Part shown: piece after piece, positions 1-28,213 of the stretch
How positions within the stretch are numbered: the stretch's first letter is position 1
How the letters are laid out: each line of letters starts with the position of its first letter
Virus record (IMG/VR): IMGVR_UViG_3300002144_000048
Location: 1-28,213 of that record
Length of the DNA: 28,213 nucleotides
Reading direction: 5' to 3' (one strand)
Source of the DNA: a virus
Notes under the pieces: generated by a model
What the model was told of the DNA's origin: nothing
Databases searched by the model: none
Seen by the model: the letters and a program-made list of their open reading frames with translations, nothing else
Made by a program: the position numbers and the translations under genes

Positions 1-174
1 AATGATTTGGCAAGACGCAATACTATTGTTACTCTATTGAGTGATTGGGGGCTGATTGATCCTGTGAAGGGTAACCCAGAACCAGTAGCACCTCTTCGTC
101 AAATCAAAATCATTCCATTCAAAGAGAAAATTGAATGGGAACTGTGCCCGAAATATAACATCGGAAACAAATAA
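1..174 (+). CDS. 3' end of an unidentified phage protein (5' truncated by the window)
   Basis: An open frame enters from the left edge and ends with TAA at 172-174, giving the last 57 residues. The visible part is mixed charged and hydrophobic, with a proline-rich stretch (NPEPVAPLRQ) followed by alternating lysine and hydrophobic residues, and ends in CPKYNIGNK. There is no membrane segment or motif I recognise. The gene sits just before a T4-type late-promoter operon, so a structural role is possible, but that is context only. I do not assign a function. Confidence 0.6.
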   Translation, partial: NDLARRNTIVTLLSDWGLIDPVKGNPEPVAPLRQIKIIPFKEKIEWELCPKYNIGNK

Positions 175-199
175 CAGCTATTCTAAAAATGCATAGCTG
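175..199 (+). other. stem-loop after the first gene (weak terminator or processing hairpin)
   Basis: CAGCTAT (175-181) and ATAGCTG (193-199) form a perfect 7-bp inverted repeat with an 11-nt loop, starting right after the stop codon. No run of T follows, so it is not a classical intrinsic terminator. It lies just upstream of the late promoter at 206. Confidence 0.4.
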
Positions 200-205
200 A
201 TCTTA

Positions 206-213
206 TATAAATA
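206..213 (+). promoter_or_regulatory. T4-type late promoter (TATAAATA) for the hsp20 operon
   Basis: Exact match to the T4 late promoter octamer TATAAATA, recognised in T4 by gp55-bearing RNA polymerase with the sliding clamp as activator. It has no -35 element, as expected. It lies 59 bases upstream of the hsp20 start codon. The same octamer occurs at 27607 (plus) and 22343 (minus), each time just upstream of a gene. Confidence 0.7.
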
Positions 214-271
214 GTTGTGGATGCAGATGATCTGGTCCACAACACTCTTGCTTGTAATAAAGGAGAAAACT

Positions 272-745
272 ATGACAGGCTTAACCACACTATTTCCACG
301 TTCGTCTTTTGTTGGCTTTGACCACTTATTTAATGAACTCGACCATGTAGCTAAACATGCTAATGATCACTATCCCCCACACAATATCATCAAGACAGGT
401 TCAGACGATTATCTGATTGAACTTGCCGTTGCTGGATTCTCAAGGGATGAATTGAGTATTGAAGTTAAAGATCGTACACTAACCGTAACTGGAGATCACG
501 TATCAAAAGGTAGAGAGTTTATTCATCGTGGTATTTCTACGAAGAAGTTTAAACGCACCTTTAGGTTGTCTGAGCACGTAGTCGTGCACGGAGCAGATAT
601 TCAAGATGGCATTCTCGCAGTAGAACTGAAATACGTCATCCCAGAAGATCAGCGTCCTCGTATTATTTCAATTGGAAAAAACGAGGGTCTAAATGACACA
701 TACAATACAACTAGTAAACAGCTACTTAACGAATCCGCTAACTGA
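272..745 (+). CDS. hsp20: Small heat-shock protein Hsp20 (IbpA/class A type)
   Basis: A 157-residue alpha-crystallin-domain chaperone. The N-terminus has the IbpA-like pattern FDHLFNELDHVAK, then the typical YPPHNIIKTGSDDYLIELAV segment, AGFSRDELSIEV, a central GISTKKFKRTFRLSEHV block and the C-terminal beta strand before PRIISI (an I-x-I-like anchoring motif). Family members are ATP-independent holdases that bind unfolding proteins in the cytoplasm, and Hsp20 is frequent in marine T4-like phages. The start at 272 is chosen because AGGAG (261-265) precedes it; an upstream in-frame ATG at 215 lacks such a site and would add a non-conserved extension. The late promoter at 206 suggests a role during virion assembly. 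The 3' end overlaps the next gene by 53 nt. Confidence 0.92.
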   Translation: MTGLTTLFPRSSFVGFDHLFNELDHVAKHANDHYPPHNIIKTGSDDYLIELAVAGFSRDELSIEVKDRTLTVTGDHVSKGREFIHRGISTKKFKRTFRLSEHVVVHGADIQDGILAVELKYVIPEDQRPRIISIGKNEGLNDTYNTTSKQLLNESAN

Positions 746-923
746 TCTTACGTATGCTATCGTAAAGTTCTTTCAACGTTGGGGCGCAGCCATCATCGAA
801 GCAAGACAAGCGCAAGCAAACTTTCAGATTGCTCAGTTGCTACAAAGAGATGAATACAGAGGTCACTCTGTAGGTGCTGTCTTTAAAGCACTACAAGACG
901 GTACTTTGGGAGACCTAAAATGA
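693..923 (+). CDS. Small conserved-looking protein between Hsp20 and DUF1127
   Basis: A 76-residue protein in a different frame from hsp20, overlapping its last 53 nt. GAGGG at 683-687 is well placed for ATG 693, so the long overlap looks real. The protein has a hydrophobic stretch near residues 10-35 (LTNPLTDLTYAIVKFF) and a glutamine/alanine-rich helix (EARQAQANFQIAQLL). The stop overlaps the next start as ATGA, indicating translational coupling with the DUF1127 gene. I do not recognise a family. Confidence 0.7.
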   Translation: MTHTIQLVNSYLTNPLTDLTYAIVKFFQRWGAAIIEARQAQANFQIAQLLQRDEYRGHSVGAVFKALQDGTLGDLK

Positions 924-1102
924 TTAAATTCATCAAATGGTTTTTTCAAGTGCTTTCCCTCTCTGAAGAGCAGGTAAGATATCGTAGAACTATTGAAGAG
1001 CTTCGTACTCTATCAGATTATGAACTACGTGATATCGGTATCTCAAGAGGCGAGATTTACGAAATAGCTGCTGCCGAATTTAAAAAAGCGGCAATGCTAT
1101 AA
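920..1102 (+). CDS. DUF1127 (YjiS-like) small protein
   Basis: A 60-residue protein with the DUF1127 core near its C-terminus: YRRTIEELRTLSDYELRDIG followed by ISRGEIYEIA. DUF1127 proteins are short, arginine-rich, and very common in Proteobacteria, particularly Alphaproteobacteria, where some are linked to phosphate or carbon metabolism and RNA turnover. The first 18 residues are aromatic (FIKWFFQVLSL). The start is the ATGA overlap with the upstream stop. Presence in a late phage operon beside hsp20 suggests a stress or host-physiology role; that is inference. The family call is strong, the function is not known. Confidence 0.85.
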   Translation: MIKFIKWFFQVLSLSEEQVRYRRTIEELRTLSDYELRDIGISRGEIYEIAAAEFKKAAML

Positions 1103-1108
1103 ACTAAC

Positions 1109-1132
1109 AGGGTAGGCGACACAGCCTACCTT
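1109..1132 (+). terminator. Hairpin after the DUF1127 gene
   Basis: GGTAGGC (1111-1117) and GCCTACC (1124-1130) form a 7-bp GC-rich stem, extendable by a G-T and an A-T pair to 1109-1132, with loop GACACA. Only two T follow, so termination may be partial, or the hairpin may protect the 3' end of the hsp20-DUF1127 mRNA. Confidence 0.5.
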
Positions 1133-1162
1133 ACATAACCCACGCACACACAGGAGACTATT

Positions 1163-1420
1163 ATGTCATACGAAGAACCAAAACCATACAAAAAGAACCC
1201 ATACGACCTACGTTATGACGTTCTTTCCATGGCTAAAGACATGCTTGATCGTTCATACGAAACAAATAAAGAGATTGCCAAACATGCCATGCATGTTGGT
1301 GGAGTAGAACATAAGGATATTCTGTCAGCATATGACAAATATATTCCAAAAATGTATACACCTGAAGAAGTAAAAAATCAGGCTCAAATGCTTTATGAGT
1401 TTATTCAGAAAAAAGATTAA
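1163..1420 (+). CDS. Hypothetical phage protein, 85 aa
   Basis: An 85-residue soluble, charged protein starting at ATG 1163 behind CAGGAG (1151-1156). It opens with a lysine/proline-rich segment, then YDLRYDVLSMAKDMLDRSYE, a predicted helix of a kind I associate with small conserved proteins of marine T4-like phages, and ends in a second helix (TPEEVKNQAQMLYEFIQKKD). No catalytic motif is visible. It is the last gene before a strong terminator, so it ends the late hsp20 operon unless the hairpin at 1109 separates it. Confidence 0.75.
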   Translation: MSYEEPKPYKKNPYDLRYDVLSMAKDMLDRSYETNKEIAKHAMHVGGVEHKDILSAYDKYIPKMYTPEEVKNQAQMLYEFIQKKD

Positions 1421-1440
1421 TCCAAAAATATATTATAGTT

Positions 1441-1462
1441 AAAAGCGCTTCGGCGCTTTTTT
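1441..1462 (+). terminator. Strong intrinsic terminator
   Basis: AAAAGCGC (1441-1448), loop TTCG, GCGCTTTT (1453-1460) with a 6-T run. A stable UUCG tetraloop caps an 8-bp perfect stem. It separates the hsp20 operon from the gp43 transcription unit. Confidence 0.9.
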
Positions 1463-1465
1463 CTA

Positions 1466-1494
1466 TTTACAAACATCTAAAAATGGTGTATAAT
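1466..1494 (+). promoter_or_regulatory. Strong early-type promoter for gene 43
   Basis: TTTACA (1466-1471), 17-bp spacer, TATAAT (1489-1494), with TG immediately before the -10. It starts four bases after the terminator T-run. This is one of about ten near-consensus sigma70-type promoters in the window with exactly 17-bp spacing. Confidence 0.85.
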
Positions 1495-1519
1495 ATAGTA
1501 ATATAAAAGTGGAGAAGAT

Positions 1520-4066
1520 ATGTCTTTTTATACCTCAGTCAATCGTTATGGTAACTCAATCTTGTATCGTGGGTACAATGATAACGGAGTTGCTATTAAT
1601 GATAGAATAAAGTTTAAGCCAAAACTATACGCTCCAGTAGATACTGAATCAGAGTTCAAATCATTCTTCGGCGATAACGTCAAAGAGATTGAGTTCGAGT
1701 CTATGGGCGCTGCTAAAGAATATGTTGGTATGTACGATGGTACTGACAACTATCAGATTCATGGTACTACAAACTATATTCACCAGTTCATTACAGATCG
1801 TTTTCCCAAAGACATTTCATTTAATATCAAACACATTAACGTTGTTAACTTTGATATCGAGGTAGCATCTGATGATGGTTTCCCTACACCAGAAGCGGCT
1901 GCTTATCCAGTGATTTCTATCGCTCTTAAATCAAGTCAATCATCTGTTTATCAAGTCTGGGGTCTCGGTGAGTATGATCCAGAAAAGTGTGAAGTTGATA
2001 TGCACGGTGATCTTATTCAGTATCATTTCTGTAAGTCTGAAGAAGAACTTCTTGCTAAGTTTCTCGGCTACTGGTCTAAGAACTATCCAGATGTTATCAC
2101 TGGTTGGAATAGTCGTTTCTTTGATATTCCGTATATCGTAAATCGTATTCGTATCATTGCTGGTGAAGAATATGTCAATAAGCTTTCGCCATGGAAACAA
2201 GTCAACACACGTAATCAAAATATTATGGGTCGTGAACAGTTTGGATATGAACTCGTTGGCATTCAGCAAGCAGACTATCTTGAACTGTTTAAGAAGTTTG
2301 GTTATTCGTATGGTATGCAAGAATCATATAAACTAGATCATATTGGTTATGTTGTTCTCGGCGACAACAAACTATCGTATGAAGAACATGGTAGCCTACA
2401 CACACTCTATAAGAATGATCATCAGAAGTTTATTGACTATAACATTAAAGACGTTCAGCTTGTTGACCGTATTGATCAGAAGATGGGTCTGATTTCTCTG
2501 GCTCTGACAATGGCGTATAAAGGTGGTGTTAATGTTAGTGACACTATGGGTACTACTAACATATGGGAATCGATTATCTATCGGCGCCTGTTGAGCAAGA
2601 ATATCATTTCTCCTATCAATCAGATTGATGGTATTTCATATTCTGTTCTCGGATCAACCGAACTAAAAGATGGCAATAAAGCACTGAATATTGCTGGCGG
2701 TTATGTCAAAGATCCTCAAGTAGGTTCACACGACTGGGTTGTTTCTTTTGACTTGAACTCACTATATCCTAACATCATTGTCCAACAGAACATCTCACCC
2801 GAGACATTAGTACATCAAGAGCGTAGACCTCAAGGTGTTAAGTATTATATGAACCATGATAGAACTAAACAAATAAGTAAAGACTTTGCGGTATGTTCTT
2901 CTGGTGTTATGTTTCATAAAGATAAACAGGGCATTGTTCCAGAGTTGATTGTCGATTACTATGCAGAGCGTACTGTTATAAAAAAGAAAATGTTAAAAGC
3001 ACAGTCTGCATATGAGAAGACTAAAGACAAAGCATTAGAATCAGAAATCAATCAGCTACACAATAATCAGATGGCTATTAAGATTCTTCTTAACTCTCTC
3101 TATGGCGCTCTGGCTAACAAACATTTTAAGTACTTTGATAATGCCTTAGCAGAATCAGTAACGCTTACTGGTCAGACTGTTATTCAGTGGGCTGAAGAAG
3201 CTATCAATAAAGAAATGAATAGTCTTCTTAAAACATCCAAAGATTATGTTATTGCCATTGATACTGATTCGGTTTATATTAGCATGGCTGGTCTTGTGAA
3301 ACAGTTTGCTCCAGCAGATCCAGTTAAGTTCATTGATAAGATTTGTGAAGAACACTTTAAGAAAGTTCTAAAGAAATCATACGATGAGTTCTATTTTATG
3401 ATGAACGGTTACACACCACGTATGGAAATGGATCGTGAGGTCATTGCCGATCGTGGTATCTGGACTGCAAAGAAAAGATATATTCTCAATGTGCATAACT
3501 CTGAGGGTGTTCAATACGCAGAACCCAAACTCAAGATGATGGGTATTGAAGCGGTCAAGTCTTCAACTCCACAAATCTGCCGTGACAAGTTCAAAGAGAT
3601 ATTCAAAGTTATTATGAATAAATCTGAAGCTGATGTACAGAAGTTTATTCGTGAGTTTAAAGCGGAGTTTAGTAAACTGCCGCCTGAAGCAGTATCCTTT
3701 CCACGTGGCGTGAATGGTATTGACAAGTTTGGTGATAAGAAAAACATCTACGGCAGCGGTACACCAATGCATGTTCGTGGTGCTTTGTTATATAATCACT
3801 ATGTCAAACAAAACAAACTTCAAGATAAATACGAATCGATTAAGAATGGCGAGAAGATCAAGTTTGTGTATCTGAAAACACCAAACACTATCAAAGAAAA
3901 CTGTATAGGTTATCCAATGCAGCTGCCTAAAGAACTAGGTCTACATAAATACGTTGATTACAATAAAATGTTTGAGAAGACTTTTCTTGATCCACTGACA
4001 CCGATACTTGATGCTGTTGATTGGCAGTCTGAGCCAAGAGCATCACTTGAAGATTTCTTTGGATAA
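1520..4066 (+). CDS. 43: Family-B DNA polymerase (T4 gp43-like)
   Basis: An 848-residue replicative polymerase (T4 gp43 is about 898). The 3'-5' exonuclease domain shows Exo I FDIE (D112, E114), Exo II WNSRFFD (D202) and Exo III YNIKD (Y307, D311). Polymerase motif A is DLNSLYP (D411), motif B is KILLNSLYG (K521-G529) and motif C is DTD (D581, D583). All catalytic residues are intact, so it should be an active proofreading replicase. The C-terminus ends ASLEDFFG, matching the T4 gp43 tail that binds the sliding clamp gp45. GGAG precedes the start. It has its own promoter (1466). No intein or homing insertion is seen. Confidence 0.97.
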
Positions 4067-4103
4067 AATAGTTCTTTACAAACACCAATAAATGTGATAT
4101 TAT
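4065..4103 (+). promoter_or_regulatory. Promoter with upstream AAAATAG box for the primase-carbohydrate operon
   Basis: TTTACA (4075-4080), 17-bp spacer, TGa plus TATTAT (4098-4103). The bases AAAATAGTTC directly upstream (4065-4074) are identical to those before the promoter at 26630. The expected start point, about 7 bases past the -10, falls on or next to the ATG at 4110, so the transcript may be leaderless. Confidence 0.75.
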
Positions 4104-4109
4104 TATATT

Positions 4110-5039
4110 ATGACATACAGCATAACCATATTTAAGAACCAATATGACAACAAGACTCATCGGCGTCTTGATATTGAATCATGGGATCAGTTTAAATCGC
4201 TGTTCTATAAGATGTCGGAACGATCATTAAAAGGAAAGAAAGATGCGGAACTTATTTCTCCAGCTATTTACGAAACTGGATCTACACGAGCCAATAAAAA
4301 TGTATTGGGTTGGGCAGGTTGGGCTGCTGTTGACGTTGATGACTGGCTCTTTGAAGGAAATCTAAAAGATGAACTTAATACTCGTTTCCCTACTTGGACT
4401 TACATTTGTTACAGTACTGCTAGTTCGACGGCAGATCATCCTAAGTTCCGACTCATATTCAGACTTAATAGGACGATTGGAAATAGTGAAATTAAACATT
4501 TCTGGTTTGCCCTCCAGTCAGTCATGGACGAAGCAGGCGATAAGCAATGCAAGGATCTCAGCAGAATGTATTACGTCCCTGCAGAATACACTGATTCTAA
4601 CAACTTCATTTGGGATCATGATGGCGTTGCTATTGATGTGGACAATCTACTCAAAAGATATCCGTATAGTGAAAAGCGAAACGCAACAAACTTCCTTGAT
4701 AGATTACCAGATGCTTGGCGAGAACAAATAGTAGAGCACAGAAAATCTCAGCTAGATAATACTGATGTTTACTGGAATAGCTATCAAGACTGCCCGTTCT
4801 GGCCAAAGAAACTTGCTACAGACTATATGACTATATCAAGTACTGGTTGGTATACTAAGATGTATCAGATCATGATTGCTCTTGCAGGCAATGCGATTAA
4901 AAGACAGTACCCTATCACACCTACGCAAATCGCTCAACTGTGTAAGCAGTTTGATGTTGAAACTGGTAACTGGTACGAGAATAGACCACTTGAAGTAGAA
5001 GCAAATAACGCATTGGAGTATGCATATAGAAATGGATAA
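4110..5039 (+). CDS. Putative archaeo-eukaryotic-type primase (AEP-like) with C-terminal helical domain
   Basis: A 309-residue protein with features of AEP-superfamily primases: an acidic AAVDVDDW strand (D75, D77), a Ser/His strand STASSTADHPKFRLIF (H110, R114) and DLSRMYYVP (D149, R152). These would be the metal-binding and nucleotide-binding motifs. The C-terminal 60 residues (GNAIKRQYPITPTQIAQLC to the end) resemble the PriCT helical domain found after such catalytic cores. It lies directly after the DNA polymerase, and the window shows no T4 gp61 (DnaG-type) primase. Family assignment is by motif recognition. It could instead be an inactive relative or a Rep-like protein. The start has almost no leader after the promoter. 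Confidence 0.55.
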   Translation: MTYSITIFKNQYDNKTHRRLDIESWDQFKSLFYKMSERSLKGKKDAELISPAIYETGSTRANKNVLGWAGWAAVDVDDWLFEGNLKDELNTRFPTWTYICYSTASSTADHPKFRLIFRLNRTIGNSEIKHFWFALQSVMDEAGDKQCKDLSRMYYVPAEYTDSNNFIWDHDGVAIDVDNLLKRYPYSEKRNATNFLDRLPDAWREQIVEHRKSQLDNTDVYWNSYQDCPFWPKKLATDYMTISSTGWYTKMYQIMIALAGNAIKRQYPITPTQIAQLCKQFDVETGNWYENRPLEVEANNALEYAYRNG

Positions 5040-5220
5040 TGATAAAATAAAAGTACGTATGTCTGAACTAGTCAGGCCTATTGATGAAGCAATCTTAATG
5101 TGTGATGATCGTGAAGAAGTATTGATGTTGGCTTCTGTTATGATGATCCGATTGAAAGATATATTTGACACACAGCTAGGCGTACAAGGCAGAAAACAAA
5201 TGTTCAAGGACATGTCGTGA
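5032..5220 (+). CDS. Small hypothetical protein, 62 aa
   Basis: A 62-residue acidic, methionine-rich helical protein ([24 protein letters not shown]). The start is uncertain. ATG 5032 overlaps the upstream gene by 8 nt; ATG 5020 is only one base after the GGAG at 5015, too close to use it; ATG 5059 has no ribosome-binding site. The stop overlaps the next gene as GTGA. Function unknown; its position in the operon suggests an early gene. Confidence 0.6.
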
Positions 5221-5441
5221 CAGGTGCATCTCGTGATTTAGAACAGAGCATAATGGAATGTTGGAATGTATGTGAGGACTTAGGTACCGTATATAGGCAA
5301 GTGTGTGATGGTGAGCGAGAGCCTACCATAGATGAAATCACAAATGCTTTGATGGGTATGCAACAGTTATATCAATGGAAATTTGAACAGCTGTTTTTTA
5401 CATATGAAGAAGCACTGAAGAAAGGGCTAAGGAGAGAATGA
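5217..5441 (+). CDS. Small hypothetical protein, 74 aa (GTG start)
   Basis: A 74-residue acidic helical protein with two cysteines near the start ([11 protein letters not shown]). It begins with GTG at 5217, overlapping the preceding stop (GTGA), with AAGGA about 7 bases upstream. The C-terminal helix ([21 protein letters not shown]) is amphipathic. Its stop overlaps the cupin start (ATGA). No known family is recognised. Confidence 0.65.
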
Positions 5442-5779
5442 TTGCTGGTAAAGTATGGGGCAATACCGAACTTATAGAAGCCAATGGCGCACTTGAGTTT
5501 CATCGTATTGAAATGAACAAGGGTGGTGTTTGTTCTAAACACCTGCATGAGTTTAAATGGAACGGGTTCTATGTTGAATCAGGTCGTATGCTTATTCGTG
5601 TATGGCAAAACGACTATAGTCTTGTTGATGAAACAGAACTACAGATTGGTCAATACACTAAGGTAAAGCCTGGTGTGTATCATCAGTTTGAATGCCTTGA
5701 AGACGGTGTAGCATTTGAACTATACTGGGCAGAGTTTAACCATAACGATATCAAAAGGGAGACAGTCGGGCATGGATAA
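5438..5779 (+). CDS. Cupin protein, mannose-6-phosphate isomerase-like
   Basis: A 113-residue single-domain cupin. The first motif is [15 protein letters not shown] (metal ligands H35 and H37), the second is PGVYHQFE (H82). The opening [10 protein letters not shown] and the [16 protein letters not shown] run are typical of cupins related to type II mannose-6-phosphate isomerases. Such enzymes interconvert fructose-6-phosphate and mannose-6-phosphate with a metal ion. A phosphomannomutase two genes downstream fits that reaction. An alternative is another sugar-phosphate isomerase or a non-enzymatic sugar-binding cupin. It overlaps both neighbours. Confidence 0.7.
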
Positions 5780-5987
5780 TGTAGTCGAATTTAAAAGAAA
5801 AGAGGATATTTTTATTCTAGGCTTTATAATGCCTGAAATTATTAGCATCAATAAAAAGGGTGATGAGAATATCACACTAGAAGCTAAAGATGGTAAGGCT
5901 CATGCTTGGGTTGTGGCAAAGGATAAAACTGAAGCCAAGAAAAAGCTAACTGATATGATTACTAATATCACCGAATGGCTAGACTAA
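5772..5987 (+). CDS. Small hypothetical protein, 71 aa
   Basis: A 71-residue protein, N-terminus [18 protein letters not shown]-terminus a lysine-rich helix (DKTEAKKKLTDMITNITEWLD). ATG 5772 overlaps the cupin stop by 8 nt and has GGGAG about 10 bases upstream. The central AKDGKAHAWVVAKDKTEAKK strand-helix pattern suggests a small alpha/beta fold. It is coupled to the following HAD gene by TAATG. Function unknown. Confidence 0.7.
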   Translation: MDNVVEFKRKEDIFILGFIMPEIISINKKGDENITLEAKDGKAHAWVVAKDKTEAKKKLTDMITNITEWLD

Positions 5988-6325
5988 TGAAATATGTAAT
6001 CGACATCGACGGCACTATCTGTAAAGAAGTTATTCTTCCTAACACTGGTGGTAAAAAAGACTATGCCAATCATATTCCAATGCCAGAGCGTATTGCAAAA
6101 GTAAATGCGTTATATAATGCGGGACACACAATTAAGTATATGACTGCTCGTGGCTGTGTTAGTGGCATTGACTATTATCAACTAACAAAAGATCAACTAG
6201 TAAACTGGGGCGCAAAGCATCATGAATTAAGCGTAGGCGAGAAAGAAAACTACGACATCTGGATTGACGACAAAGCATTCTGGAGTGAGAACTTCTTCCG
6301 TGAAACAGGAGAAACTTATGAGTAG
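5987..6325 (+). CDS. Small HAD-superfamily phosphatase
   Basis: A 112-residue minimal HAD hydrolase. Motif I is DIDGT (nucleophile Asp and acid/base Asp), motif II is the threonine in YMTARG, motif IV is WIDDKA. It resembles short HAD proteins linked to capsule or sugar biosynthesis, and in marine phages often seen near sugar genes. Starting at 5987 (TAATG) puts motif I at residues 5-9, the normal distance, so the upstream in-frame ATG 5975 is disfavoured. It probably removes phosphate from a sugar phosphate or nucleotide; the substrate is unknown. It overlaps the aldolase by 8 nt. Confidence 0.8.
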   Translation: MKYVIDIDGTICKEVILPNTGGKKDYANHIPMPERIAKVNALYNAGHTIKYMTARGCVSGIDYYQLTKDQLVNWGAKHHELSVGEKENYDIWIDDKAFWSENFFRETGETYE

Positions 6326-7139
6326 ATTTATTGCAGCAATGGATCACAGTGGTGGTTCGACCGGCGGCGTACTAGAACGCTACGGACAAGAATACACCGA
6401 ATCAAACAAGATGGACAAAGTTCATGCTATGCGTTTACGAATGGTTAACTCACCTGCTTTTAATGATAAAAATATCTGGGCAGCAATCCTCTACAAAGAC
6501 ACAGTTGCACGTGGCATGGTTAACATCTTGGATGAAAAAGGCATCGATACGTTCCTAAAGATTGACAGTGGTTGTAACGAAGATGGAACACTTAAACAGT
6601 TTCCAGTAAAGCAGCTGTTAGAGTTTGCAACACAGACTGATGCAAATGGTGCTAGTATCGGTGCTAAAATATACGGTACAAAAATGCGTAGTATTGTTAA
6701 AAGTGTAGACATGGTTAGAGCAATTCTTACACAACAGTTTCAACTAGCAGAAACTATTTGTAGTTACGGACTTGTACCTATCATCGAACCAGAGGTTCCT
6801 ATTGATCATCCTGAGAAAGAACTAATTGAACAAGAACTATACGAACTATTAGAGAAGTTTTTGAATGAGAAAAAATTTAAAGTTATTCTTAAACTAACAC
6901 CTCCTGAAGTGCCTAACCTGTATCACAACCTAACAGTTAAGCATAATGTAGAACGAGTAGTGTTCCTAAGCGGCGGATACAGCACAGACGAAGCGTGTAA
7001 TAGACTCGGACTTAACGAAAATGTAAGTGCTAGTTTTAGTAGAGCATTGTCTGAAGGCTTAAATAAGGGGTTTACAGACGAACAATTTAATGATATAATG
7101 GAACATAATATACTTAGAATTGTAAAGGCATCTTCATGA
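6318..7139 (+). CDS. Class I fructose-bisphosphate aldolase (Staphylococcus Fda-like)
   Basis: A 273-residue Schiff-base aldolase, slightly shorter than the staphylococcal enzyme (296). Diagnostic stretches run in order: FIAAMDHSGGSTGGVLERYG at the N-terminus, FLKIDSG, GTKMRSIV, LVPIIEPEV, VILKLTPPEVPNLYHNL (K192 as the expected Schiff-base lysine) and VVFLSGGYSTDEA, then ASFSRAL. All active-site signatures are intact. The enzyme interconverts fructose-1,6-bisphosphate with dihydroxyacetone phosphate and glyceraldehyde-3-phosphate. The start at 6318 is set by AGGAGA (6307-6312). Placement between a HAD phosphatase and a phosphomannomutase suggests diversion of central carbon into a sugar pathway. 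Class I aldolase of this subtype is unusual in a phage. Confidence 0.9.
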   Translation: MSRFIAAMDHSGGSTGGVLERYGQEYTESNKMDKVHAMRLRMVNSPAFNDKNIWAAILYKDTVARGMVNILDEKGIDTFLKIDSGCNEDGTLKQFPVKQLLEFATQTDANGASIGAKIYGTKMRSIVKSVDMVRAILTQQFQLAETICSYGLVPIIEPEVPIDHPEKELIEQELYELLEKFLNEKKFKVILKLTPPEVPNLYHNLTVKHNVERVVFLSGGYSTDEACNRLGLNENVSASFSRALSEGLNKGFTDEQFNDIMEHNILRIVKASS

Positions 7140-7855
7140 CAAAAAGCTTTATCTTTGATGTTGACGGAACATTAACACCATCTCGTGGTAGAATTGACGA
7201 GGAATTCCGTCTGTGGTTCGCTCAGTTCTGTTGGGATAATGATGTGTATATGGTCACCGGATCAGATAAAGCAAAGACTGTTGAACAAGTCGGTGAGTAT
7301 ATTTACAATCTGTGTAAGAGAGTATACCAATGTGCTGGTAATGATATATGGGAACAAGATAATAATATCAAGAAGCCTGCATTTATGACTCTACCTGATA
7401 TTGCTGAAGAATATCTTGATCGACAACTTAACTATACCGATTGGGTGCCATTAACTGGTGCTCACTCTGATTATAGACCAGGTCTACTAAACTTTTCTAT
7501 TGTTGGTAGAAATGCCACACTAGAACAGCGCAAAATGTATTCTGATTATGATAAACAAGTTAAAGAACGGTCACGTATTGCCCAAGGATTTAATAAAAGA
7601 TTTCCTCAATACCAAGCATCTGTTGCTGGTGAAATCGGTATTGATATTACTGTAAAAGGTTGTAATAAATCTCAGATACTCAAAGACTTTGATGAAGCTG
7701 GTCTTTACTTCGAAGATATTATTTTCTTTGGTGATAAATGTGATGCTGGTGGTAATGACTATGAGATTGCCGAAGCTGTTGCATTTGGTGGTGGAAGAGT
7801 GTATAATGTAAAAGACTGGAAAGATACTTGGGTTAAACTAAAAGGAATTATATAA
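7136..7855 (+). CDS. Eukaryote-like phosphomannomutase (HAD class IIB)
   Basis: A 239-residue protein close in length to eukaryotic PMM (about 246). Motif I FDVDGTLTPSR has D8 and D10; MVTGSDKAKT follows; the cap domain has PGLLNFSIVGRNAT then YSDYDK; and FFGDKCDAGGNDYEI gives D200 and the GGND motif. This combination is characteristic of alpha-phosphomannomutase of the eukaryotic type, which converts mannose-6-phosphate to mannose-1-phosphate, the precursor of GDP-mannose. Most bacteria use the unrelated ManB/AlgC family. The start overlaps the aldolase stop (ATGA). Mutase rather than phosphatase activity is inferred from motif conservation. Confidence 0.85.
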   Translation: MTKSFIFDVDGTLTPSRGRIDEEFRLWFAQFCWDNDVYMVTGSDKAKTVEQVGEYIYNLCKRVYQCAGNDIWEQDNNIKKPAFMTLPDIAEEYLDRQLNYTDWVPLTGAHSDYRPGLLNFSIVGRNATLEQRKMYSDYDKQVKERSRIAQGFNKRFPQYQASVAGEIGIDITVKGCNKSQILKDFDEAGLYFEDIIFFGDKCDAGGNDYEIAEAVAFGGGRVYNVKDWKDTWVKLKGII

Positions 7856-7995
7856 TGTGGGCAATTCTTGTGATATCATTTGTGTCTAATATATATGGCG
7901 CATTTGAAAATAAAGATGATTGCATTGCAGCTGCAATAGATTTAAAGAGCCAAGGCATAAAAGCAGTTTGTGTTCAGATAGAGGAAAAGAAATGA
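7855..7995 (+). CDS. Small protein with hydrophobic N-terminus, 46 aa
   Basis: A short gene fitting exactly between its neighbours: ATG overlaps the preceding TAA (TAATG) and its TGA overlaps the next ATG (ATGA). The 46 residues begin MWAILVISFVSNIYGAF, a possible short membrane or signal segment, followed by a soluble part with two cysteines (DDCIAAAIDL and KAVCVQIEEKK). Small proteins of the form hydrophobic start plus YG-x-F plus C-x3-A are frequent in marine phages; function unknown. Exact coding continuity supports it as real. Confidence 0.7.
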   Translation: MWAILVISFVSNIYGAFENKDDCIAAAIDLKSQGIKAVCVQIEEKK

Positions 7996-8459
7996 AAGTA
8001 GGAATCACAGCATCTACATTTGATCTACTTCATGCAGGACATGTTATGATGCTCCGTGAAGCTAAAGATCAATGTGACTATCTTATCTGTGCTTTACAGA
8101 TTGACCCATCATTTGATAGACCAGACAAGAATAAGCCTGTTCAGTCAATTGTAGAACGCCATACTCAACTGGCTGCTGTTAGGTATGTCGATGAGGTTAT
8201 TCCCTATCTCACTGAACAAGATCTTGAAGACATTCTTAAAATGCATAACATTAATGTGCGTATTATTGGAGAAGAATATAAAGAAAGAGAATTTACCGGT
8301 AGAATCATCTGCGACCAACGCGGCATTGATATATACTTCAATAAGAGAGACCACAGGTTCTCTACCAGTGATCTGAGAGCAAGAGTATATGGCGAAGAAC
8401 TAAAAAAAGATATTGAAGGTGATACTATGGTTTTACATTCAGATAAAAATGTGGTATAA
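7992..8459 (+). CDS. Cytidylyltransferase-like nucleotidyltransferase (TagD family)
   Basis: A 155-residue single-domain nucleotidyltransferase. The nucleotide-binding site shows STFDLLHAGHVMMLREAK (HAGH at 14-17). RYVDEVIPY and RIIGEEYK follow, and STSDLR (124-129) is the ISSTxIR-type motif. Closest in pattern to glycerol-3-phosphate cytidylyltransferase, which makes CDP-glycerol; other members activate different phospho-alcohols or sugars. Starting at 7992 (ATGA overlap) gives MKVGITAS, the normal N-terminal strand; the earlier ATG 7920 is rejected. It could activate the product of the aldolase/mutase steps, but the true substrate is unknown. Confidence 0.85.
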   Translation: MKVGITASTFDLLHAGHVMMLREAKDQCDYLICALQIDPSFDRPDKNKPVQSIVERHTQLAAVRYVDEVIPYLTEQDLEDILKMHNINVRIIGEEYKEREFTGRIICDQRGIDIYFNKRDHRFSTSDLRARVYGEELKKDIEGDTMVLHSDKNVV

Positions 8460-8462
8460 GGT

Positions 8463-8765
8463 ATGATAACAGAAGAAATTGTAAGAGAAGCACTTAAAGA
8501 AGTGTATGATCCTGAACTGAGTTTAAGTGTACAAGAGCTTGGGCTGATTTATGAAGTTAATTGTGAAGACACTCATGTGCACATCAAGCATACCCTGACT
8601 AGCATGTTTTGCCCATTTGCGGAAGAAATATGCCGGGGCATATACGACACAACTAAGGCATTGGACGGAGTTGAAACAGTCAACCGTGAACTGGTATATG
8701 ATCCACCTTACAACATGGAAATGGTTCCTGAAGAAACAAGAACAATTATGGGGTGGTATTTTTAA
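8463..8765 (+). CDS. MIP18/DUF59 family Fe-S cluster assembly protein (SufT/PaaD-like)
   Basis: A 100-residue protein with the family pattern: VYDPELSLSVQELGLIYEV (DPE at 16-18), then HTLTSMFCPFAEEI with the conserved cysteine C50 before proline, and a C-terminal segment. Members help mature iron-sulfur proteins. It ends the carbohydrate operon and begins three bases after the cytidylyltransferase stop. Which Fe-S protein it serves is not clear; no obvious Fe-S enzyme lies in the window. Family call is strong, role in the phage is inference. Confidence 0.85.
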   Translation: MITEEIVREALKEVYDPELSLSVQELGLIYEVNCEDTHVHIKHTLTSMFCPFAEEICRGIYDTTKALDGVETVNRELVYDPPYNMEMVPEETRTIMGWYF

Positions 8766-8789
8766 CTTGATAGATGATAAAACTAATAC

Positions 8790-8818
8790 TTTACATTCGT
8801 ATGAACATAGTGTATAAT
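8790..8818 (+). promoter_or_regulatory. Strong early-type promoter for the clamp-tailed glycosyltransferase
   Basis: TTTACA (8790-8795), 17-bp spacer, TATAAT (8813-8818), preceded by TG. The transcript would carry a short leader with AGGTG before ATG 8839. Confidence 0.85.
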
Positions 8819-8838
8819 ATATTAAAAAAAGGTGAATA

Positions 8839-9714
8839 ATGATAGAGAGAATTTACATACCCACTGTTCGAAGATGCGACAAACAAATTACATTCGAGAA
8901 TCTTCCTAAAGAACTTCAAGAACGAGTTGTTATGGTTATCGAAGCAAGAGAACGACATCTTTATAGTTATCCTTGCGAGTACTTGAAAATACCTGAAAGC
9001 ATAGTGGGTACTTGGACACAGTTAGCACAGACTAGATTGTTCATTCACAAACACGCTGGTGCGATTAAGTATTGTGTTGCTGATGATGATCTACCGATTA
9101 AACGAAGAAACTCTAAGTATTGGACTGAAACGTCAAATATGGAAACGTCTAAGCGATATGCTACTCAAGAAGAAATCCTGTTGATGTATGAGACTGTGGA
9201 TAAATGGTTTGATGAACCGTCTATAGGAGTTATTGGTCTTTCTGATCCAGGCACTCCACCTCAAAATAATGAGTATGTTGATACCGTAGATGTGTATGGT
9301 TATGTGTTTTATGACGGCAGAATGATATCGAAGATTATCGATGATATAGATATTTGCTCATTGAGGATAGCAGAAGATGTACTCTTTCTCTATGAGATAC
9401 TGTCTAGAGGAATAAACACTAGAAGATCTAATGAGTGGATGTATGATAACAGAAGTGCGTCTGATAAAAAGCTTGCAAAATCTAGGGTAGTCTGGACAGA
9501 AATGTATAAAGATGGTGATGAGAAGCCAGCTAATTACTACCAAAGTAAAGAGCATTACGATGCTATGAGATTCATCCAAGAGAGGTATCCCCACGGCGTG
9601 AAGATTTTTGAAAAAGATGGAAAGATGAAAAACGTTAAGTACTGGAAGAAAGTGTACAAACCTTTGGGATCTGATGGCACACCCAGCGCATCCCTTGAGA
9701 GCTTTTTCTCTTGA
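8839..9714 (+). CDS. Putative GT-A-fold glycosyltransferase with C-terminal sliding-clamp-binding tail
   Basis: A 291-residue protein. The N-terminus RIYIPTVRRCDKQITFENLP followed by RVVMVIEARE, then TWTQLAQTRLFIHKHAGAIK and the acidic YCVADDDLP (DDD at 82-84), matches the layout of the TET-associated glycosyltransferase-like protein at 11254 (strand, RAR-helix, DDN). I infer a nucleotide-sugar-dependent GT-A fold with DDD as the metal site. The last eight residues, ASLESFFS, match six of eight positions of the polymerase tail ASLEDFFG, indicating clamp docking. Acting on DNA at the replication fork follows as inference. A glycosyltransferase acting on another substrate is the main alternative. 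It has its own strong promoter. Confidence 0.6.
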   Translation: MIERIYIPTVRRCDKQITFENLPKELQERVVMVIEARERHLYSYPCEYLKIPESIVGTWTQLAQTRLFIHKHAGAIKYCVADDDLPIKRRNSKYWTETSNMETSKRYATQEEILLMYETVDKWFDEPSIGVIGLSDPGTPPQNNEYVDTVDVYGYVFYDGRMISKIIDDIDICSLRIAEDVLFLYEILSRGINTRRSNEWMYDNRSASDKKLAKSRVVWTEMYKDGDEKPANYYQSKEHYDAMRFIQERYPHGVKIFEKDGKMKNVKYWKKVYKPLGSDGTPSASLESFFS

Positions 9715-9739
9715 CATGGCAATCAATTTGTGTTATATT
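9711..9739 (+). promoter_or_regulatory. Early-type promoter overlapping the upstream stop codon
   Basis: TTGACA (9711-9716) contains the TGA stop (9712-9714) of the preceding gene. A 17-bp spacer, TGt, then TATATT (9734-9739). It drives the small acidic gene, MazG and the TAGT-like gene. Confidence 0.8.
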
Positions 9740-9774
9740 GATTACAATAATAAACCGAATGTATGGAGAAAAAT

Positions 9775-10314
9775 ATGAGACATTATAAACTTGCGCCTAC
9801 GTGGAAGAAGTCTGTAGTAGAATATTCTACTTTTATGAAAGATGGTATTCTGGCTAAATATGAACTCGGCTGGCGCTGGGGGGATTTTCTTATTAATATT
9901 CCTGAGACGGATGAAGAGTTTTTGGAATGGGTAAATAAGTTTTCTGGGTTTGATACTATTGAAGAAGCTAAAGAAAACTATTCAGATATTTTTGAGAATG
10001 ATTCGATTACAGACAAATATATGGCTATCTGTGGTCCAGATCTAGAATCAGAATTTCATGAACTAGATGATTATGATTATGAGATGCTTGGAATGGATGA
10101 CGGTTGCTGGAGTGACTGGACTATCAGTGGCTTTGGTAGTCATGATTTGACCGAAGAAGTCAAAACAGAACTAGCAGAACAACTTCAAGAGATATATGAT
10201 GAGGAGTATGAAGAAGGTCTTGAACAAGAAGGTTGGACACATAAAGATTATTGGACAGAAATTCATGGTCCAGTTACACTTCATGAATGTGATGAAGAAG
10301 GGCAAGAGCAGTGA
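9775..10314 (+). CDS. Acidic hypothetical protein, 179 aa
   Basis: A 179-residue highly acidic protein. ATG 9775 is favoured over ATG 9763 because GGAG (9765-9768) is six bases upstream of it and lies inside the longer alternative. The N-terminus is basic and aromatic (MRHYKLAPTWKKSVVEYSTF); the rest is rich in D and E (DDYDYEMLGMDDGCWSDWT, EIYDEEYEEGLEQEG) with many tryptophans. Such charge is typical of phage inhibitors and DNA mimics, but there is no motif to prove it. The stop overlaps the next gene as GTGA. Confidence 0.75.
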   Translation: MRHYKLAPTWKKSVVEYSTFMKDGILAKYELGWRWGDFLINIPETDEEFLEWVNKFSGFDTIEEAKENYSDIFENDSITDKYMAICGPDLESEFHELDDYDYEMLGMDDGCWSDWTISGFGSHDLTEEVKTELAEQLQEIYDEEYEEGLEQEGWTHKDYWTEIHGPVTLHECDEEGQEQ

Positions 10315-10559
10315 GAGAAAAGTTTAAAATACATAAAGCCAATAAGATGGCTGACTGGGTAGAGAATGCGGTTACCGAATGGGCTTCTGACTTGATTCTT
10401 GGTCATTTTGAGGTCGAATCAATAGGAGATCTAACTCGTAAAGAAATTGATGAAGTTATTGAAGAATGGGAAGAACTGTCTAGTTACAATGATTGGTTAG
10501 GTCTAGGCTTTCGCAACTGTATATGCACTTGGGAAACTGAAAACGATGAATATATTTGA
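10311..10559 (+). CDS. Acidic hypothetical protein, 82 aa (GTG start)
   Basis: An 82-residue protein starting with GTG in a GTGA overlap. It contains ADWVENAVTEWASDLILGHF and a conserved-looking IDEVIEEWEELSSYNDWLG helix, with five tryptophans. Its character (acidic, tryptophan-rich) is like that of the preceding protein, and the pair may form a complex. The stop overlaps the MazG start by one base. Confidence 0.65.
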   Translation: MREKFKIHKANKMADWVENAVTEWASDLILGHFEVESIGDLTRKEIDEVIEEWEELSSYNDWLGLGFRNCICTWETENDEYI

Positions 10560-10918
10560 TGATAAGAAAGAAACAAATGCAGCTAGTTGAAAAGATTGCC
10601 CAATGGCACCGTGATCGTAATCTGATTGACGGCAGTACCGATAAAGATCAGTACATGAAACTGATTCAAGAAGCTGGTGAACTATCTGATAACATCTGTA
10701 AGGGCAAAGATATCCGTGATGATATTGGTGATATGATGGTTGTTCTTATTAATATTATGACTCGTAATGGTCTATCTATGGAAGAATGTCTACAAGTAGC
10801 CTATGATGATATTAAAGATCGTAAAGGAAAGATGATTAATGGCGTTTTTGTGAAAGAAAGTGATTTACAAGATGACCTATATAATGCTATACTGTACGAA
10901 CACACAACGGAGATATAA
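10559..10918 (+). CDS. mazG: MazG-like nucleotide pyrophosphohydrolase
   Basis: A 119-residue single MazG domain. The metal-binding pattern is KLIQEAGELSDN (E38, E41) and DDIGDMMVVL (D55, D58), followed by the typical AYDDIKDRKGKMINGVF tail. MazG enzymes hydrolyse nucleoside triphosphates to monophosphates. In phages they are proposed to adjust (p)ppGpp-linked physiology or to cleanse or recycle dNTPs, including host-derived or modified ones. ATG 10559 overlaps the upstream TGA. Given the modification genes around it, excluding unmodified dNTPs is a possible role (inference). Confidence 0.85.
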   Translation: MIRKKQMQLVEKIAQWHRDRNLIDGSTDKDQYMKLIQEAGELSDNICKGKDIRDDIGDMMVVLINIMTRNGLSMEECLQVAYDDIKDRKGKMINGVFVKESDLQDDLYNAILYEHTTEI

Positions 10919-11254
10919 ATGTCAAGTGAAGTTGAAGAGTCAGCAGAATACGAAAACTTCTTAGGTAAGAAAGAAGAACTTCCTGAATCAGCAAATCTTG
11001 CTGACTTCTTAGGTATTCCTGCAGAAGAAGCCGATGATAAAGTATTTTGGCAGAAACATTGGCAAGGTATGCCAGAGTTTAATCAAGAAGAGAATCCACC
11101 ACACCGTAAGTTGATTATAAGCTTTCGTAGTGAAGAAGACTATCAAGAGTTTGCAACTCTGATTGGTCAAAAACTCACAAAGAAAACTAAGAGTGTCTGG
11201 CATCCAAAGCTAGATCGTGATGCTAATACACTGAAGCGGTGGGTAGAAGAATAA
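10919..11254 (+). CDS. Hypothetical protein with two FLG repeats, 111 aa
   Basis: A 111-residue protein immediately upstream of the TAGT-like gene (TAATG). The N-terminal half is acidic and holds two similar short segments, SAEYENFLGK and SANLADFLGI. The C-terminal half is a small alpha/beta domain (RKLIISFRSEEDYQEFATLIGQKL followed by KSVWHP) of a type often met in phage proteins near DNA-modifying enzymes. ATG 10919 follows the upstream TAA directly, with GGAG at 10909-10912. Possible adaptor protein; function unproven. Confidence 0.7.
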   Translation: MSSEVEESAEYENFLGKKEELPESANLADFLGIPAEEADDKVFWQKHWQGMPEFNQEENPPHRKLIISFRSEEDYQEFATLIGQKLTKKTKSVWHPKLDRDANTLKRWVEE

Positions 11255-12153
11255 TGACAAATCCCAAATATCCAGTTTATATTATTTCAAAAGGTCGACA
11301 TGAATCTATGTTGACCTCTAGATCGTTGGCACGTATGAAAGTGCCTCATTATATTGCTATTGAGCCGCAAGATGAAAAACTATACGACAAAACACTTGAT
11401 AACTTTGGCATTCGACCATATGTTACATTACTAGTTGCTCCGTTTAGTAATCATGGCGATGGTCCTGGTCGTGCTAGAAACTGGTGTTGGGATCACTCTA
11501 TCGCTCTTGGTGCAGAACGTCACTGGGTACTAGATGATAATATCGCAGACTTTTATCGTCTACAACATAACTTGCGTATTCGTGTTGAGAGTGGTGCTAT
11601 CTTTCGTGCATCAGAAGACTTTGTTGATCGCTATGAGAATGTACCAATCTCTGGGTTTCAGTATCGTTTCTTTATTGCACCAAACACTAAGTACCCACCT
11701 TTTGTAAAAAACACACGTATATATTCTACGCTTTTGATTGATAACAAATGCAAGTTTCGCTGGCGTGGTCGCTATAATGAAGACACTGACATTTGTCTAC
11801 GTGTACTTAAAGATGGTGACTGTACTATTCAGTTTAATGCATTCTTGCAAGGCAAAGCAGCTACACAGTCTGTCAAAGGTGGTAATACCTCTGAGTTCTA
11901 TCACGCAGAAAATACTGAAAATGAAAACTTTGAAAAGTCTGGATTCAATAGTCTGGGTACTGTGAACAAGTCGCAGATGCTTGTAGATATGCATCCTGAT
12001 GTTGCACGAATGGTATGGCGTTTTCGTCGTTGGCATCACCATGTCGATTACTCTTCTTTCAAACCAAATCAACTGATTCTAAAATCTGGTGTTGTGATTC
12101 CAAAAGGCGTCAATAACTATGGTATGAAGTTGACTACAAACTTTAAAGGCTAA
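11254..12153 (+). CDS. TET-associated-type glycosyltransferase (TAGT family)
   Basis: A 299-residue GT-A-fold glycosyltransferase. Diagnostic parts: VYIISKGRHESMLTSRSL strand-helix at the N-terminus, PHYIAIEPQ, GRARNWCWDHSIALGAERHW, the DxD-type VLDDNI (D94, D95), and YNEDTDICLRVLKDGDCT (E176, D177, D179) near the catalytic site. This pattern is that of phage TAGT proteins, which were predicted to glycosylate hydroxymethylated or otherwise modified bases in DNA. No TET/JBP oxygenase is in this window, so any acceptor base would have to be made elsewhere. The start is TAATG; ORF extension to GTG 11239 is not favoured. Family call good, DNA as acceptor is inference. Confidence 0.75.
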   Translation: MTNPKYPVYIISKGRHESMLTSRSLARMKVPHYIAIEPQDEKLYDKTLDNFGIRPYVTLLVAPFSNHGDGPGRARNWCWDHSIALGAERHWVLDDNIADFYRLQHNLRIRVESGAIFRASEDFVDRYENVPISGFQYRFFIAPNTKYPPFVKNTRIYSTLLIDNKCKFRWRGRYNEDTDICLRVLKDGDCTIQFNAFLQGKAATQSVKGGNTSEFYHAENTENENFEKSGFNSLGTVNKSQMLVDMHPDVARMVWRFRRWHHHVDYSSFKPNQLILKSGVVIPKGVNNYGMKLTTNFKG

Positions 12154-12163
12154 AATATTTGAT

Positions 12164-12178
12164 TTATTTTGAAAATAA
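12164..12178 (+). promoter_or_regulatory. 15-bp palindrome upstream of the restriction-modification promoter
   Basis: TTATTTT-G-AAAATAA is a perfect palindrome ending exactly three bases before the -35 at 12182. The same palindrome with T at the centre occurs at 24116-24130, also three bases before a -35. Likely a protein-binding site or UP-like element. Confidence 0.7.
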
Positions 12179-12181
12179 CAC

Positions 12182-12210
12182 TTTACATTGTTAAACTAAT
12201 GGTGTATTAT
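12182..12210 (+). promoter_or_regulatory. Promoter of the restriction-modification operon
   Basis: TTTACA (12182-12187), 17-bp spacer, TG, TATTAT (12205-12210). The leader contains AAAGAAAGAGAT and ends TATATTATG, nearly the same as the leader of the helicase-HNH gene at 24200. Confidence 0.8.
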
Positions 12211-12245
12211 ATAATAGTAATCAAAAAAAGAAAGAGATATATATT

Positions 12246-12770
12246 ATGACAAAAAATGTTTCACAACGAGATTCGACTTTTAAAGGCGGCATTCAAAAAG
12301 GCACAACTGCTTTTGATGTTGCTAGTAAAAAACTAGATAAACAATTGAAAGAGTCTTTTGATGTATTGTCTAAATCTTATTCGCAATATGAAGTTTGTAA
12401 ACAGTTTACCAAAGAAATGAAAATCAAATATATTGGTGATGATTGTTTTGGCTTTGCTCCTGATGGCGGCGCATGGTTTAAAAATGGCAAGTTAGTTGCA
12501 GTGTTTGAAGCCAAGAAACAAGGCAAACTTGGTAATGCTAATGAACGCTGGTATGATAATGCCGACACGGCAAAATATATAAACAAAGACGTTGTTTATG
12601 TTACCTTCTGTTCTGGTGCTGGTGCTGCGCCTGGCGAGTGTCTTGATAAGATGCGAAGAAAAGCTACTATCACTAAAGGCAAAAACTTTAAGTTTTTTAT
12701 GAATCCAGTTGGTTTTACCGACAATGAAGTTCTGTCGGTTATGGAAAATGTGTTGAAAGAAATAGTATGA
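12246..12770 (+). CDS. EcoRI-like type II restriction endonuclease (PD-(D/E)xK)
   Basis: A 174-residue nuclease. The catalytic core reads FAPDGGAWFKNGKLVAVFEA followed by KKQG: P72-D73-G-G, E88-A-K90, matching the PDGG and EAKHQG of EcoRI (D91, E111, K113). The following GNANER (96-101) matches GNAIER of EcoRI, whose N141, A142, E144 and R145 read the AATT core. EcoRI itself is 277 residues, so this is a compact form with a shortened loop between the two blocks and no obvious C-terminal arm. The stop overlaps the methyltransferase start (ATGA). Strong shared promoter. Alternative: a stand-alone host-degrading nuclease with no sequence-matched methylase. Confidence 0.75.
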   Translation: MTKNVSQRDSTFKGGIQKGTTAFDVASKKLDKQLKESFDVLSKSYSQYEVCKQFTKEMKIKYIGDDCFGFAPDGGAWFKNGKLVAVFEAKKQGKLGNANERWYDNADTAKYINKDVVYVTFCSGAGAAPGECLDKMRRKATITKGKNFKFFMNPVGFTDNEVLSVMENVLKEIV

Positions 12771-13693
12771 AACCATTATATATGTGGGCAGGCGGTAAGA
12801 ATAAGATGATTTCAAAATACTTACTGTCTCCTGGCATACCTTTGGCTGGATATGATACGTTTGTTGAACCATTCTTTGGTGGTGGAGCTATGATGATTTG
12901 GGTTAATGAAAACAATCCAAACATCAAACGCTTTGTTTTAAATGATATCAAAGAAGAACTCGTAGGAATATATGTTGCCATAAAAACAGATGTTGATAAC
13001 TTTATTAAAAAGTTAGATGCTCTATCAGCTTTATACATACCATTAGATAAAGCTGAACGTAAAATATTCTTCTATGATCTAAGAACACCTTACGCCACAA
13101 ACACCCACGGTCTTAATAAAACAGACGAAAGCGCAACTCTTTATTTTCTTATGAAGACTGCTTTCAATGGTATTTGGCAAAGTACCAAACGTGCAAATGG
13201 TAGATTTGATACTCCTTTTGGATTGGGTAATCAAAAGACAGTTGTTTACGATAAAGATAACGTTTTAGAATGGCACCAGTTTTTACAGAGGGTCGACATC
13301 ACTTGTGGTGATTGGAAAGACTCATGTAAGATTGTTGAAGAGAAAGCATTCTACTTTATGGACCCTCCTTACAGAGATAGCTTTACAAGTTATGGCGAAG
13401 GCTTTACCGATGCAGATCATCAAACTCTAATAGAGTATTGTGTACAAAAAGATTTGCAAGGTAATATTGTATTTTACTGTAATAGGGATGATGCACAAGA
13501 TGGCTTCTTTGATGCACACAAAGCACATCTAAACGACAGCTACTTTGACATTAAGTATACTGCTGGGCGTAGAGCCACTGAAAAAGACAAAGATGGCAAT
13601 CCTATCCTAGACGAAGATGGTAACAATAGACGTACAGCAAAAGCAGCAAAAGAAATATTGCTGCACACAACTCTTGCCATTAAAAACATCTAA
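12767..13693 (+). CDS. D12-class (Dam-like) DNA adenine methyltransferase
   Basis: A 308-residue N6-adenine methyltransferase of the alpha/D12 class. It begins MKPLYMWAGGKNKM (WAGGK, the AdoMet-binding start), has motif I FVEPFFGGGAMM, the class-typical YFLMKTAFNGIW and the catalytic motif IV DPPY (199-202). The C-terminal part has a charged insertion (EKDKDGNPILDEDGNNRR) followed by KEILLHTTL. All key residues are present. The class includes Dam, DpnM and EcoRV methylase; the target cannot be read from the sequence. Coupled by ATGA to the EcoRI-like nuclease, it most simply is its protective partner. Confidence 0.9.
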   Translation: MKPLYMWAGGKNKMISKYLLSPGIPLAGYDTFVEPFFGGGAMMIWVNENNPNIKRFVLNDIKEELVGIYVAIKTDVDNFIKKLDALSALYIPLDKAERKIFFYDLRTPYATNTHGLNKTDESATLYFLMKTAFNGIWQSTKRANGRFDTPFGLGNQKTVVYDKDNVLEWHQFLQRVDITCGDWKDSCKIVEEKAFYFMDPPYRDSFTSYGEGFTDADHQTLIEYCVQKDLQGNIVFYCNRDDAQDGFFDAHKAHLNDSYFDIKYTAGRRATEKDKDGNPILDEDGNNRRTAKAAKEILLHTTLAIKNI

Positions 13694-13708
13694 CATAAGC
13701 GAAAACAT

Positions 13709-14662
13709 ATGACACATATTATGGTAACAGGTGGTGCAGGATTTATTGCGTATCATCTCATCAACTCTTTAGTTGAAAATGGATATGAGGTATCAGCATT
13801 TGATAGCTTCAATCATTACTATGATCCAGAACTAAAGAGAGATCGTGCTGATAAACTAAAAGACCTTGGTGTTGATGTAGCGTTTGTTGATCTAAAAGAT
13901 CGACCAGCGCTTATAAAGTTTGTTGAACATCATAAGCCAGATATCGTAATGCACTTAGCTGCTTATGCTGGTGTTCGCCATTCACTCAAAGATCCACAGA
14001 CTTATATTAATAACAACATCACTGGTACTCAAAATCTGATTGATGCTTGTAACAAAGCTGGTGTTGATAAAGTTGTCTATGCATCCTCGTCATCTGTTAT
14101 GGCTGGTAATCCTCTTCCGTGGAATGAAGAAGAGAAGTGTGGTCATCTGTTGAATCCCTATGGCTATTCTAAGATAACAAACGAAAATCAGTTTATGAGT
14201 AGTAATATTAAGAGTGCTATTGGGCTAAGATTCTTTACTGTCTATGGACCATGGGGTCGACCAGACATGGCTCTATTTGATTTTACTAAAAACATTGTTG
14301 CTGGTAAACCCATTCAGTTGTACAACTATGGTAATATGATTCGAGACTTTACCTATATTGATGATATTGTCCAAGGTATTCGACTCATCTTTGACGAGAT
14401 ACAGAAGCACGATAGTGTCAAAGAAATATATAATATTGGCTACGGAGAGCAAGTAAAACTAGTTGATTTCGTTGAACATATCGAAAATAACTTAGATAGA
14501 AAATCTATTAGAGATTTAGTACCAATGCACCCGGCAGACGCTCAGGCGACTTGGTCAGACACTACCAAGCTACAAAAACTAGGCTATAACCCAACTACTT
14601 CTATCGCAGAAGGAGTGCAGAAATTTATTGAGTGGTACAAAATGTATTATAATATCAACTAA
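13709..14662 (+). CDS. NAD-dependent UDP-glucuronate 4-epimerase-like protein
   Basis: A 317-residue extended short-chain dehydrogenase. Rossmann motif TGGAGFIA (8-14, last Gly replaced by Ala), FDSFNHYYDPELK, MHLAAYAGVRHSL, YASSSSVM, catalytic Y151xxxK155, and the strongly diagnostic GLRFFTVYGPWGRPDMALF and IRDFTYIDDIVQGI. These are hallmarks of epimerases turning UDP-glucuronate into UDP-galacturonate. With the UDP-glucose dehydrogenase at 15386 it would give a two-step UDP-glucose to UDP-galacturonate route. The A14 substitution may alter NAD binding only mildly. It starts 15 bases after the methylase stop, so it shares its operon. Confidence 0.85.
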   Translation: MTHIMVTGGAGFIAYHLINSLVENGYEVSAFDSFNHYYDPELKRDRADKLKDLGVDVAFVDLKDRPALIKFVEHHKPDIVMHLAAYAGVRHSLKDPQTYINNNITGTQNLIDACNKAGVDKVVYASSSSVMAGNPLPWNEEEKCGHLLNPYGYSKITNENQFMSSNIKSAIGLRFFTVYGPWGRPDMALFDFTKNIVAGKPIQLYNYGNMIRDFTYIDDIVQGIRLIFDEIQKHDSVKEIYNIGYGEQVKLVDFVEHIENNLDRKSIRDLVPMHPADAQATWSDTTKLQKLGYNPTTSIAEGVQKFIEWYKMYYNIN

Positions 14663-15330
14663 TGTTTAATCATATCACACTAGAGGATAGACTTCCCGAA
14701 CTTGAAGTAGAAACAGCGCCTACTGGCAGAACATATAAAACACCAGATGGTAAAAAGTATCCATCAGTGACTACTGTTCTTGGTGAAGAGAGTAAAGCAG
14801 GCATTCTTGCTTGGCGTAAAAGAGTAGGTGAAGAAGAAGCTAATAAGGTATCGTTTCAAGCTTCTTCACGTGGCACAAGTGTGCACACACTTGCAGAGAA
14901 CTATATTAATAATGATCCAGAATGGTCTAAGGGCGCTATGCCCACGAGTATTTACGCTTTCAATCAAATCAAATCTATCTTAGATGAACGTATGAATAAT
15001 ATATACGCTCAAGAGGTACCACTGTACAGCGACAAACTTGAGGTTGCTGGTAGAGTAGACTTGATTGCTGAGTGGGATAAAGATCTGGCTATCATTGACT
15101 TTAAGACGGCACGTAAGCCAAAGAAAGAAGAATGGATTCAAGGCTACTTTATGCAATGCGCTTTCTATGCTGCAGCATTCTATGAAAGAACTGGTGTTGC
15201 TATTAAAAAAAGTGTCATTCTAATCACTGTAGATCATAATGAGCCACAGGTGTTTATTACTAAACCTTATGACTATCTAGGTAGCTTCATTAAGGTCAGA
15301 CAGAAATATAGAAACATTTACGGATTTTAA
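14662..15330 (+). CDS. PD-(D/E)XK exonuclease (RecB/Cas4-like)
   Basis: A 222-residue nuclease. Visible motifs: SSRGTSVHTLAENY (H75), AGRVDLIAEW (D133), AIIDFKTARKPK (D146, K148) and the QCAFYAAAFYERTG helix (Q165), the order seen in Cas4/RecB-type single-strand exonucleases of marine T4-like phages. It probably processes DNA ends in recombination or host DNA breakdown. The start is TAATG. It lacks the four-cysteine Fe-S cluster of Cas4 proper. Its stop lies four bases before the next promoter. Confidence 0.8.
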   Translation: MFNHITLEDRLPELEVETAPTGRTYKTPDGKKYPSVTTVLGEESKAGILAWRKRVGEEEANKVSFQASSRGTSVHTLAENYINNDPEWSKGAMPTSIYAFNQIKSILDERMNNIYAQEVPLYSDKLEVAGRVDLIAEWDKDLAIIDFKTARKPKKEEWIQGYFMQCAFYAAAFYERTGVAIKKSVILITVDHNEPQVFITKPYDYLGSFIKVRQKYRNIYGF

Positions 15331-15333
15331 GTG

Positions 15334-15362
15334 TTTACATAAAGACGTTTATGTGTTATAAT
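15334..15362 (+). promoter_or_regulatory. Promoter with internal 7-bp inverted repeat for the UvsX-gp41-ThyX operon
   Basis: TTTACA (15334-15339), 17-bp spacer, TGt, TATAAT (15357-15362). ACATAAA (15337-15343) and TTTATGT (15348-15354) form an inverted repeat spanning the -35 edge and the spacer, a place where a bound repressor would block polymerase. AGAGG precedes ATG 15386. Confidence 0.8.
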
Positions 15363-15385
15363 AAAATATCAACACTAGAGGTAAC

Positions 15386-16207
15386 ATGAAAACTAAAATC
15401 GCAATCATTGGGCATGGCTTTGTTGGCAAAGCTGTTGAGTATGGATTTACACATCCAGGCGTAGAACTTCATATCGTTGATCCAAAGTACGGAACAACAG
15501 TTGATGATCTGCCTGTCTGTAACTACTATTTCGTTTGTGTCCCAACACCATTTGGTTCTGACGGCACGATTGATACGACTATTCTAGATGATGTGATGGA
15601 AAAACTTGTCGCAGTCAACGGCATAGTTATTATTAAATCAACTGTCACGCCAGATGTTATTACTAAATGGCACAATCATATCGTTTACAATCCAGAGTTC
15701 TTGACTGAGAAATCTGCTAACGAACAGTTTGTTAGCCCAGAGTTTCATATCTTTGGTGGGTTTGAAGTGTACACAGATGAGATAGAACGGCTGTATAAAG
15801 AGTTCTCATTATGTACACCATGCCCAGCATTACATATGTCTCTTGAAGAAGCCAGCTTTGTAAAGTATACTATCAATAGTTTTCTTGCTATGAAAGTAAC
15901 ATTCTTCAATCAACTATACGACACAGTAAAAACAACTCGTGCTAACTACGGCACTATTATTAAGGCTGTTGGCTTTGATAAACGTATTGGACCTAGTCAC
16001 ACAAAAGTACCAGGCTTTGATAAACGTCAAGGCTACGGTGGTGCTTGCTTTCCAAAAGACACATCGGCGTTTGTTAGTTACAGTAAACGCTTGACATTAT
16101 TAGAGAAATGTATTAAAATAAACAATACATATCGCTCACAGTACGAACTAGATGAAAGAGAGAAAGAACAGCATGTCGATTATGGACAAACTAAAGAAGA
16201 ACTCTAA
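15386..16207 (+). CDS. UDP-glucose/GDP-mannose dehydrogenase-like protein, C-terminal domain missing
   Basis: A 273-residue protein. Rossmann motif IIGHGFVG (G9, G11, G14), FVCVPTPF, IIKSTVTPD, YNPEFLTE, the central helix FVKYTINSFLAMKVTFFNQ and the active site GYGGACFPKD (C221, K224, D225). These are all UDP-glucose 6-dehydrogenase signatures. Full-length family members have 390-450 residues; here the UDP-binding C-terminal domain is replaced by a charged 30-residue tail. It would oxidise UDP-glucose to UDP-glucuronate if the truncated form is active. It overlaps UvsX by 35 nt. GDP-mannose dehydrogenase activity is an alternative. Confidence 0.8.
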   Translation: MKTKIAIIGHGFVGKAVEYGFTHPGVELHIVDPKYGTTVDDLPVCNYYFVCVPTPFGSDGTIDTTILDDVMEKLVAVNGIVIIKSTVTPDVITKWHNHIVYNPEFLTEKSANEQFVSPEFHIFGGFEVYTDEIERLYKEFSLCTPCPALHMSLEEASFVKYTINSFLAMKVTFFNQLYDTVKTTRANYGTIIKAVGFDKRIGPSHTKVPGFDKRQGYGGACFPKDTSAFVSYSKRLTLLEKCIKINNTYRSQYELDEREKEQHVDYGQTKEEL

Positions 16208-17228
16208 GATTAAAACCACAGACATTCTATCTGAATCTAAGTTCTTTAACGAAAAAACTATGACACCCACAGACGTTCCTATGGTGAACGTTGCGCTATC
16301 TGGTTCTATTGATGGTGGACTAGCTCCAGGTCTACTGGTACTCGCTGGTCCATCTAAACACTTTAAGACTTCATTTGCTTTGCTCATGGCAGGTGCATAT
16401 CTTAAACAGTATCCAGATGCTGTGATGTTATTCTATGACTCAGAGTTTGGTTCTCCTCAGTCATACTTCACACAGTTTGGCATTGATACATCTCGTGTTC
16501 TTCATACACCTATTGCCAATGTTGAAGAACTAAAGTTTGATATTATGGGGCAGCTTGAAGCCTTAGATCGTGACGATAGAGTTATTATTGTTATCGACTC
16601 TATTGGCAACATGGCATCTAAGAAAGAAATGGAAGATGCGCTAAACGAAAAGTCAGTAGCAGATATGTCACGAGCCAAAGCACTCAAAGGCTTGTTCCGT
16701 ATGACAACACCATATCTGTCTATGAAGAATATTCCATTGATTGCTGTTAACCACACATATATGGAAATCGGGCTGTTCCCTAAAGCTATCGTTGGTGGTG
16801 GCACTGGTATATACTATTCGGCAGATAATATCTGGATTCTTGGTCGTCAACAAGATAAAGTTGGTACTGAGATTAAAGGTTATCACTTTGTTATTAATGT
16901 GGAGAAATCACGCTTTGTTAAAGAAAAATCAAAAATACCCATCTCTGTTTCTTGGGAGGGTGGGGTTCAACGCTGGTCTGGGCTGCTTGAAGTTGCTCTT
17001 GCTGGTAAGTATGTTGCTAAACCAACTATTGGCTGGTACCAATCAGTTGACCAAGAAACTGGTGAACTTGTTGGACCGAAATATAGAGAGAAGGACACAC
17101 TCACAGAAGAGTTCTGGAAACCAATCTTAGAAAATACAGACTTCAAAGACTTTGTGCAAAAACAATACTCTATTGGTCACGCTTCGTTGATTGATATGGA
17201 TTCTATTGTCGAGGAAGCAAATGATTAG
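16173..17228 (+). CDS. uvsX: UvsX RecA-like recombinase
   Basis: A 351-residue recombinase closely following T4 UvsX (391). It begins MSIMDKLKKNSKIKTT, then SKFFNEK, VNVALSGSIDGGL, Walker A GPSKHFKT (59-66), LFYDSEFG, Walker B IIVID (138-142), NMASKKEMEDALNEK, VNHTY and VGGGTGIYYSAD. The start at 16173 fits the UvsX N-terminus; an in-frame ATG at 16152 adds a non-conserved extension. It catalyses strand exchange and recombination-dependent replication. The acidic C-terminal tail of T4 UvsX is shortened (ends EEAND). It overlaps the preceding gene by 35 nt. Confidence 0.95.
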   Translation: MSIMDKLKKNSKIKTTDILSESKFFNEKTMTPTDVPMVNVALSGSIDGGLAPGLLVLAGPSKHFKTSFALLMAGAYLKQYPDAVMLFYDSEFGSPQSYFTQFGIDTSRVLHTPIANVEELKFDIMGQLEALDRDDRVIIVIDSIGNMASKKEMEDALNEKSVADMSRAKALKGLFRMTTPYLSMKNIPLIAVNHTYMEIGLFPKAIVGGGTGIYYSADNIWILGRQQDKVGTEIKGYHFVINVEKSRFVKEKSKIPISVSWEGGVQRWSGLLEVALAGKYVAKPTIGWYQSVDQETGELVGPKYREKDTLTEEFWKPILENTDFKDFVQKQYSIGHASLIDMDSIVEEAND

Positions 17229-17505
17229 AACTCCTATTTCTAAAAGCTGGGTAGAGAATAAGCAGTATGAACTAATCCCACGTGAAGATGATGCGTGGCA
17301 GATTAGAATACTTGAAGGTGAATATGAGCAATGTATTATCAGCTTTGGAAAGTTATCTATTAATGAAGAAAATCTTACTGTAAAATTCGATTATACGCTT
17401 GACTATACACCCGTAGATGGTGTATCATCAGAAGATCCAGGGTTGCAGAAGATCGCTGGATATATCCTCCACAGCGTTATGGTGAATGCATTTGATAAAC
17501 CTTGA
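17221..17505 (+). CDS. Small hypothetical protein between uvsX and 41, 94 aa
   Basis: A 94-residue protein in the position that gene 40 holds in T4 (uvsX-40-41), but soluble and not obviously similar. ATG 17221 overlaps the uvsX stop by 8 nt with GAGG (17211-17214) upstream. It is a mixed beta/alpha sequence: WQIRILEGEYEQCIISFGKL, then FDYTLDYTPVDGV, then a helix IAGYILHSVMVNAFD. A small accessory protein of recombination or helicase loading is possible from position only. Confidence 0.75.
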   Translation: MIRTPISKSWVENKQYELIPREDDAWQIRILEGEYEQCIISFGKLSINEENLTVKFDYTLDYTPVDGVSSEDPGLQKIAGYILHSVMVNAFDKP

Positions 17506-18859
17506 ACAAACAATACTTAGAAGCATATTAACCGATGAGCAATATATGCGTAAAGTATTGCCGTTTGTTAAGCCCGATTACTTTGAAGGTATCTATCGCA
17601 TATTGTTTAAAGAAGTAGGTAAGTTTGTTAGCAAATATAACAAACTGCCTACTCTCGAGGCATTTAAGATTGAAATAGATAGTAGCGATAAGTTAAATAC
17701 AGAACAATACACATTTGCTTTAGAAGTAATACCAAACATCTTTACTAAAGAAGAAGTGAATCAGCAATGGTTATATGACACTACTGAGAAGTGGTGCCAA
17801 GATAGAGCAATCTATAATGCTATTATGGAAAGCATTAGTATTATTGATGGTAAACATACCACACTTACTAAGCAAGCACTACCAAGTCTTCTTGAGGGTG
17901 CCCTTGCAGTGTCCTTCGATACTAATATTGGGCACGACTATATTGATAACGTTGAACAACGTTGGGACTTCTATCATGCACAAGAAGAAAGGATACCGTT
18001 TGACCTTGACTACTTTAATCAAATCACTAAAGGAGGCTTACCAAGGAAAACTCTTAATATCGCTCTCGCTGGTACCGGTGTTGGCAAGTCTTTGTTTATG
18101 TGTCACGTTGCTGCTAATGCTCTAACACAAGGGCGTAATGTTCTATACATTACTCTGGAGATGGCAGAGGAACGCATAGCTGAGCGCATAGACGCCAATC
18201 TATTGAATGTACCTATAGATCAGTTAGAAAATCTTACTAAAGATATGCTGAAAACTAAGGTAAACAATATTAAGATGAAGGGTAACGGCAAGCTTATCAT
18301 CAAAGAATATCCAACTGGTCAAGCAAACACTTCTCACTTCCGAGCATTGTTAAACGAGTTGAAACTAAAACGAAACTTTATTCCAGAGATTATCTTTGTT
18401 GATTATCTAAATATTTGTGGCTCTGCCCGTATGAAATCAATGGGTGGTTCGATTAATAGTTATACATACATAAAAGCCATTGCAGAGGAGATGAGAGGAC
18501 TTGCTGTTGAATTTAATGTCCCAATTGTCTCAGCCACGCAGACGACACGTGCTGGTTTTAGTAGCTCGGACCCTGGGCTGGAAGATACCTCTGAATCTTT
18601 TGGACTACCCGCTACGGCAGACTTAATGTTTGCTTTGATTGCAACTGAAGAACTAACATCTGCTGGTCAGATTATGGTAAAGCAGCTGAAGAACAGATAT
18701 AATGATCCGAATGTACACAAACGGTTCGTTATTGGTGTAGATAGATCCAGAATGAAACTAAAAGATATTCTAGATGCTAAAGTCAATCTTATGAATGATA
18801 CACCAGTATTTGAGAATTCTAAGATGAATGAAAAATTTAAAGACTTTAAGATGGAGTGA
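17486..18859 (+). CDS. 41: Replicative DNA helicase (T4 gp41-like, DnaB superfamily)
   Basis: A 457-residue hexameric helicase. The N-terminal helical domain (LEQTILRSILTDEQYMRKVL) is followed by the RecA-like core: Walker A AGTGVGKS (195-202), YITLEMAEERIAERIDANLL, Walker B IIFVDYL (D306), SYTYIKAIAEEMRGLAVEF, SATQTTRAGF and the C-terminal VKQLKNRYNDPN. All run parallel to T4 gp41. It unwinds the lagging-strand template 5'-3' and works with a primase. Start at 17486 overlaps the previous gene by 20 nt. In this window the candidate partner primase is the protein at 4110, not a gp61 homologue. Confidence 0.95.
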   Translation: MHLINLEQTILRSILTDEQYMRKVLPFVKPDYFEGIYRILFKEVGKFVSKYNKLPTLEAFKIEIDSSDKLNTEQYTFALEVIPNIFTKEEVNQQWLYDTTEKWCQDRAIYNAIMESISIIDGKHTTLTKQALPSLLEGALAVSFDTNIGHDYIDNVEQRWDFYHAQEERIPFDLDYFNQITKGGLPRKTLNIALAGTGVGKSLFMCHVAANALTQGRNVLYITLEMAEERIAERIDANLLNVPIDQLENLTKDMLKTKVNNIKMKGNGKLIIKEYPTGQANTSHFRALLNELKLKRNFIPEIIFVDYLNICGSARMKSMGGSINSYTYIKAIAEEMRGLAVEFNVPIVSATQTTRAGFSSSDPGLEDTSESFGLPATADLMFALIATEELTSAGQIMVKQLKNRYNDPNVHKRFVIGVDRSRMKLKDILDAKVNLMNDTPVFENSKMNEKFKDFKME

Positions 18860-18861
18860 TT

Positions 18862-19050
18862 ATGAGCGAAGGACCTTTGACACAAGCATTTGAATTGGGG
18901 CACGAAACGGCTCTACGACAAGAGTTGACAACATATTCCATTAGGGATGGTATGTTTATCAGATCAACTACGATACGAGTCTATACAGCTGGTCGAGATT
19001 ATAACGACCATACCTCAACAGTTATTATTGGAGAATATAATGCAGATTAA
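18862..19050 (+). CDS. Small hypothetical protein, 62 aa
   Basis: A 62-residue protein. ATG 18862 is chosen because GGAG (18853-18856) is five bases upstream; a GTG at 18856 lies inside that site. The sequence has a helix (LTQAFELGHETALRQEL) and a beta-rich end (TTIRVYTAGRDYNDH then STVIIGEYNAD). It overlaps the next gene by 11 nt. No family recognised. Confidence 0.6.
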   Translation: MSEGPLTQAFELGHETALRQELTTYSIRDGMFIRSTTIRVYTAGRDYNDHTSTVIIGEYNAD

Positions 19051-19399
19051 ATTGGATGAAGAACAAATAGATGAAGTTATGTTTTCAGCTTTATTGAGCT
19101 TAGAAGAAAGCTTTCCTAATGATAAGAAATTATCAAAAGCAATTAAACGTGTCCTTTCTTATACTATGGCACCAAGTGATTGGGAAACGATTTATGATCG
19201 TAACTGGGAAAAATATTCTGATGATAATGACCGAGACGATATTACGTTTGGTGTTAAATCAGAGCAAGGGCAGGGCTATGATTTAGGTGGATATGACTTT
19301 GATTCGCCTATGGATTCTTACACACCAGAGTATACATTTTCAATTACACCATCACCTGAAGAAACAAAGATTGAAAAAGCCCGCAAAGGAAATAAGTAA
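19040..19399 (+). CDS. Acidic hypothetical protein, 119 aa
   Basis: A 119-residue protein starting MQIKLDEEQIDEVMFSALLS at ATG 19040, with GGAGAA (19030-19035) upstream. The first half is helical and acidic; DWETIYDRNWEKYSDDNDRD follows; the rest is glycine/tyrosine rich (GYDLGGYDFDSPMDSY) and likely disordered. Translationally coupled (TAATG) to the next, very basic protein, so an acidic-basic pair is possible. Function unknown. Confidence 0.7.
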   Translation: MQIKLDEEQIDEVMFSALLSLEESFPNDKKLSKAIKRVLSYTMAPSDWETIYDRNWEKYSDDNDRDDITFGVKSEQGQGYDLGGYDFDSPMDSYTPEYTFSITPSPEETKIEKARKGNK

Positions 19400-19659
19400 T
19401 GGGTAAAAAGAAAATGCGGGCCACCCAAACTTCTAAAGGTACTGGTCGTTCTTCAATGAGAACAAGCAAATCTGATCCTGGTATTCGTTTGTTGAACCAA
19501 CTCAAGGCTTTGGAGAAGGGCAAAAATGTAAAAATGGTATTGCCTAATCTTGTTGAGAAAAATGGTAAGCAACAACCAGCAACTATTCTCAAAGTTAATG
19601 GTCGGGATTGGTTGAAACGCCGTGAAGGTAGTCCTGGTAAGAAGGAATCAGCTGAGTGA
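19399..19659 (+). CDS. Basic hypothetical protein, 86 aa
   Basis: An 86-residue lysine/arginine-rich protein. It has basic segments at the start (MGKKKMRATQTSKGTGRSS) and end (GRDWLKRREGSPGKKESAE) around a short hydrophobic core (VKMVLPNLVEKNG). Nucleic-acid binding is plausible from charge alone. Starts TAATG, stops GTGA into thyX. No family recognised. Confidence 0.7.
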   Translation: MGKKKMRATQTSKGTGRSSMRTSKSDPGIRLLNQLKALEKGKNVKMVLPNLVEKNGKQQPATILKVNGRDWLKRREGSPGKKESAE

Positions 19660-20339
19660 AAGTCAGACTTATTGGTCACACGACTGTTAACCCACAAACT
19701 GTTATAGGATTAGAAGATGTCCAAGATTTGGTCGCTTATTGCGCCCGTGTCTCGAATCCCTCCAATCAGGTCAATTCCGAGACATCAGAGAAACTCATCC
19801 GATACCTCATCAAACATAAGCACTGGAGTCCTCTGGAAATGGCCTCAGCTACAGTTGAAGTCGAAACCACCAGGGACATCGCAAGACAATTCTTGAGGCA
19901 TCGTTCGTTTTCATTTCAAGAGTTCAGTCAAAGGTATGCTGATCCAGCTCTGATGGGGGATCAGTTTGTTCTAAGAGATGCCCGTTGGCAAGATACTAAG
20001 AATCGGCAGAACTCTGTTGACTTTGATATGACTCGACCATATGATAAAGATATTAATAAAGAGTGGATTGCCAAACAGAGAAAGGTAATCAAAGCTGCAA
20101 CTGATGCTTATGAATGGGCAGTAGGTAATGGTATTGCAAAAGAACAAGCACGAGTTGTGCTACCCGAAGGTAATACTATTTCTAGGCTATATGTAAATGG
20201 TACACTACGCAGTTGGATTCATTATATCGACTTGAGATCATCTAATGGCACACAAAAGGAGCACATGGAACTAGCACGAGAAATCGGCAAAGCAATCGCA
20301 GAAATCTTTCCAATGACAAAGGAGTTCATCAATGAGTAA
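19656..20339 (+). CDS. thyX: Flavin-dependent thymidylate synthase ThyX
   Basis: A 227-residue enzyme starting with GTG in a GTGA overlap. The ThyX signature RHRx7S is RHRSFSFQEFS at 81-91, followed by QRY; HKHWSPLEMASATVEVE and ARVVLPEG with NGTLRSWIHYIDLR are also typical. ThyX methylates dUMP to dTMP using methylene-tetrahydrofolate, FAD and NADPH. It supplies thymidine nucleotides for AT-rich phage DNA. ThyX proteins or relatives can also act on modified pyrimidines, so a role in unusual base synthesis cannot be excluded, but the motif is the standard one. Confidence 0.95.
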   Translation: MKVRLIGHTTVNPQTVIGLEDVQDLVAYCARVSNPSNQVNSETSEKLIRYLIKHKHWSPLEMASATVEVETTRDIARQFLRHRSFSFQEFSQRYADPALMGDQFVLRDARWQDTKNRQNSVDFDMTRPYDKDINKEWIAKQRKVIKAATDAYEWAVGNGIAKEQARVVLPEGNTISRLYVNGTLRSWIHYIDLRSSNGTQKEHMELAREIGKAIAEIFPMTKEFINE

Positions 20340-20529
20340 GCTTAGACTAAAAATCCTACAAGAAGAGATTGCAATTCTTGAATCACGATTACAGCCACAT
20401 GATACTGGGCATCTACACACAACTATTAGTGTTCTGAATGATCGTGTAAAAGAAATCGGAGAACGGTTAGAGAAAGAAACTAAAGCTATTATTGTAGACT
20501 ATGACGAACTTAGTTTAGGAATGTGCTAA
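20332..20529 (+). CDS. Small coiled-coil protein, 65 aa
   Basis: A 65-residue protein that is mostly heptad-like helix (LRLKILQEEIAILESRLQ, then LNDRVKEIGERLEKETKAI) with an acidic end. AAGGAG (20319-20324) precedes ATG 20332, which overlaps the thyX stop by 8 nt. No enzymatic motif; likely a small oligomerising protein. Confidence 0.7.
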   Translation: MSKLRLKILQEEIAILESRLQPHDTGHLHTTISVLNDRVKEIGERLEKETKAIIVDYDELSLGMC

Positions 20530-20744
20530 TGGGTAAGAAACTTTCTACATACTGGTCCGAAGCTGGCAAAGGCTATGCTGAAGTTCATGTTGATATGAAG
20601 AATGAAGCGTTTTATATTAAATACTTCGATAGTAACAATAAACGATTCTTTACTGAGGACTTTCCAGATAAATCTTTACGCTATGTTGAAGATGCTGCTG
20701 AAAACTGGGCACTAGGAGTTAAACATTTTACTGGTATGATGTAG
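20529..20744 (+). CDS. Small hypothetical protein, 71 aa
   Basis: A 71-residue protein (MGKKLSTYWSEAGKGYAEVH) with a beta-rich core (NEAFYIKYFDSNNKRFFTED) and a short helix (RYVEDAAENWALGV). ATG 20529 overlaps the previous TAA (TAATG). The pattern suggests a compact beta-sheet domain; no known family is recognised. Confidence 0.65.
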   Translation: MGKKLSTYWSEAGKGYAEVHVDMKNEAFYIKYFDSNNKRFFTEDFPDKSLRYVEDAAENWALGVKHFTGMM

Positions 20745-20745
20745 T

Positions 20746-20979
20746 ATGTTCACAATTGAATTTGATGAAGACGAAACACTAATAACTATTCTGGATAAAA
20801 CAGATGAACTTGAAGATGTTTCTATTCTAATGTATGATGACTATTGCCATATTAGACAATGGAATGAAAAAGAACAGATGTTTGATGTGTGTACATTATC
20901 ATCAGAAATGTATCTTGAACTAATGAAAGCATGGAAGCTTCCAGAAGGTGCATACTATCTTGACTTGATTAAGAAATAA
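20746..20979 (+). CDS. Acidic hypothetical protein, 77 aa, last gene of the operon
   Basis: A 77-residue acidic beta/alpha protein (MFTIEFDEDETLITILDKTD and SSEMYLELMKAWKLPEGAY). It starts one base after the preceding stop. Its 3' end overlaps the convergent minus-strand gene (20969-21130) by 11 bp, and I see no clear terminator between the two operons. Confidence 0.65.
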   Translation: MFTIEFDEDETLITILDKTDELEDVSILMYDDYCHIRQWNEKEQMFDVCTLSSEMYLELMKAWKLPEGAYYLDLIKK

Positions 20980-21130
20980 CTTTTAACTCTGGTTTACAAT
21001 AGGACTTGTAGGGGACATATGAATTAACATAGTCTCCTGCAGGTCCTTTATATTGACATACTGTTACTAACTTATTAGAGCCACCGATCCATATCATGGC
21101 AGCGGAGACAAACACTAGCTTGTATATCAC
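20969..21130 (-). CDS. Small exported protein, 53 aa (GTG start, overlaps upstream stop)
   Basis: A short minus-strand gene starting with GTG at 21130-21128, two bases inside the TGA of the upstream gene, so probably translated by coupling. The product begins with one lysine then a hydrophobic stretch (KLVFVSAAMIWIGGS), a likely signal or anchor, followed by a polar domain with two cysteines (TVCQYKGPAGDYVNSYVPYK, then SYC) that could form a disulfide in the periplasm. It lies in a block of membrane proteins next to a lysin. There is no proper lipobox, so it is not a standard outer spanin. Confidence 0.6.
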   Translation of the reverse strand: MIYKLVFVSAAMIWIGGSNKLVTVCQYKGPAGDYVNSYVPYKSYCKPELKVIS

Positions 21131-21606
21131 GTTTTAAGATAGTCAGCCCAGTACCATAATCCAGTAAGACCACCGCCAACAATAACTGTTAGTACAACTA
21201 TTAGGACACATCTTTCAAAAAACTTACGTTGCTCTTCCATTGCCTTTGCTTTGGCTTTACGCAGCTTACCTTCGGCTCTTAGGATTTCATCCCAAGTATT
21301 CATACCATATTTCATACGGATATGCACCATAAGTTCATACCGTTGTGCTTCTATTTGTTTCTTAGCTAGTACTGCTTGAGTAGCAATAGATTCGATGTTA
21401 CCAGACCCCTTTAGAAGTCTGGTAATCATTCCTGCATTCTCAGCTGATTCTGCCGTAGCAGCAATCTCTGAAGTCGCACTCATCCATCTACTCATATCAC
21501 CATGCATTTGCTCAAGTTCACGTCCGACAGCAAATCCTTTTTGTATCATTTCAAAAGCTTTACTGGCAGTCGATATAGCGAGTCCTATACTTACTGGGTC
21601 AAGCAT
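21127..21606 (-). CDS. Coiled-coil protein with C-terminal membrane segment
   Basis: A 159-residue protein. The N-terminus (MLDPVSIGLAISTASKAFEM) is amphipathic, residues 25-130 are mainly helical with a charged coiled-coil at 85-130 (EILRAEGKLRKAKAKAMEEQ), and residues 133-153 are a transmembrane helix (VLIVVLTVIVGGGLTGLWYW). Six residues follow. AGGA lies six bases upstream of ATG 21606. The tail-anchor topology and neighbours (holin-like and EF-hand proteins) suggest a cell-envelope role at lysis; alternatively it is virion-associated. No named family recognised. Confidence 0.75.
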   Translation of the reverse strand: MLDPVSIGLAISTASKAFEMIQKGFAVGRELEQMHGDMSRWMSATSEIAATAESAENAGMITRLLKGSGNIESIATQAVLAKKQIEAQRYELMVHIRMKYGMNTWDEILRAEGKLRKAKAKAMEEQRKFFERCVLIVVLTVIVGGGLTGLWYWADYLKT

Positions 21607-21629
21607 TCATTTTCCTTTAAAAAATGGGG

Positions 21630-21869
21630 TTAGTCTCCGCTGGAGCCAAAGAAGTAGTTGATAACCGTACTGACAGCAGTACCCAGCAAAAAACCGAGTA
21701 TGATGTTAGCGAAGTCCTTTCCAGCCTCGGGAATAGGTAAGAAAGTAATAGCAAAGAAATATACTACACTTGCTAATGACCAGAACCATGCGAATTGGTA
21801 TATAAACCTAGCGGCTTGTTTGTTGCCACTTTTTACGAGTGTTTCGTGTACTGTATCTTCTTCTGACAT
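21630..21869 (-). CDS. Holin-like small membrane protein
   Basis: A 79-residue protein with two predicted membrane helices, about 24-44 (YQFAWFWSLASVVYFFAIT) and 53-74, the second being FANIILGFLLGTAVSTVINY followed by FFGSS. The ILGFLLGT...FGSS end is typical of small holin-like phage membrane proteins. Holins make inner-membrane lesions that set lysis timing. The N-terminus is acidic and cytoplasmic by the positive-inside rule is uncertain. AAGGAT precedes the start. Holin function is inferred from topology and location next to a lysin. Confidence 0.65.
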   Translation of the reverse strand: MSEEDTVHETLVKSGNKQAARFIYQFAWFWSLASVVYFFAITFLPIPEAGKDFANIILGFLLGTAVSTVINYFFGSSGD

Positions 21870-21879
21870 TTAATATCCT

Positions 21880-22224
21880 TTATTTACTGGTATATGCTTG
21901 AGCGCCATAAAACGCTGCTACGATTGCTGCTACAGATACAAAGTAAACTGCTGCCATATCACCTAAGATACTTGCCGCTGTTTCAAGACCAAGCCATGAT
22001 GCTACTGCAACAACGACTGGATAGAGGAGCATACCACTAAGAGAGAACCAAGCCATGTTACGCATAGCGTCCTGACGTTTATCTTCGTTCTCAATCATGA
22101 TCATTTTTTCAGCACGTTCCATTTCTTCATCAGTGATTTCACCGTCGCCATCGGCGTCGAACATTGCATACTTAGAATTTGCTTGGAGAGTTTTTGGAGC
22201 TGCTGGAGCTTTAGGTGCCGCCAT
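21880..22224 (-). CDS. EF-hand membrane protein
   Basis: A 114-residue protein with a complete calcium-binding EF-hand loop, DADGDGEITDEE (23-34; ligands D23, D25, D27, E29, T31, E34), after an alanine/proline-rich start, then a charged linker and two membrane helices (about 58-78 and 88-108). It is the first gene of the minus-strand block, with AAGGGA upstream. EF-hand proteins bind calcium; joined to membrane helices next to a holin-like gene it may link lysis to ion conditions. That idea is inference. Single EF-hands can also be structural. Confidence 0.8.
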   Translation of the reverse strand: MAAPKAPAAPKTLQANSKYAMFDADGDGEITDEEMERAEKMIMIENEDKRQDAMRNMAWFSLSGMLLYPVVVAVASWLGLETAASILGDMAAVYFVSVAAIVAAFYGAQAYTSK

Positions 22225-22257
22225 ATTTTATTCCCTTGTTATTATTATTTTTTACAG

Positions 22258-22286
22258 GATATAAAAATTATGTGAGGCGTATTCAA
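22258..22286 (-). promoter_or_regulatory. Possible sigma70-type promoter of the minus-strand block
   Basis: Read on the minus strand: TTGAAT (22286-22281), 17-bp spacer, TATATC (22263-22258). Two weaker hexamers with ideal spacing, about 34 bases before the EF-hand gene start. Confidence 0.45.
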
Positions 22287-22295
22287 GTCAATATG

Positions 22296-22323
22296 CTTTA
22301 ATAAGGGCGAGTGGTTATTAAAG
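22296..22323. repeat. 9-bp inverted repeat between divergent promoters
   Basis: CTTTAATAA (22296-22304) and TTATTAAAG (22315-22323), 10-nt loop. It lies upstream of both the minus-strand promoter elements and the lysin promoter. It may be an operator shared by both sides or part of a transcript hairpin. Confidence 0.5.
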
Positions 22324-22342
22324 GTTCGCACAATATATAACC

Positions 22343-22350
22343 TATTTATA
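22343..22350 (-). promoter_or_regulatory. T4-type late promoter on the minus strand for the lysis/membrane block
   Basis: Plus-strand TATTTATA is TATAAATA on the minus strand, an exact late-promoter octamer. It is about 119 bases upstream of the EF-hand gene and points towards it. It overlaps the region just upstream of the divergent lysin promoter. Confidence 0.6.
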
Positions 22351-22353
22351 TGG

Positions 22354-22382
22354 TTTACTTATTTTAAGAACTGTGATATAAT
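22354..22382 (+). promoter_or_regulatory. Promoter of the SleB-type lysin
   Basis: TTTACT (22354-22359), 17-bp spacer, TGa, TATAAT (22377-22382). AAGGA precedes ATG 22411. Confidence 0.75.
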
Positions 22383-22410
22383 AAATAATCTAAAGATATA
22401 AGGAAAATAC

Positions 22411-22944
22411 ATGAAAATATCCAACATAGTTTCGGGCATGCTAAACCTTGCCTTGATCGCAGGTCTCATATTCTGGGCAGTCCAAGCCCAGGCAATCACT
22501 ATTAGATTACAATATGATCTTGATTTTGAAACACAACTAGAATGCATTGCCCAAAACATATATCATGAAGCACGAAATGAAAGCGAACTCGGTATGCGGG
22601 CTGTGGCTTGGGTGACTCTCAATAGAGTCCAAAGTTCAGCATATCCTACTACTGCATGTGATGTAGTATTTCAAGCTAGGCTAGACAGTAATGGCAATCC
22701 AATTAAGAACAAATGCCAGTTCTCGTGGTTCTGTGATGGTAAGACAGATAGAATTTTAAACCCTGAGAAGTGGGCATTATCTGTTCTCGTTGCTTCTGAT
22801 ATAATGCGAAACTATAGTAAGTACCCAGATCCAACTGGCAATGCTATTATGTATCATGCCAACTATGTAAAACCAGCATGGGCTGCAGACTATAAAAGAG
22901 TTGTTGCTATTGATGCTCACATCTTTTATACAGACAAGAACTAA
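22411..22944 (+). CDS. Exported cell-wall hydrolase, SleB/CwlJ (Hydrolase_2) family
   Basis: A 177-residue endolysin. Residues 1-28 are a signal peptide or signal anchor (positive start, hydrophobic 10-24, AQA before the mature part). The catalytic domain begins LECIAQNIYHEARNESELGM with the family glutamate at E53, then VAWVTLNRV, CQFSWFCDGK and AIMYHANYVKPAW. SleB-family enzymes cleave peptidoglycan glycan strands. A secretory N-terminus means it can reach the periplasm without a large-hole holin; the holin-like gene at 21630 may act as a pinholin or trigger. Four cysteines may form disulfides outside the cytoplasm. Confidence 0.88.
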   Translation: MKISNIVSGMLNLALIAGLIFWAVQAQAITIRLQYDLDFETQLECIAQNIYHEARNESELGMRAVAWVTLNRVQSSAYPTTACDVVFQARLDSNGNPIKNKCQFSWFCDGKTDRILNPEKWALSVLVASDIMRNYSKYPDPTGNAIMYHANYVKPAWAADYKRVVAIDAHIFYTDKN

Positions 22945-23102
22945 TGAAATATGAATACTTGGTTAAAATGTCTATTGATCAACTGATACCATACTTTATA
23001 ACACAGACTATAATCGCCATTATGTTCTTGGCAATACCATATGGCATTATTTATTGGGTATATGCGATAATAAAGGAGTACATGAATGCTAAAAGACTTT
23101 AA
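22944..23102 (+). CDS. Small membrane protein, 52 aa
   Basis: A 52-residue protein starting at TAATG behind the lysin. Residues 17-43 are a hydrophobic helix (YFITQTIIAIMFLAIPYGII then YWVYAII) followed by a short basic end (KEYMNAKRL). Coupling to the lysin gene and its single membrane segment make it a candidate holin or antiholin; there is no sequence motif to decide. Confidence 0.6.
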   Translation: MKYEYLVKMSIDQLIPYFITQTIIAIMFLAIPYGIIYWVYAIIKEYMNAKRL

Positions 23103-23145
23103 TGATTTCTGTGATTGGTTTGCTAATCTATTTAAGCACCTGTGA
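23086..23145 (+). CDS. Possible 19-residue micropeptide
   Basis: ATG 23086 follows GGAG (23075-23078) by seven bases and overlaps the end of the membrane-protein gene. The peptide MLKDFNDFCDWFANLFKHL is an amphipathic helix rich in aromatic residues. Too short to be certain; a good ribosome-binding site is the only support. Confidence 0.3.
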   Translation: MLKDFNDFCDWFANLFKHL

Positions 23146-23170
23146 TATAAAAATATAGTGATATAAACTT

Positions 23171-23199
23171 AAAAAGGGGGTTGACAGCTCCCTTTTTTT
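23171..23199 (+). terminator. Intrinsic terminator whose loop contains a -35 hexamer
   Basis: AAAAAGGGGG (23171-23180) pairs with CTCCCTTTTT (23188-23197) through one G-T wobble, with loop TTGACAG and a seven-T run. It ends the lysin operon. The loop sequence is also the -35 of the next promoter. Confidence 0.8.
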
Positions 23200-23212
23200 A
23201 TGTTACTATAAT
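23181..23212 (+). promoter_or_regulatory. Promoter embedded in the terminator
   Basis: TTGACA (23181-23186), then either TGt-TACTAT (23204-23209) at 17 bp or TATAAT (23207-23212) at 20 bp. It drives the genes from 23236. Confidence 0.65.
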
Positions 23213-23235
23213 ATCAAACATAATGGAGATATACT

Positions 23236-23421
23236 ATGACATACAACCTTGATATGCAGACCAATGATGCTATTACTAGCCGTCTGGCTTCTATTGTGCG
23301 GCGTGCAAATATGTTCAATCACGACCGAGACGATATCTTAGAAGAGATATCATACTTTGTACAAACTCTACAAGTCAATGCCGCACAGGTAGAAAAACGT
23401 ATGATAAGCGAGGCAGTATAA
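23236..23421 (+). CDS. Small helical hypothetical protein, 61 aa
   Basis: A 61-residue, mostly helical protein (NDAITSRLASIVRRANMFNH, then DDILEEISYFVQTLQVNAAQ). GGAG precedes ATG 23236. It is linked to the following small gene by TAATG. No family recognised. Confidence 0.7.
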   Translation: MTYNLDMQTNDAITSRLASIVRRANMFNHDRDDILEEISYFVQTLQVNAAQVEKRMISEAV

Positions 23422-23561
23422 TGGACGAGAATCGTGATGCATGGCGACTTCAGAACCTTGAAGATATGGTAGAGAAATCTAAATACACATCAAACTATTA
23501 TATGTGGTTCAATAAGCTTGAAGAGTTCAAGCGGTTACTAAAACGTGAGGTCAATCCGTGA
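23421..23561 (+). CDS. Small helical hypothetical protein, 46 aa
   Basis: A 46-residue protein that exactly fills the space between its neighbours: TAATG at the start and GTGA at the end. Charged and aromatic helices (AWRLQNLEDMVEKSKY and YYMWFNKLEEFKRLLKREV). Coupling on both sides supports it as a real gene. Function unknown. Confidence 0.65.
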   Translation: MDENRDAWRLQNLEDMVEKSKYTSNYYMWFNKLEEFKRLLKREVNP

Positions 23562-24106
23562 ATATCTTTATCTTGGATAACAATCCTATTAAGGCTGCTC
23601 AGTTACAATGTGACAAGCATGTTGTAAAGATGATTGTCGAGTCTGCCCAAATGCTTTCAACAGCACACCGTCTACTCGATGGTGTTGTCAGTGTTGGTGT
23701 ATCTAAATCTGGTCGTAAAGCTAAACAGTGGTTTCATCCTAAGCATGATGATCTATTGTACAAAGCTGTACATATGGGTCACCCGTGTACTGTATGGACT
23801 ATGGAATCTGTTGCTAACTATATTTGGCACTATGATCACTTTATGTCTTTGTGCTATGAGTATCAATATCGTTACGGTAAAGTTCATGCTACACAAACTA
23901 GACTTGAAGATGTTCTTTCTATACCACCTAGAAACATACCAATGCATGGTCTTACACCATTCAGGCTAGCTATGGGCGTAGCACCAGAGTGTATTGACGA
24001 ATCTAACCCAGTAATATCTTATCGTAAGTTCTATCAAACAAAACAAGCAAGGTTCAAGATGGCTTGGACCAAACGTGAAGTACCTGACTGGTTTCAAATT
24101 GCATAA
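23558..24106 (+). CDS. Conserved-type phage protein, 182 aa (GTG start)
   Basis: A 182-residue protein beginning MNIFILDNNPIKAAQLQCDK followed by HVVKMIVESAQMLSTAHRLL. This D-x2-P-x2-A-x6-DKH-x-VKM pattern occurs in many phage proteins without established function. Further histidine-rich segments (FHPKHDDLLYKAVHMGHPC, YIWHYDHF) and PPRNIPMHGLTPFRLAMGV suggest a metal-binding or enzymatic domain. The C-terminus is KREVPDWFQ. The GTG start is set by the GTGA overlap. I do not assign a reaction. Confidence 0.75.
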   Translation: MNIFILDNNPIKAAQLQCDKHVVKMIVESAQMLSTAHRLLDGVVSVGVSKSGRKAKQWFHPKHDDLLYKAVHMGHPCTVWTMESVANYIWHYDHFMSLCYEYQYRYGKVHATQTRLEDVLSIPPRNIPMHGLTPFRLAMGVAPECIDESNPVISYRKFYQTKQARFKMAWTKREVPDWFQIA

Positions 24107-24115
24107 AAAAATCAT

Positions 24116-24130
24116 TTATTTTTAAAATAA
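24116..24130 (+). promoter_or_regulatory. 15-bp palindrome upstream of the helicase-HNH promoter
   Basis: TTATTTT-T-AAAATAA, a perfect palindrome ending three bases before the -35 at 24134. It matches the palindrome at 12164-12178 in sequence and spacing. Confidence 0.7.
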
Positions 24131-24133
24131 GTG

Positions 24134-24162
24134 TTGACATTTGATTTTAGATGGTATATTAT
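24134..24162 (+). promoter_or_regulatory. Promoter of the helicase-HNH gene
   Basis: TTGACA (24134-24139), 17-bp spacer, TATTAT (24157-24162); TATATT at 24155 is an alternative -10. The leader AAAGAAAGAGAT then TATATTATG repeats that of the restriction gene at 12246. Confidence 0.8.
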
Positions 24163-24199
24163 ATAAGAATAGAGAAAACAAAAGAAAGAGATTTATATT

Positions 24200-26023
24200 A
24201 TGACAAACTATCCAAAGCCTGTAATGCGGGACTACCAAAAAGAGTACATCTATAATCCTATAATGGACGTGATGGCTGATCGTATCTCTACGCATCGCAA
24301 ATCCAAATCTTTGCTAAAATTCTTAGCACTTAGCACAAGTTCTGGTAAAACTTTTACCGCATGCAACTTTGTTGTGCCTGCTATCGTAGAGATGGGTTGT
24401 GATGTTATATACACGGTTCCTAACTGTGCCTCTATCGAAGAGGTAACAGAAGAGTTAAAACTACAATTGCCAGACCATCTGGTGTGGGGCGATAAAAGCC
24501 TGTTCGGTGGGAACTTCGAAGTTCCTAAGCTGAAGACTGGTCAACAAATGGTGGCTGTGATGCATCCAACAGTTTGTAGCAGCGGCGACAATCGGGAGAT
24601 AATTGCTGATTTGTGCAAAGACCGTAAAGTTGTTTTCATTTCAGATGAAGCGCACTTGGGTTTAACCTGTCCAGATGCAGAGTATACTCGTATGGCTTTT
24701 GGTGGCTACAATGCTAAGCATGAGGCCAACTGGTTTGATGCTATCGTTAGTTTTGAAACAGTTGCTTGGTTTATGATTTCTGCCACACCTCGGGCTCCAG
24801 TGTTTGTGTGTGAAGATACGTATGATATAATATCCGAGTATTATGATCGTGAGGTTCTATGTGCTTCACAGAAAGCTATCAAGAAAGTTGTTTTCTATAC
24901 CGATGACAGCGCAGCATACAATAACTGCTCTAAAAACAAGCGTAATGAAGCCGACGATATAATACGTGAATTGGATTGTGCTGAAATTTCGAATGATAGC
25001 ATTTCTGTATGCCCGAATAATTTTACTCAACTCAATGCAAATCTTGTCAACGGATTTAAAGATGAAGTTGATTGGCTGAATATGGTCACCAAAGAGTTTG
25101 ATTTGCCTGCTACTAAACCAGCAGGTATTATCCAAACAAACGGAGACAAAGCGCATCAGATATACCATTCTCTAGGCGTGATGGGTATGTTTCCGGTAAT
25201 TACTACGACCCGAGATAAGCAGGTATATGGCTTTGCAAAGCCCAACTATCAGCATGAATTTAATAAAGATAAGCCAAACTCTGCACAAGCTATCAGTTTT
25301 GTTGGCAATTACTCGAATGAGTATAATGTTCTGGTTGCCAATAAAATCGTCGGCGAAGCTGTTAATTTGCGTAATGCTAACTTTCTTGTGAGTGATCACT
25401 ACCGTGACAGCTGTAATGATACTGATATTACCACTACTGTTGAGCAGTTGCTTGGTCGGGTGATTCGTTGGCCAGATGTTGAAGGCATCAATAACTGGAA
25501 AGACGCTATTGAATATCGTGAGGCACGTATCGCTGATGGTGTTCCTCGTGACGTAATGGATCGCTGGATTGATATTGTTTTTAAATATGAAGTGCACATG
25601 GCTTACAGCCCAATCAATGCAGCTGGAGTTAAAAAATTCTTATCAAAACACACCTTTGGGACAGTCGAGTGGGCAAATTATCTGAAACGTTTTGATGTTA
25701 TAAGCCGTGCTAGATATGGTACTAAGGGTACTAAGACTCCTTGGTCACAAGAAGGCACTCAGGAGTACAAGGCATATCGTGATGATAATCCACACTGCGA
25801 GATTTGTCCTCGTACATCAAATGGTATTCCAGCATGTGAGGCATCTTACGCTGGTCGAATCCCAGAGAACCACATTCTCGAAAGAAATGAGGTTCACCAC
25901 ATAGACGGAGATCACTCCAACAATGATTTGTCAAATCTAGTGACTGTTTGTCCAGTAGTGCACTATTCCATCTCTGTGGAAGAAAGGCATTTTATCAATA
26001 AGCAGTATAGAAATGCTGCTTAA
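24200..26023 (+). CDS. SF2 DEAH helicase fused to a C-terminal HNH endonuclease
   Basis: A 607-residue two-domain protein. Helicase part: RDYQKEYI (Q-like motif), Walker A STSSGKTF (G49-K50-T51), DEAH box SDEAHLG (149-152), motif III SATPRAP (194-197), motif VI EQLLGRVIRWP (Q416, R420, R423). Nuclease part: CEIC (533-536), VHHIDGDHSNNDLSNLVTVC (H566, H567, N575, N579, C584) and a final H588: a complete zinc-stabilised HNH site. SF2 translocases fused to nucleases resemble restriction or anti-phage effectors more than the T4 UvsW helicase, which lacks HNH. It shares its promoter cassette with the restriction-modification operon. Target unknown; host or rival DNA is likely. Confidence 0.85.
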   Translation: MTNYPKPVMRDYQKEYIYNPIMDVMADRISTHRKSKSLLKFLALSTSSGKTFTACNFVVPAIVEMGCDVIYTVPNCASIEEVTEELKLQLPDHLVWGDKSLFGGNFEVPKLKTGQQMVAVMHPTVCSSGDNREIIADLCKDRKVVFISDEAHLGLTCPDAEYTRMAFGGYNAKHEANWFDAIVSFETVAWFMISATPRAPVFVCEDTYDIISEYYDREVLCASQKAIKKVVFYTDDSAAYNNCSKNKRNEADDIIRELDCAEISNDSISVCPNNFTQLNANLVNGFKDEVDWLNMVTKEFDLPATKPAGIIQTNGDKAHQIYHSLGVMGMFPVITTTRDKQVYGFAKPNYQHEFNKDKPNSAQAISFVGNYSNEYNVLVANKIVGEAVNLRNANFLVSDHYRDSCNDTDITTTVEQLLGRVIRWPDVEGINNWKDAIEYREARIADGVPRDVMDRWIDIVFKYEVHMAYSPINAAGVKKFLSKHTFGTVEWANYLKRFDVISRARYGTKGTKTPWSQEGTQEYKAYRDDNPHCEICPRTSNGIPACEASYAGRIPENHILERNEVHHIDGDHSNNDLSNLVTVCPVVHYSISVEERHFINKQYRNAA

Positions 26024-26067
26024 ATGTCACACTTTCTTTTGATTTGATAATAAATGCGTTTGCCATC

Positions 26068-26106
26068 AAAATAAGTCTTTACATTTGATTCTATATGATG
26101 TATATT
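26068..26106 (+). promoter_or_regulatory. Promoter with AAAATAA half-site
   Basis: AAAATAA (26068-26074), three bases, TTTACA (26078-26083), 17-bp spacer ending in TG, TATATT (26101-26106). Its spacer (TTTGATTCTATATGATG) resembles that of the helicase promoter. The leader has TATAGAGAAAACAAAAGAG. Confidence 0.8.
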
Positions 26107-26142
26107 GATTGTATAGAGAAAACAAAAGAGAAAGTTATTTAG

Positions 26143-26601
26143 ATGGCATACGTTTCACAAGCAGACAAAGCAGAATTAGTACCAGCAATCAAAGCCGTAA
26201 TGAAAAAATACGACATGAAATGTTCTATTTCAGTTCGTCATCATTCGACACTTGTTGTTACTGTAAAATCAGGCGCTATTGATTTCAGCGAACATTTAGA
26301 ATCTGCCAAAGCTTGGGCAAATGATTATATTCAAGTTAACACTTACTGGATCAATGATCATTACAAAGGCATCATACGCAACTTCTTACTTGAACTTAAA
26401 GATGCAATGGAAGGCCCTGGCTTCTATAACAACGATGATGTGATGACAGACTACTTCAACCGTAGTCACTATGTTGATATCAATATCGGGCAGTGGGGCA
26501 AGCCTTACGTTCATGTTAAAGGCACAAAAATCAATGTGTCTAACATGGATATCGTAGCCGATCGCAGCAAACCAGCTTACATAGTTGATTGTGCTGCATA
26601 A
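26143..26601 (+). CDS. Hypothetical early protein, 152 aa
   Basis: A 152-residue protein starting MAYVSQADKAELVPAIKAVM. It contains KYDMKCSISVRHHSTLVVTV, VNTYWINDHYKG and NIGQWGKPYVHVKG. A form of this protein (helix, then RHHSTLVV strand, then NxGxWxKPY) is widespread in phages; it recalls the LPD29-type accessory domain, but I am not sure of that match. It has its own strong promoter, no clear SD beyond GAGAAAG, and is monocistronic. Confidence 0.75.
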   Translation: MAYVSQADKAELVPAIKAVMKKYDMKCSISVRHHSTLVVTVKSGAIDFSEHLESAKAWANDYIQVNTYWINDHYKGIIRNFLLELKDAMEGPGFYNNDDVMTDYFNRSHYVDINIGQWGKPYVHVKGTKINVSNMDIVADRSKPAYIVDCAA

Positions 26602-26619
26602 AATAGTTTGTAATTATTT

Positions 26620-26658
26620 AAAATAGTTCTTGACAACTCCATTTTAATATGCTATAAA
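26620..26658 (+). promoter_or_regulatory. Promoter with AAAATAG box
   Basis: TTATTT followed directly by AAAATAG (26620-26626), three bases, TTGACA (26630-26635), 17-bp spacer, TGc, TATAAA (26653-26658). The leader begins GATTGTATAGAGA as at 26107. Confidence 0.8.
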
Positions 26659-26690
26659 GATTGTATAGAGAGAAAACAAGAGGTACTAAA

Positions 26691-26966
26691 ATGACAAAAA
26701 CAAATATCGTAATCAACTTCGACAAATCAATCCGCACTGCTACGCTTTCCATGGCTAACTGGAATGCAAATAATACAATCAACTGGGATTTCGTTGAAGC
26801 TGACGTTTGGATGGATCTCAGCAAATGGTATGATCGCTCTGATATTGATGCTATTATGAAATCCGATTTTGATGCCTATGCTGAAGAAACTGAAGACTGG
26901 ATGAAAAACTGTAGTGTCACTACTTTTGAAGAATTCGAATGCTTAACTTATGTGGGGTTATCGTAA
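26691..26966 (+). CDS. Hypothetical early protein, 91 aa
   Basis: A 91-residue acidic protein (MTKTNIVINFDKSIRTATLS), with tryptophan-rich middle (NWNANNTINWDFVEADVWMD) and an acidic helix. ATG 26691 is preceded by AGAGG; an upstream TTG is not needed. TAATG couples it to the next gene. Character (short, acidic, strong promoter) fits a host-takeover protein; no motif supports a specific target. Confidence 0.7.
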   Translation: MTKTNIVINFDKSIRTATLSMANWNANNTINWDFVEADVWMDLSKWYDRSDIDAIMKSDFDAYAEETEDWMKNCSVTTFEEFECLTYVGLS

Positions 26967-27199
26967 TGACATTTAGAATCCCCGCATTTTGTGAACTTGA
27001 AATGAGTTTTGAAGAAGCCAAGGACACTCTAACTTTTCATGGCGACTTGCTTGCTGGTCTGAAACACGTTGACGATATGTGGAAAAGCCACTGTGAGTGC
27101 CCCGAATACACTAGCGATACTGAGTTCTATGAAAACTGGATCTACGAAGTTAATGCTTACAACGTAGTTGTCGAAACAATGAAACCCCTTTTCGTTTAA
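26966..27199 (+). CDS. Hypothetical early protein, 77 aa
   Basis: A 77-residue acidic helical protein starting at TAATG (MTFRIPAFCELEMSFEEAKD). It has a Cys-x-Cys (HCECPE) and closes YNVVVETMKPLFV. Upstream in-frame starts exist within the previous gene but have no ribosome-binding site. Function unknown. Confidence 0.65.
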   Translation: MTFRIPAFCELEMSFEEAKDTLTFHGDLLAGLKHVDDMWKSHCECPEYTSDTEFYENWIYEVNAYNVVVETMKPLFV

Positions 27200-27210
27200 G
27201 GAAATATATT

Positions 27211-27591
27211 ATGATCTATACTTTTGCAGATGAATTGATTTCTGATCTTCACAAAGATGCTCACGGCATGCGCCCTTCTGCAGCCTTTATGGACGCTTGG
27301 TTGTTTGACTCCGATGATGGCAAGCAAGCCACATGGGACTATCTTGTTATGGTGATGAAAGAGTCGCAGGAACAAGAAAAAGATGCTGAGGCTCAAGCCC
27401 TGCTAGTGTTCAAAGACAAGCTTAGAAATATTATGGCTGACTATGGTTATGCCTGGAAGCAAGCGCTCCGTAAATGGTTTCTTGAGACCAAACGGGGAAA
27501 TGATATTGAAGAGTTTTTGTGGGAGCAAGGCTTATCGTATGATAAAATCCATGAGATCACTGGGTGTTATTTTGAAAGAGTGGACAGGTAA
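27211..27591 (+). CDS. Conserved phage protein of unknown function, 126 aa
   Basis: A 126-residue protein. Its first half FADELISDLHKDAHGMRPSA then AFMDAWLFDSDD and KQATWDYLV has the SDLxKDAxGxRP pattern met in many phage proteins of unknown function. The second half is a charged helix (KESQEQEKDAEAQALLVFKD) and a C-terminal EEFLWEQGL segment. AAGGA precedes ATG 27211. It ends the early cluster before the late promoter at 27607. Confidence 0.75.
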   Translation: MIYTFADELISDLHKDAHGMRPSAAFMDAWLFDSDDGKQATWDYLVMVMKESQEQEKDAEAQALLVFKDKLRNIMADYGYAWKQALRKWFLETKRGNDIEEFLWEQGLSYDKIHEITGCYFERVDR

Positions 27592-27606
27592 ATAAATATC
27601 TTCTGT

Positions 27607-27614
27607 TATAAATA
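27607..27614 (+). promoter_or_regulatory. T4-type late promoter (TATAAATA)
   Basis: Exact late octamer 27 bases before the start codon at 27641, with no -35 element. Confidence 0.7.
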
Positions 27615-27640
27615 ACTAAAAGTTTTCTAAAAGGTTATAT

Positions 27641-28213
27641 ATGTTAAGCTTTAAGAGGTTTATAACAGAGCAGGAGAATACCGTGGTTTGGTCAGATTTA
27701 AAACACGTTGATTTGACCAAAAGAAACGGAGAAAGACTGCAGCGTTTTTTACAGATGGTAAAAGATCAAGCAGAGTTCTTTACCAAAAAGGGCGTTATAA
27801 AAATTAATAAGAATGAATATGAAAGGCTCTCTGTTGAGATGCCTTCAAAAGGCTATAGCACTACTATTAAAGCTGGTTCATTTAATTTAAAATACCCTGC
27901 CGACTTTTATAAAACTCCTGAATTTGGTGGTAAAGGTAAAGGCGCAGGCACAGCTAAAGAGGACTACGAACTAAATTCTTTACAAAAACAGATTGCTGCT
28001 GAGAAAATAAGAATTGGGCAACAAGAACTTAATATAAAAGTTGGTAGAACTATTTACAAAGTTACTGATGCCGAATCTACTCCTGGTACACCTAAATCAG
28101 ATTTTCATTTAATTGATGCGACTGGAAAAGAAGTTGTTTGGATCTCTCACAAGGTAGGTAGTAAGCCATCTGATGTGCAACAATGGGGAGGTATTTCAGA
28201 TAGAAAAGAACCT
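27641..28213 (+). CDS. Late protein with capsid-targeting-like N-terminus (3' truncated by the window)
   Basis: The first 191 residues of a longer protein; the frame stays open to the right edge. AAGG precedes ATG 27641. The start MLSFKRFITEQE resembles the T4 capsid-targeting sequence (MKTFKEFI..E type) that carries internal proteins into the prohead and is cut by the gp21 protease after a hydrophobic-x-E site; ITE-Q fits. Further on, KVGRTIYKVTDAESTPGTPK and SDFHLIDATGKEVVWISHK form an acidic strand pair of the D-x(n)-E-x-x-x-S/K kind seen in restriction-like nucleases, but the family is not proven. A late promoter agrees with a virion protein. Confidence 0.7.
   Translation, partial: MLSFKRFITEQENTVVWSDLKHVDLTKRNGERLQRFLQMVKDQAEFFTKKGVIKINKNEYERLSVEMPSKGYSTTIKAGSFNLKYPADFYKTPEFGGKGKGAGTAKEDYELNSLQKQIAAEKIRIGQQELNIKVGRTIYKVTDAESTPGTPKSDFHLIDATGKEVVWISHKVGSKPSDVQQWGGISDRKEP

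What the first reader, a model, noticed from the sequence alone, without database searches (positions are those of the whole stretch)
8839..9714. A putative glycosyltransferase ends with the DNA polymerase's clamp-binding tail
Seen: the final eight residues ASLESFFS match gp43's final eight ASLEDFFG at six positions; both are exactly C-terminal. Known: the T4 gp43 C-terminal peptide docks on sliding clamp gp45, and T4 alpha-glucosyltransferase has been reported to bind gp45. Inferred: this enzyme rides the clamp and modifies new DNA behind the fork. It argues that the glycosyltransferase acts on DNA.
Basis: partly seen in the sequence, partly recalled or inferred. Interest (0 to 1): 0.8.

Follow-up and report, generated by a model that had tools for sequence, protein, structure and literature searches.

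The report
Phage DNA-modifying enzymes with polymerase tails
A sugar-transferring enzyme of a marine T4-like phage ends in the same short peptide that hooks the phage's DNA polymerase onto the ring-shaped sliding clamp, and at least three unrelated DNA-modifying enzymes in related phages end the same way, which suggests that these phages fasten their DNA-modification machinery to the replication machinery.

Summary
ORF 8839-9714 (291 aa) ends ASLESFFS and the gp43-type polymerase (1520-4066) ends ASLEDFFG; no other window protein matches that tail at more than 2 of 8 positions. The tail is conserved: 29 of 38 homologue clusters (down to ~35% identity) end in [STPN]-L-x-x-[FL]-[FLMY] after a variable linker; the tailless paralogue TAGT2 does not. 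In nine relatives' contigs (~1,300 ORFs) the motif hits all 9 glycosyltransferases, all 7 polymerases and under 1% of the rest. In T4 the same pattern finds gp43, gp55 and gp33, the known C-terminal clamp ligands. AlphaFold puts the tail on a low-confidence end of a GT-A fold resembling TET-associated glycosyltransferases (TAGT).

Unrelated DNA-modifying enzymes of marine T4-like phages carry the same tail: a D12 methyltransferase (34/38 distinct C-termini), Mom (33/34) and TET oxygenase (32/33). Some loci read polymerase (tailed), C5-methyltransferase, TET (tailed), TAGT (tailed), a complete cytosine-glycosylation pathway. Five Mom proteins from other phage groups lack it.

Most likely these enzymes are tethered to gp45. 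Not shown: physical binding, timing behind the fork, and the acceptor base in the window's own lineage. T4 alpha-glucosyltransferase binds gp45 without this tail.

The parts
8839..9714 (+). TAGT1: tailed GT-A fold glycosyltransferase of the TET-associated glycosyltransferase group, 291 aa; body about residues 1-280, DDD (82-84) and ED (179-180) invariant in 42 homologues
9688..9711 (+). C-terminal clamp-binding-type tail ASLESFFS (core SLESFF at 9691-9708), preceded by a variable linker; low pLDDT with a short predicted helix 286-290
1520..4066 (+). gp43-type family B DNA polymerase, 848 aa
   Evidence: phrog_262, 1029 bits
4040..4063 (+). C-terminal tail ASLEDFFG of the polymerase; known clamp-binding element in T4/RB69 gp43
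   Evidence: PMC2988020
11239..12153 (+). TAGT2: second TET-associated glycosyltransferase, without the tail (ends LTTNFKG); next to TAGT1 in most relatives; internal negative control
10919..11254 (+). 111-aa conserved protein just upstream of TAGT2, function unknown
12767..13693 (+). D12-class N6-adenine DNA methyltransferase, tailless in this phage (ends LHTTLAIKNI)
5438..8459 (+). small-molecule and sugar-metabolism genes: cupin, phosphatase/kinase-like, class I aldolase-like, phosphomannomutase-like HAD, nucleotidyltransferase; inferred to help make the sugar donor
13709..14662 (+). NAD-dependent nucleotide-sugar epimerase
15386..16207 (+). UDP-glucose/GDP-mannose dehydrogenase family protein
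10556..10918 (+). MazG-like nucleotide pyrophosphohydrolase, below Pfam cut-off
19656..20339 (+). ThyX flavin-dependent thymidylate synthase; present in all five large relatives searched

Best explanation
ORF 8839-9714 is a DNA glycosyltransferase (TAGT group, GT-A fold) tethered to the phage's gp45-type sliding clamp by a flexible C-terminal peptide of the same kind as the tails of the phage's DNA polymerase and late sigma factor gp55. Shown: the sequence, conservation and specificity of the tail, the GT-A/TAGT fold, a gp45-type clamp gene in eight relatives' contigs, and the same tail on other DNA-modifying enzymes. Inferred: the tail docks in the hydrophobic patch of gp45; the tether holds the enzyme on DNA that carries loaded clamps, mainly freshly replicated DNA; and a sugar nucleotide (perhaps UDP-glucuronate-derived, from the neighbouring dehydrogenase and epimerase) is transferred to a modified base. 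The tailless TAGT2 next to it may add a second sugar or act as partner.
For: (1) Tail kept in 29 of 38 clusters below 85% identity, plus three degenerate forms, although the preceding sequence and linker differ; invariant Leu encoded by five codons in 51 sequences. (2) Specific: 9 of 1299 other ORF C-termini in nine relatives' contigs match, against 9/9 TAGT1 and 7/7 polymerases. (3) In T4 the pattern recovers gp43, gp55 and gp33 among 254 ORFs, and the internal motif of T4 ligase is visible; these C-termini bind gp45 and are interchangeable, and in gp55 are joined by a divergent linker of variable length (PMC2988020). (4) Paralogue TAGT2 lacks the tail in the complete copies read. (5) gp45-type clamp genes in relatives. 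(6) Fifth core residue covaries with the same phage's polymerase tail: Leu/Leu in two phages, Phe/Phe in eleven (Fisher p 0.013) and in three more found in the same search. (7) Same tail on Mom, D12 methyltransferase, TET and distant TAGTs, often beside the polymerase; Mom of Mu and four other phages outside the group lacks it. (8) Confident body (pLDDT mostly over 90), last two blocks 58 and 44; nearest viral structures are TAGTs including a beta-glucosyl-HMC-alpha-glucosyltransferase. (9) Sugar-nucleotide genes lie between polymerase and an uvsX-like gene as in RB69.
Against: No binding or docking was tested. No acceptor-making enzyme (thymidylate-synthase family, TET, 2OG oxygenase, C5-methyltransferase) was found in the window or the nearest large relatives, though contigs may be incomplete. 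Five of 38 clusters lack any tail. The motif is short: in T4 four of seven hits are not C-terminal clamp ligands known to me. The T4 alpha-GT/gp45 interaction is not the main determinant of its share of glucosylation. Sugar-nucleotide genes could also serve surface glycans.
Confidence: 0.82

Rival explanations
1. The tail binds gp45, but the enzyme works mainly post-replicatively on bulk DNA or on clamps left behind (for example during late transcription); tethering raises local concentration rather than coupling modification to the fork.
For: gp45 also serves late transcription; T4 alpha-GT binds gp45 yet promoter strength dominates its share of glucosylation.
Against: Tails resemble the polymerase's most closely and genes often sit beside the polymerase, but this does not separate the two readings.
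Confidence: 0.3
2. The C-terminal peptide is an intramolecular or oligomerisation element of the glycosyltransferase and resembles the clamp motif by convergence.
For: Amphipathic C-terminal peptides can pack on their own fold; the tail is predicted as a short helix.
Against: Low confidence and variable linker length; the same peptide ends unrelated folds (polymerase, Mom, methyltransferase, TET) and is absent from TAGT2 of the same family.
Confidence: 0.05
3. The tail binds the clamp but the enzyme glycosylates something else (surface glycan, a protein, or a small molecule), the clamp serving as store or regulator.
For: Neighbouring sugar-nucleotide genes could serve surface glycans; no acceptor-making enzyme found in the nearest relatives.
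Against: TAGTs of T-even phages act on DNA; in other marine phages a tailed TAGT lies in a cluster with polymerase, C5-methyltransferase and tailed TET; the other tailed enzymes are DNA modifiers.
Confidence: 0.1
4. Chance or shared-ancestry similarity of C-termini without function.
For: C-termini matching this pattern arise at about 0.7% in the background.
Against: Conserved over clusters down to ~35% identity with divergent flanks, varied codons for the invariant Leu, repeated in four unrelated enzyme families.
Confidence: 0.02

Closest known systems
[quoted passage not shown]
   Same: Exactly C-terminal, S/T-L-x-x-[FLM]-[FLY] core; in gp55 joined by a divergent linker of variable length; T4 tails SLDFLFG, SLDFLYEAND, TLDFLL
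   Different: Here on a glycosyltransferase, and in relatives on Mom, TET and DNA methyltransferases, rather than polymerase or transcription factors; binding not yet tested
T4 alpha-glucosyltransferase (a-gt) with gp45
   Same: Phage DNA glycosyltransferase reported to bind the sliding clamp (Sommer 2004, confirmed by pull-down in PMC13216743)
   Different: Other Pfam family (PF11440); its C-terminus (...FKEQFDIITK) lacks the tail
TET-associated glycosyltransferase (PF20691) / T2-T6 beta-glucosyl-HMC-alpha-glucosyltransferase (phrog_842)
   Same: Sequence profile, GT-A fold, DDD and ED residues
   Different: The window protein scores 27.3 bits against a Pfam cut-off of 27.5; the distant relatives read in cultured phages (Acinetobacter AB1I1M-1, LuckyBarnes) have no tail
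Eukaryotic DNMT1 with PCNA
   Same: DNA-modifying enzyme tethered to the replication clamp by a short motif (PMC9690074)
   Different: Cellular maintenance methylation through a PCNA-binding motif; here a phage system with several enzyme classes
RB69/Mosigvirus arabinosylation genes
   Same: Sugar-nucleotide genes between polymerase and uvsX (PMC6024577)
   Different: Mosigvirus uses a thymidylate-synthase-superfamily 5-hydroxy-dCMP synthase (PMC13390438); none found here

Membership tests
T4-type C-terminal sliding-clamp-binding motif | Short hydrophobic and acidic S/T-L-x-x-F-F-like peptide at the extreme C-terminus | tested here: met
   ASLESFFS; conserved in 29 of 38 clusters
T4-type C-terminal sliding-clamp-binding motif | Joined to the folded body by a flexible, divergent linker | tested here: met
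   Linker variable in sequence, mostly 6-10 residues to the motif Leu; pLDDT falls from ~95 to 44-58
T4-type C-terminal sliding-clamp-binding motif | Cognate gp45-type clamp in the same phage | tested here: met
   Clamp genes in the contigs of L005, L008, L001, L098, L108, L091, L105 and L116; the window fragment itself shows none
T4-type C-terminal sliding-clamp-binding motif | Physical binding to gp45 | not testable with these tools
   Only single chains can be folded; no binding assay
TET-associated glycosyltransferase (PF20691) | Pfam profile score above cut-off | tested here: inconclusive
   27.3 bits against 27.5 for the window protein; several orthologues exceed it, e.g. 35.6 in L008's contig
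TET-associated glycosyltransferase (PF20691) | GT-A fold with conserved acidic DxD-type motif | tested here: met
   GT-A matches in PDB; BFVD top named hits are TAGTs; D82-D84 and E179-D180 invariant in 42 sequences
TET-associated glycosyltransferase (PF20691) | Transfers sugar to a hydroxylated DNA base | not testable with these tools
   No acceptor-making enzyme found in the window's nearest large relatives; TET present beside distant tailed TAGTs
T4 alpha-glucosyltransferase (PF11440) | PF11440 profile match | tested here: not met
   Pfam scan up to E 1 reports only TAGT and a weak unrelated hit

The most novel reading that the evidence does not exclude
Marine T4-type phages fit whole DNA-modification pathways (D12 methyltransferase, Mom, TET and one or more glycosyltransferases) with interchangeable polymerase-type clamp tails, so that modification is scheduled by the sliding clamp; the tail is a portable module gained or lost in each enzyme family.
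Probability: 0.7. Interest if true: 0.85.

Novelty: new variant of a known kind. Interest (0 to 1): 0.75.

Why it matters
How phages modify their DNA before host nucleases reach it is open: T4 alpha-GT is the one phage example with a clamp link known to me, and its importance is disputed. A recurring clamp-type tail on at least four unrelated DNA-modifying enzyme families says that recruitment to the clamp is repeatedly selected, makes the timing question testable in a cultured phage (Melnitz, which has tailed polymerase, TET and Mom), and gives a simple sequence marker for finding further DNA-modifying or replisome-associated proteins among uncharacterised phage genes. It also assigns likely functions to two Melnitz genes annotated only as DUF465 and hypothetical.

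Tried and rejected
Direct docking or co-folding was not possible (single-chain folding only). Search of cultured phages with the window protein gave nothing at 1e-3; with distant homologue L116 it gave tailless relatives at 24-25% identity, with L108 nothing. Searches for the acceptor base source: thymidylate synthase family, Tet_JBP, C5-methylase and 2OG oxygenase gave none in the window or its nearest large relatives; the Tet_JBP search rang in no control genome, so it does not prove absence. 'T4 alpha-GT uses the same tail' was rejected from its sequence. Frameshift loss of the tail was checked for tailless members (L034, L092, L094, L106, L117): no tail seen in another frame just downstream. 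Sequence search for solved relatives of the enzyme found none of significance. 'All Kyanoviridae methyltransferases have the tail' was rejected: most cyanophage Dam homologues end at the catalytic domain, P-TIM40 ends PLEVMYAG. The Mom gene of the Edwardsiella phage record could not be read to a clean C-terminus and is left out of the counts. Papers on clamp motifs in phage DNA-modifying enzymes: none found in the held library apart from T4 alpha-GT; subscription papers are not held.

Full report
WHAT IS THERE. The window is a 28 kb virus record whose polymerase is nearest, among cultured phages, to Phage C48C1 of the Kyanoviridae (53.7% identity). ORF 8839-9714 encodes 291 aa ending GTPSASLESFFS, and the gp43-type polymerase at 1520-4066 ends [13 protein letters not shown]. 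By composition, six or more identities in eight has a probability near 1.4e-6 per protein, and no other window protein passes two of eight.

THE ENZYME. Pfam gives TAGT (PF20691) at 27.3 bits against a cut-off of 27.5, and PHROGs gives phrog_842, beta-glucosyl-HMC-alpha-glucosyltransferase, at 4e-11. A second TAGT at 11239-12153 scores 152 bits. The AlphaFold model from 42 homologues has mean pLDDT 90.9; the body is confident and the last two blocks of the chain fall to 58 and 44, with a short helix at 286-290. The PDB comparison gives GT-A enzymes; the best named viral matches are TAGTs, with Klebsiella phage PKO111 beta-glucosyl-HMC-alpha-glucosyltransferase at TM 0.65/0.68. D82-D84 and E179-D180 are invariant.

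THE TAIL IS CONSERVED. Two scans of IMG/VR gave 82 proteins (window included) with a readable C-terminus; the second scan used only N-terminal patterns, so the tail did not drive retrieval. In 38 clusters at 85% identity, 29 representatives match [ASTPNGD]L..[FL][FLMY] at the end, three more (L001, L024, L096) are degenerate forms, L036 has PLEEF followed by an extension, and five lack it. Members at ~35-40% identity, whose preceding 40 residues differ strongly, still end SLEDLF, SLSEFF, TLKEFL, SLENFF. The invariant Leu uses five codons in 51 sequences. The linker from the last conserved element to the motif is mostly 6-10 residues.

THE TAIL IS SPECIFIC. In nine relatives' contigs (1318 ORFs of 60 aa or more, greedy set) the pattern matches all nine TAGT1 and all seven polymerases present, and 9 of 1299 others, several of them antisense or short ORFs. 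The paralogue TAGT2 lacks it in the complete copies read. In T4 the pattern hits 7 of 254 ORFs: gp43, gp55, gp33, gp26, gp32, SegF and one ORF on the opposite strand; the internal motif of T4 ligase is also visible. gp43, gp55 and gp33 are described clamp ligands whose motifs can be freely exchanged (PMC2988020), and the ligase motif is described too (PMC7892883, PMC12121391). The pattern is therefore sensitive but, for one protein alone, not proof.

COVARIATION AND THE CLAMP. Where both proteins of a phage could be read, the fifth core residue is Leu in both in two phages (L008 and L098 contigs) and Phe in both in eleven (Fisher p 0.013; lineages are not fully independent), with three further Phe/Phe pairs. 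gp45-type clamp genes were found in eight relatives' contigs, confirmed by gp45-slide_C at 45 bits for L047. The window fragment has none in view.

OTHER DNA-MODIFYING ENZYMES HAVE THE SAME TAIL. Following the other motif hits led outside the finding. A Mom-family protein beside TAGT1 in L007 ends VALENFF, and another in L159 ends GSLEGFL. Cultured Methylophilales phage Melnitz has a Mom protein (annotated DUF465) ending TATLEGFF (Pfam Mom); 33 of 34 distinct relatives keep the tail. Mom proteins of Mu, JD024, and the Psychrobacter, Lactococcus and Aeromonas phages do not have it. Phage C48C1's D12 methyltransferase, next to the polymerase, ends STLDAFFG; 34 of 38 distinct relatives match, several ending TLEDFFG like the polymerases. 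These counts used a slightly wider pattern with a background of about 3.5%. Most cyanophage homologues of this methyltransferase stop at the catalytic domain.

A COMPLETE PATHWAY. In Melnitz a gene annotated hypothetical, next to the polymerase and a C5-cytosine methyltransferase, is a Tet_JBP oxygenase ending SGNLNDFLGE; 32 of 33 distinct relatives keep a tail. In several of these loci (L389, L401, L405, L407; partly L385) the order is polymerase (tailed), C5-methyltransferase (tailless), TET (tailed), TAGT (tailed), the last confirmed as PF20691 at 38-63 bits. This is the route 5mC, 5hmC, glycosylated 5hmC, and it argues that tailed TAGTs act on DNA. Clamp genes were found in three of four contigs of this TET group.

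HOW IT MOST LIKELY WORKS. The glycosyltransferase is held on clamp-loaded DNA by its tail and modifies bases as DNA is made or soon after. Shown here: sequence, conservation, specificity, predicted fold and genomic company. Inferred: docking on gp45, timing, donor sugar and acceptor. The sugar-nucleotide genes around it, between polymerase and an uvsX-like gene as in RB69, fit donor synthesis.

WHAT DOES NOT FIT. Neither the window nor its nearest large relatives (contigs of L005 and L008) show a thymidylate-synthase-family enzyme (relatives), TET, 2OG oxygenase or C5-methyltransferase; ThyX is present in all five large contigs searched. The acceptor base there is unknown. T4 alpha-GT binds gp45 without this tail, and clamp binding is reported not to set its share of glucosylation.

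NOVELTY. C-terminal clamp tails and one clamp-binding phage DNA glucosyltransferase are known, and DNMT1/PCNA is a cellular analogue. A polymerase-type tail shared by TAGT, TET, Mom and D12 methyltransferase was not found described in the held library. I rate it a new variant of a known kind. Percentages and binomial figures treat relatives as independent and should be read as descriptive.

Noticed in passing
L357 (phage Melnitz) 5208-6194, and L177 5992-6801: Melnitz gene 6 (hypothetical) is a Tet_JBP oxygenase and its DUF465 protein is a Mom-family protein; both carry the tail.
   Followed up: yes
L389, L401, L405, L407: Polymerase, C5-methyltransferase, TET and TAGT lie in one cluster; tails on all but the C5-methyltransferase.
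   Followed up: partly
L035 1786-2877, L085, L036: A GT-B type glycosyltransferase (PF00534) between TAGT1 and TAGT2, ending STLTEFMQ in L035.
   Followed up: partly
L028 949-1785, L029, L031, L032: A third TAGT copy in tandem, also tailed (TLTDFMQ).
   Followed up: partly
L027 3721-4320: Methyltransferase-like ORF directly upstream of TAGT1 ending VDLSEFME.
   Followed up: no
T4 gp26 (AF158101 115802-116428) and L130 1593-2288: Baseplate hub proteins of T4 and a marine relative both end in a tail-like peptide (GLKEFFELL, GLESFFG); could be structural.
   Followed up: no
L145 2470-2835: 121-aa protein (phrog_19233, weak NAD-ligase N-terminal similarity) ending SLENFFG.
   Followed up: no
L008 contig (G002) 15834-16421: ThyX gene lies directly upstream of TAGT1; no hydroxymethylase was found, so its role in making an acceptor base is an open idea.
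   Followed up: no
window 10919-11254: 111-aa protein conserved just upstream of TAGT2, without a Pfam family.
   Followed up: no
L048 588-1499: A possible GT-A-like protein next to the gp45 gene; a similar-looking protein occurs in L091.
   Followed up: no
L347, L349, L356: Some cyanophage Dam homologues end in PLE-type peptides (PLEAHLYGRV, PLEVMYAG, PLEVVLYG), possibly diverged tails.
   Followed up: no

Follow-up and report, generated by a model that had tools for sequence, protein, structure and literature searches.

The locus and its gene content

Three genes, all on the + strand, are the subject of this analysis: a glycosyltransferase of the TAGT family (11254..12153), a small partner domain directly upstream of it, which we call UP (10919..11254), and a second, divergent TAGT-family glycosyltransferase, GT2 (8839..9714). 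They lie on a viral contig of 28,213 bp, hereafter the window, which is the entire public record and likely a fragment of a genome; for this reason related contigs were searched in place of the remaining genome. The window carries T4-type replication genes, namely a family B DNA polymerase (gp43-like, 1520..4066, +), whose C-terminal SLEDFFG serves below as the reference motif, a UvsX with the T4 UvsX C-terminal domain and a DnaB-type helicase; ThyX is also encoded. The phage is a marine, T4-like one. When the core of the window was compared with named phages in a search for near-matching DNA, only a primase-helicase fragment was matched, and no close annotated relative emerged from it. Given that the closest TAGT relatives among genome contigs are found on alphaproteobacterial MAG contigs, an alphaproteobacterial host is suggested.

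The nucleotide-sugar enzymes named in the initial annotation are real, as judged from profile matches. Upstream of GT2 there are a class I fructose-bisphosphate aldolase-like gene (6309..7139, +), which may serve sugar supply, a gene resembling HAD-IIB proteins and eukaryotic-type phosphomannomutases (7136..7855, +; PF03332, E=5.7e-25; TIGR01484), a possible source of sugar-1-phosphate, and a sugar-phosphate nucleotidyltransferase-like gene (7971..8459, +), a possible source of NDP-sugar. Downstream of the TAGT gene follow a D12-class N6-adenine DNA methyltransferase (12767..13693, +), a neighbour outside the conserved module, a nucleotide-sugar epimerase/dehydratase recognised by profile matches (13709..14662, +) and a short UDP-glucose dehydrogenase-like gene (15386..16207, +) that covers positions 69-298 of a 413-position model. 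MazG had been listed beside these enzymes in favour of base modification. A gene resembling MazG is indeed present (10556-10918), with a profile match of 20.4 bits against a cut-off of 22 bits. Because the match is below threshold and MazG is common in marine phages, we dropped it as a sign of base modification and give it no weight.

Elsewhere the window contains a DUF1127 gene (920-1102), a weak, sub-threshold match to a pyrimidine dimer DNA glycosylase (23558-24106) and a helicase-like protein with an HNH_3 domain at its C-terminus (24200-26023). An iron-sulfur assembly protein family member (PF01883, 8463-8765) is located directly upstream of GT2.

A full-length TAGT-family glycosyltransferase

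The gene at 11254..12153 encodes 299 amino acids and matches PF20691 over model positions 1-205 of 205 with 152.6 bits (E=1.7e-44, cut-off 27.5); it also matches PHROG 842, 'beta-glucosyl-HMC-alpha-glucosyltransferase', with E=5e-47. The signatures GRARNWCWDHS, LDDN and NEDTDICLRVLKDG, on which the family had originally been assigned, are all present, and the assignment is correct. So is the earlier count of two GT-A-like proteins in the window, the other being the divergent TAGT that we call GT2. Across 44 aligned TAGT homologues the DDN (amino acids 94-96) and the Y-N-x-D within YNEDTD (amino acids 174-179) are invariant.

The protein is predicted to have a GT-A fold with conserved acidic residues. 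Its AlphaFold2 model (pLDDT 88.8, pTM 0.88) matches varied GT-A enzymes, the best with a Z score of 15.4 and an rmsd of 4.5 over 215 residues, as well as other viral models named TAGT; the highest-ranking structural matches include POMGnT1 and GalNAc-T2. The model informs on the fold and not on the acceptor, and a comparison of the sequence with the PDB gave no credible relative. Both the full-length profile match and the predicted fold place the protein in PF20691. The trait that gave TAGTs their name, association with TET/JBP, is absent in the window and its large relatives. In our opinion this is not decisive for membership, since PF20691 includes the T2/T6 enzyme, which works with hmC made by gp42.

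In a tree of 35 rows the window TAGT groups with marine contigs, inside a larger group that holds the TAGTs of Aeh1, phage 65, PTm1 and Kuja together with prophage-like ones. Vibrio phage henriette 12B8 is a further cultured phage with a TAGT of this clade. GT2 groups with the T6 beta-glucosyl-HMC-alpha-glucosyltransferase (BA-GT; support 99/88), on branches that the program flagged as long.

Between the window and one related contig (L015) conservation is much higher for the TAGTs (79%) than for the polymerases (29%). This may reflect gene transfer or strong constraint. We set it aside as proof of a special constraint, because the loci had been selected through TAGT similarity and the comparison is biased accordingly.

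The UP partner domain

UP is a domain of 111 amino acids with the conserved elements WxxHWxGMPE, FRxxEDYxxF, KTKSIWHP and RW, in that order. Its stop codon overlaps the TAGT start (TAATG), and in most relatives it is likewise a separate, overlapping gene. In Aeh1, PTm1, phage 65, POP12, Kuja and some marine contigs it is fused to the N-terminus of TAGT. The linkage is strict: when the best 80 loci of a scan for UP were retained, a TAGT gene was found within 3 kb of UP in 80 of 80. Of 14 genome-derived loci, 12 have a match to the UP profile upstream of TAGT, two of the 12 matches being weak. In many relatives the UP-TAGT unit is situated among the genes for gp46, gp47, gp45 and gp44; in L012 the gp45 gene is at 16189-16923.

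UP has no credible relative in Pfam, PHROG, NCBIfam or the PDB. The fused UP-TAGT proteins give weak Pfam matches, below cut-off, to Smg4_UPF3 and AsnC, and the AlphaFold model of a fused protein is poor (pLDDT 59.8). A pointer comes from two loci (L200 and L204) in which UP is the C-terminal part of a ParB-like protein whose N-terminal ParB_N match is above cut-off; in a third (L207) the ParB_N match is below it. These ParB-UP-TAGT loci are prophage-like, and terminase-like neighbours were recognised by eye at some of the genome-derived UP-TAGT loci.

Two further observations concern the surroundings of UP. A small methyltransferase-like protein (GKRS..DFYPTP, NPPW) lies upstream of UP or overlaps it at L198:7245-7772, L051:555-1142 and L067:749-1297, the L198 copy having no Pfam match. 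On an alphaproteobacterial MAG contig (L195, 7590-9353, minus strand) genes resembling QueE, QueD and QueC, for 7-deazaguanine synthesis, were seen by eye some 6-8 kb downstream of UP-TAGT.

GT2 and interchangeable neighbours

GT2 (291 amino acids) is assigned from Pfam, PHROG, synteny and the tree. Its score to PF20691 is 27.3 bits, or 28.1 when searched together with its frame neighbours, and a homologue in a related locus (L082) reaches 35.6 bits; among named phages GT2 finds no match. In the window it is located about 1.2 kb upstream of UP. Many relatives have it between UP and TAGT or, where these two are fused, immediately upstream of the fusion, and in one (L240) GT2 and UP are themselves fused.

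The position between UP and TAGT can be taken by other genes: a GT-B-like protein with a sub-threshold Pfam match (L048), an FkbM methyltransferase (L016, L070), a different methyltransferase (L052) and, in some relatives, a protein of about 354 amino acids with no assigned family. We regard these genes as candidates for sugar-tailoring steps that are swapped in, most tentatively so for the family of about 354 amino acids.

At 48 of 81 loci (for instance L029:12023-12985) a member of a further conserved glycosyltransferase-like family (FNESLITRARNYC) is encoded between TAGT and the gp45 gene, about 2.4 kb downstream of the former.

Clamp-binding-like motifs in UP and GT2

The gp43 C-terminal PIP box and the RNase H PIP box bind the clamp gp45 (PMC3012046), and clamp-binding motifs are present in gp33 and in gp55, a T4 clamp binder (PMC7892883). 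The end of the window polymerase is closely resembled by the GT2 C-terminus, SLESFFS (9691..9711, +), and a related motif, NLADFLG, is found at amino acids 26-32 of the UP N-terminal tail (10994..11014, +). Thus both GT2 and UP carry, near a terminus, a motif like those of gp43, gp55 and RNase H. For comparison, the T6 polymerase ends in SLDFLFG, and a comparable GLxxFM-like motif terminates most of the gp55-like genes, in many of the same phages.

A regular expression for the motif matches 3 of the 44 window proteins, namely the polymerase and GT2 at their C-termini and UP in its tail; since the expression was written after these motifs had been viewed, this is not an independent test. A matrix was therefore considered that was made from polymerase C-termini alone and applied to 40 gene families. 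At the C-terminus GT2 ranks second of the 40 (median 9.7 bits, the next family 3.9), and within the first 45 residues UP ranks first, though with a median per-sequence shuffle value of only 0.10. In an independent set of GT2 proteins fetched later, the tight motif stands at the end of 22 of 26 unique C-termini, compared with 39 of 1392 (2.8%) in the background, and of 62 dereplicated UP tails 27 contain it, where shuffles predict 0.9; sequence relatedness is only partly removed from both counts. The linkers that precede the GT2 motif vary. The motif is absent from the UP part of the cultured relatives outside the marine lineage, i.e. Aeh1, 65, POP12, Kuja and two Vibrio phages. On the basis of these sequence patterns we infer that UP and GT2 bind the gp45 clamp via short motifs.

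Search for acceptor-making genes

The absence of a TET oxygenase from the window, noted from the start, holds in a profile search for TET_JBP that did detect the positive control, Nonlabens phage P12024L. In itself the missing TET is no anomaly, since T6 makes hmC through gp42. It had been proposed that TET/JBP or a dCMP hydroxymethylase be sought in the rest of the genome. Carried out on relatives, this search gave nothing: PF00303 (ThyA/gp42) and TET are missing from 24 window-like contigs, PF00303 from further viral contigs of up to 165 kb, and TET from the latter as well, in a search without a positive control of its own. The large relatives among them are contigs of 78-165 kb, and any of the contigs searched may be incomplete. 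The C5-methylase PF00145 was not found in related contigs, nor the T4 alpha-glucosyltransferase (PF11440) in the window or the large relatives; T6 was the positive control for PF11440. In the viral contigs of this lineage, any visible route to thymidylate is of the ThyX type. A 156-kb Robiginitomaculum contig has both a TAGT and a ThyA match, the latter of ordinary strength at 331 bits.

Cultured phages of the same TAGT clade give a divided picture. Gene 42 and the T4 glucosyltransferases are missing from Aeh1 and phage 65, and dC is probably unmodified in phages without this gene network (Petrov et al. 2010, PMC2993671). PTm1 encodes an additional ThyA-like protein, with the annotation 'thymidylate synthase and pyrimidine hydroxymethylase', and this one cultured relative may thus make hydroxymethyl pyrimidines.

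The window strongly avoids the palindromes GGCC, CGCG, CCGG and AATT (GGCC: 7 observed, 37.5 expected), and one relative (G002) has 31 CCGG where 164 are expected. Such avoidance speaks mildly against complete shielding of the DNA; it is weak counter-evidence, because T6 is likewise depleted in GATC.

Comparison with known DNA glycosyltransferases

The nearest precedent of reported activity is the BA-GT of T2 and T6, a DNA glycosyltransferase of T4-like phages, which according to PMC13216743 belongs to PF20691, is predicted to have a GT-A fold and glucosylates DNA. It shares family and predicted fold with the window TAGT; the T6 protein matches PF20691 with 37.2 bits. The differences are considerable. 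The window TAGT belongs to a different clade, no fused UP is seen in the T6 protein (279 amino acids), and T6 possesses gp42 and the alpha-glucosyltransferase, neither of which was found in the large relatives. T6-type gentiobiosylation would depend on these two, and both PF00303 and PF11440 are absent from the window fragment as well.

TAGTs without such company are common. PMC13216743 counts 288 of 753 phage genomes with a TAGT but without alpha- or beta-glucosyltransferase, their function being open. The Aeh1 homologue (Aeh1ORF087c; Iyer 2013, as cited in PMC8056088) is listed in PMC8056088 as a presumed modifier of an unspecified DNA base. These solitary TAGTs and Aeh1ORF087c are of the same broad class as the window TAGT; the Aeh1 protein is 53% identical to it, although with UP fused. 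The TAGT of Nonlabens phage P12024L is of the same Pfam family (76.3 bits) and about 25% identical, but it adjoins a TET gene; no such gene was detected in the window or among its large relatives.

With the T4 alpha-glucosyltransferase the shared feature is a proposed principle, the recruitment of a DNA glycosyltransferase to the sliding clamp. The T4 enzyme co-purifies with gp45, an interaction that is not the main determinant of the alpha/beta ratio, and it is a GT-B enzyme as opposed to the predicted GT-A type of the window (both from PMC13216743). The window proteins would be recruited by short motifs located in flexible tails.

Presentation of the hypothesis

We propose that UP and TAGT constitute a two-part enzyme, which GT2 would often assist in this lineage. 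Short hydrophobic motifs resembling the polymerase end would attach UP and GT2 to gp45, and this tether would bring the glycosyltransferases onto newly made phage DNA. TAGT would place a sugar on the DNA, GT2 or, in relatives, an alternative tailoring enzyme would extend or cap it, and the product may shield the DNA against host nucleases. Because no known base-hydroxylating gene was found, we leave the attachment atom on the DNA unspecified. In this form, i.e. a glycosylation module held at the replisome by the clamp, we consider the hypothesis moderately probable. Besides family and motifs it is favoured by the T4 alpha-glucosyltransferase precedent, the linkage and fusion of UP and TAGT, their place among replication genes in many relatives, the ParB-like fusions and the tailoring genes next to UP; against it count the missing acceptor-making gene in large relatives, the shortness of the motif and its absence from UP of cultured relatives outside the lineage, and, weakly, the avoidance of palindromes. 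Phage DNA is probably the acceptor, mainly by family precedent and by the clamp-like motifs. The original suggestion of sugar-decorated phage DNA therefore stays plausible, favoured by the identity of TAGT, the motifs and the T2/T6 example. Its oxidised pyrimidine finds no support, as neither TET nor a gp42-like enzyme nor a C5-methylase was detected in the related contigs of 78-165 kb.

Alternative explanations

The same genes can be read differently. TAGT could glycosylate 5hmC or 5hmU, with the maker of this base, TET or a gp42-like hydroxymethylase, encoded elsewhere in the genome. The window is probably a fragment, TAGT stands beside TET in P12024L, and PTm1 may have its own pyrimidine hydroxymethylase; all this fits. 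Yet the contig searches described above, with the reservation made for the TET search of the larger ones, the ThyX route to thymidylate and the gene content of Aeh1 and 65 argue against it, and we consider it rather unlikely. That no base-altering gene turned up in related contigs agrees with a protein acceptor, for example a replisome, transcription or virion component recognised by UP. Protein glycosyltransferases, too, have the GT-A fold, as the matches to POMGnT1 and GalNAc-T2 illustrate, and the Vibrio phage 1.076.O gene is located between portal and head-morphogenesis genes. The clamp-binding-like motifs and ParB-like fusions point instead to DNA, on which the PF20691 member of reported activity also works; a protein acceptor is, in our opinion, unlikely.

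The nucleotide-sugar genes of the window could instead serve surface glycans, and the FkbM-type methyltransferases that some relatives carry between UP and TAGT would suit a module which, as other phage sugar clusters do, makes surface polysaccharide or alters host glycans. We find this quite improbable: in G002 a glycan-type cluster, recognised by eye at about 65.8-81.7 kb, is separate from UP-TAGT, which occupies 50.5-51.8 kb within the replication core, and neither the constant company of UP and TAGT nor the clamp-like motifs would be explained. Those motifs might themselves be due to chance or to another partner, the acceptor of TAGT being something else. Short linear motifs are weak evidence, and ours is missing from UP of the cultured relatives outside the lineage; against this stand its frequencies in GT2 and UP, far above background and shuffles, and we hold this reading to be very improbable.

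Implications of the hypothesis

The recent literature has yet to settle what solitary TAGTs do (PMC13216743), and UP, the motifs and the swap-in genes make this question concrete. The UP partner, the clamp-binding-like motifs, the pairing with GT2 and the ParB-UP fusion are not described in the accessible portions of PMC13216743 or PMC8056088. If clamp-held glycosylation of DNA is correct, DNA is glycosylated in a widespread group of marine phages that do without the known enzymes for base hydroxylation, and the restriction resistance and sequencing artefacts of these phages would have to be read differently.

One may go further and imagine a self-contained, replisome-tethered system of UP and TAGT, often with a second tailoring enzyme, that sugars DNA by an undescribed attachment chemistry without gp42/ThyA-like or TET/JBP enzymes, and whose ParB-UP form is spread through prophages of several bacterial phyla. 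This broader proposal is doubtful in our own estimate.

A comparable arrangement exists in E. coli prophages, where YnaK, of the ParB/Srx family, is encoded directly upstream of a TAGT, as in the ParB-UP-TAGT loci. The likeness rests on the ParB-like neighbour: identity between the E. coli TAGT and that of the window is about 25%, and the fusion of a ParB-like protein with UP is established for the prophage-like loci rather than for YnaK. In E. coli K-12 the gene after a short ynaK is ydaY, which does not encode a TAGT; the idea that YdaY is a decayed TAGT was rejected, as the two do not align. Of 5426 complete E. coli genomes, 885 contain the pair of YnaK and TAGT with at least 80% of its length covered (for example hit H53; L092:5205-6921).

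Follow-up and report, generated by a model that had tools for sequence, protein, structure and literature searches.

Two adjacent genes in a viral stretch of 28,213 bases (IMG/VR virus record IMGVR_UViG_3300002144_000048; hereafter, the window) very probably form a phage-encoded type IIP restriction-modification (R-M) system of the EcoRI kind, which would recognize bare AATT and would probably be used to cut the DNA of the host. The AATT target is supported by two independent lines, namely the statistics of phage genomes and the conservation of the residues with which EcoRI reads AATT. Restriction enzymes are textbook bacterial defences, and here lytic phages, several of which infect Synechococcus, appear to have conserved a branch of the best known one as a weapon. 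None of the components is new in itself, neither EcoRI-family enzymes nor D12 methyltransferases nor R-M systems encoded by viruses. No report of this phage system was found in the open-licence PMC literature. As far as our searches there reach, what is new is a family of EcoRI-like enzymes that, in the collections searched, occurs only in phages; the reading of its AATT specificity from depletion of the site in genomes; and a lineage apparently self-protected by erasure of the site.

The nuclease and its relation to EcoRI

The first gene is an ATG-start ORF (positions 12246..12770 of the window, plus strand) predicted to encode a compact, 174-aa restriction endonuclease of the EcoRI family and PD-(D/E)xK type. 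The protein matches phrog_2400 (E 1.8e-29), a phage family without an assigned function, and no usable match to it was found in Pfam, NCBIfam, or PADLOC. Three sequence blocks that an earlier note on this DNA had equated with the catalytic and AATT-reading residues of EcoRI occur in the order described there. PDGG (residues 72-75; 12459..12470, plus strand) aligns with P90-G93 of EcoRI, with D73 in the place of D91; EAKKQG (residues 88-93; 12507..12524, plus strand) supplies E88, K90, and Q92 as counterparts of E111, K113, and Q115; and GNANER (residues 96-101; 12531..12548, plus strand) supplies N97, A98, E100, and R101 as counterparts of the AATT-reading N141, A142, E144, and R145. The second block had been quoted as EAK-K-QG; it is present, but its actual sequence is EAKKQG.

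The pattern is not a chance one, because the motif residues do not vary among 60 aligned homologues with 33-73% identity to the window protein. All 60 share P72, D73, E88, K90, Q92, G96, N97, A98, E100, R101, W102, and N105, a set that includes all seven catalytic and recognition counterparts (D91/E111/K113 and N141/A142/E144/R145). Within the third block only position 99 varies, being isoleucine in 48 of the 60; the majority form is GNAIER, exactly as in EcoRI, and the GNANER of the window is a minority form. In addition, three homologues carry KHQ, as EcoRI does, rather than KKQ. Pairwise codon comparisons gave dN/dS values of 0.02-0.17, and the nuclease is under strong purifying selection.

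Homology to EcoRI extends beyond these blocks. A profile of the EcoRI family was prepared from seven plasmid-borne enzymes, which were located with a piece of the EcoRI sequence and then aligned; the counterparts of D91, E111, K113, Q115, N141, A142, E144, and R145 were invariant in all seven. When the phage family was compared with this profile by hhalign, the match had a probability of 97.6%, an E value of 3.9e-12, and a score of 84 over 167 columns, as against scores of about 20 or less for 30 column-shuffled profiles and 16.6 for a reversed profile. Homology to the EcoRI family is well supported, since the shuffled controls fall so far below the match. Moreover, in a search of the PDB with the phage family profile, EcoRI chains ranked first (E about 0.01). 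The profile comparison also bore out the earlier remark that much of the loop between the second and third blocks is missing, and on sequence grounds the protein is related to EcoRI but compact, the long loop of that enzyme being absent. Against the Pfam EcoRI family (PF02963) the window protein gave no match, and 7 of 63 homologues matched weakly (best E 0.027), none of them close to the gathering cut-off. As this cut-off was not reached, the nuclease is named here EcoRI-like, a separate branch, rather than a member of the Pfam EcoRI family.

Structure prediction, suggested in the same note as a check, gave a mixed outcome. The AlphaFold (AF2) model of the nuclease was confident (pLDDT 87, pTM 0.80), and the order of its core, alpha-beta-beta-beta-alpha-beta, is that of a PD-(D/E)xK core, with PD preceding one strand and ExK lying within the next. 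A Foldseek search of the PDB returned the restriction enzyme BbvCI as its best match (E 0.008, TM below 0.35) with Rossmann-like noise beneath it, but EcoRI was absent from the best 50 matches.

The partner methyltransferase and its linkage to the nuclease

The stop codon of the nuclease overlaps the start of the second gene in an ATGA junction (12767..12770, plus strand). This second gene (12767..13693, plus strand) encodes a Dam/D12-class N6-adenine DNA methyltransferase of 308 aa, the predicted cognate AATT methylase. It matched PF02086 with an E value of 1.5e-30 (107 bits, cut-off 22) and TIGR00571 with 144 bits (cut-off 114.85), and PADLOC too assigned it to the Dam/D12 adenine methyltransferases. 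Its FVEPFFGGG and DPPY motifs are intact, its nearest solved relative is DpnM (E 1.6e-14), and dN/dS values of 0.07-0.29 indicate purifying selection. The gene overlap and the intact D12 methyltransferase that had been read from the letters were thus borne out by the sequence and by both profiles. In the GATC enzymes EcoDam and DpnM, the arginine of an NGLxR motif reads guanine. Intact partner methyltransferases that adjoin the nuclease have NG-x-aromatic-Q in place of NGLxR, a suggestive fit to a target other than GATC, which is predicted to be AATT. As a marker of AATT this motif is weakened, and it is not specific, because it also occurs in methyltransferases of a Raoultella phage and of Synechococcus phage ACG-2014f that have no such nuclease beside them.

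Relatives of the nuclease, annotated as hypothetical proteins, were found in 65 Synechococcus phage records, and at least 101 contig stretches with such relatives were found in IMG/VR, 80 of which were kept as loci. No bacterial or archaeal relative came up when GTDB species genomes were scanned twice by sequence pattern, and a plasmid collection searched for relatives of the phage type yielded none. A D12 methyltransferase lies downstream of the nuclease, or is fused to it, in 66 of the 80 viral loci, and the pairing noticed in the window is therefore one conserved across many phages. The two genes overlap or lie within about 30 bp of each other in 50 of these 66 pairs (with an ATGA junction like that of the window in 26 of the 50), are separated by an insert of about 0.9-1.4 kb in 15, and are fused in one. 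The fused pair (L051:1881-3299) is a single unbroken ORF of 472 aa with no linker; the genes are either genuinely fused or joined only by a sequencing error of a single base. Gene-sized inserts occur in S-RIM2 and about 15 contigs, some S-RIM2 isolates being free of the insert; in S-RIM2 (L002:6635-7690) the inserted gene encodes a 351-aa protein with a weak match to DUF6551. Among the 14 loci with no methyltransferase downstream, two end at a contig edge. In a contig of near-genome size (G004, 190 kb) there is no adjacent methyltransferase, but one of the same type lies about 18 kb away.

R-M systems can behave selfishly, and one reading of the locus is that it is a selfish mobile module, maintained by post-segregational killing with no gain for the phage. 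The neighbours of the locus differ from phage to phage, and the two genes are sometimes apart, as this reading would have it. Nevertheless, we consider it highly improbable: addiction has little purchase here because a lytic phage has no daughter cells to segregate, a lineage described below keeps the nuclease with no methyltransferase found, which is the reverse of what addiction predicts, and the two GTDB scans turned up no bacterial homologue.

In the window itself, the neighbours include a family B DNA polymerase, a UvsX with a T4-type C-terminal domain, and a DnaB-type helicase; these genes fit a T4-like phage, as had been supposed. Upstream of the nuclease, two genes (8839-9714 and 11239-12153) resemble TET-associated glycosyltransferases (PF20691), the first with an E value of 4e-6, which narrowly misses the cut-off, and the second with one of 1.8e-44. 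Sugar-nucleotide genes are found near them, at 13709-14662 and 15386-16207, and the phage may glycosylate its DNA as well. A separate observation concerns Synechococcus phage ACG-2014f Syn7803C8, where a small protein with the pattern PD...ELKGTKQ (L090:1482-1991) is encoded directly upstream of a D12 methyltransferase; these two genes are a candidate for a second kind of phage R-M pair.

Depletion of AATT and the predicted role of the pair

Unprotected target sites are dangerous in a phage that carries a nuclease, and palindrome counts in the phage's own genome can therefore reveal the target. In 22 nuclease-bearing contigs the observed/expected ratio of AATT had a median of 0.28 (range 0.00-0.64). 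The controls were 45 related contigs in which no nuclease is visible, namely six isolates together with UvsX relatives 10 kb or more in length; their median was 0.87 and their minimum 0.50. Most of these controls are fragments, and some may carry an unseen nuclease. Four of the nuclease-bearing contigs, at 0.59-0.64, overlap the lowest controls. Among 136 tetranucleotide classes, AATT was the best separator of the two groups (AUC 0.012; p 1.2e-10, a value that ignores phylogeny), and AATA, AATC, and AATG, which differ from it by one letter and are the products of one-step escape from AATT, were enriched. A six-base target such as GAATTC or CAATTG was rejected, as the depletion sits at the level of AATT and is not much stronger for any flanked version.

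Two further comparisons served as checks on the phylogeny-blind p value. In aligned homologous DNA, the nuclease carrier and its counterpart had 92 and 485 AATT sites, respectively, for S-RIM2, 17 and 79 for the window, and 0 and 65 for G001, a contig considered further below; TTAA, ATAT, and TATA were about equal across the comparison made for the window. Phages of the same host, WH7803, were also compared: the ratio was 0.29 in S-RIM2 and S-BM1, which carry the nuclease, versus 0.93 in S-CAM8 and 0.66 in KBS-M-1A, which do not. Host restriction does not explain the depletion, because phages of this one host differ according to whether they carry the nuclease. It could be argued that avoidance of AATT is nonetheless driven by restriction in hosts, with the methyltransferase serving to counter that restriction and the nuclease-like protein beside it having some other function. 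Many phage methyltransferases are in fact anti-restriction orphans, and CCGG is missing even from nuclease-free cyanophages, so host-driven purges seem to occur. This explanation is nevertheless quite improbable, given that avoidance of AATT is much weaker or absent in the WH7803 phages that lack the nuclease, that every catalytic and AATT-contact residue of EcoRI is kept in a nuclease under strong purifying selection, and that the total purge of AATT falls in contigs that have the nuclease and in which no methyltransferase was found.

Other palindromes are missing as well. CCGG is absent from every Synechococcus phage isolate stretch tested (L132-L138 and L113-L114; 50 kb), nuclease or not, and was rejected as a signal of the nuclease because nuclease-free isolates lack it too. 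GTAC is absent from S-RIM44 and TCGA from ACG-2014d, and in all three cases host or phage nucleases seem to have driven another complete purge of a 4-bp palindrome. A 5.6 kb UvsX relative (L251) with no nuclease in view has 3 AATT sites (ratio 0.13), a strong depletion from which a nuclease is predicted in another part of the same genome.

Taken with the conserved residues, these counts indicate that the target of the nuclease is almost certainly AATT, the specificity that had earlier been guessed from the motifs and that the genome statistics support independently. Two of the nuclease-bearing contigs have no AATT at all: G001 (111,864 bp) has 0 against 339 expected, and G003 (73,883 bp) has 0 against 233, the expectation being derived from each contig's own tri- and dinucleotide counts. 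They belong to one lineage (to which records IMGVR_UViG_3300021960_000030 and 3300033273_000208 are assigned), with nucleases 94% identical, and a further contig (G002) has an identical nuclease. No D12 or N6_N4 methyltransferase was found on G001 or G003, both of which are partial contigs, and one may be encoded on the missing sequence. It is about an even call whether the phages can protect themselves in two interchangeable ways, by methylating AATT or by erasing it completely, such that at least one lineage does without any methyltransferase and tells self by sequence composition alone.

In the reading that we prefer, the nuclease would act as a dimer, by inference from EcoRI, and would cut unmethylated AATT, while the D12 methyltransferase would place N6-methyladenine in the AATT sites of the phage's own DNA, which would thereby be spared. 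After infection, the pair would most likely cut the host chromosome, feeding phage DNA synthesis and shutting the host down, and unprotected competing phages would perhaps be cut as well. Self-protection would come from methylation of AATT, its removal from the genome, or both. AATT is thinned yet tolerated where the methyltransferase is present, which suggests that protection by methylation is imperfect; the same retained sites hint that AATT may be the target of the methyltransferase. Cleavage, the methylated site, action as a dimer, and the biological role are what we infer here.

A real R-M system could alternatively serve superinfection exclusion, with the unmethylated DNA of competing phages being cut and not the host chromosome. 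Nuclease-free cyanophages are rich in AATT (S-CAM8, for example, has 391 sites in 50 kb) and would be cut, and the patchy distribution of the pair is what would be expected of a competitive weapon. We judge this role unlikely, though the most credible of the alternatives, as an active nuclease would also cut host DNA unless the AATT of the host were methylated, and the packaged restriction enzymes of chloroviruses have been tied to degradation of host DNA and were found not to cause mutual exclusion (PMC7019647). Cutting of host DNA, the preferred role, would be a candidate explanation of how some cyanophages do so without base modification in the style of T4. More generally, the genome statistics provide, at little cost, a concrete prediction (AATT) for a family whose members carry no annotation beyond hypothetical protein, and the lineage without AATT offers a natural setting in which to test how all copies of a 4-bp word can vanish from a genome.

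Comparison with known systems

The closest comparison is with the EcoRI family itself, in which MluCI cuts AATT. The predicted phage nuclease has in common with EcoRI, RsrI, MunI, and MluCI (PF02963) the succession of PDGG, ExKxQG, and GNAxER, followed by N, as well as homology over nearly the full length and, by prediction, specificity for an AATT core. EcoRI, MunI, and MluCI have also been grouped together in a review (PMC4081073). The phage protein differs in its 174 aa, compared with 277 aa for EcoRI, in a loop between ExKxQG and GNAxER cut to 2-3 residues, in falling below the PF02963 cut-off, and in its occurrence in phages, the two scans of species genomes from bacteria and archaea having turned up no relative.

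The methylase of EcoRI (M.EcoRI) belongs to PF13651 and not to the D12 class, as the earlier note had said. The note went on to claim novelty for the combination of an EcoRI-like nuclease with a D12 partner, but this claim fails, because such a pair is present on plasmid pCP157_17 of Paracoccus marcusii, where an EcoRI-family nuclease (238 aa, PF02963 E 2.5e-16) adjoins a D12 methyltransferase (PF02086 E 2.1e-18). In hhalign the plasmid nuclease matches the phage family with an E value of 3e-9, but it is longer. Moreover, the plasmid is bacterial and has the methyltransferase gene first, whereas in phages the nuclease gene comes first, and BLASTP found no significant similarity between the pCP157_17 and phage methyltransferases. 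Dam and DpnM belong to the same D12 family as the phage methyltransferase, which scores above the curated cut-offs, and they differ from the phage partners in carrying the NGLxR of GATC enzymes rather than NG-x-aromatic-Q.

Among viruses, the R-M systems of chloroviruses (CviAII, CviJI, and others) offer the nearest functional parallel, with a nuclease that adjoins its methyltransferase, targets of 2-4 bp, and methylated virus DNA (PMC7019647). Chloroviruses differ in having eukaryotic algal hosts and in packaging the nuclease in the virion. Finally, lytic phage T4 degrades host DNA with the endonucleases DenA and DenB, its own DNA being marked by hypermodification of all cytosines; in the phages described here, the distinction between self and host would instead be made by site-specific methylation of adenine or by absence of the site.

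Follow-up and report, generated by a model that had tools for sequence, protein, structure and literature searches.

Here we report that a sea-phage fragment of 28,213 nucleotides (28 kb, hereafter the window) encodes a UDP-glucuronate 4-epimerase-like enzyme and a short nucleotide-sugar dehydrogenase in its replication region, between the primase gene and uvsX. Judging from gene content and gene order, this pair is probably a donor-sugar cassette in an exchangeable DNA-hypermodification slot of marine T4-like phages, through which a uronic acid would be delivered to a DNA base. The genes, catalytic residues, domain loss, gene order and associations described below are directly established; from them we infer which substrates the enzymes would act on, what would be formed on DNA, and which transferase would use the donor in the window. 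The features concerned are as follows.

4110..5039, + strand: primase-like protein, bounding the modification slot on the left (phrog_9765, 1.1e-44)
5438..5779, + strand: cupin, WbuC-like, weak (TIGR04366, 1.2e-5, under the model cut-off)
6306..7139, + strand: class I fructose-bisphosphate-aldolase-like protein (NF003784, 7.6e-70, under the model cut-off)
7136..7855, + strand: phosphomannomutase-like HAD protein, PMM (PF03332, 5.7e-25)
7992..8459, + strand: cytidylyltransferase-like nucleotidyltransferase, CTtrans (PF01467, 9.9e-13)
8839..9714, + strand: second, divergent TAGT-like protein (PF20691, 4.1e-6; phrog_842, 4.1e-11)
11239..12153, + strand: TET-associated DNA glycosyltransferase, TAGT1 (PF20691, 1.8e-44)
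12767..13693, + strand: D12-class N6-adenine DNA methyltransferase (PF02086, 1.5e-30)
13709..14662, + strand: UDP-glucuronate 4-epimerase-like SDR enzyme, 317 aa (PF01370, 8.7e-53)
14662..15330, + strand: PD-(D/E)XK nuclease, between epimerase and dehydrogenase (PF12705, 1.4e-8; phrog_298 exonuclease, 2.7e-76)
15386..16207, + strand: short nucleotide-sugar dehydrogenase, UDP-glucose-dehydrogenase (UGDH)-like, 273 aa (PF00984, 2.7e-17; PF03721, 1.6e-11)
16152..17228 (likely start 16173), + strand: UvsX recombinase, bounding the slot on the right, recognised through its relatives in the conserved gene order

The first-pass annotation had placed the nuclease between the epimerase-like and UGDH-like proteins and named C221 as active-site residue; coordinates and identities hold against profiles, PDB matches and an alignment of relatives. 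Both the NAD-binding and the central dimerisation domains of the dehydrogenase are present by profile and fold match, the PF03721 match spanning residues 45-127 only, and its model (pLDDT 95.1) superposes on Cj1441 (7kws_A; Z 25.3, rmsd 2.8, 261 residues). Alignment to 1dli equates T86, E104, E108, K160, N164, C221 and D225, without exception, with the UGDH catalytic residues, which in the S. pyogenes enzyme are T118, E141, E145, K204, N208, C260 and D264. The catalytic Cys221 sits in GGACFPKD, and the same seven residues together with R200 are invariant in 32/32 aligned relatives, which extend down to 46% identity with the window protein. The C-terminal UDP-binding domain (PF03720) is absent from the dehydrogenase and, by profile search, from the rest of the window record; a complete catalytic core lacking this domain is likewise found in 72/72 complete relatives first collected. 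A separate gene supplying the domain was looked for and not found, PF03720 being detected in 0/25 short-enzyme records searched and in 2/2 full-enzyme phages. Because PF03720 is missing, we name the protein UGDH-like and do not count it as a full UDP-glucose 6-dehydrogenase member; against the NDP-sugar dehydrogenase model TIGR03026 it reaches 2.1e-39, yet its 135.5 bits lie below the cut-off of 189.8. Domain loss is accompanied by a loop ahead of the catalytic Cys that is longer by 4-5 residues (18 residues in 73/73 phage forms and 17-18 in 52/55 other short forms, against 13 in 18/20 full-length forms). The phage enzymes form one clade with SAR86-type short forms, the short form being common to SAR86 and Patescibacteria, and UDP-glucose is the most likely predicted substrate.

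The epimerase has an SDR fold with the catalytic Ser and YxxxK present, as seen in SSSSV and YGYSK, and carries the motif FTVYGPWGRPDM. Its best PDB sequence matches are 5u4q (4e-73), 6zl6 (1.5e-45) and MoeE5 (6kv9, 1.7e-36), of which the top match is named a dehydratase, yet aligns with the GRPDM motif, itself found in 26/26 phage epimerases compared and 2/9 cellular neighbours. In 6zl6, the B. cereus UDP-glucuronate 4-epimerase, the carboxylate site is formed by T126, S127, S128, T178 and R185; at the aligned positions the window protein carries S, S, S, T and R, a single conservative change. Identification as a dTDP-glucose dehydratase, GalE or UDP-xylose synthase was rejected, with NCBIfam scores under cut-off and PDB matches mostly lower-scoring. 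In the tree, the window epimerase joins the epimerases of AGT (T4-type DNA alpha-glycosyltransferase), X344 and TAGT contigs (support 90-93, not starred) and falls outside the simple-pair clade (97 starred). With catalytic residues complete in both enzymes, which argues for the cassette reading, the dehydrogenase would oxidise a nucleotide hexose, most likely UDP-glucose, at C6 via a Cys221 thiohemiacetal to yield the uronic acid, the epimerase would act at C4 to hold UDP-galacturonate in equilibrium with UDP-glucuronate, and a DNA glycosyltransferase would transfer the uronic acid onto a hydroxymethylated base. That the two reactions may run in series, as proposed earlier, gains support from the many relatives in which epimerase and dehydrogenase directly adjoin.

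The place of the pair is conserved. Among 80 loci picked by uvsX alone, a sugar or DNA-modification gene occurs in 37/41 whole primase..uvsX intervals and in 0/60 uvsX..thyX intervals of like length, and the UGDH-uvsX order, with uvsX no more than 1 kb downstream of the dehydrogenase, is kept in 74/74 judged viral relatives, so that chance is no explanation for the arrangement; these counts are not independent, since the records are fragments and mostly from one phage group. In relatives, the cupin stays with PMM and CTtrans in the order cupin-PMM-CTtrans-UGDH. The position of the nuclease between both enzymes is not kept in the listed relatives, its own relatives lying elsewhere (in the complete relative C48C1, at L084:2626, and near TAGT in L206, L210, L212 and L213). 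Further slot contents include TET-ADDT (L321), UDP-galactopyranose mutase (UGM) with TAGT (L175), and TET-X344-UGM; these act on DNA or DNA sugars and are counted for the modification-slot reading.

X344, a 344-aa partner of TET and UGM, occupies the place where other loci have AGT. Its model reaches a pLDDT of just 59.6, and its best PDB match is weak (E 1.9e-2), some matches being glycosyltransferases; all its viral matches at E < 0.001 are unnamed or uncharacterised, and its sequence profile found no trustworthy relative.

The link to DNA glycosylation is clearest in relatives with AGT (PF11440, 2.1e-52; T4 AGT 1xv5, 2.4e-62). Of 36 loci picked by AGT alone, 31 were judged, and 14 of these 31 carry AGT-epimerase-dehydrogenase in that order, 11 of the 14 also with a C5 DNA methyltransferase; the remainder comprise 11 with AGT then C5 methyltransferase without the pair and 6 with none. 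The pair-bearing AGT proteins (n=16) fall into 5 clusters at 90% identity and 3 at 70%. Four contigs (L366, L371, L373, L375) share the row CTtrans-dCMP hydroxymethylase-deaminase-AGT-epimerase-dehydrogenase-C5 methyltransferase-uvsX, and the hydroxymethylase of L289 matches T4 gp42 (1b49, 5e-72). Because the pair shares a gene row with DNA-sugar enzymes in related phages, the DNA of such phages may bear a coat of acidic sugars. Several observations count against the cassette reading. Among the 80 loci nearest the window dehydrogenase, only 2 have one or more of seven DNA-modification genes in the sequence covered. Neither AGT nor a thymidylate-synthase-type enzyme (PF00303) was found in the 28-kb window record or in complete C48C1, and neither TET nor a C5 methyltransferase in the window, which is a fragment; the enzymes making the hydroxymethylated base and adding a first sugar were likewise not found in the 28 kb, the base-making enzyme adjoining the pair in relatives. 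Within the firmly aligned region of AGT, no residue marks the pair-bearing enzymes; two columns differ fully between pair-bearing and other AGTs, both in gapped stretches.

In the window itself, TAGT1 would be the sole strong candidate transferase for the donor within 28 kb. It scores 152.5 bits against PF20691 (curated cut-off 27.5) and shares 73-85% identity across nine aligned viral relatives, while the second TAGT-like protein is borderline (27.3 bits against 27.5; 28.1 together with its neighbours). Records containing both TAGT and the dehydrogenase are rare, which also speaks against the cassette and makes TAGT a poor witness for the identity of its donor sugar: TAGT is present in 1/49 records bearing the short dehydrogenase, the dehydrogenase domain in 1/50 TAGT records, and the dehydrogenase, by tblastn, in 0/80 TAGT loci; CTtrans occurs in 11/80. 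One further contig (L279, 13.3 kb) carries TAGT (2.5e-38) plus PMM-CTtrans-epimerase-dehydrogenase-uvsX. Co-occurrence with TAGT was therefore dropped as proof of donor. The T6 enzyme is described as glucose-adding in the accessible text of PMC13216743. The earlier suggestion of an acidic donor for the TAGT enzymes thus divides: the AGT-type relatives (14/31) strengthen the case that a uronic acid is the donor for DNA, and TAGT as its user is not supported by the counts above.

The uronic acid might instead serve a non-DNA glycan, either in the host envelope, where capsule or LPS would be remodelled to ward off superinfection, or on a virion glycoprotein, which we regard as unlikely. In SAR86, the nearest cellular short dehydrogenases stand at the front of surface-polysaccharide clusters, adjoining Wzz, NusG and GT2 genes, a setting that also counts against the cassette, and 76 cellular neighbour proteins include CTtrans (11), MannoseP_isomer (10), epimerase (10) and Wzz (7); moreover, one glycosyltransferase of C48C1 belongs to PHROG 1962 (category moron/host takeover), and a DNA glycosyltransferase is seen in only a minority of pair-bearing records. 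However, both genes map to the replication region, beside AGT, dCMP hydroxymethylase or C5 DNA methyltransferase in several lineages, and a profile scan of ten window proteins recognised neither Wzz nor a GT2-type transferase. One candidate locus, in which a short dehydrogenase of Microbacterium phage Jayden adjoins a glycosyltransferase, was left out of the evidence because its weak TAGT-PHROG match (7.8e-4) was unconfirmed by profile comparison (0.5% probability, one side a single sequence).

Less probable still is that the short enzyme is no UDP-glucose dehydrogenase and oxidises another substrate, such as a DNA-attached hexose or the sugar or polyol, CDP- or ADP-linked, that CTtrans would make. 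The consistent absence of PF03720 and the longer loop fit such a change, as does CTtrans, directly upstream (within 600 b) in 27/68 judged phage loci and a common cellular neighbour; yet the enzyme keeps the sugar-site residues of UDP-glucose dehydrogenase, and the partner in AGT rows and many others is an epimerase whose UDP-glucuronate-type motif accords with a UDP-hexuronate product. It seems very improbable that the two genes are hitch-hikers or relics with no part in modification: different phages have one, both or neither partner, and neither stands beside the dehydrogenase in 9/68 judged loci, but the invariant catalytic residues and the fixed pre-uvsX place point to selection.

The cassette reading resembles T4-type glucosylation of 5-hydroxymethylcytosine (gp42 plus AGT, to which T6 adds TAGT), in that relatives combine AGT with a gp42-like hydroxymethylase in one row and the window has TAGT. 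T4 takes UDP-glucose from its host, whereas the phage here brings its own enzymes that would convert it to a uronic acid, and its TAGT is accompanied by neither AGT nor hydroxymethylase in the 28 kb. The same two predicted reactions and catalytic residues occur in the bacterial capsule route to UDP-GalA (UDP-glucose 6-dehydrogenase plus UDP-glucuronate 4-epimerase), the phage dehydrogenase differing in being short and of the SAR86-type clade. For Bacillus phage SP-15, the accessible text of PMC5977210 describes glucuronolactone-phosphate on a thymine analogue and phosphoglucuronate on dihydroxypentyluracil. A phage-encoded UDP-glucose dehydrogenase and uronic acid on DNA (here predicted) are common to both systems, but the SP-15 enzyme, from a glucuronate-bearing phage, is full length (436 aa) with the PF03720 domain that the window enzyme lacks, which weighs against the cassette, and its sugar is phosphodiester-joined to a thymine analogue and its gene cluster differs from that of the window. 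In arabinosyl-cytosine phages RB69 and NP, sugar-nucleotide genes beside a DNA glycosyltransferase yield a non-glucose sugar on cytosine; the sugar enzymes are others, the available portions of these papers describe no phage dehydrogenase or uronate step, and a UDP-glucuronate route for RB69 is discussed there merely as one possibility (PMC6024577, PMC13390438).

More specifically, and with slightly less than even confidence, we propose that marine T4-like phages put alpha-galacturonosyl or glucuronosyl groups on 5-hydroxymethylcytosine via an AGT- or TAGT-type transferase, the donor coming from a minimal dehydrogenase that has shed its UDP domain and lengthened its substrate-side loop, and that the slot swaps donor cassettes (uronate, galactofuranose, others) to give a changeable, extra-negative sugar coat on DNA. 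Besides SP-15 (PMC5977210), the open-access texts searched, as far as accessible, describe neither this gene arrangement nor uronic acid on hydroxymethylcytosine. The novelty first claimed for the decoration accordingly narrows: uronosyl-hydroxymethylcytosine would be new, and glucuronate on DNA is known in SP-15 by other chemistry. If the sugar is acidic, each decorated cytosine would gain extra negative charge, with possible effects on how the DNA is packaged and bound by proteins, and on its recognition by DNA glycosylases and type IV restriction enzymes that act on neutral-sugar DNA. The AGT-epimerase-dehydrogenase row makes the question of which sugars phage DNA carries testable with two or three genes, and the short dehydrogenase would illustrate the extent to which a nucleotide-sugar enzyme can be reduced and still function.

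The whole 28,213-base record, itself a fragment, is T4-like: it encodes a recognisable DNA polymerase, primase-like protein, UvsX, gp41-type helicase and ThyX, in an order matching that of relatives. The first-pass annotation had placed UDP-glucuronate-4-epimerase-like and UDP-glucose-dehydrogenase-like enzymes (hereafter the pair) near TET-associated DNA glycosyltransferases (TAGT, PF20691), and domain searches bear out both enzymes.

8839-9714: TAGT, borderline, upstream of the pair
11239-12153: TAGT, strong (TAGT1), upstream of the pair
13709-14662: UDP-glucuronate-4-epimerase-like protein (PF01370, 8.7e-53)
between the epimerase and dehydrogenase genes: PD-(D/E)XK nuclease
15386-16207: UDP-glucose-dehydrogenase-like protein (PF00984, 2.7e-17; PF03721, 1.6e-11)

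Cupin, aldolase-like, phosphomannomutase-like and cytidylyltransferase-like (CTtrans) genes also lie upstream of the pair; neither TET nor C5 methyltransferase was found in the window. A SufT/PaaD-like Fe-S assembly protein (8463-8765; TIGR02945, 3e-25, below the model cut-off) separates CTtrans from the second, borderline TAGT-like gene, and a phrog_2400 protein without assigned function (12246-12770) overlaps the start of a D12 adenine methyltransferase.

The window dehydrogenase retains the full set of catalytic residues. From the first residue of its catalytic GGACFPKD motif it runs for about 55 residues to its end, and PF03720, the UDP-binding domain, is missing. The initial collection of 72 complete phage ORFs consists of similarly short forms throughout (269-370 aa, 50-85 residues from motif to end). 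In a search for PF03720, 25/25 short-form records, including the complete 156-kb phage C48C1, were negative, and SP-15 and Kuja, the two full-length controls, were positive. A genome scan, biased towards short forms because its patterns derived from a short-form alignment, divided cells similarly: SAR86, Neomarinimicrobiota, Patescibacteria and further groups have short forms (263-335 aa), and full forms of at least 430 aa occur in the remainder. The loop from a conserved Arg to the catalytic motif is longer in short forms: 18 residues in 73/73 phage forms and 17-18 in 52/55 other short forms, as against 13 in 18/20 full forms. The exceptions are two short and one full form that are likely pattern artefacts, one short form without a recognised Arg, and L124, a long form whose reading continues into an unrelated stretch. 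The predicted structure (pLDDT 95.1) resembles UDP-glucose dehydrogenases (Z about 25 over about 260 residues, rmsd 2.8).

In a quick tree, the marine phage dehydrogenases form one clade (97, starred), adjoined by SAR86-type short forms (joint support 96, starred). Two nominally cellular sequences inside this clade (L091, L092) have phage gene neighbours; their contigs, with the phage order gp43, uvsX, gp41, thyX, occur in MAGs labelled Rhodobacteraceae and Sphingobacteriales, which reflects either phage sequence assigned to a bacterial bin or a possible clue to the hosts. Elsewhere, Campylobacter phage CP220 encodes a 256-aa short dehydrogenase-like protein (L087:5992-6762) near a QueE-like radical SAM gene. 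Microbacterium phage Jayden carries a row of ParB-like protein, glycosyltransferase and 261-aa short dehydrogenase (L089:1596-3798), the last unlike marine forms around the catalytic motif; its glycosyltransferase is present in 56 Microbacterium phage records.

PDB matches of the epimerase include 6zl6 (1.5e-45) and MoeE5 (1.7e-36), both UDP-glucuronate 4-epimerases. At the carboxylate-binding positions of 6zl6 the window protein has S, S, S, T and R, with one conservative change. The GRPDM motif around this Arg is present in 26/26 phage forms, and RPDM in 2/9 cellular neighbours. An epimerase tree places the window protein (support 90-93, not starred) with those from AGT (T4-type DNA alpha-glycosyltransferase), TAGT, X344 (a 344-aa protein) and a single CTtrans contig; the simple-pair epimerases form a clade of their own (97, starred) that does not include it.

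Among 80 loci picked via the dehydrogenase, its neighbour within 600 b upstream was an epimerase in 32, CTtrans in 26, both in 1 and neither in 9 (68 judgeable), and uvsX lay within 1 kb downstream in 74/74. A second sample of 80 loci was picked via uvsX, so that sugar genes did not drive selection; 37/41 whole primase-to-uvsX intervals contained one or more sugar or modification genes (dehydrogenase 28, epimerase-type 21, CTtrans 17, C5 methyltransferase 5), as against 0/60 uvsX-to-thyX intervals of similar length. One such slot (L321:3778-9867) holds TET and an amino-acid:DNA transferase (ADDT), both with known DNA roles, together with an inositol-1-phosphate-synthase-like protein and CTtrans, possibly a further DNA decoration. 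TET/JBP dioxygenase, X344 and UDP-galactopyranose mutase are adjacent in C48C1 (L001:33278-36725) and in L257-L275, which suggests galactofuranose decoration of DNA; of 19 viral relatives of the C48C1 X344, 17 have TET on the locus and 17 the mutase.

The pair is linked to DNA glycosyltransfer by loci encoding AGT. In L345 the order is AGT, epimerase (63% identical to the window protein), short dehydrogenase (54%), C5 DNA methyltransferase and uvsX, the dehydrogenase gene overlapping that of the methyltransferase; this AGT is homologous to the T4 alpha-glucosyltransferase (PF11440, 2.1e-52; 1xv5, 2.4e-62). A scan with it gave 36 loci, 31 with enough downstream DNA: AGT-epimerase-dehydrogenase occurs in 14, with the methyltransferase next in 11 of these, AGT and methyltransferase without the pair in 11, and neither in 6. 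Clustering of the 16 pair-bearing AGT proteins yields 5 groups at 90% identity and 3 groups at 70%. Two loci (L392, L393) are instead arranged thyX-AGT-epimerase-dehydrogenase-CTtrans, and in four (L366, L371, L373, L375) the row is preceded by CTtrans, dCMP hydroxymethylase and dCMP deaminase. L035, L289 and L290 place an X344-like protein at the position that AGT takes in other loci, followed by the epimerase, with CTtrans-dehydrogenase-uvsX on the same contig; the L289 hydroxymethylase matches T4 gp42 at 5e-72.

TAGT is a weak witness for its donor. It occurs in 1/49 short-dehydrogenase records. Among the 80 loci nearest to the window TAGT, tblastn showed none with the dehydrogenase, 2 with the epimerase and 11 with CTtrans; the dehydrogenase domain was detected in 1 of the 50 of these records that were searched for it. 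L279 combines TAGT (2.5e-38) with CTtrans-epimerase-dehydrogenase-uvsX; L174 and L175 have TAGT and CTtrans in the primase-to-uvsX interval without the dehydrogenase, whose place UDP-galactopyranose mutase takes in L175.

The first-pass annotation had left two destinations for an acidic sugar, DNA or the host envelope. Against a DNA role, any of seven DNA-modification genes is seen in only 2 of the 80 loci closest to the window dehydrogenase, within the sequence available (median 8.5 kb per locus), and cellular relatives of the short dehydrogenase are located in polysaccharide clusters. Of 47 records, 12 contained PF00303 and 6 contained AGT, the latter 6 having been selected for AGT; neither was detected in the window or C48C1. 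In SAR86 loci including L103, L108 and L112, CTtrans lies immediately upstream of the short dehydrogenase; in L112 it is fused to a mannose-6-phosphate-isomerase-type cupin, parts which phages have as separate genes.

Base-making and first-sugar enzymes were not found on the 28,213-base fragment. Among published systems, phage SP-15 DNA already bears glucuronolactone phosphate (PMC5977210), the T6 TAGT adds glucose (PMC13216743) and cytosine with arabinose is known (PMC13390438), and no description of uronosyl-hydroxymethylcytosine was found in the portions of the open-access literature searched. The most likely product of the cassette is a UDP-uronic acid destined for DNA, for which TAGT1 would be the candidate user in the window.
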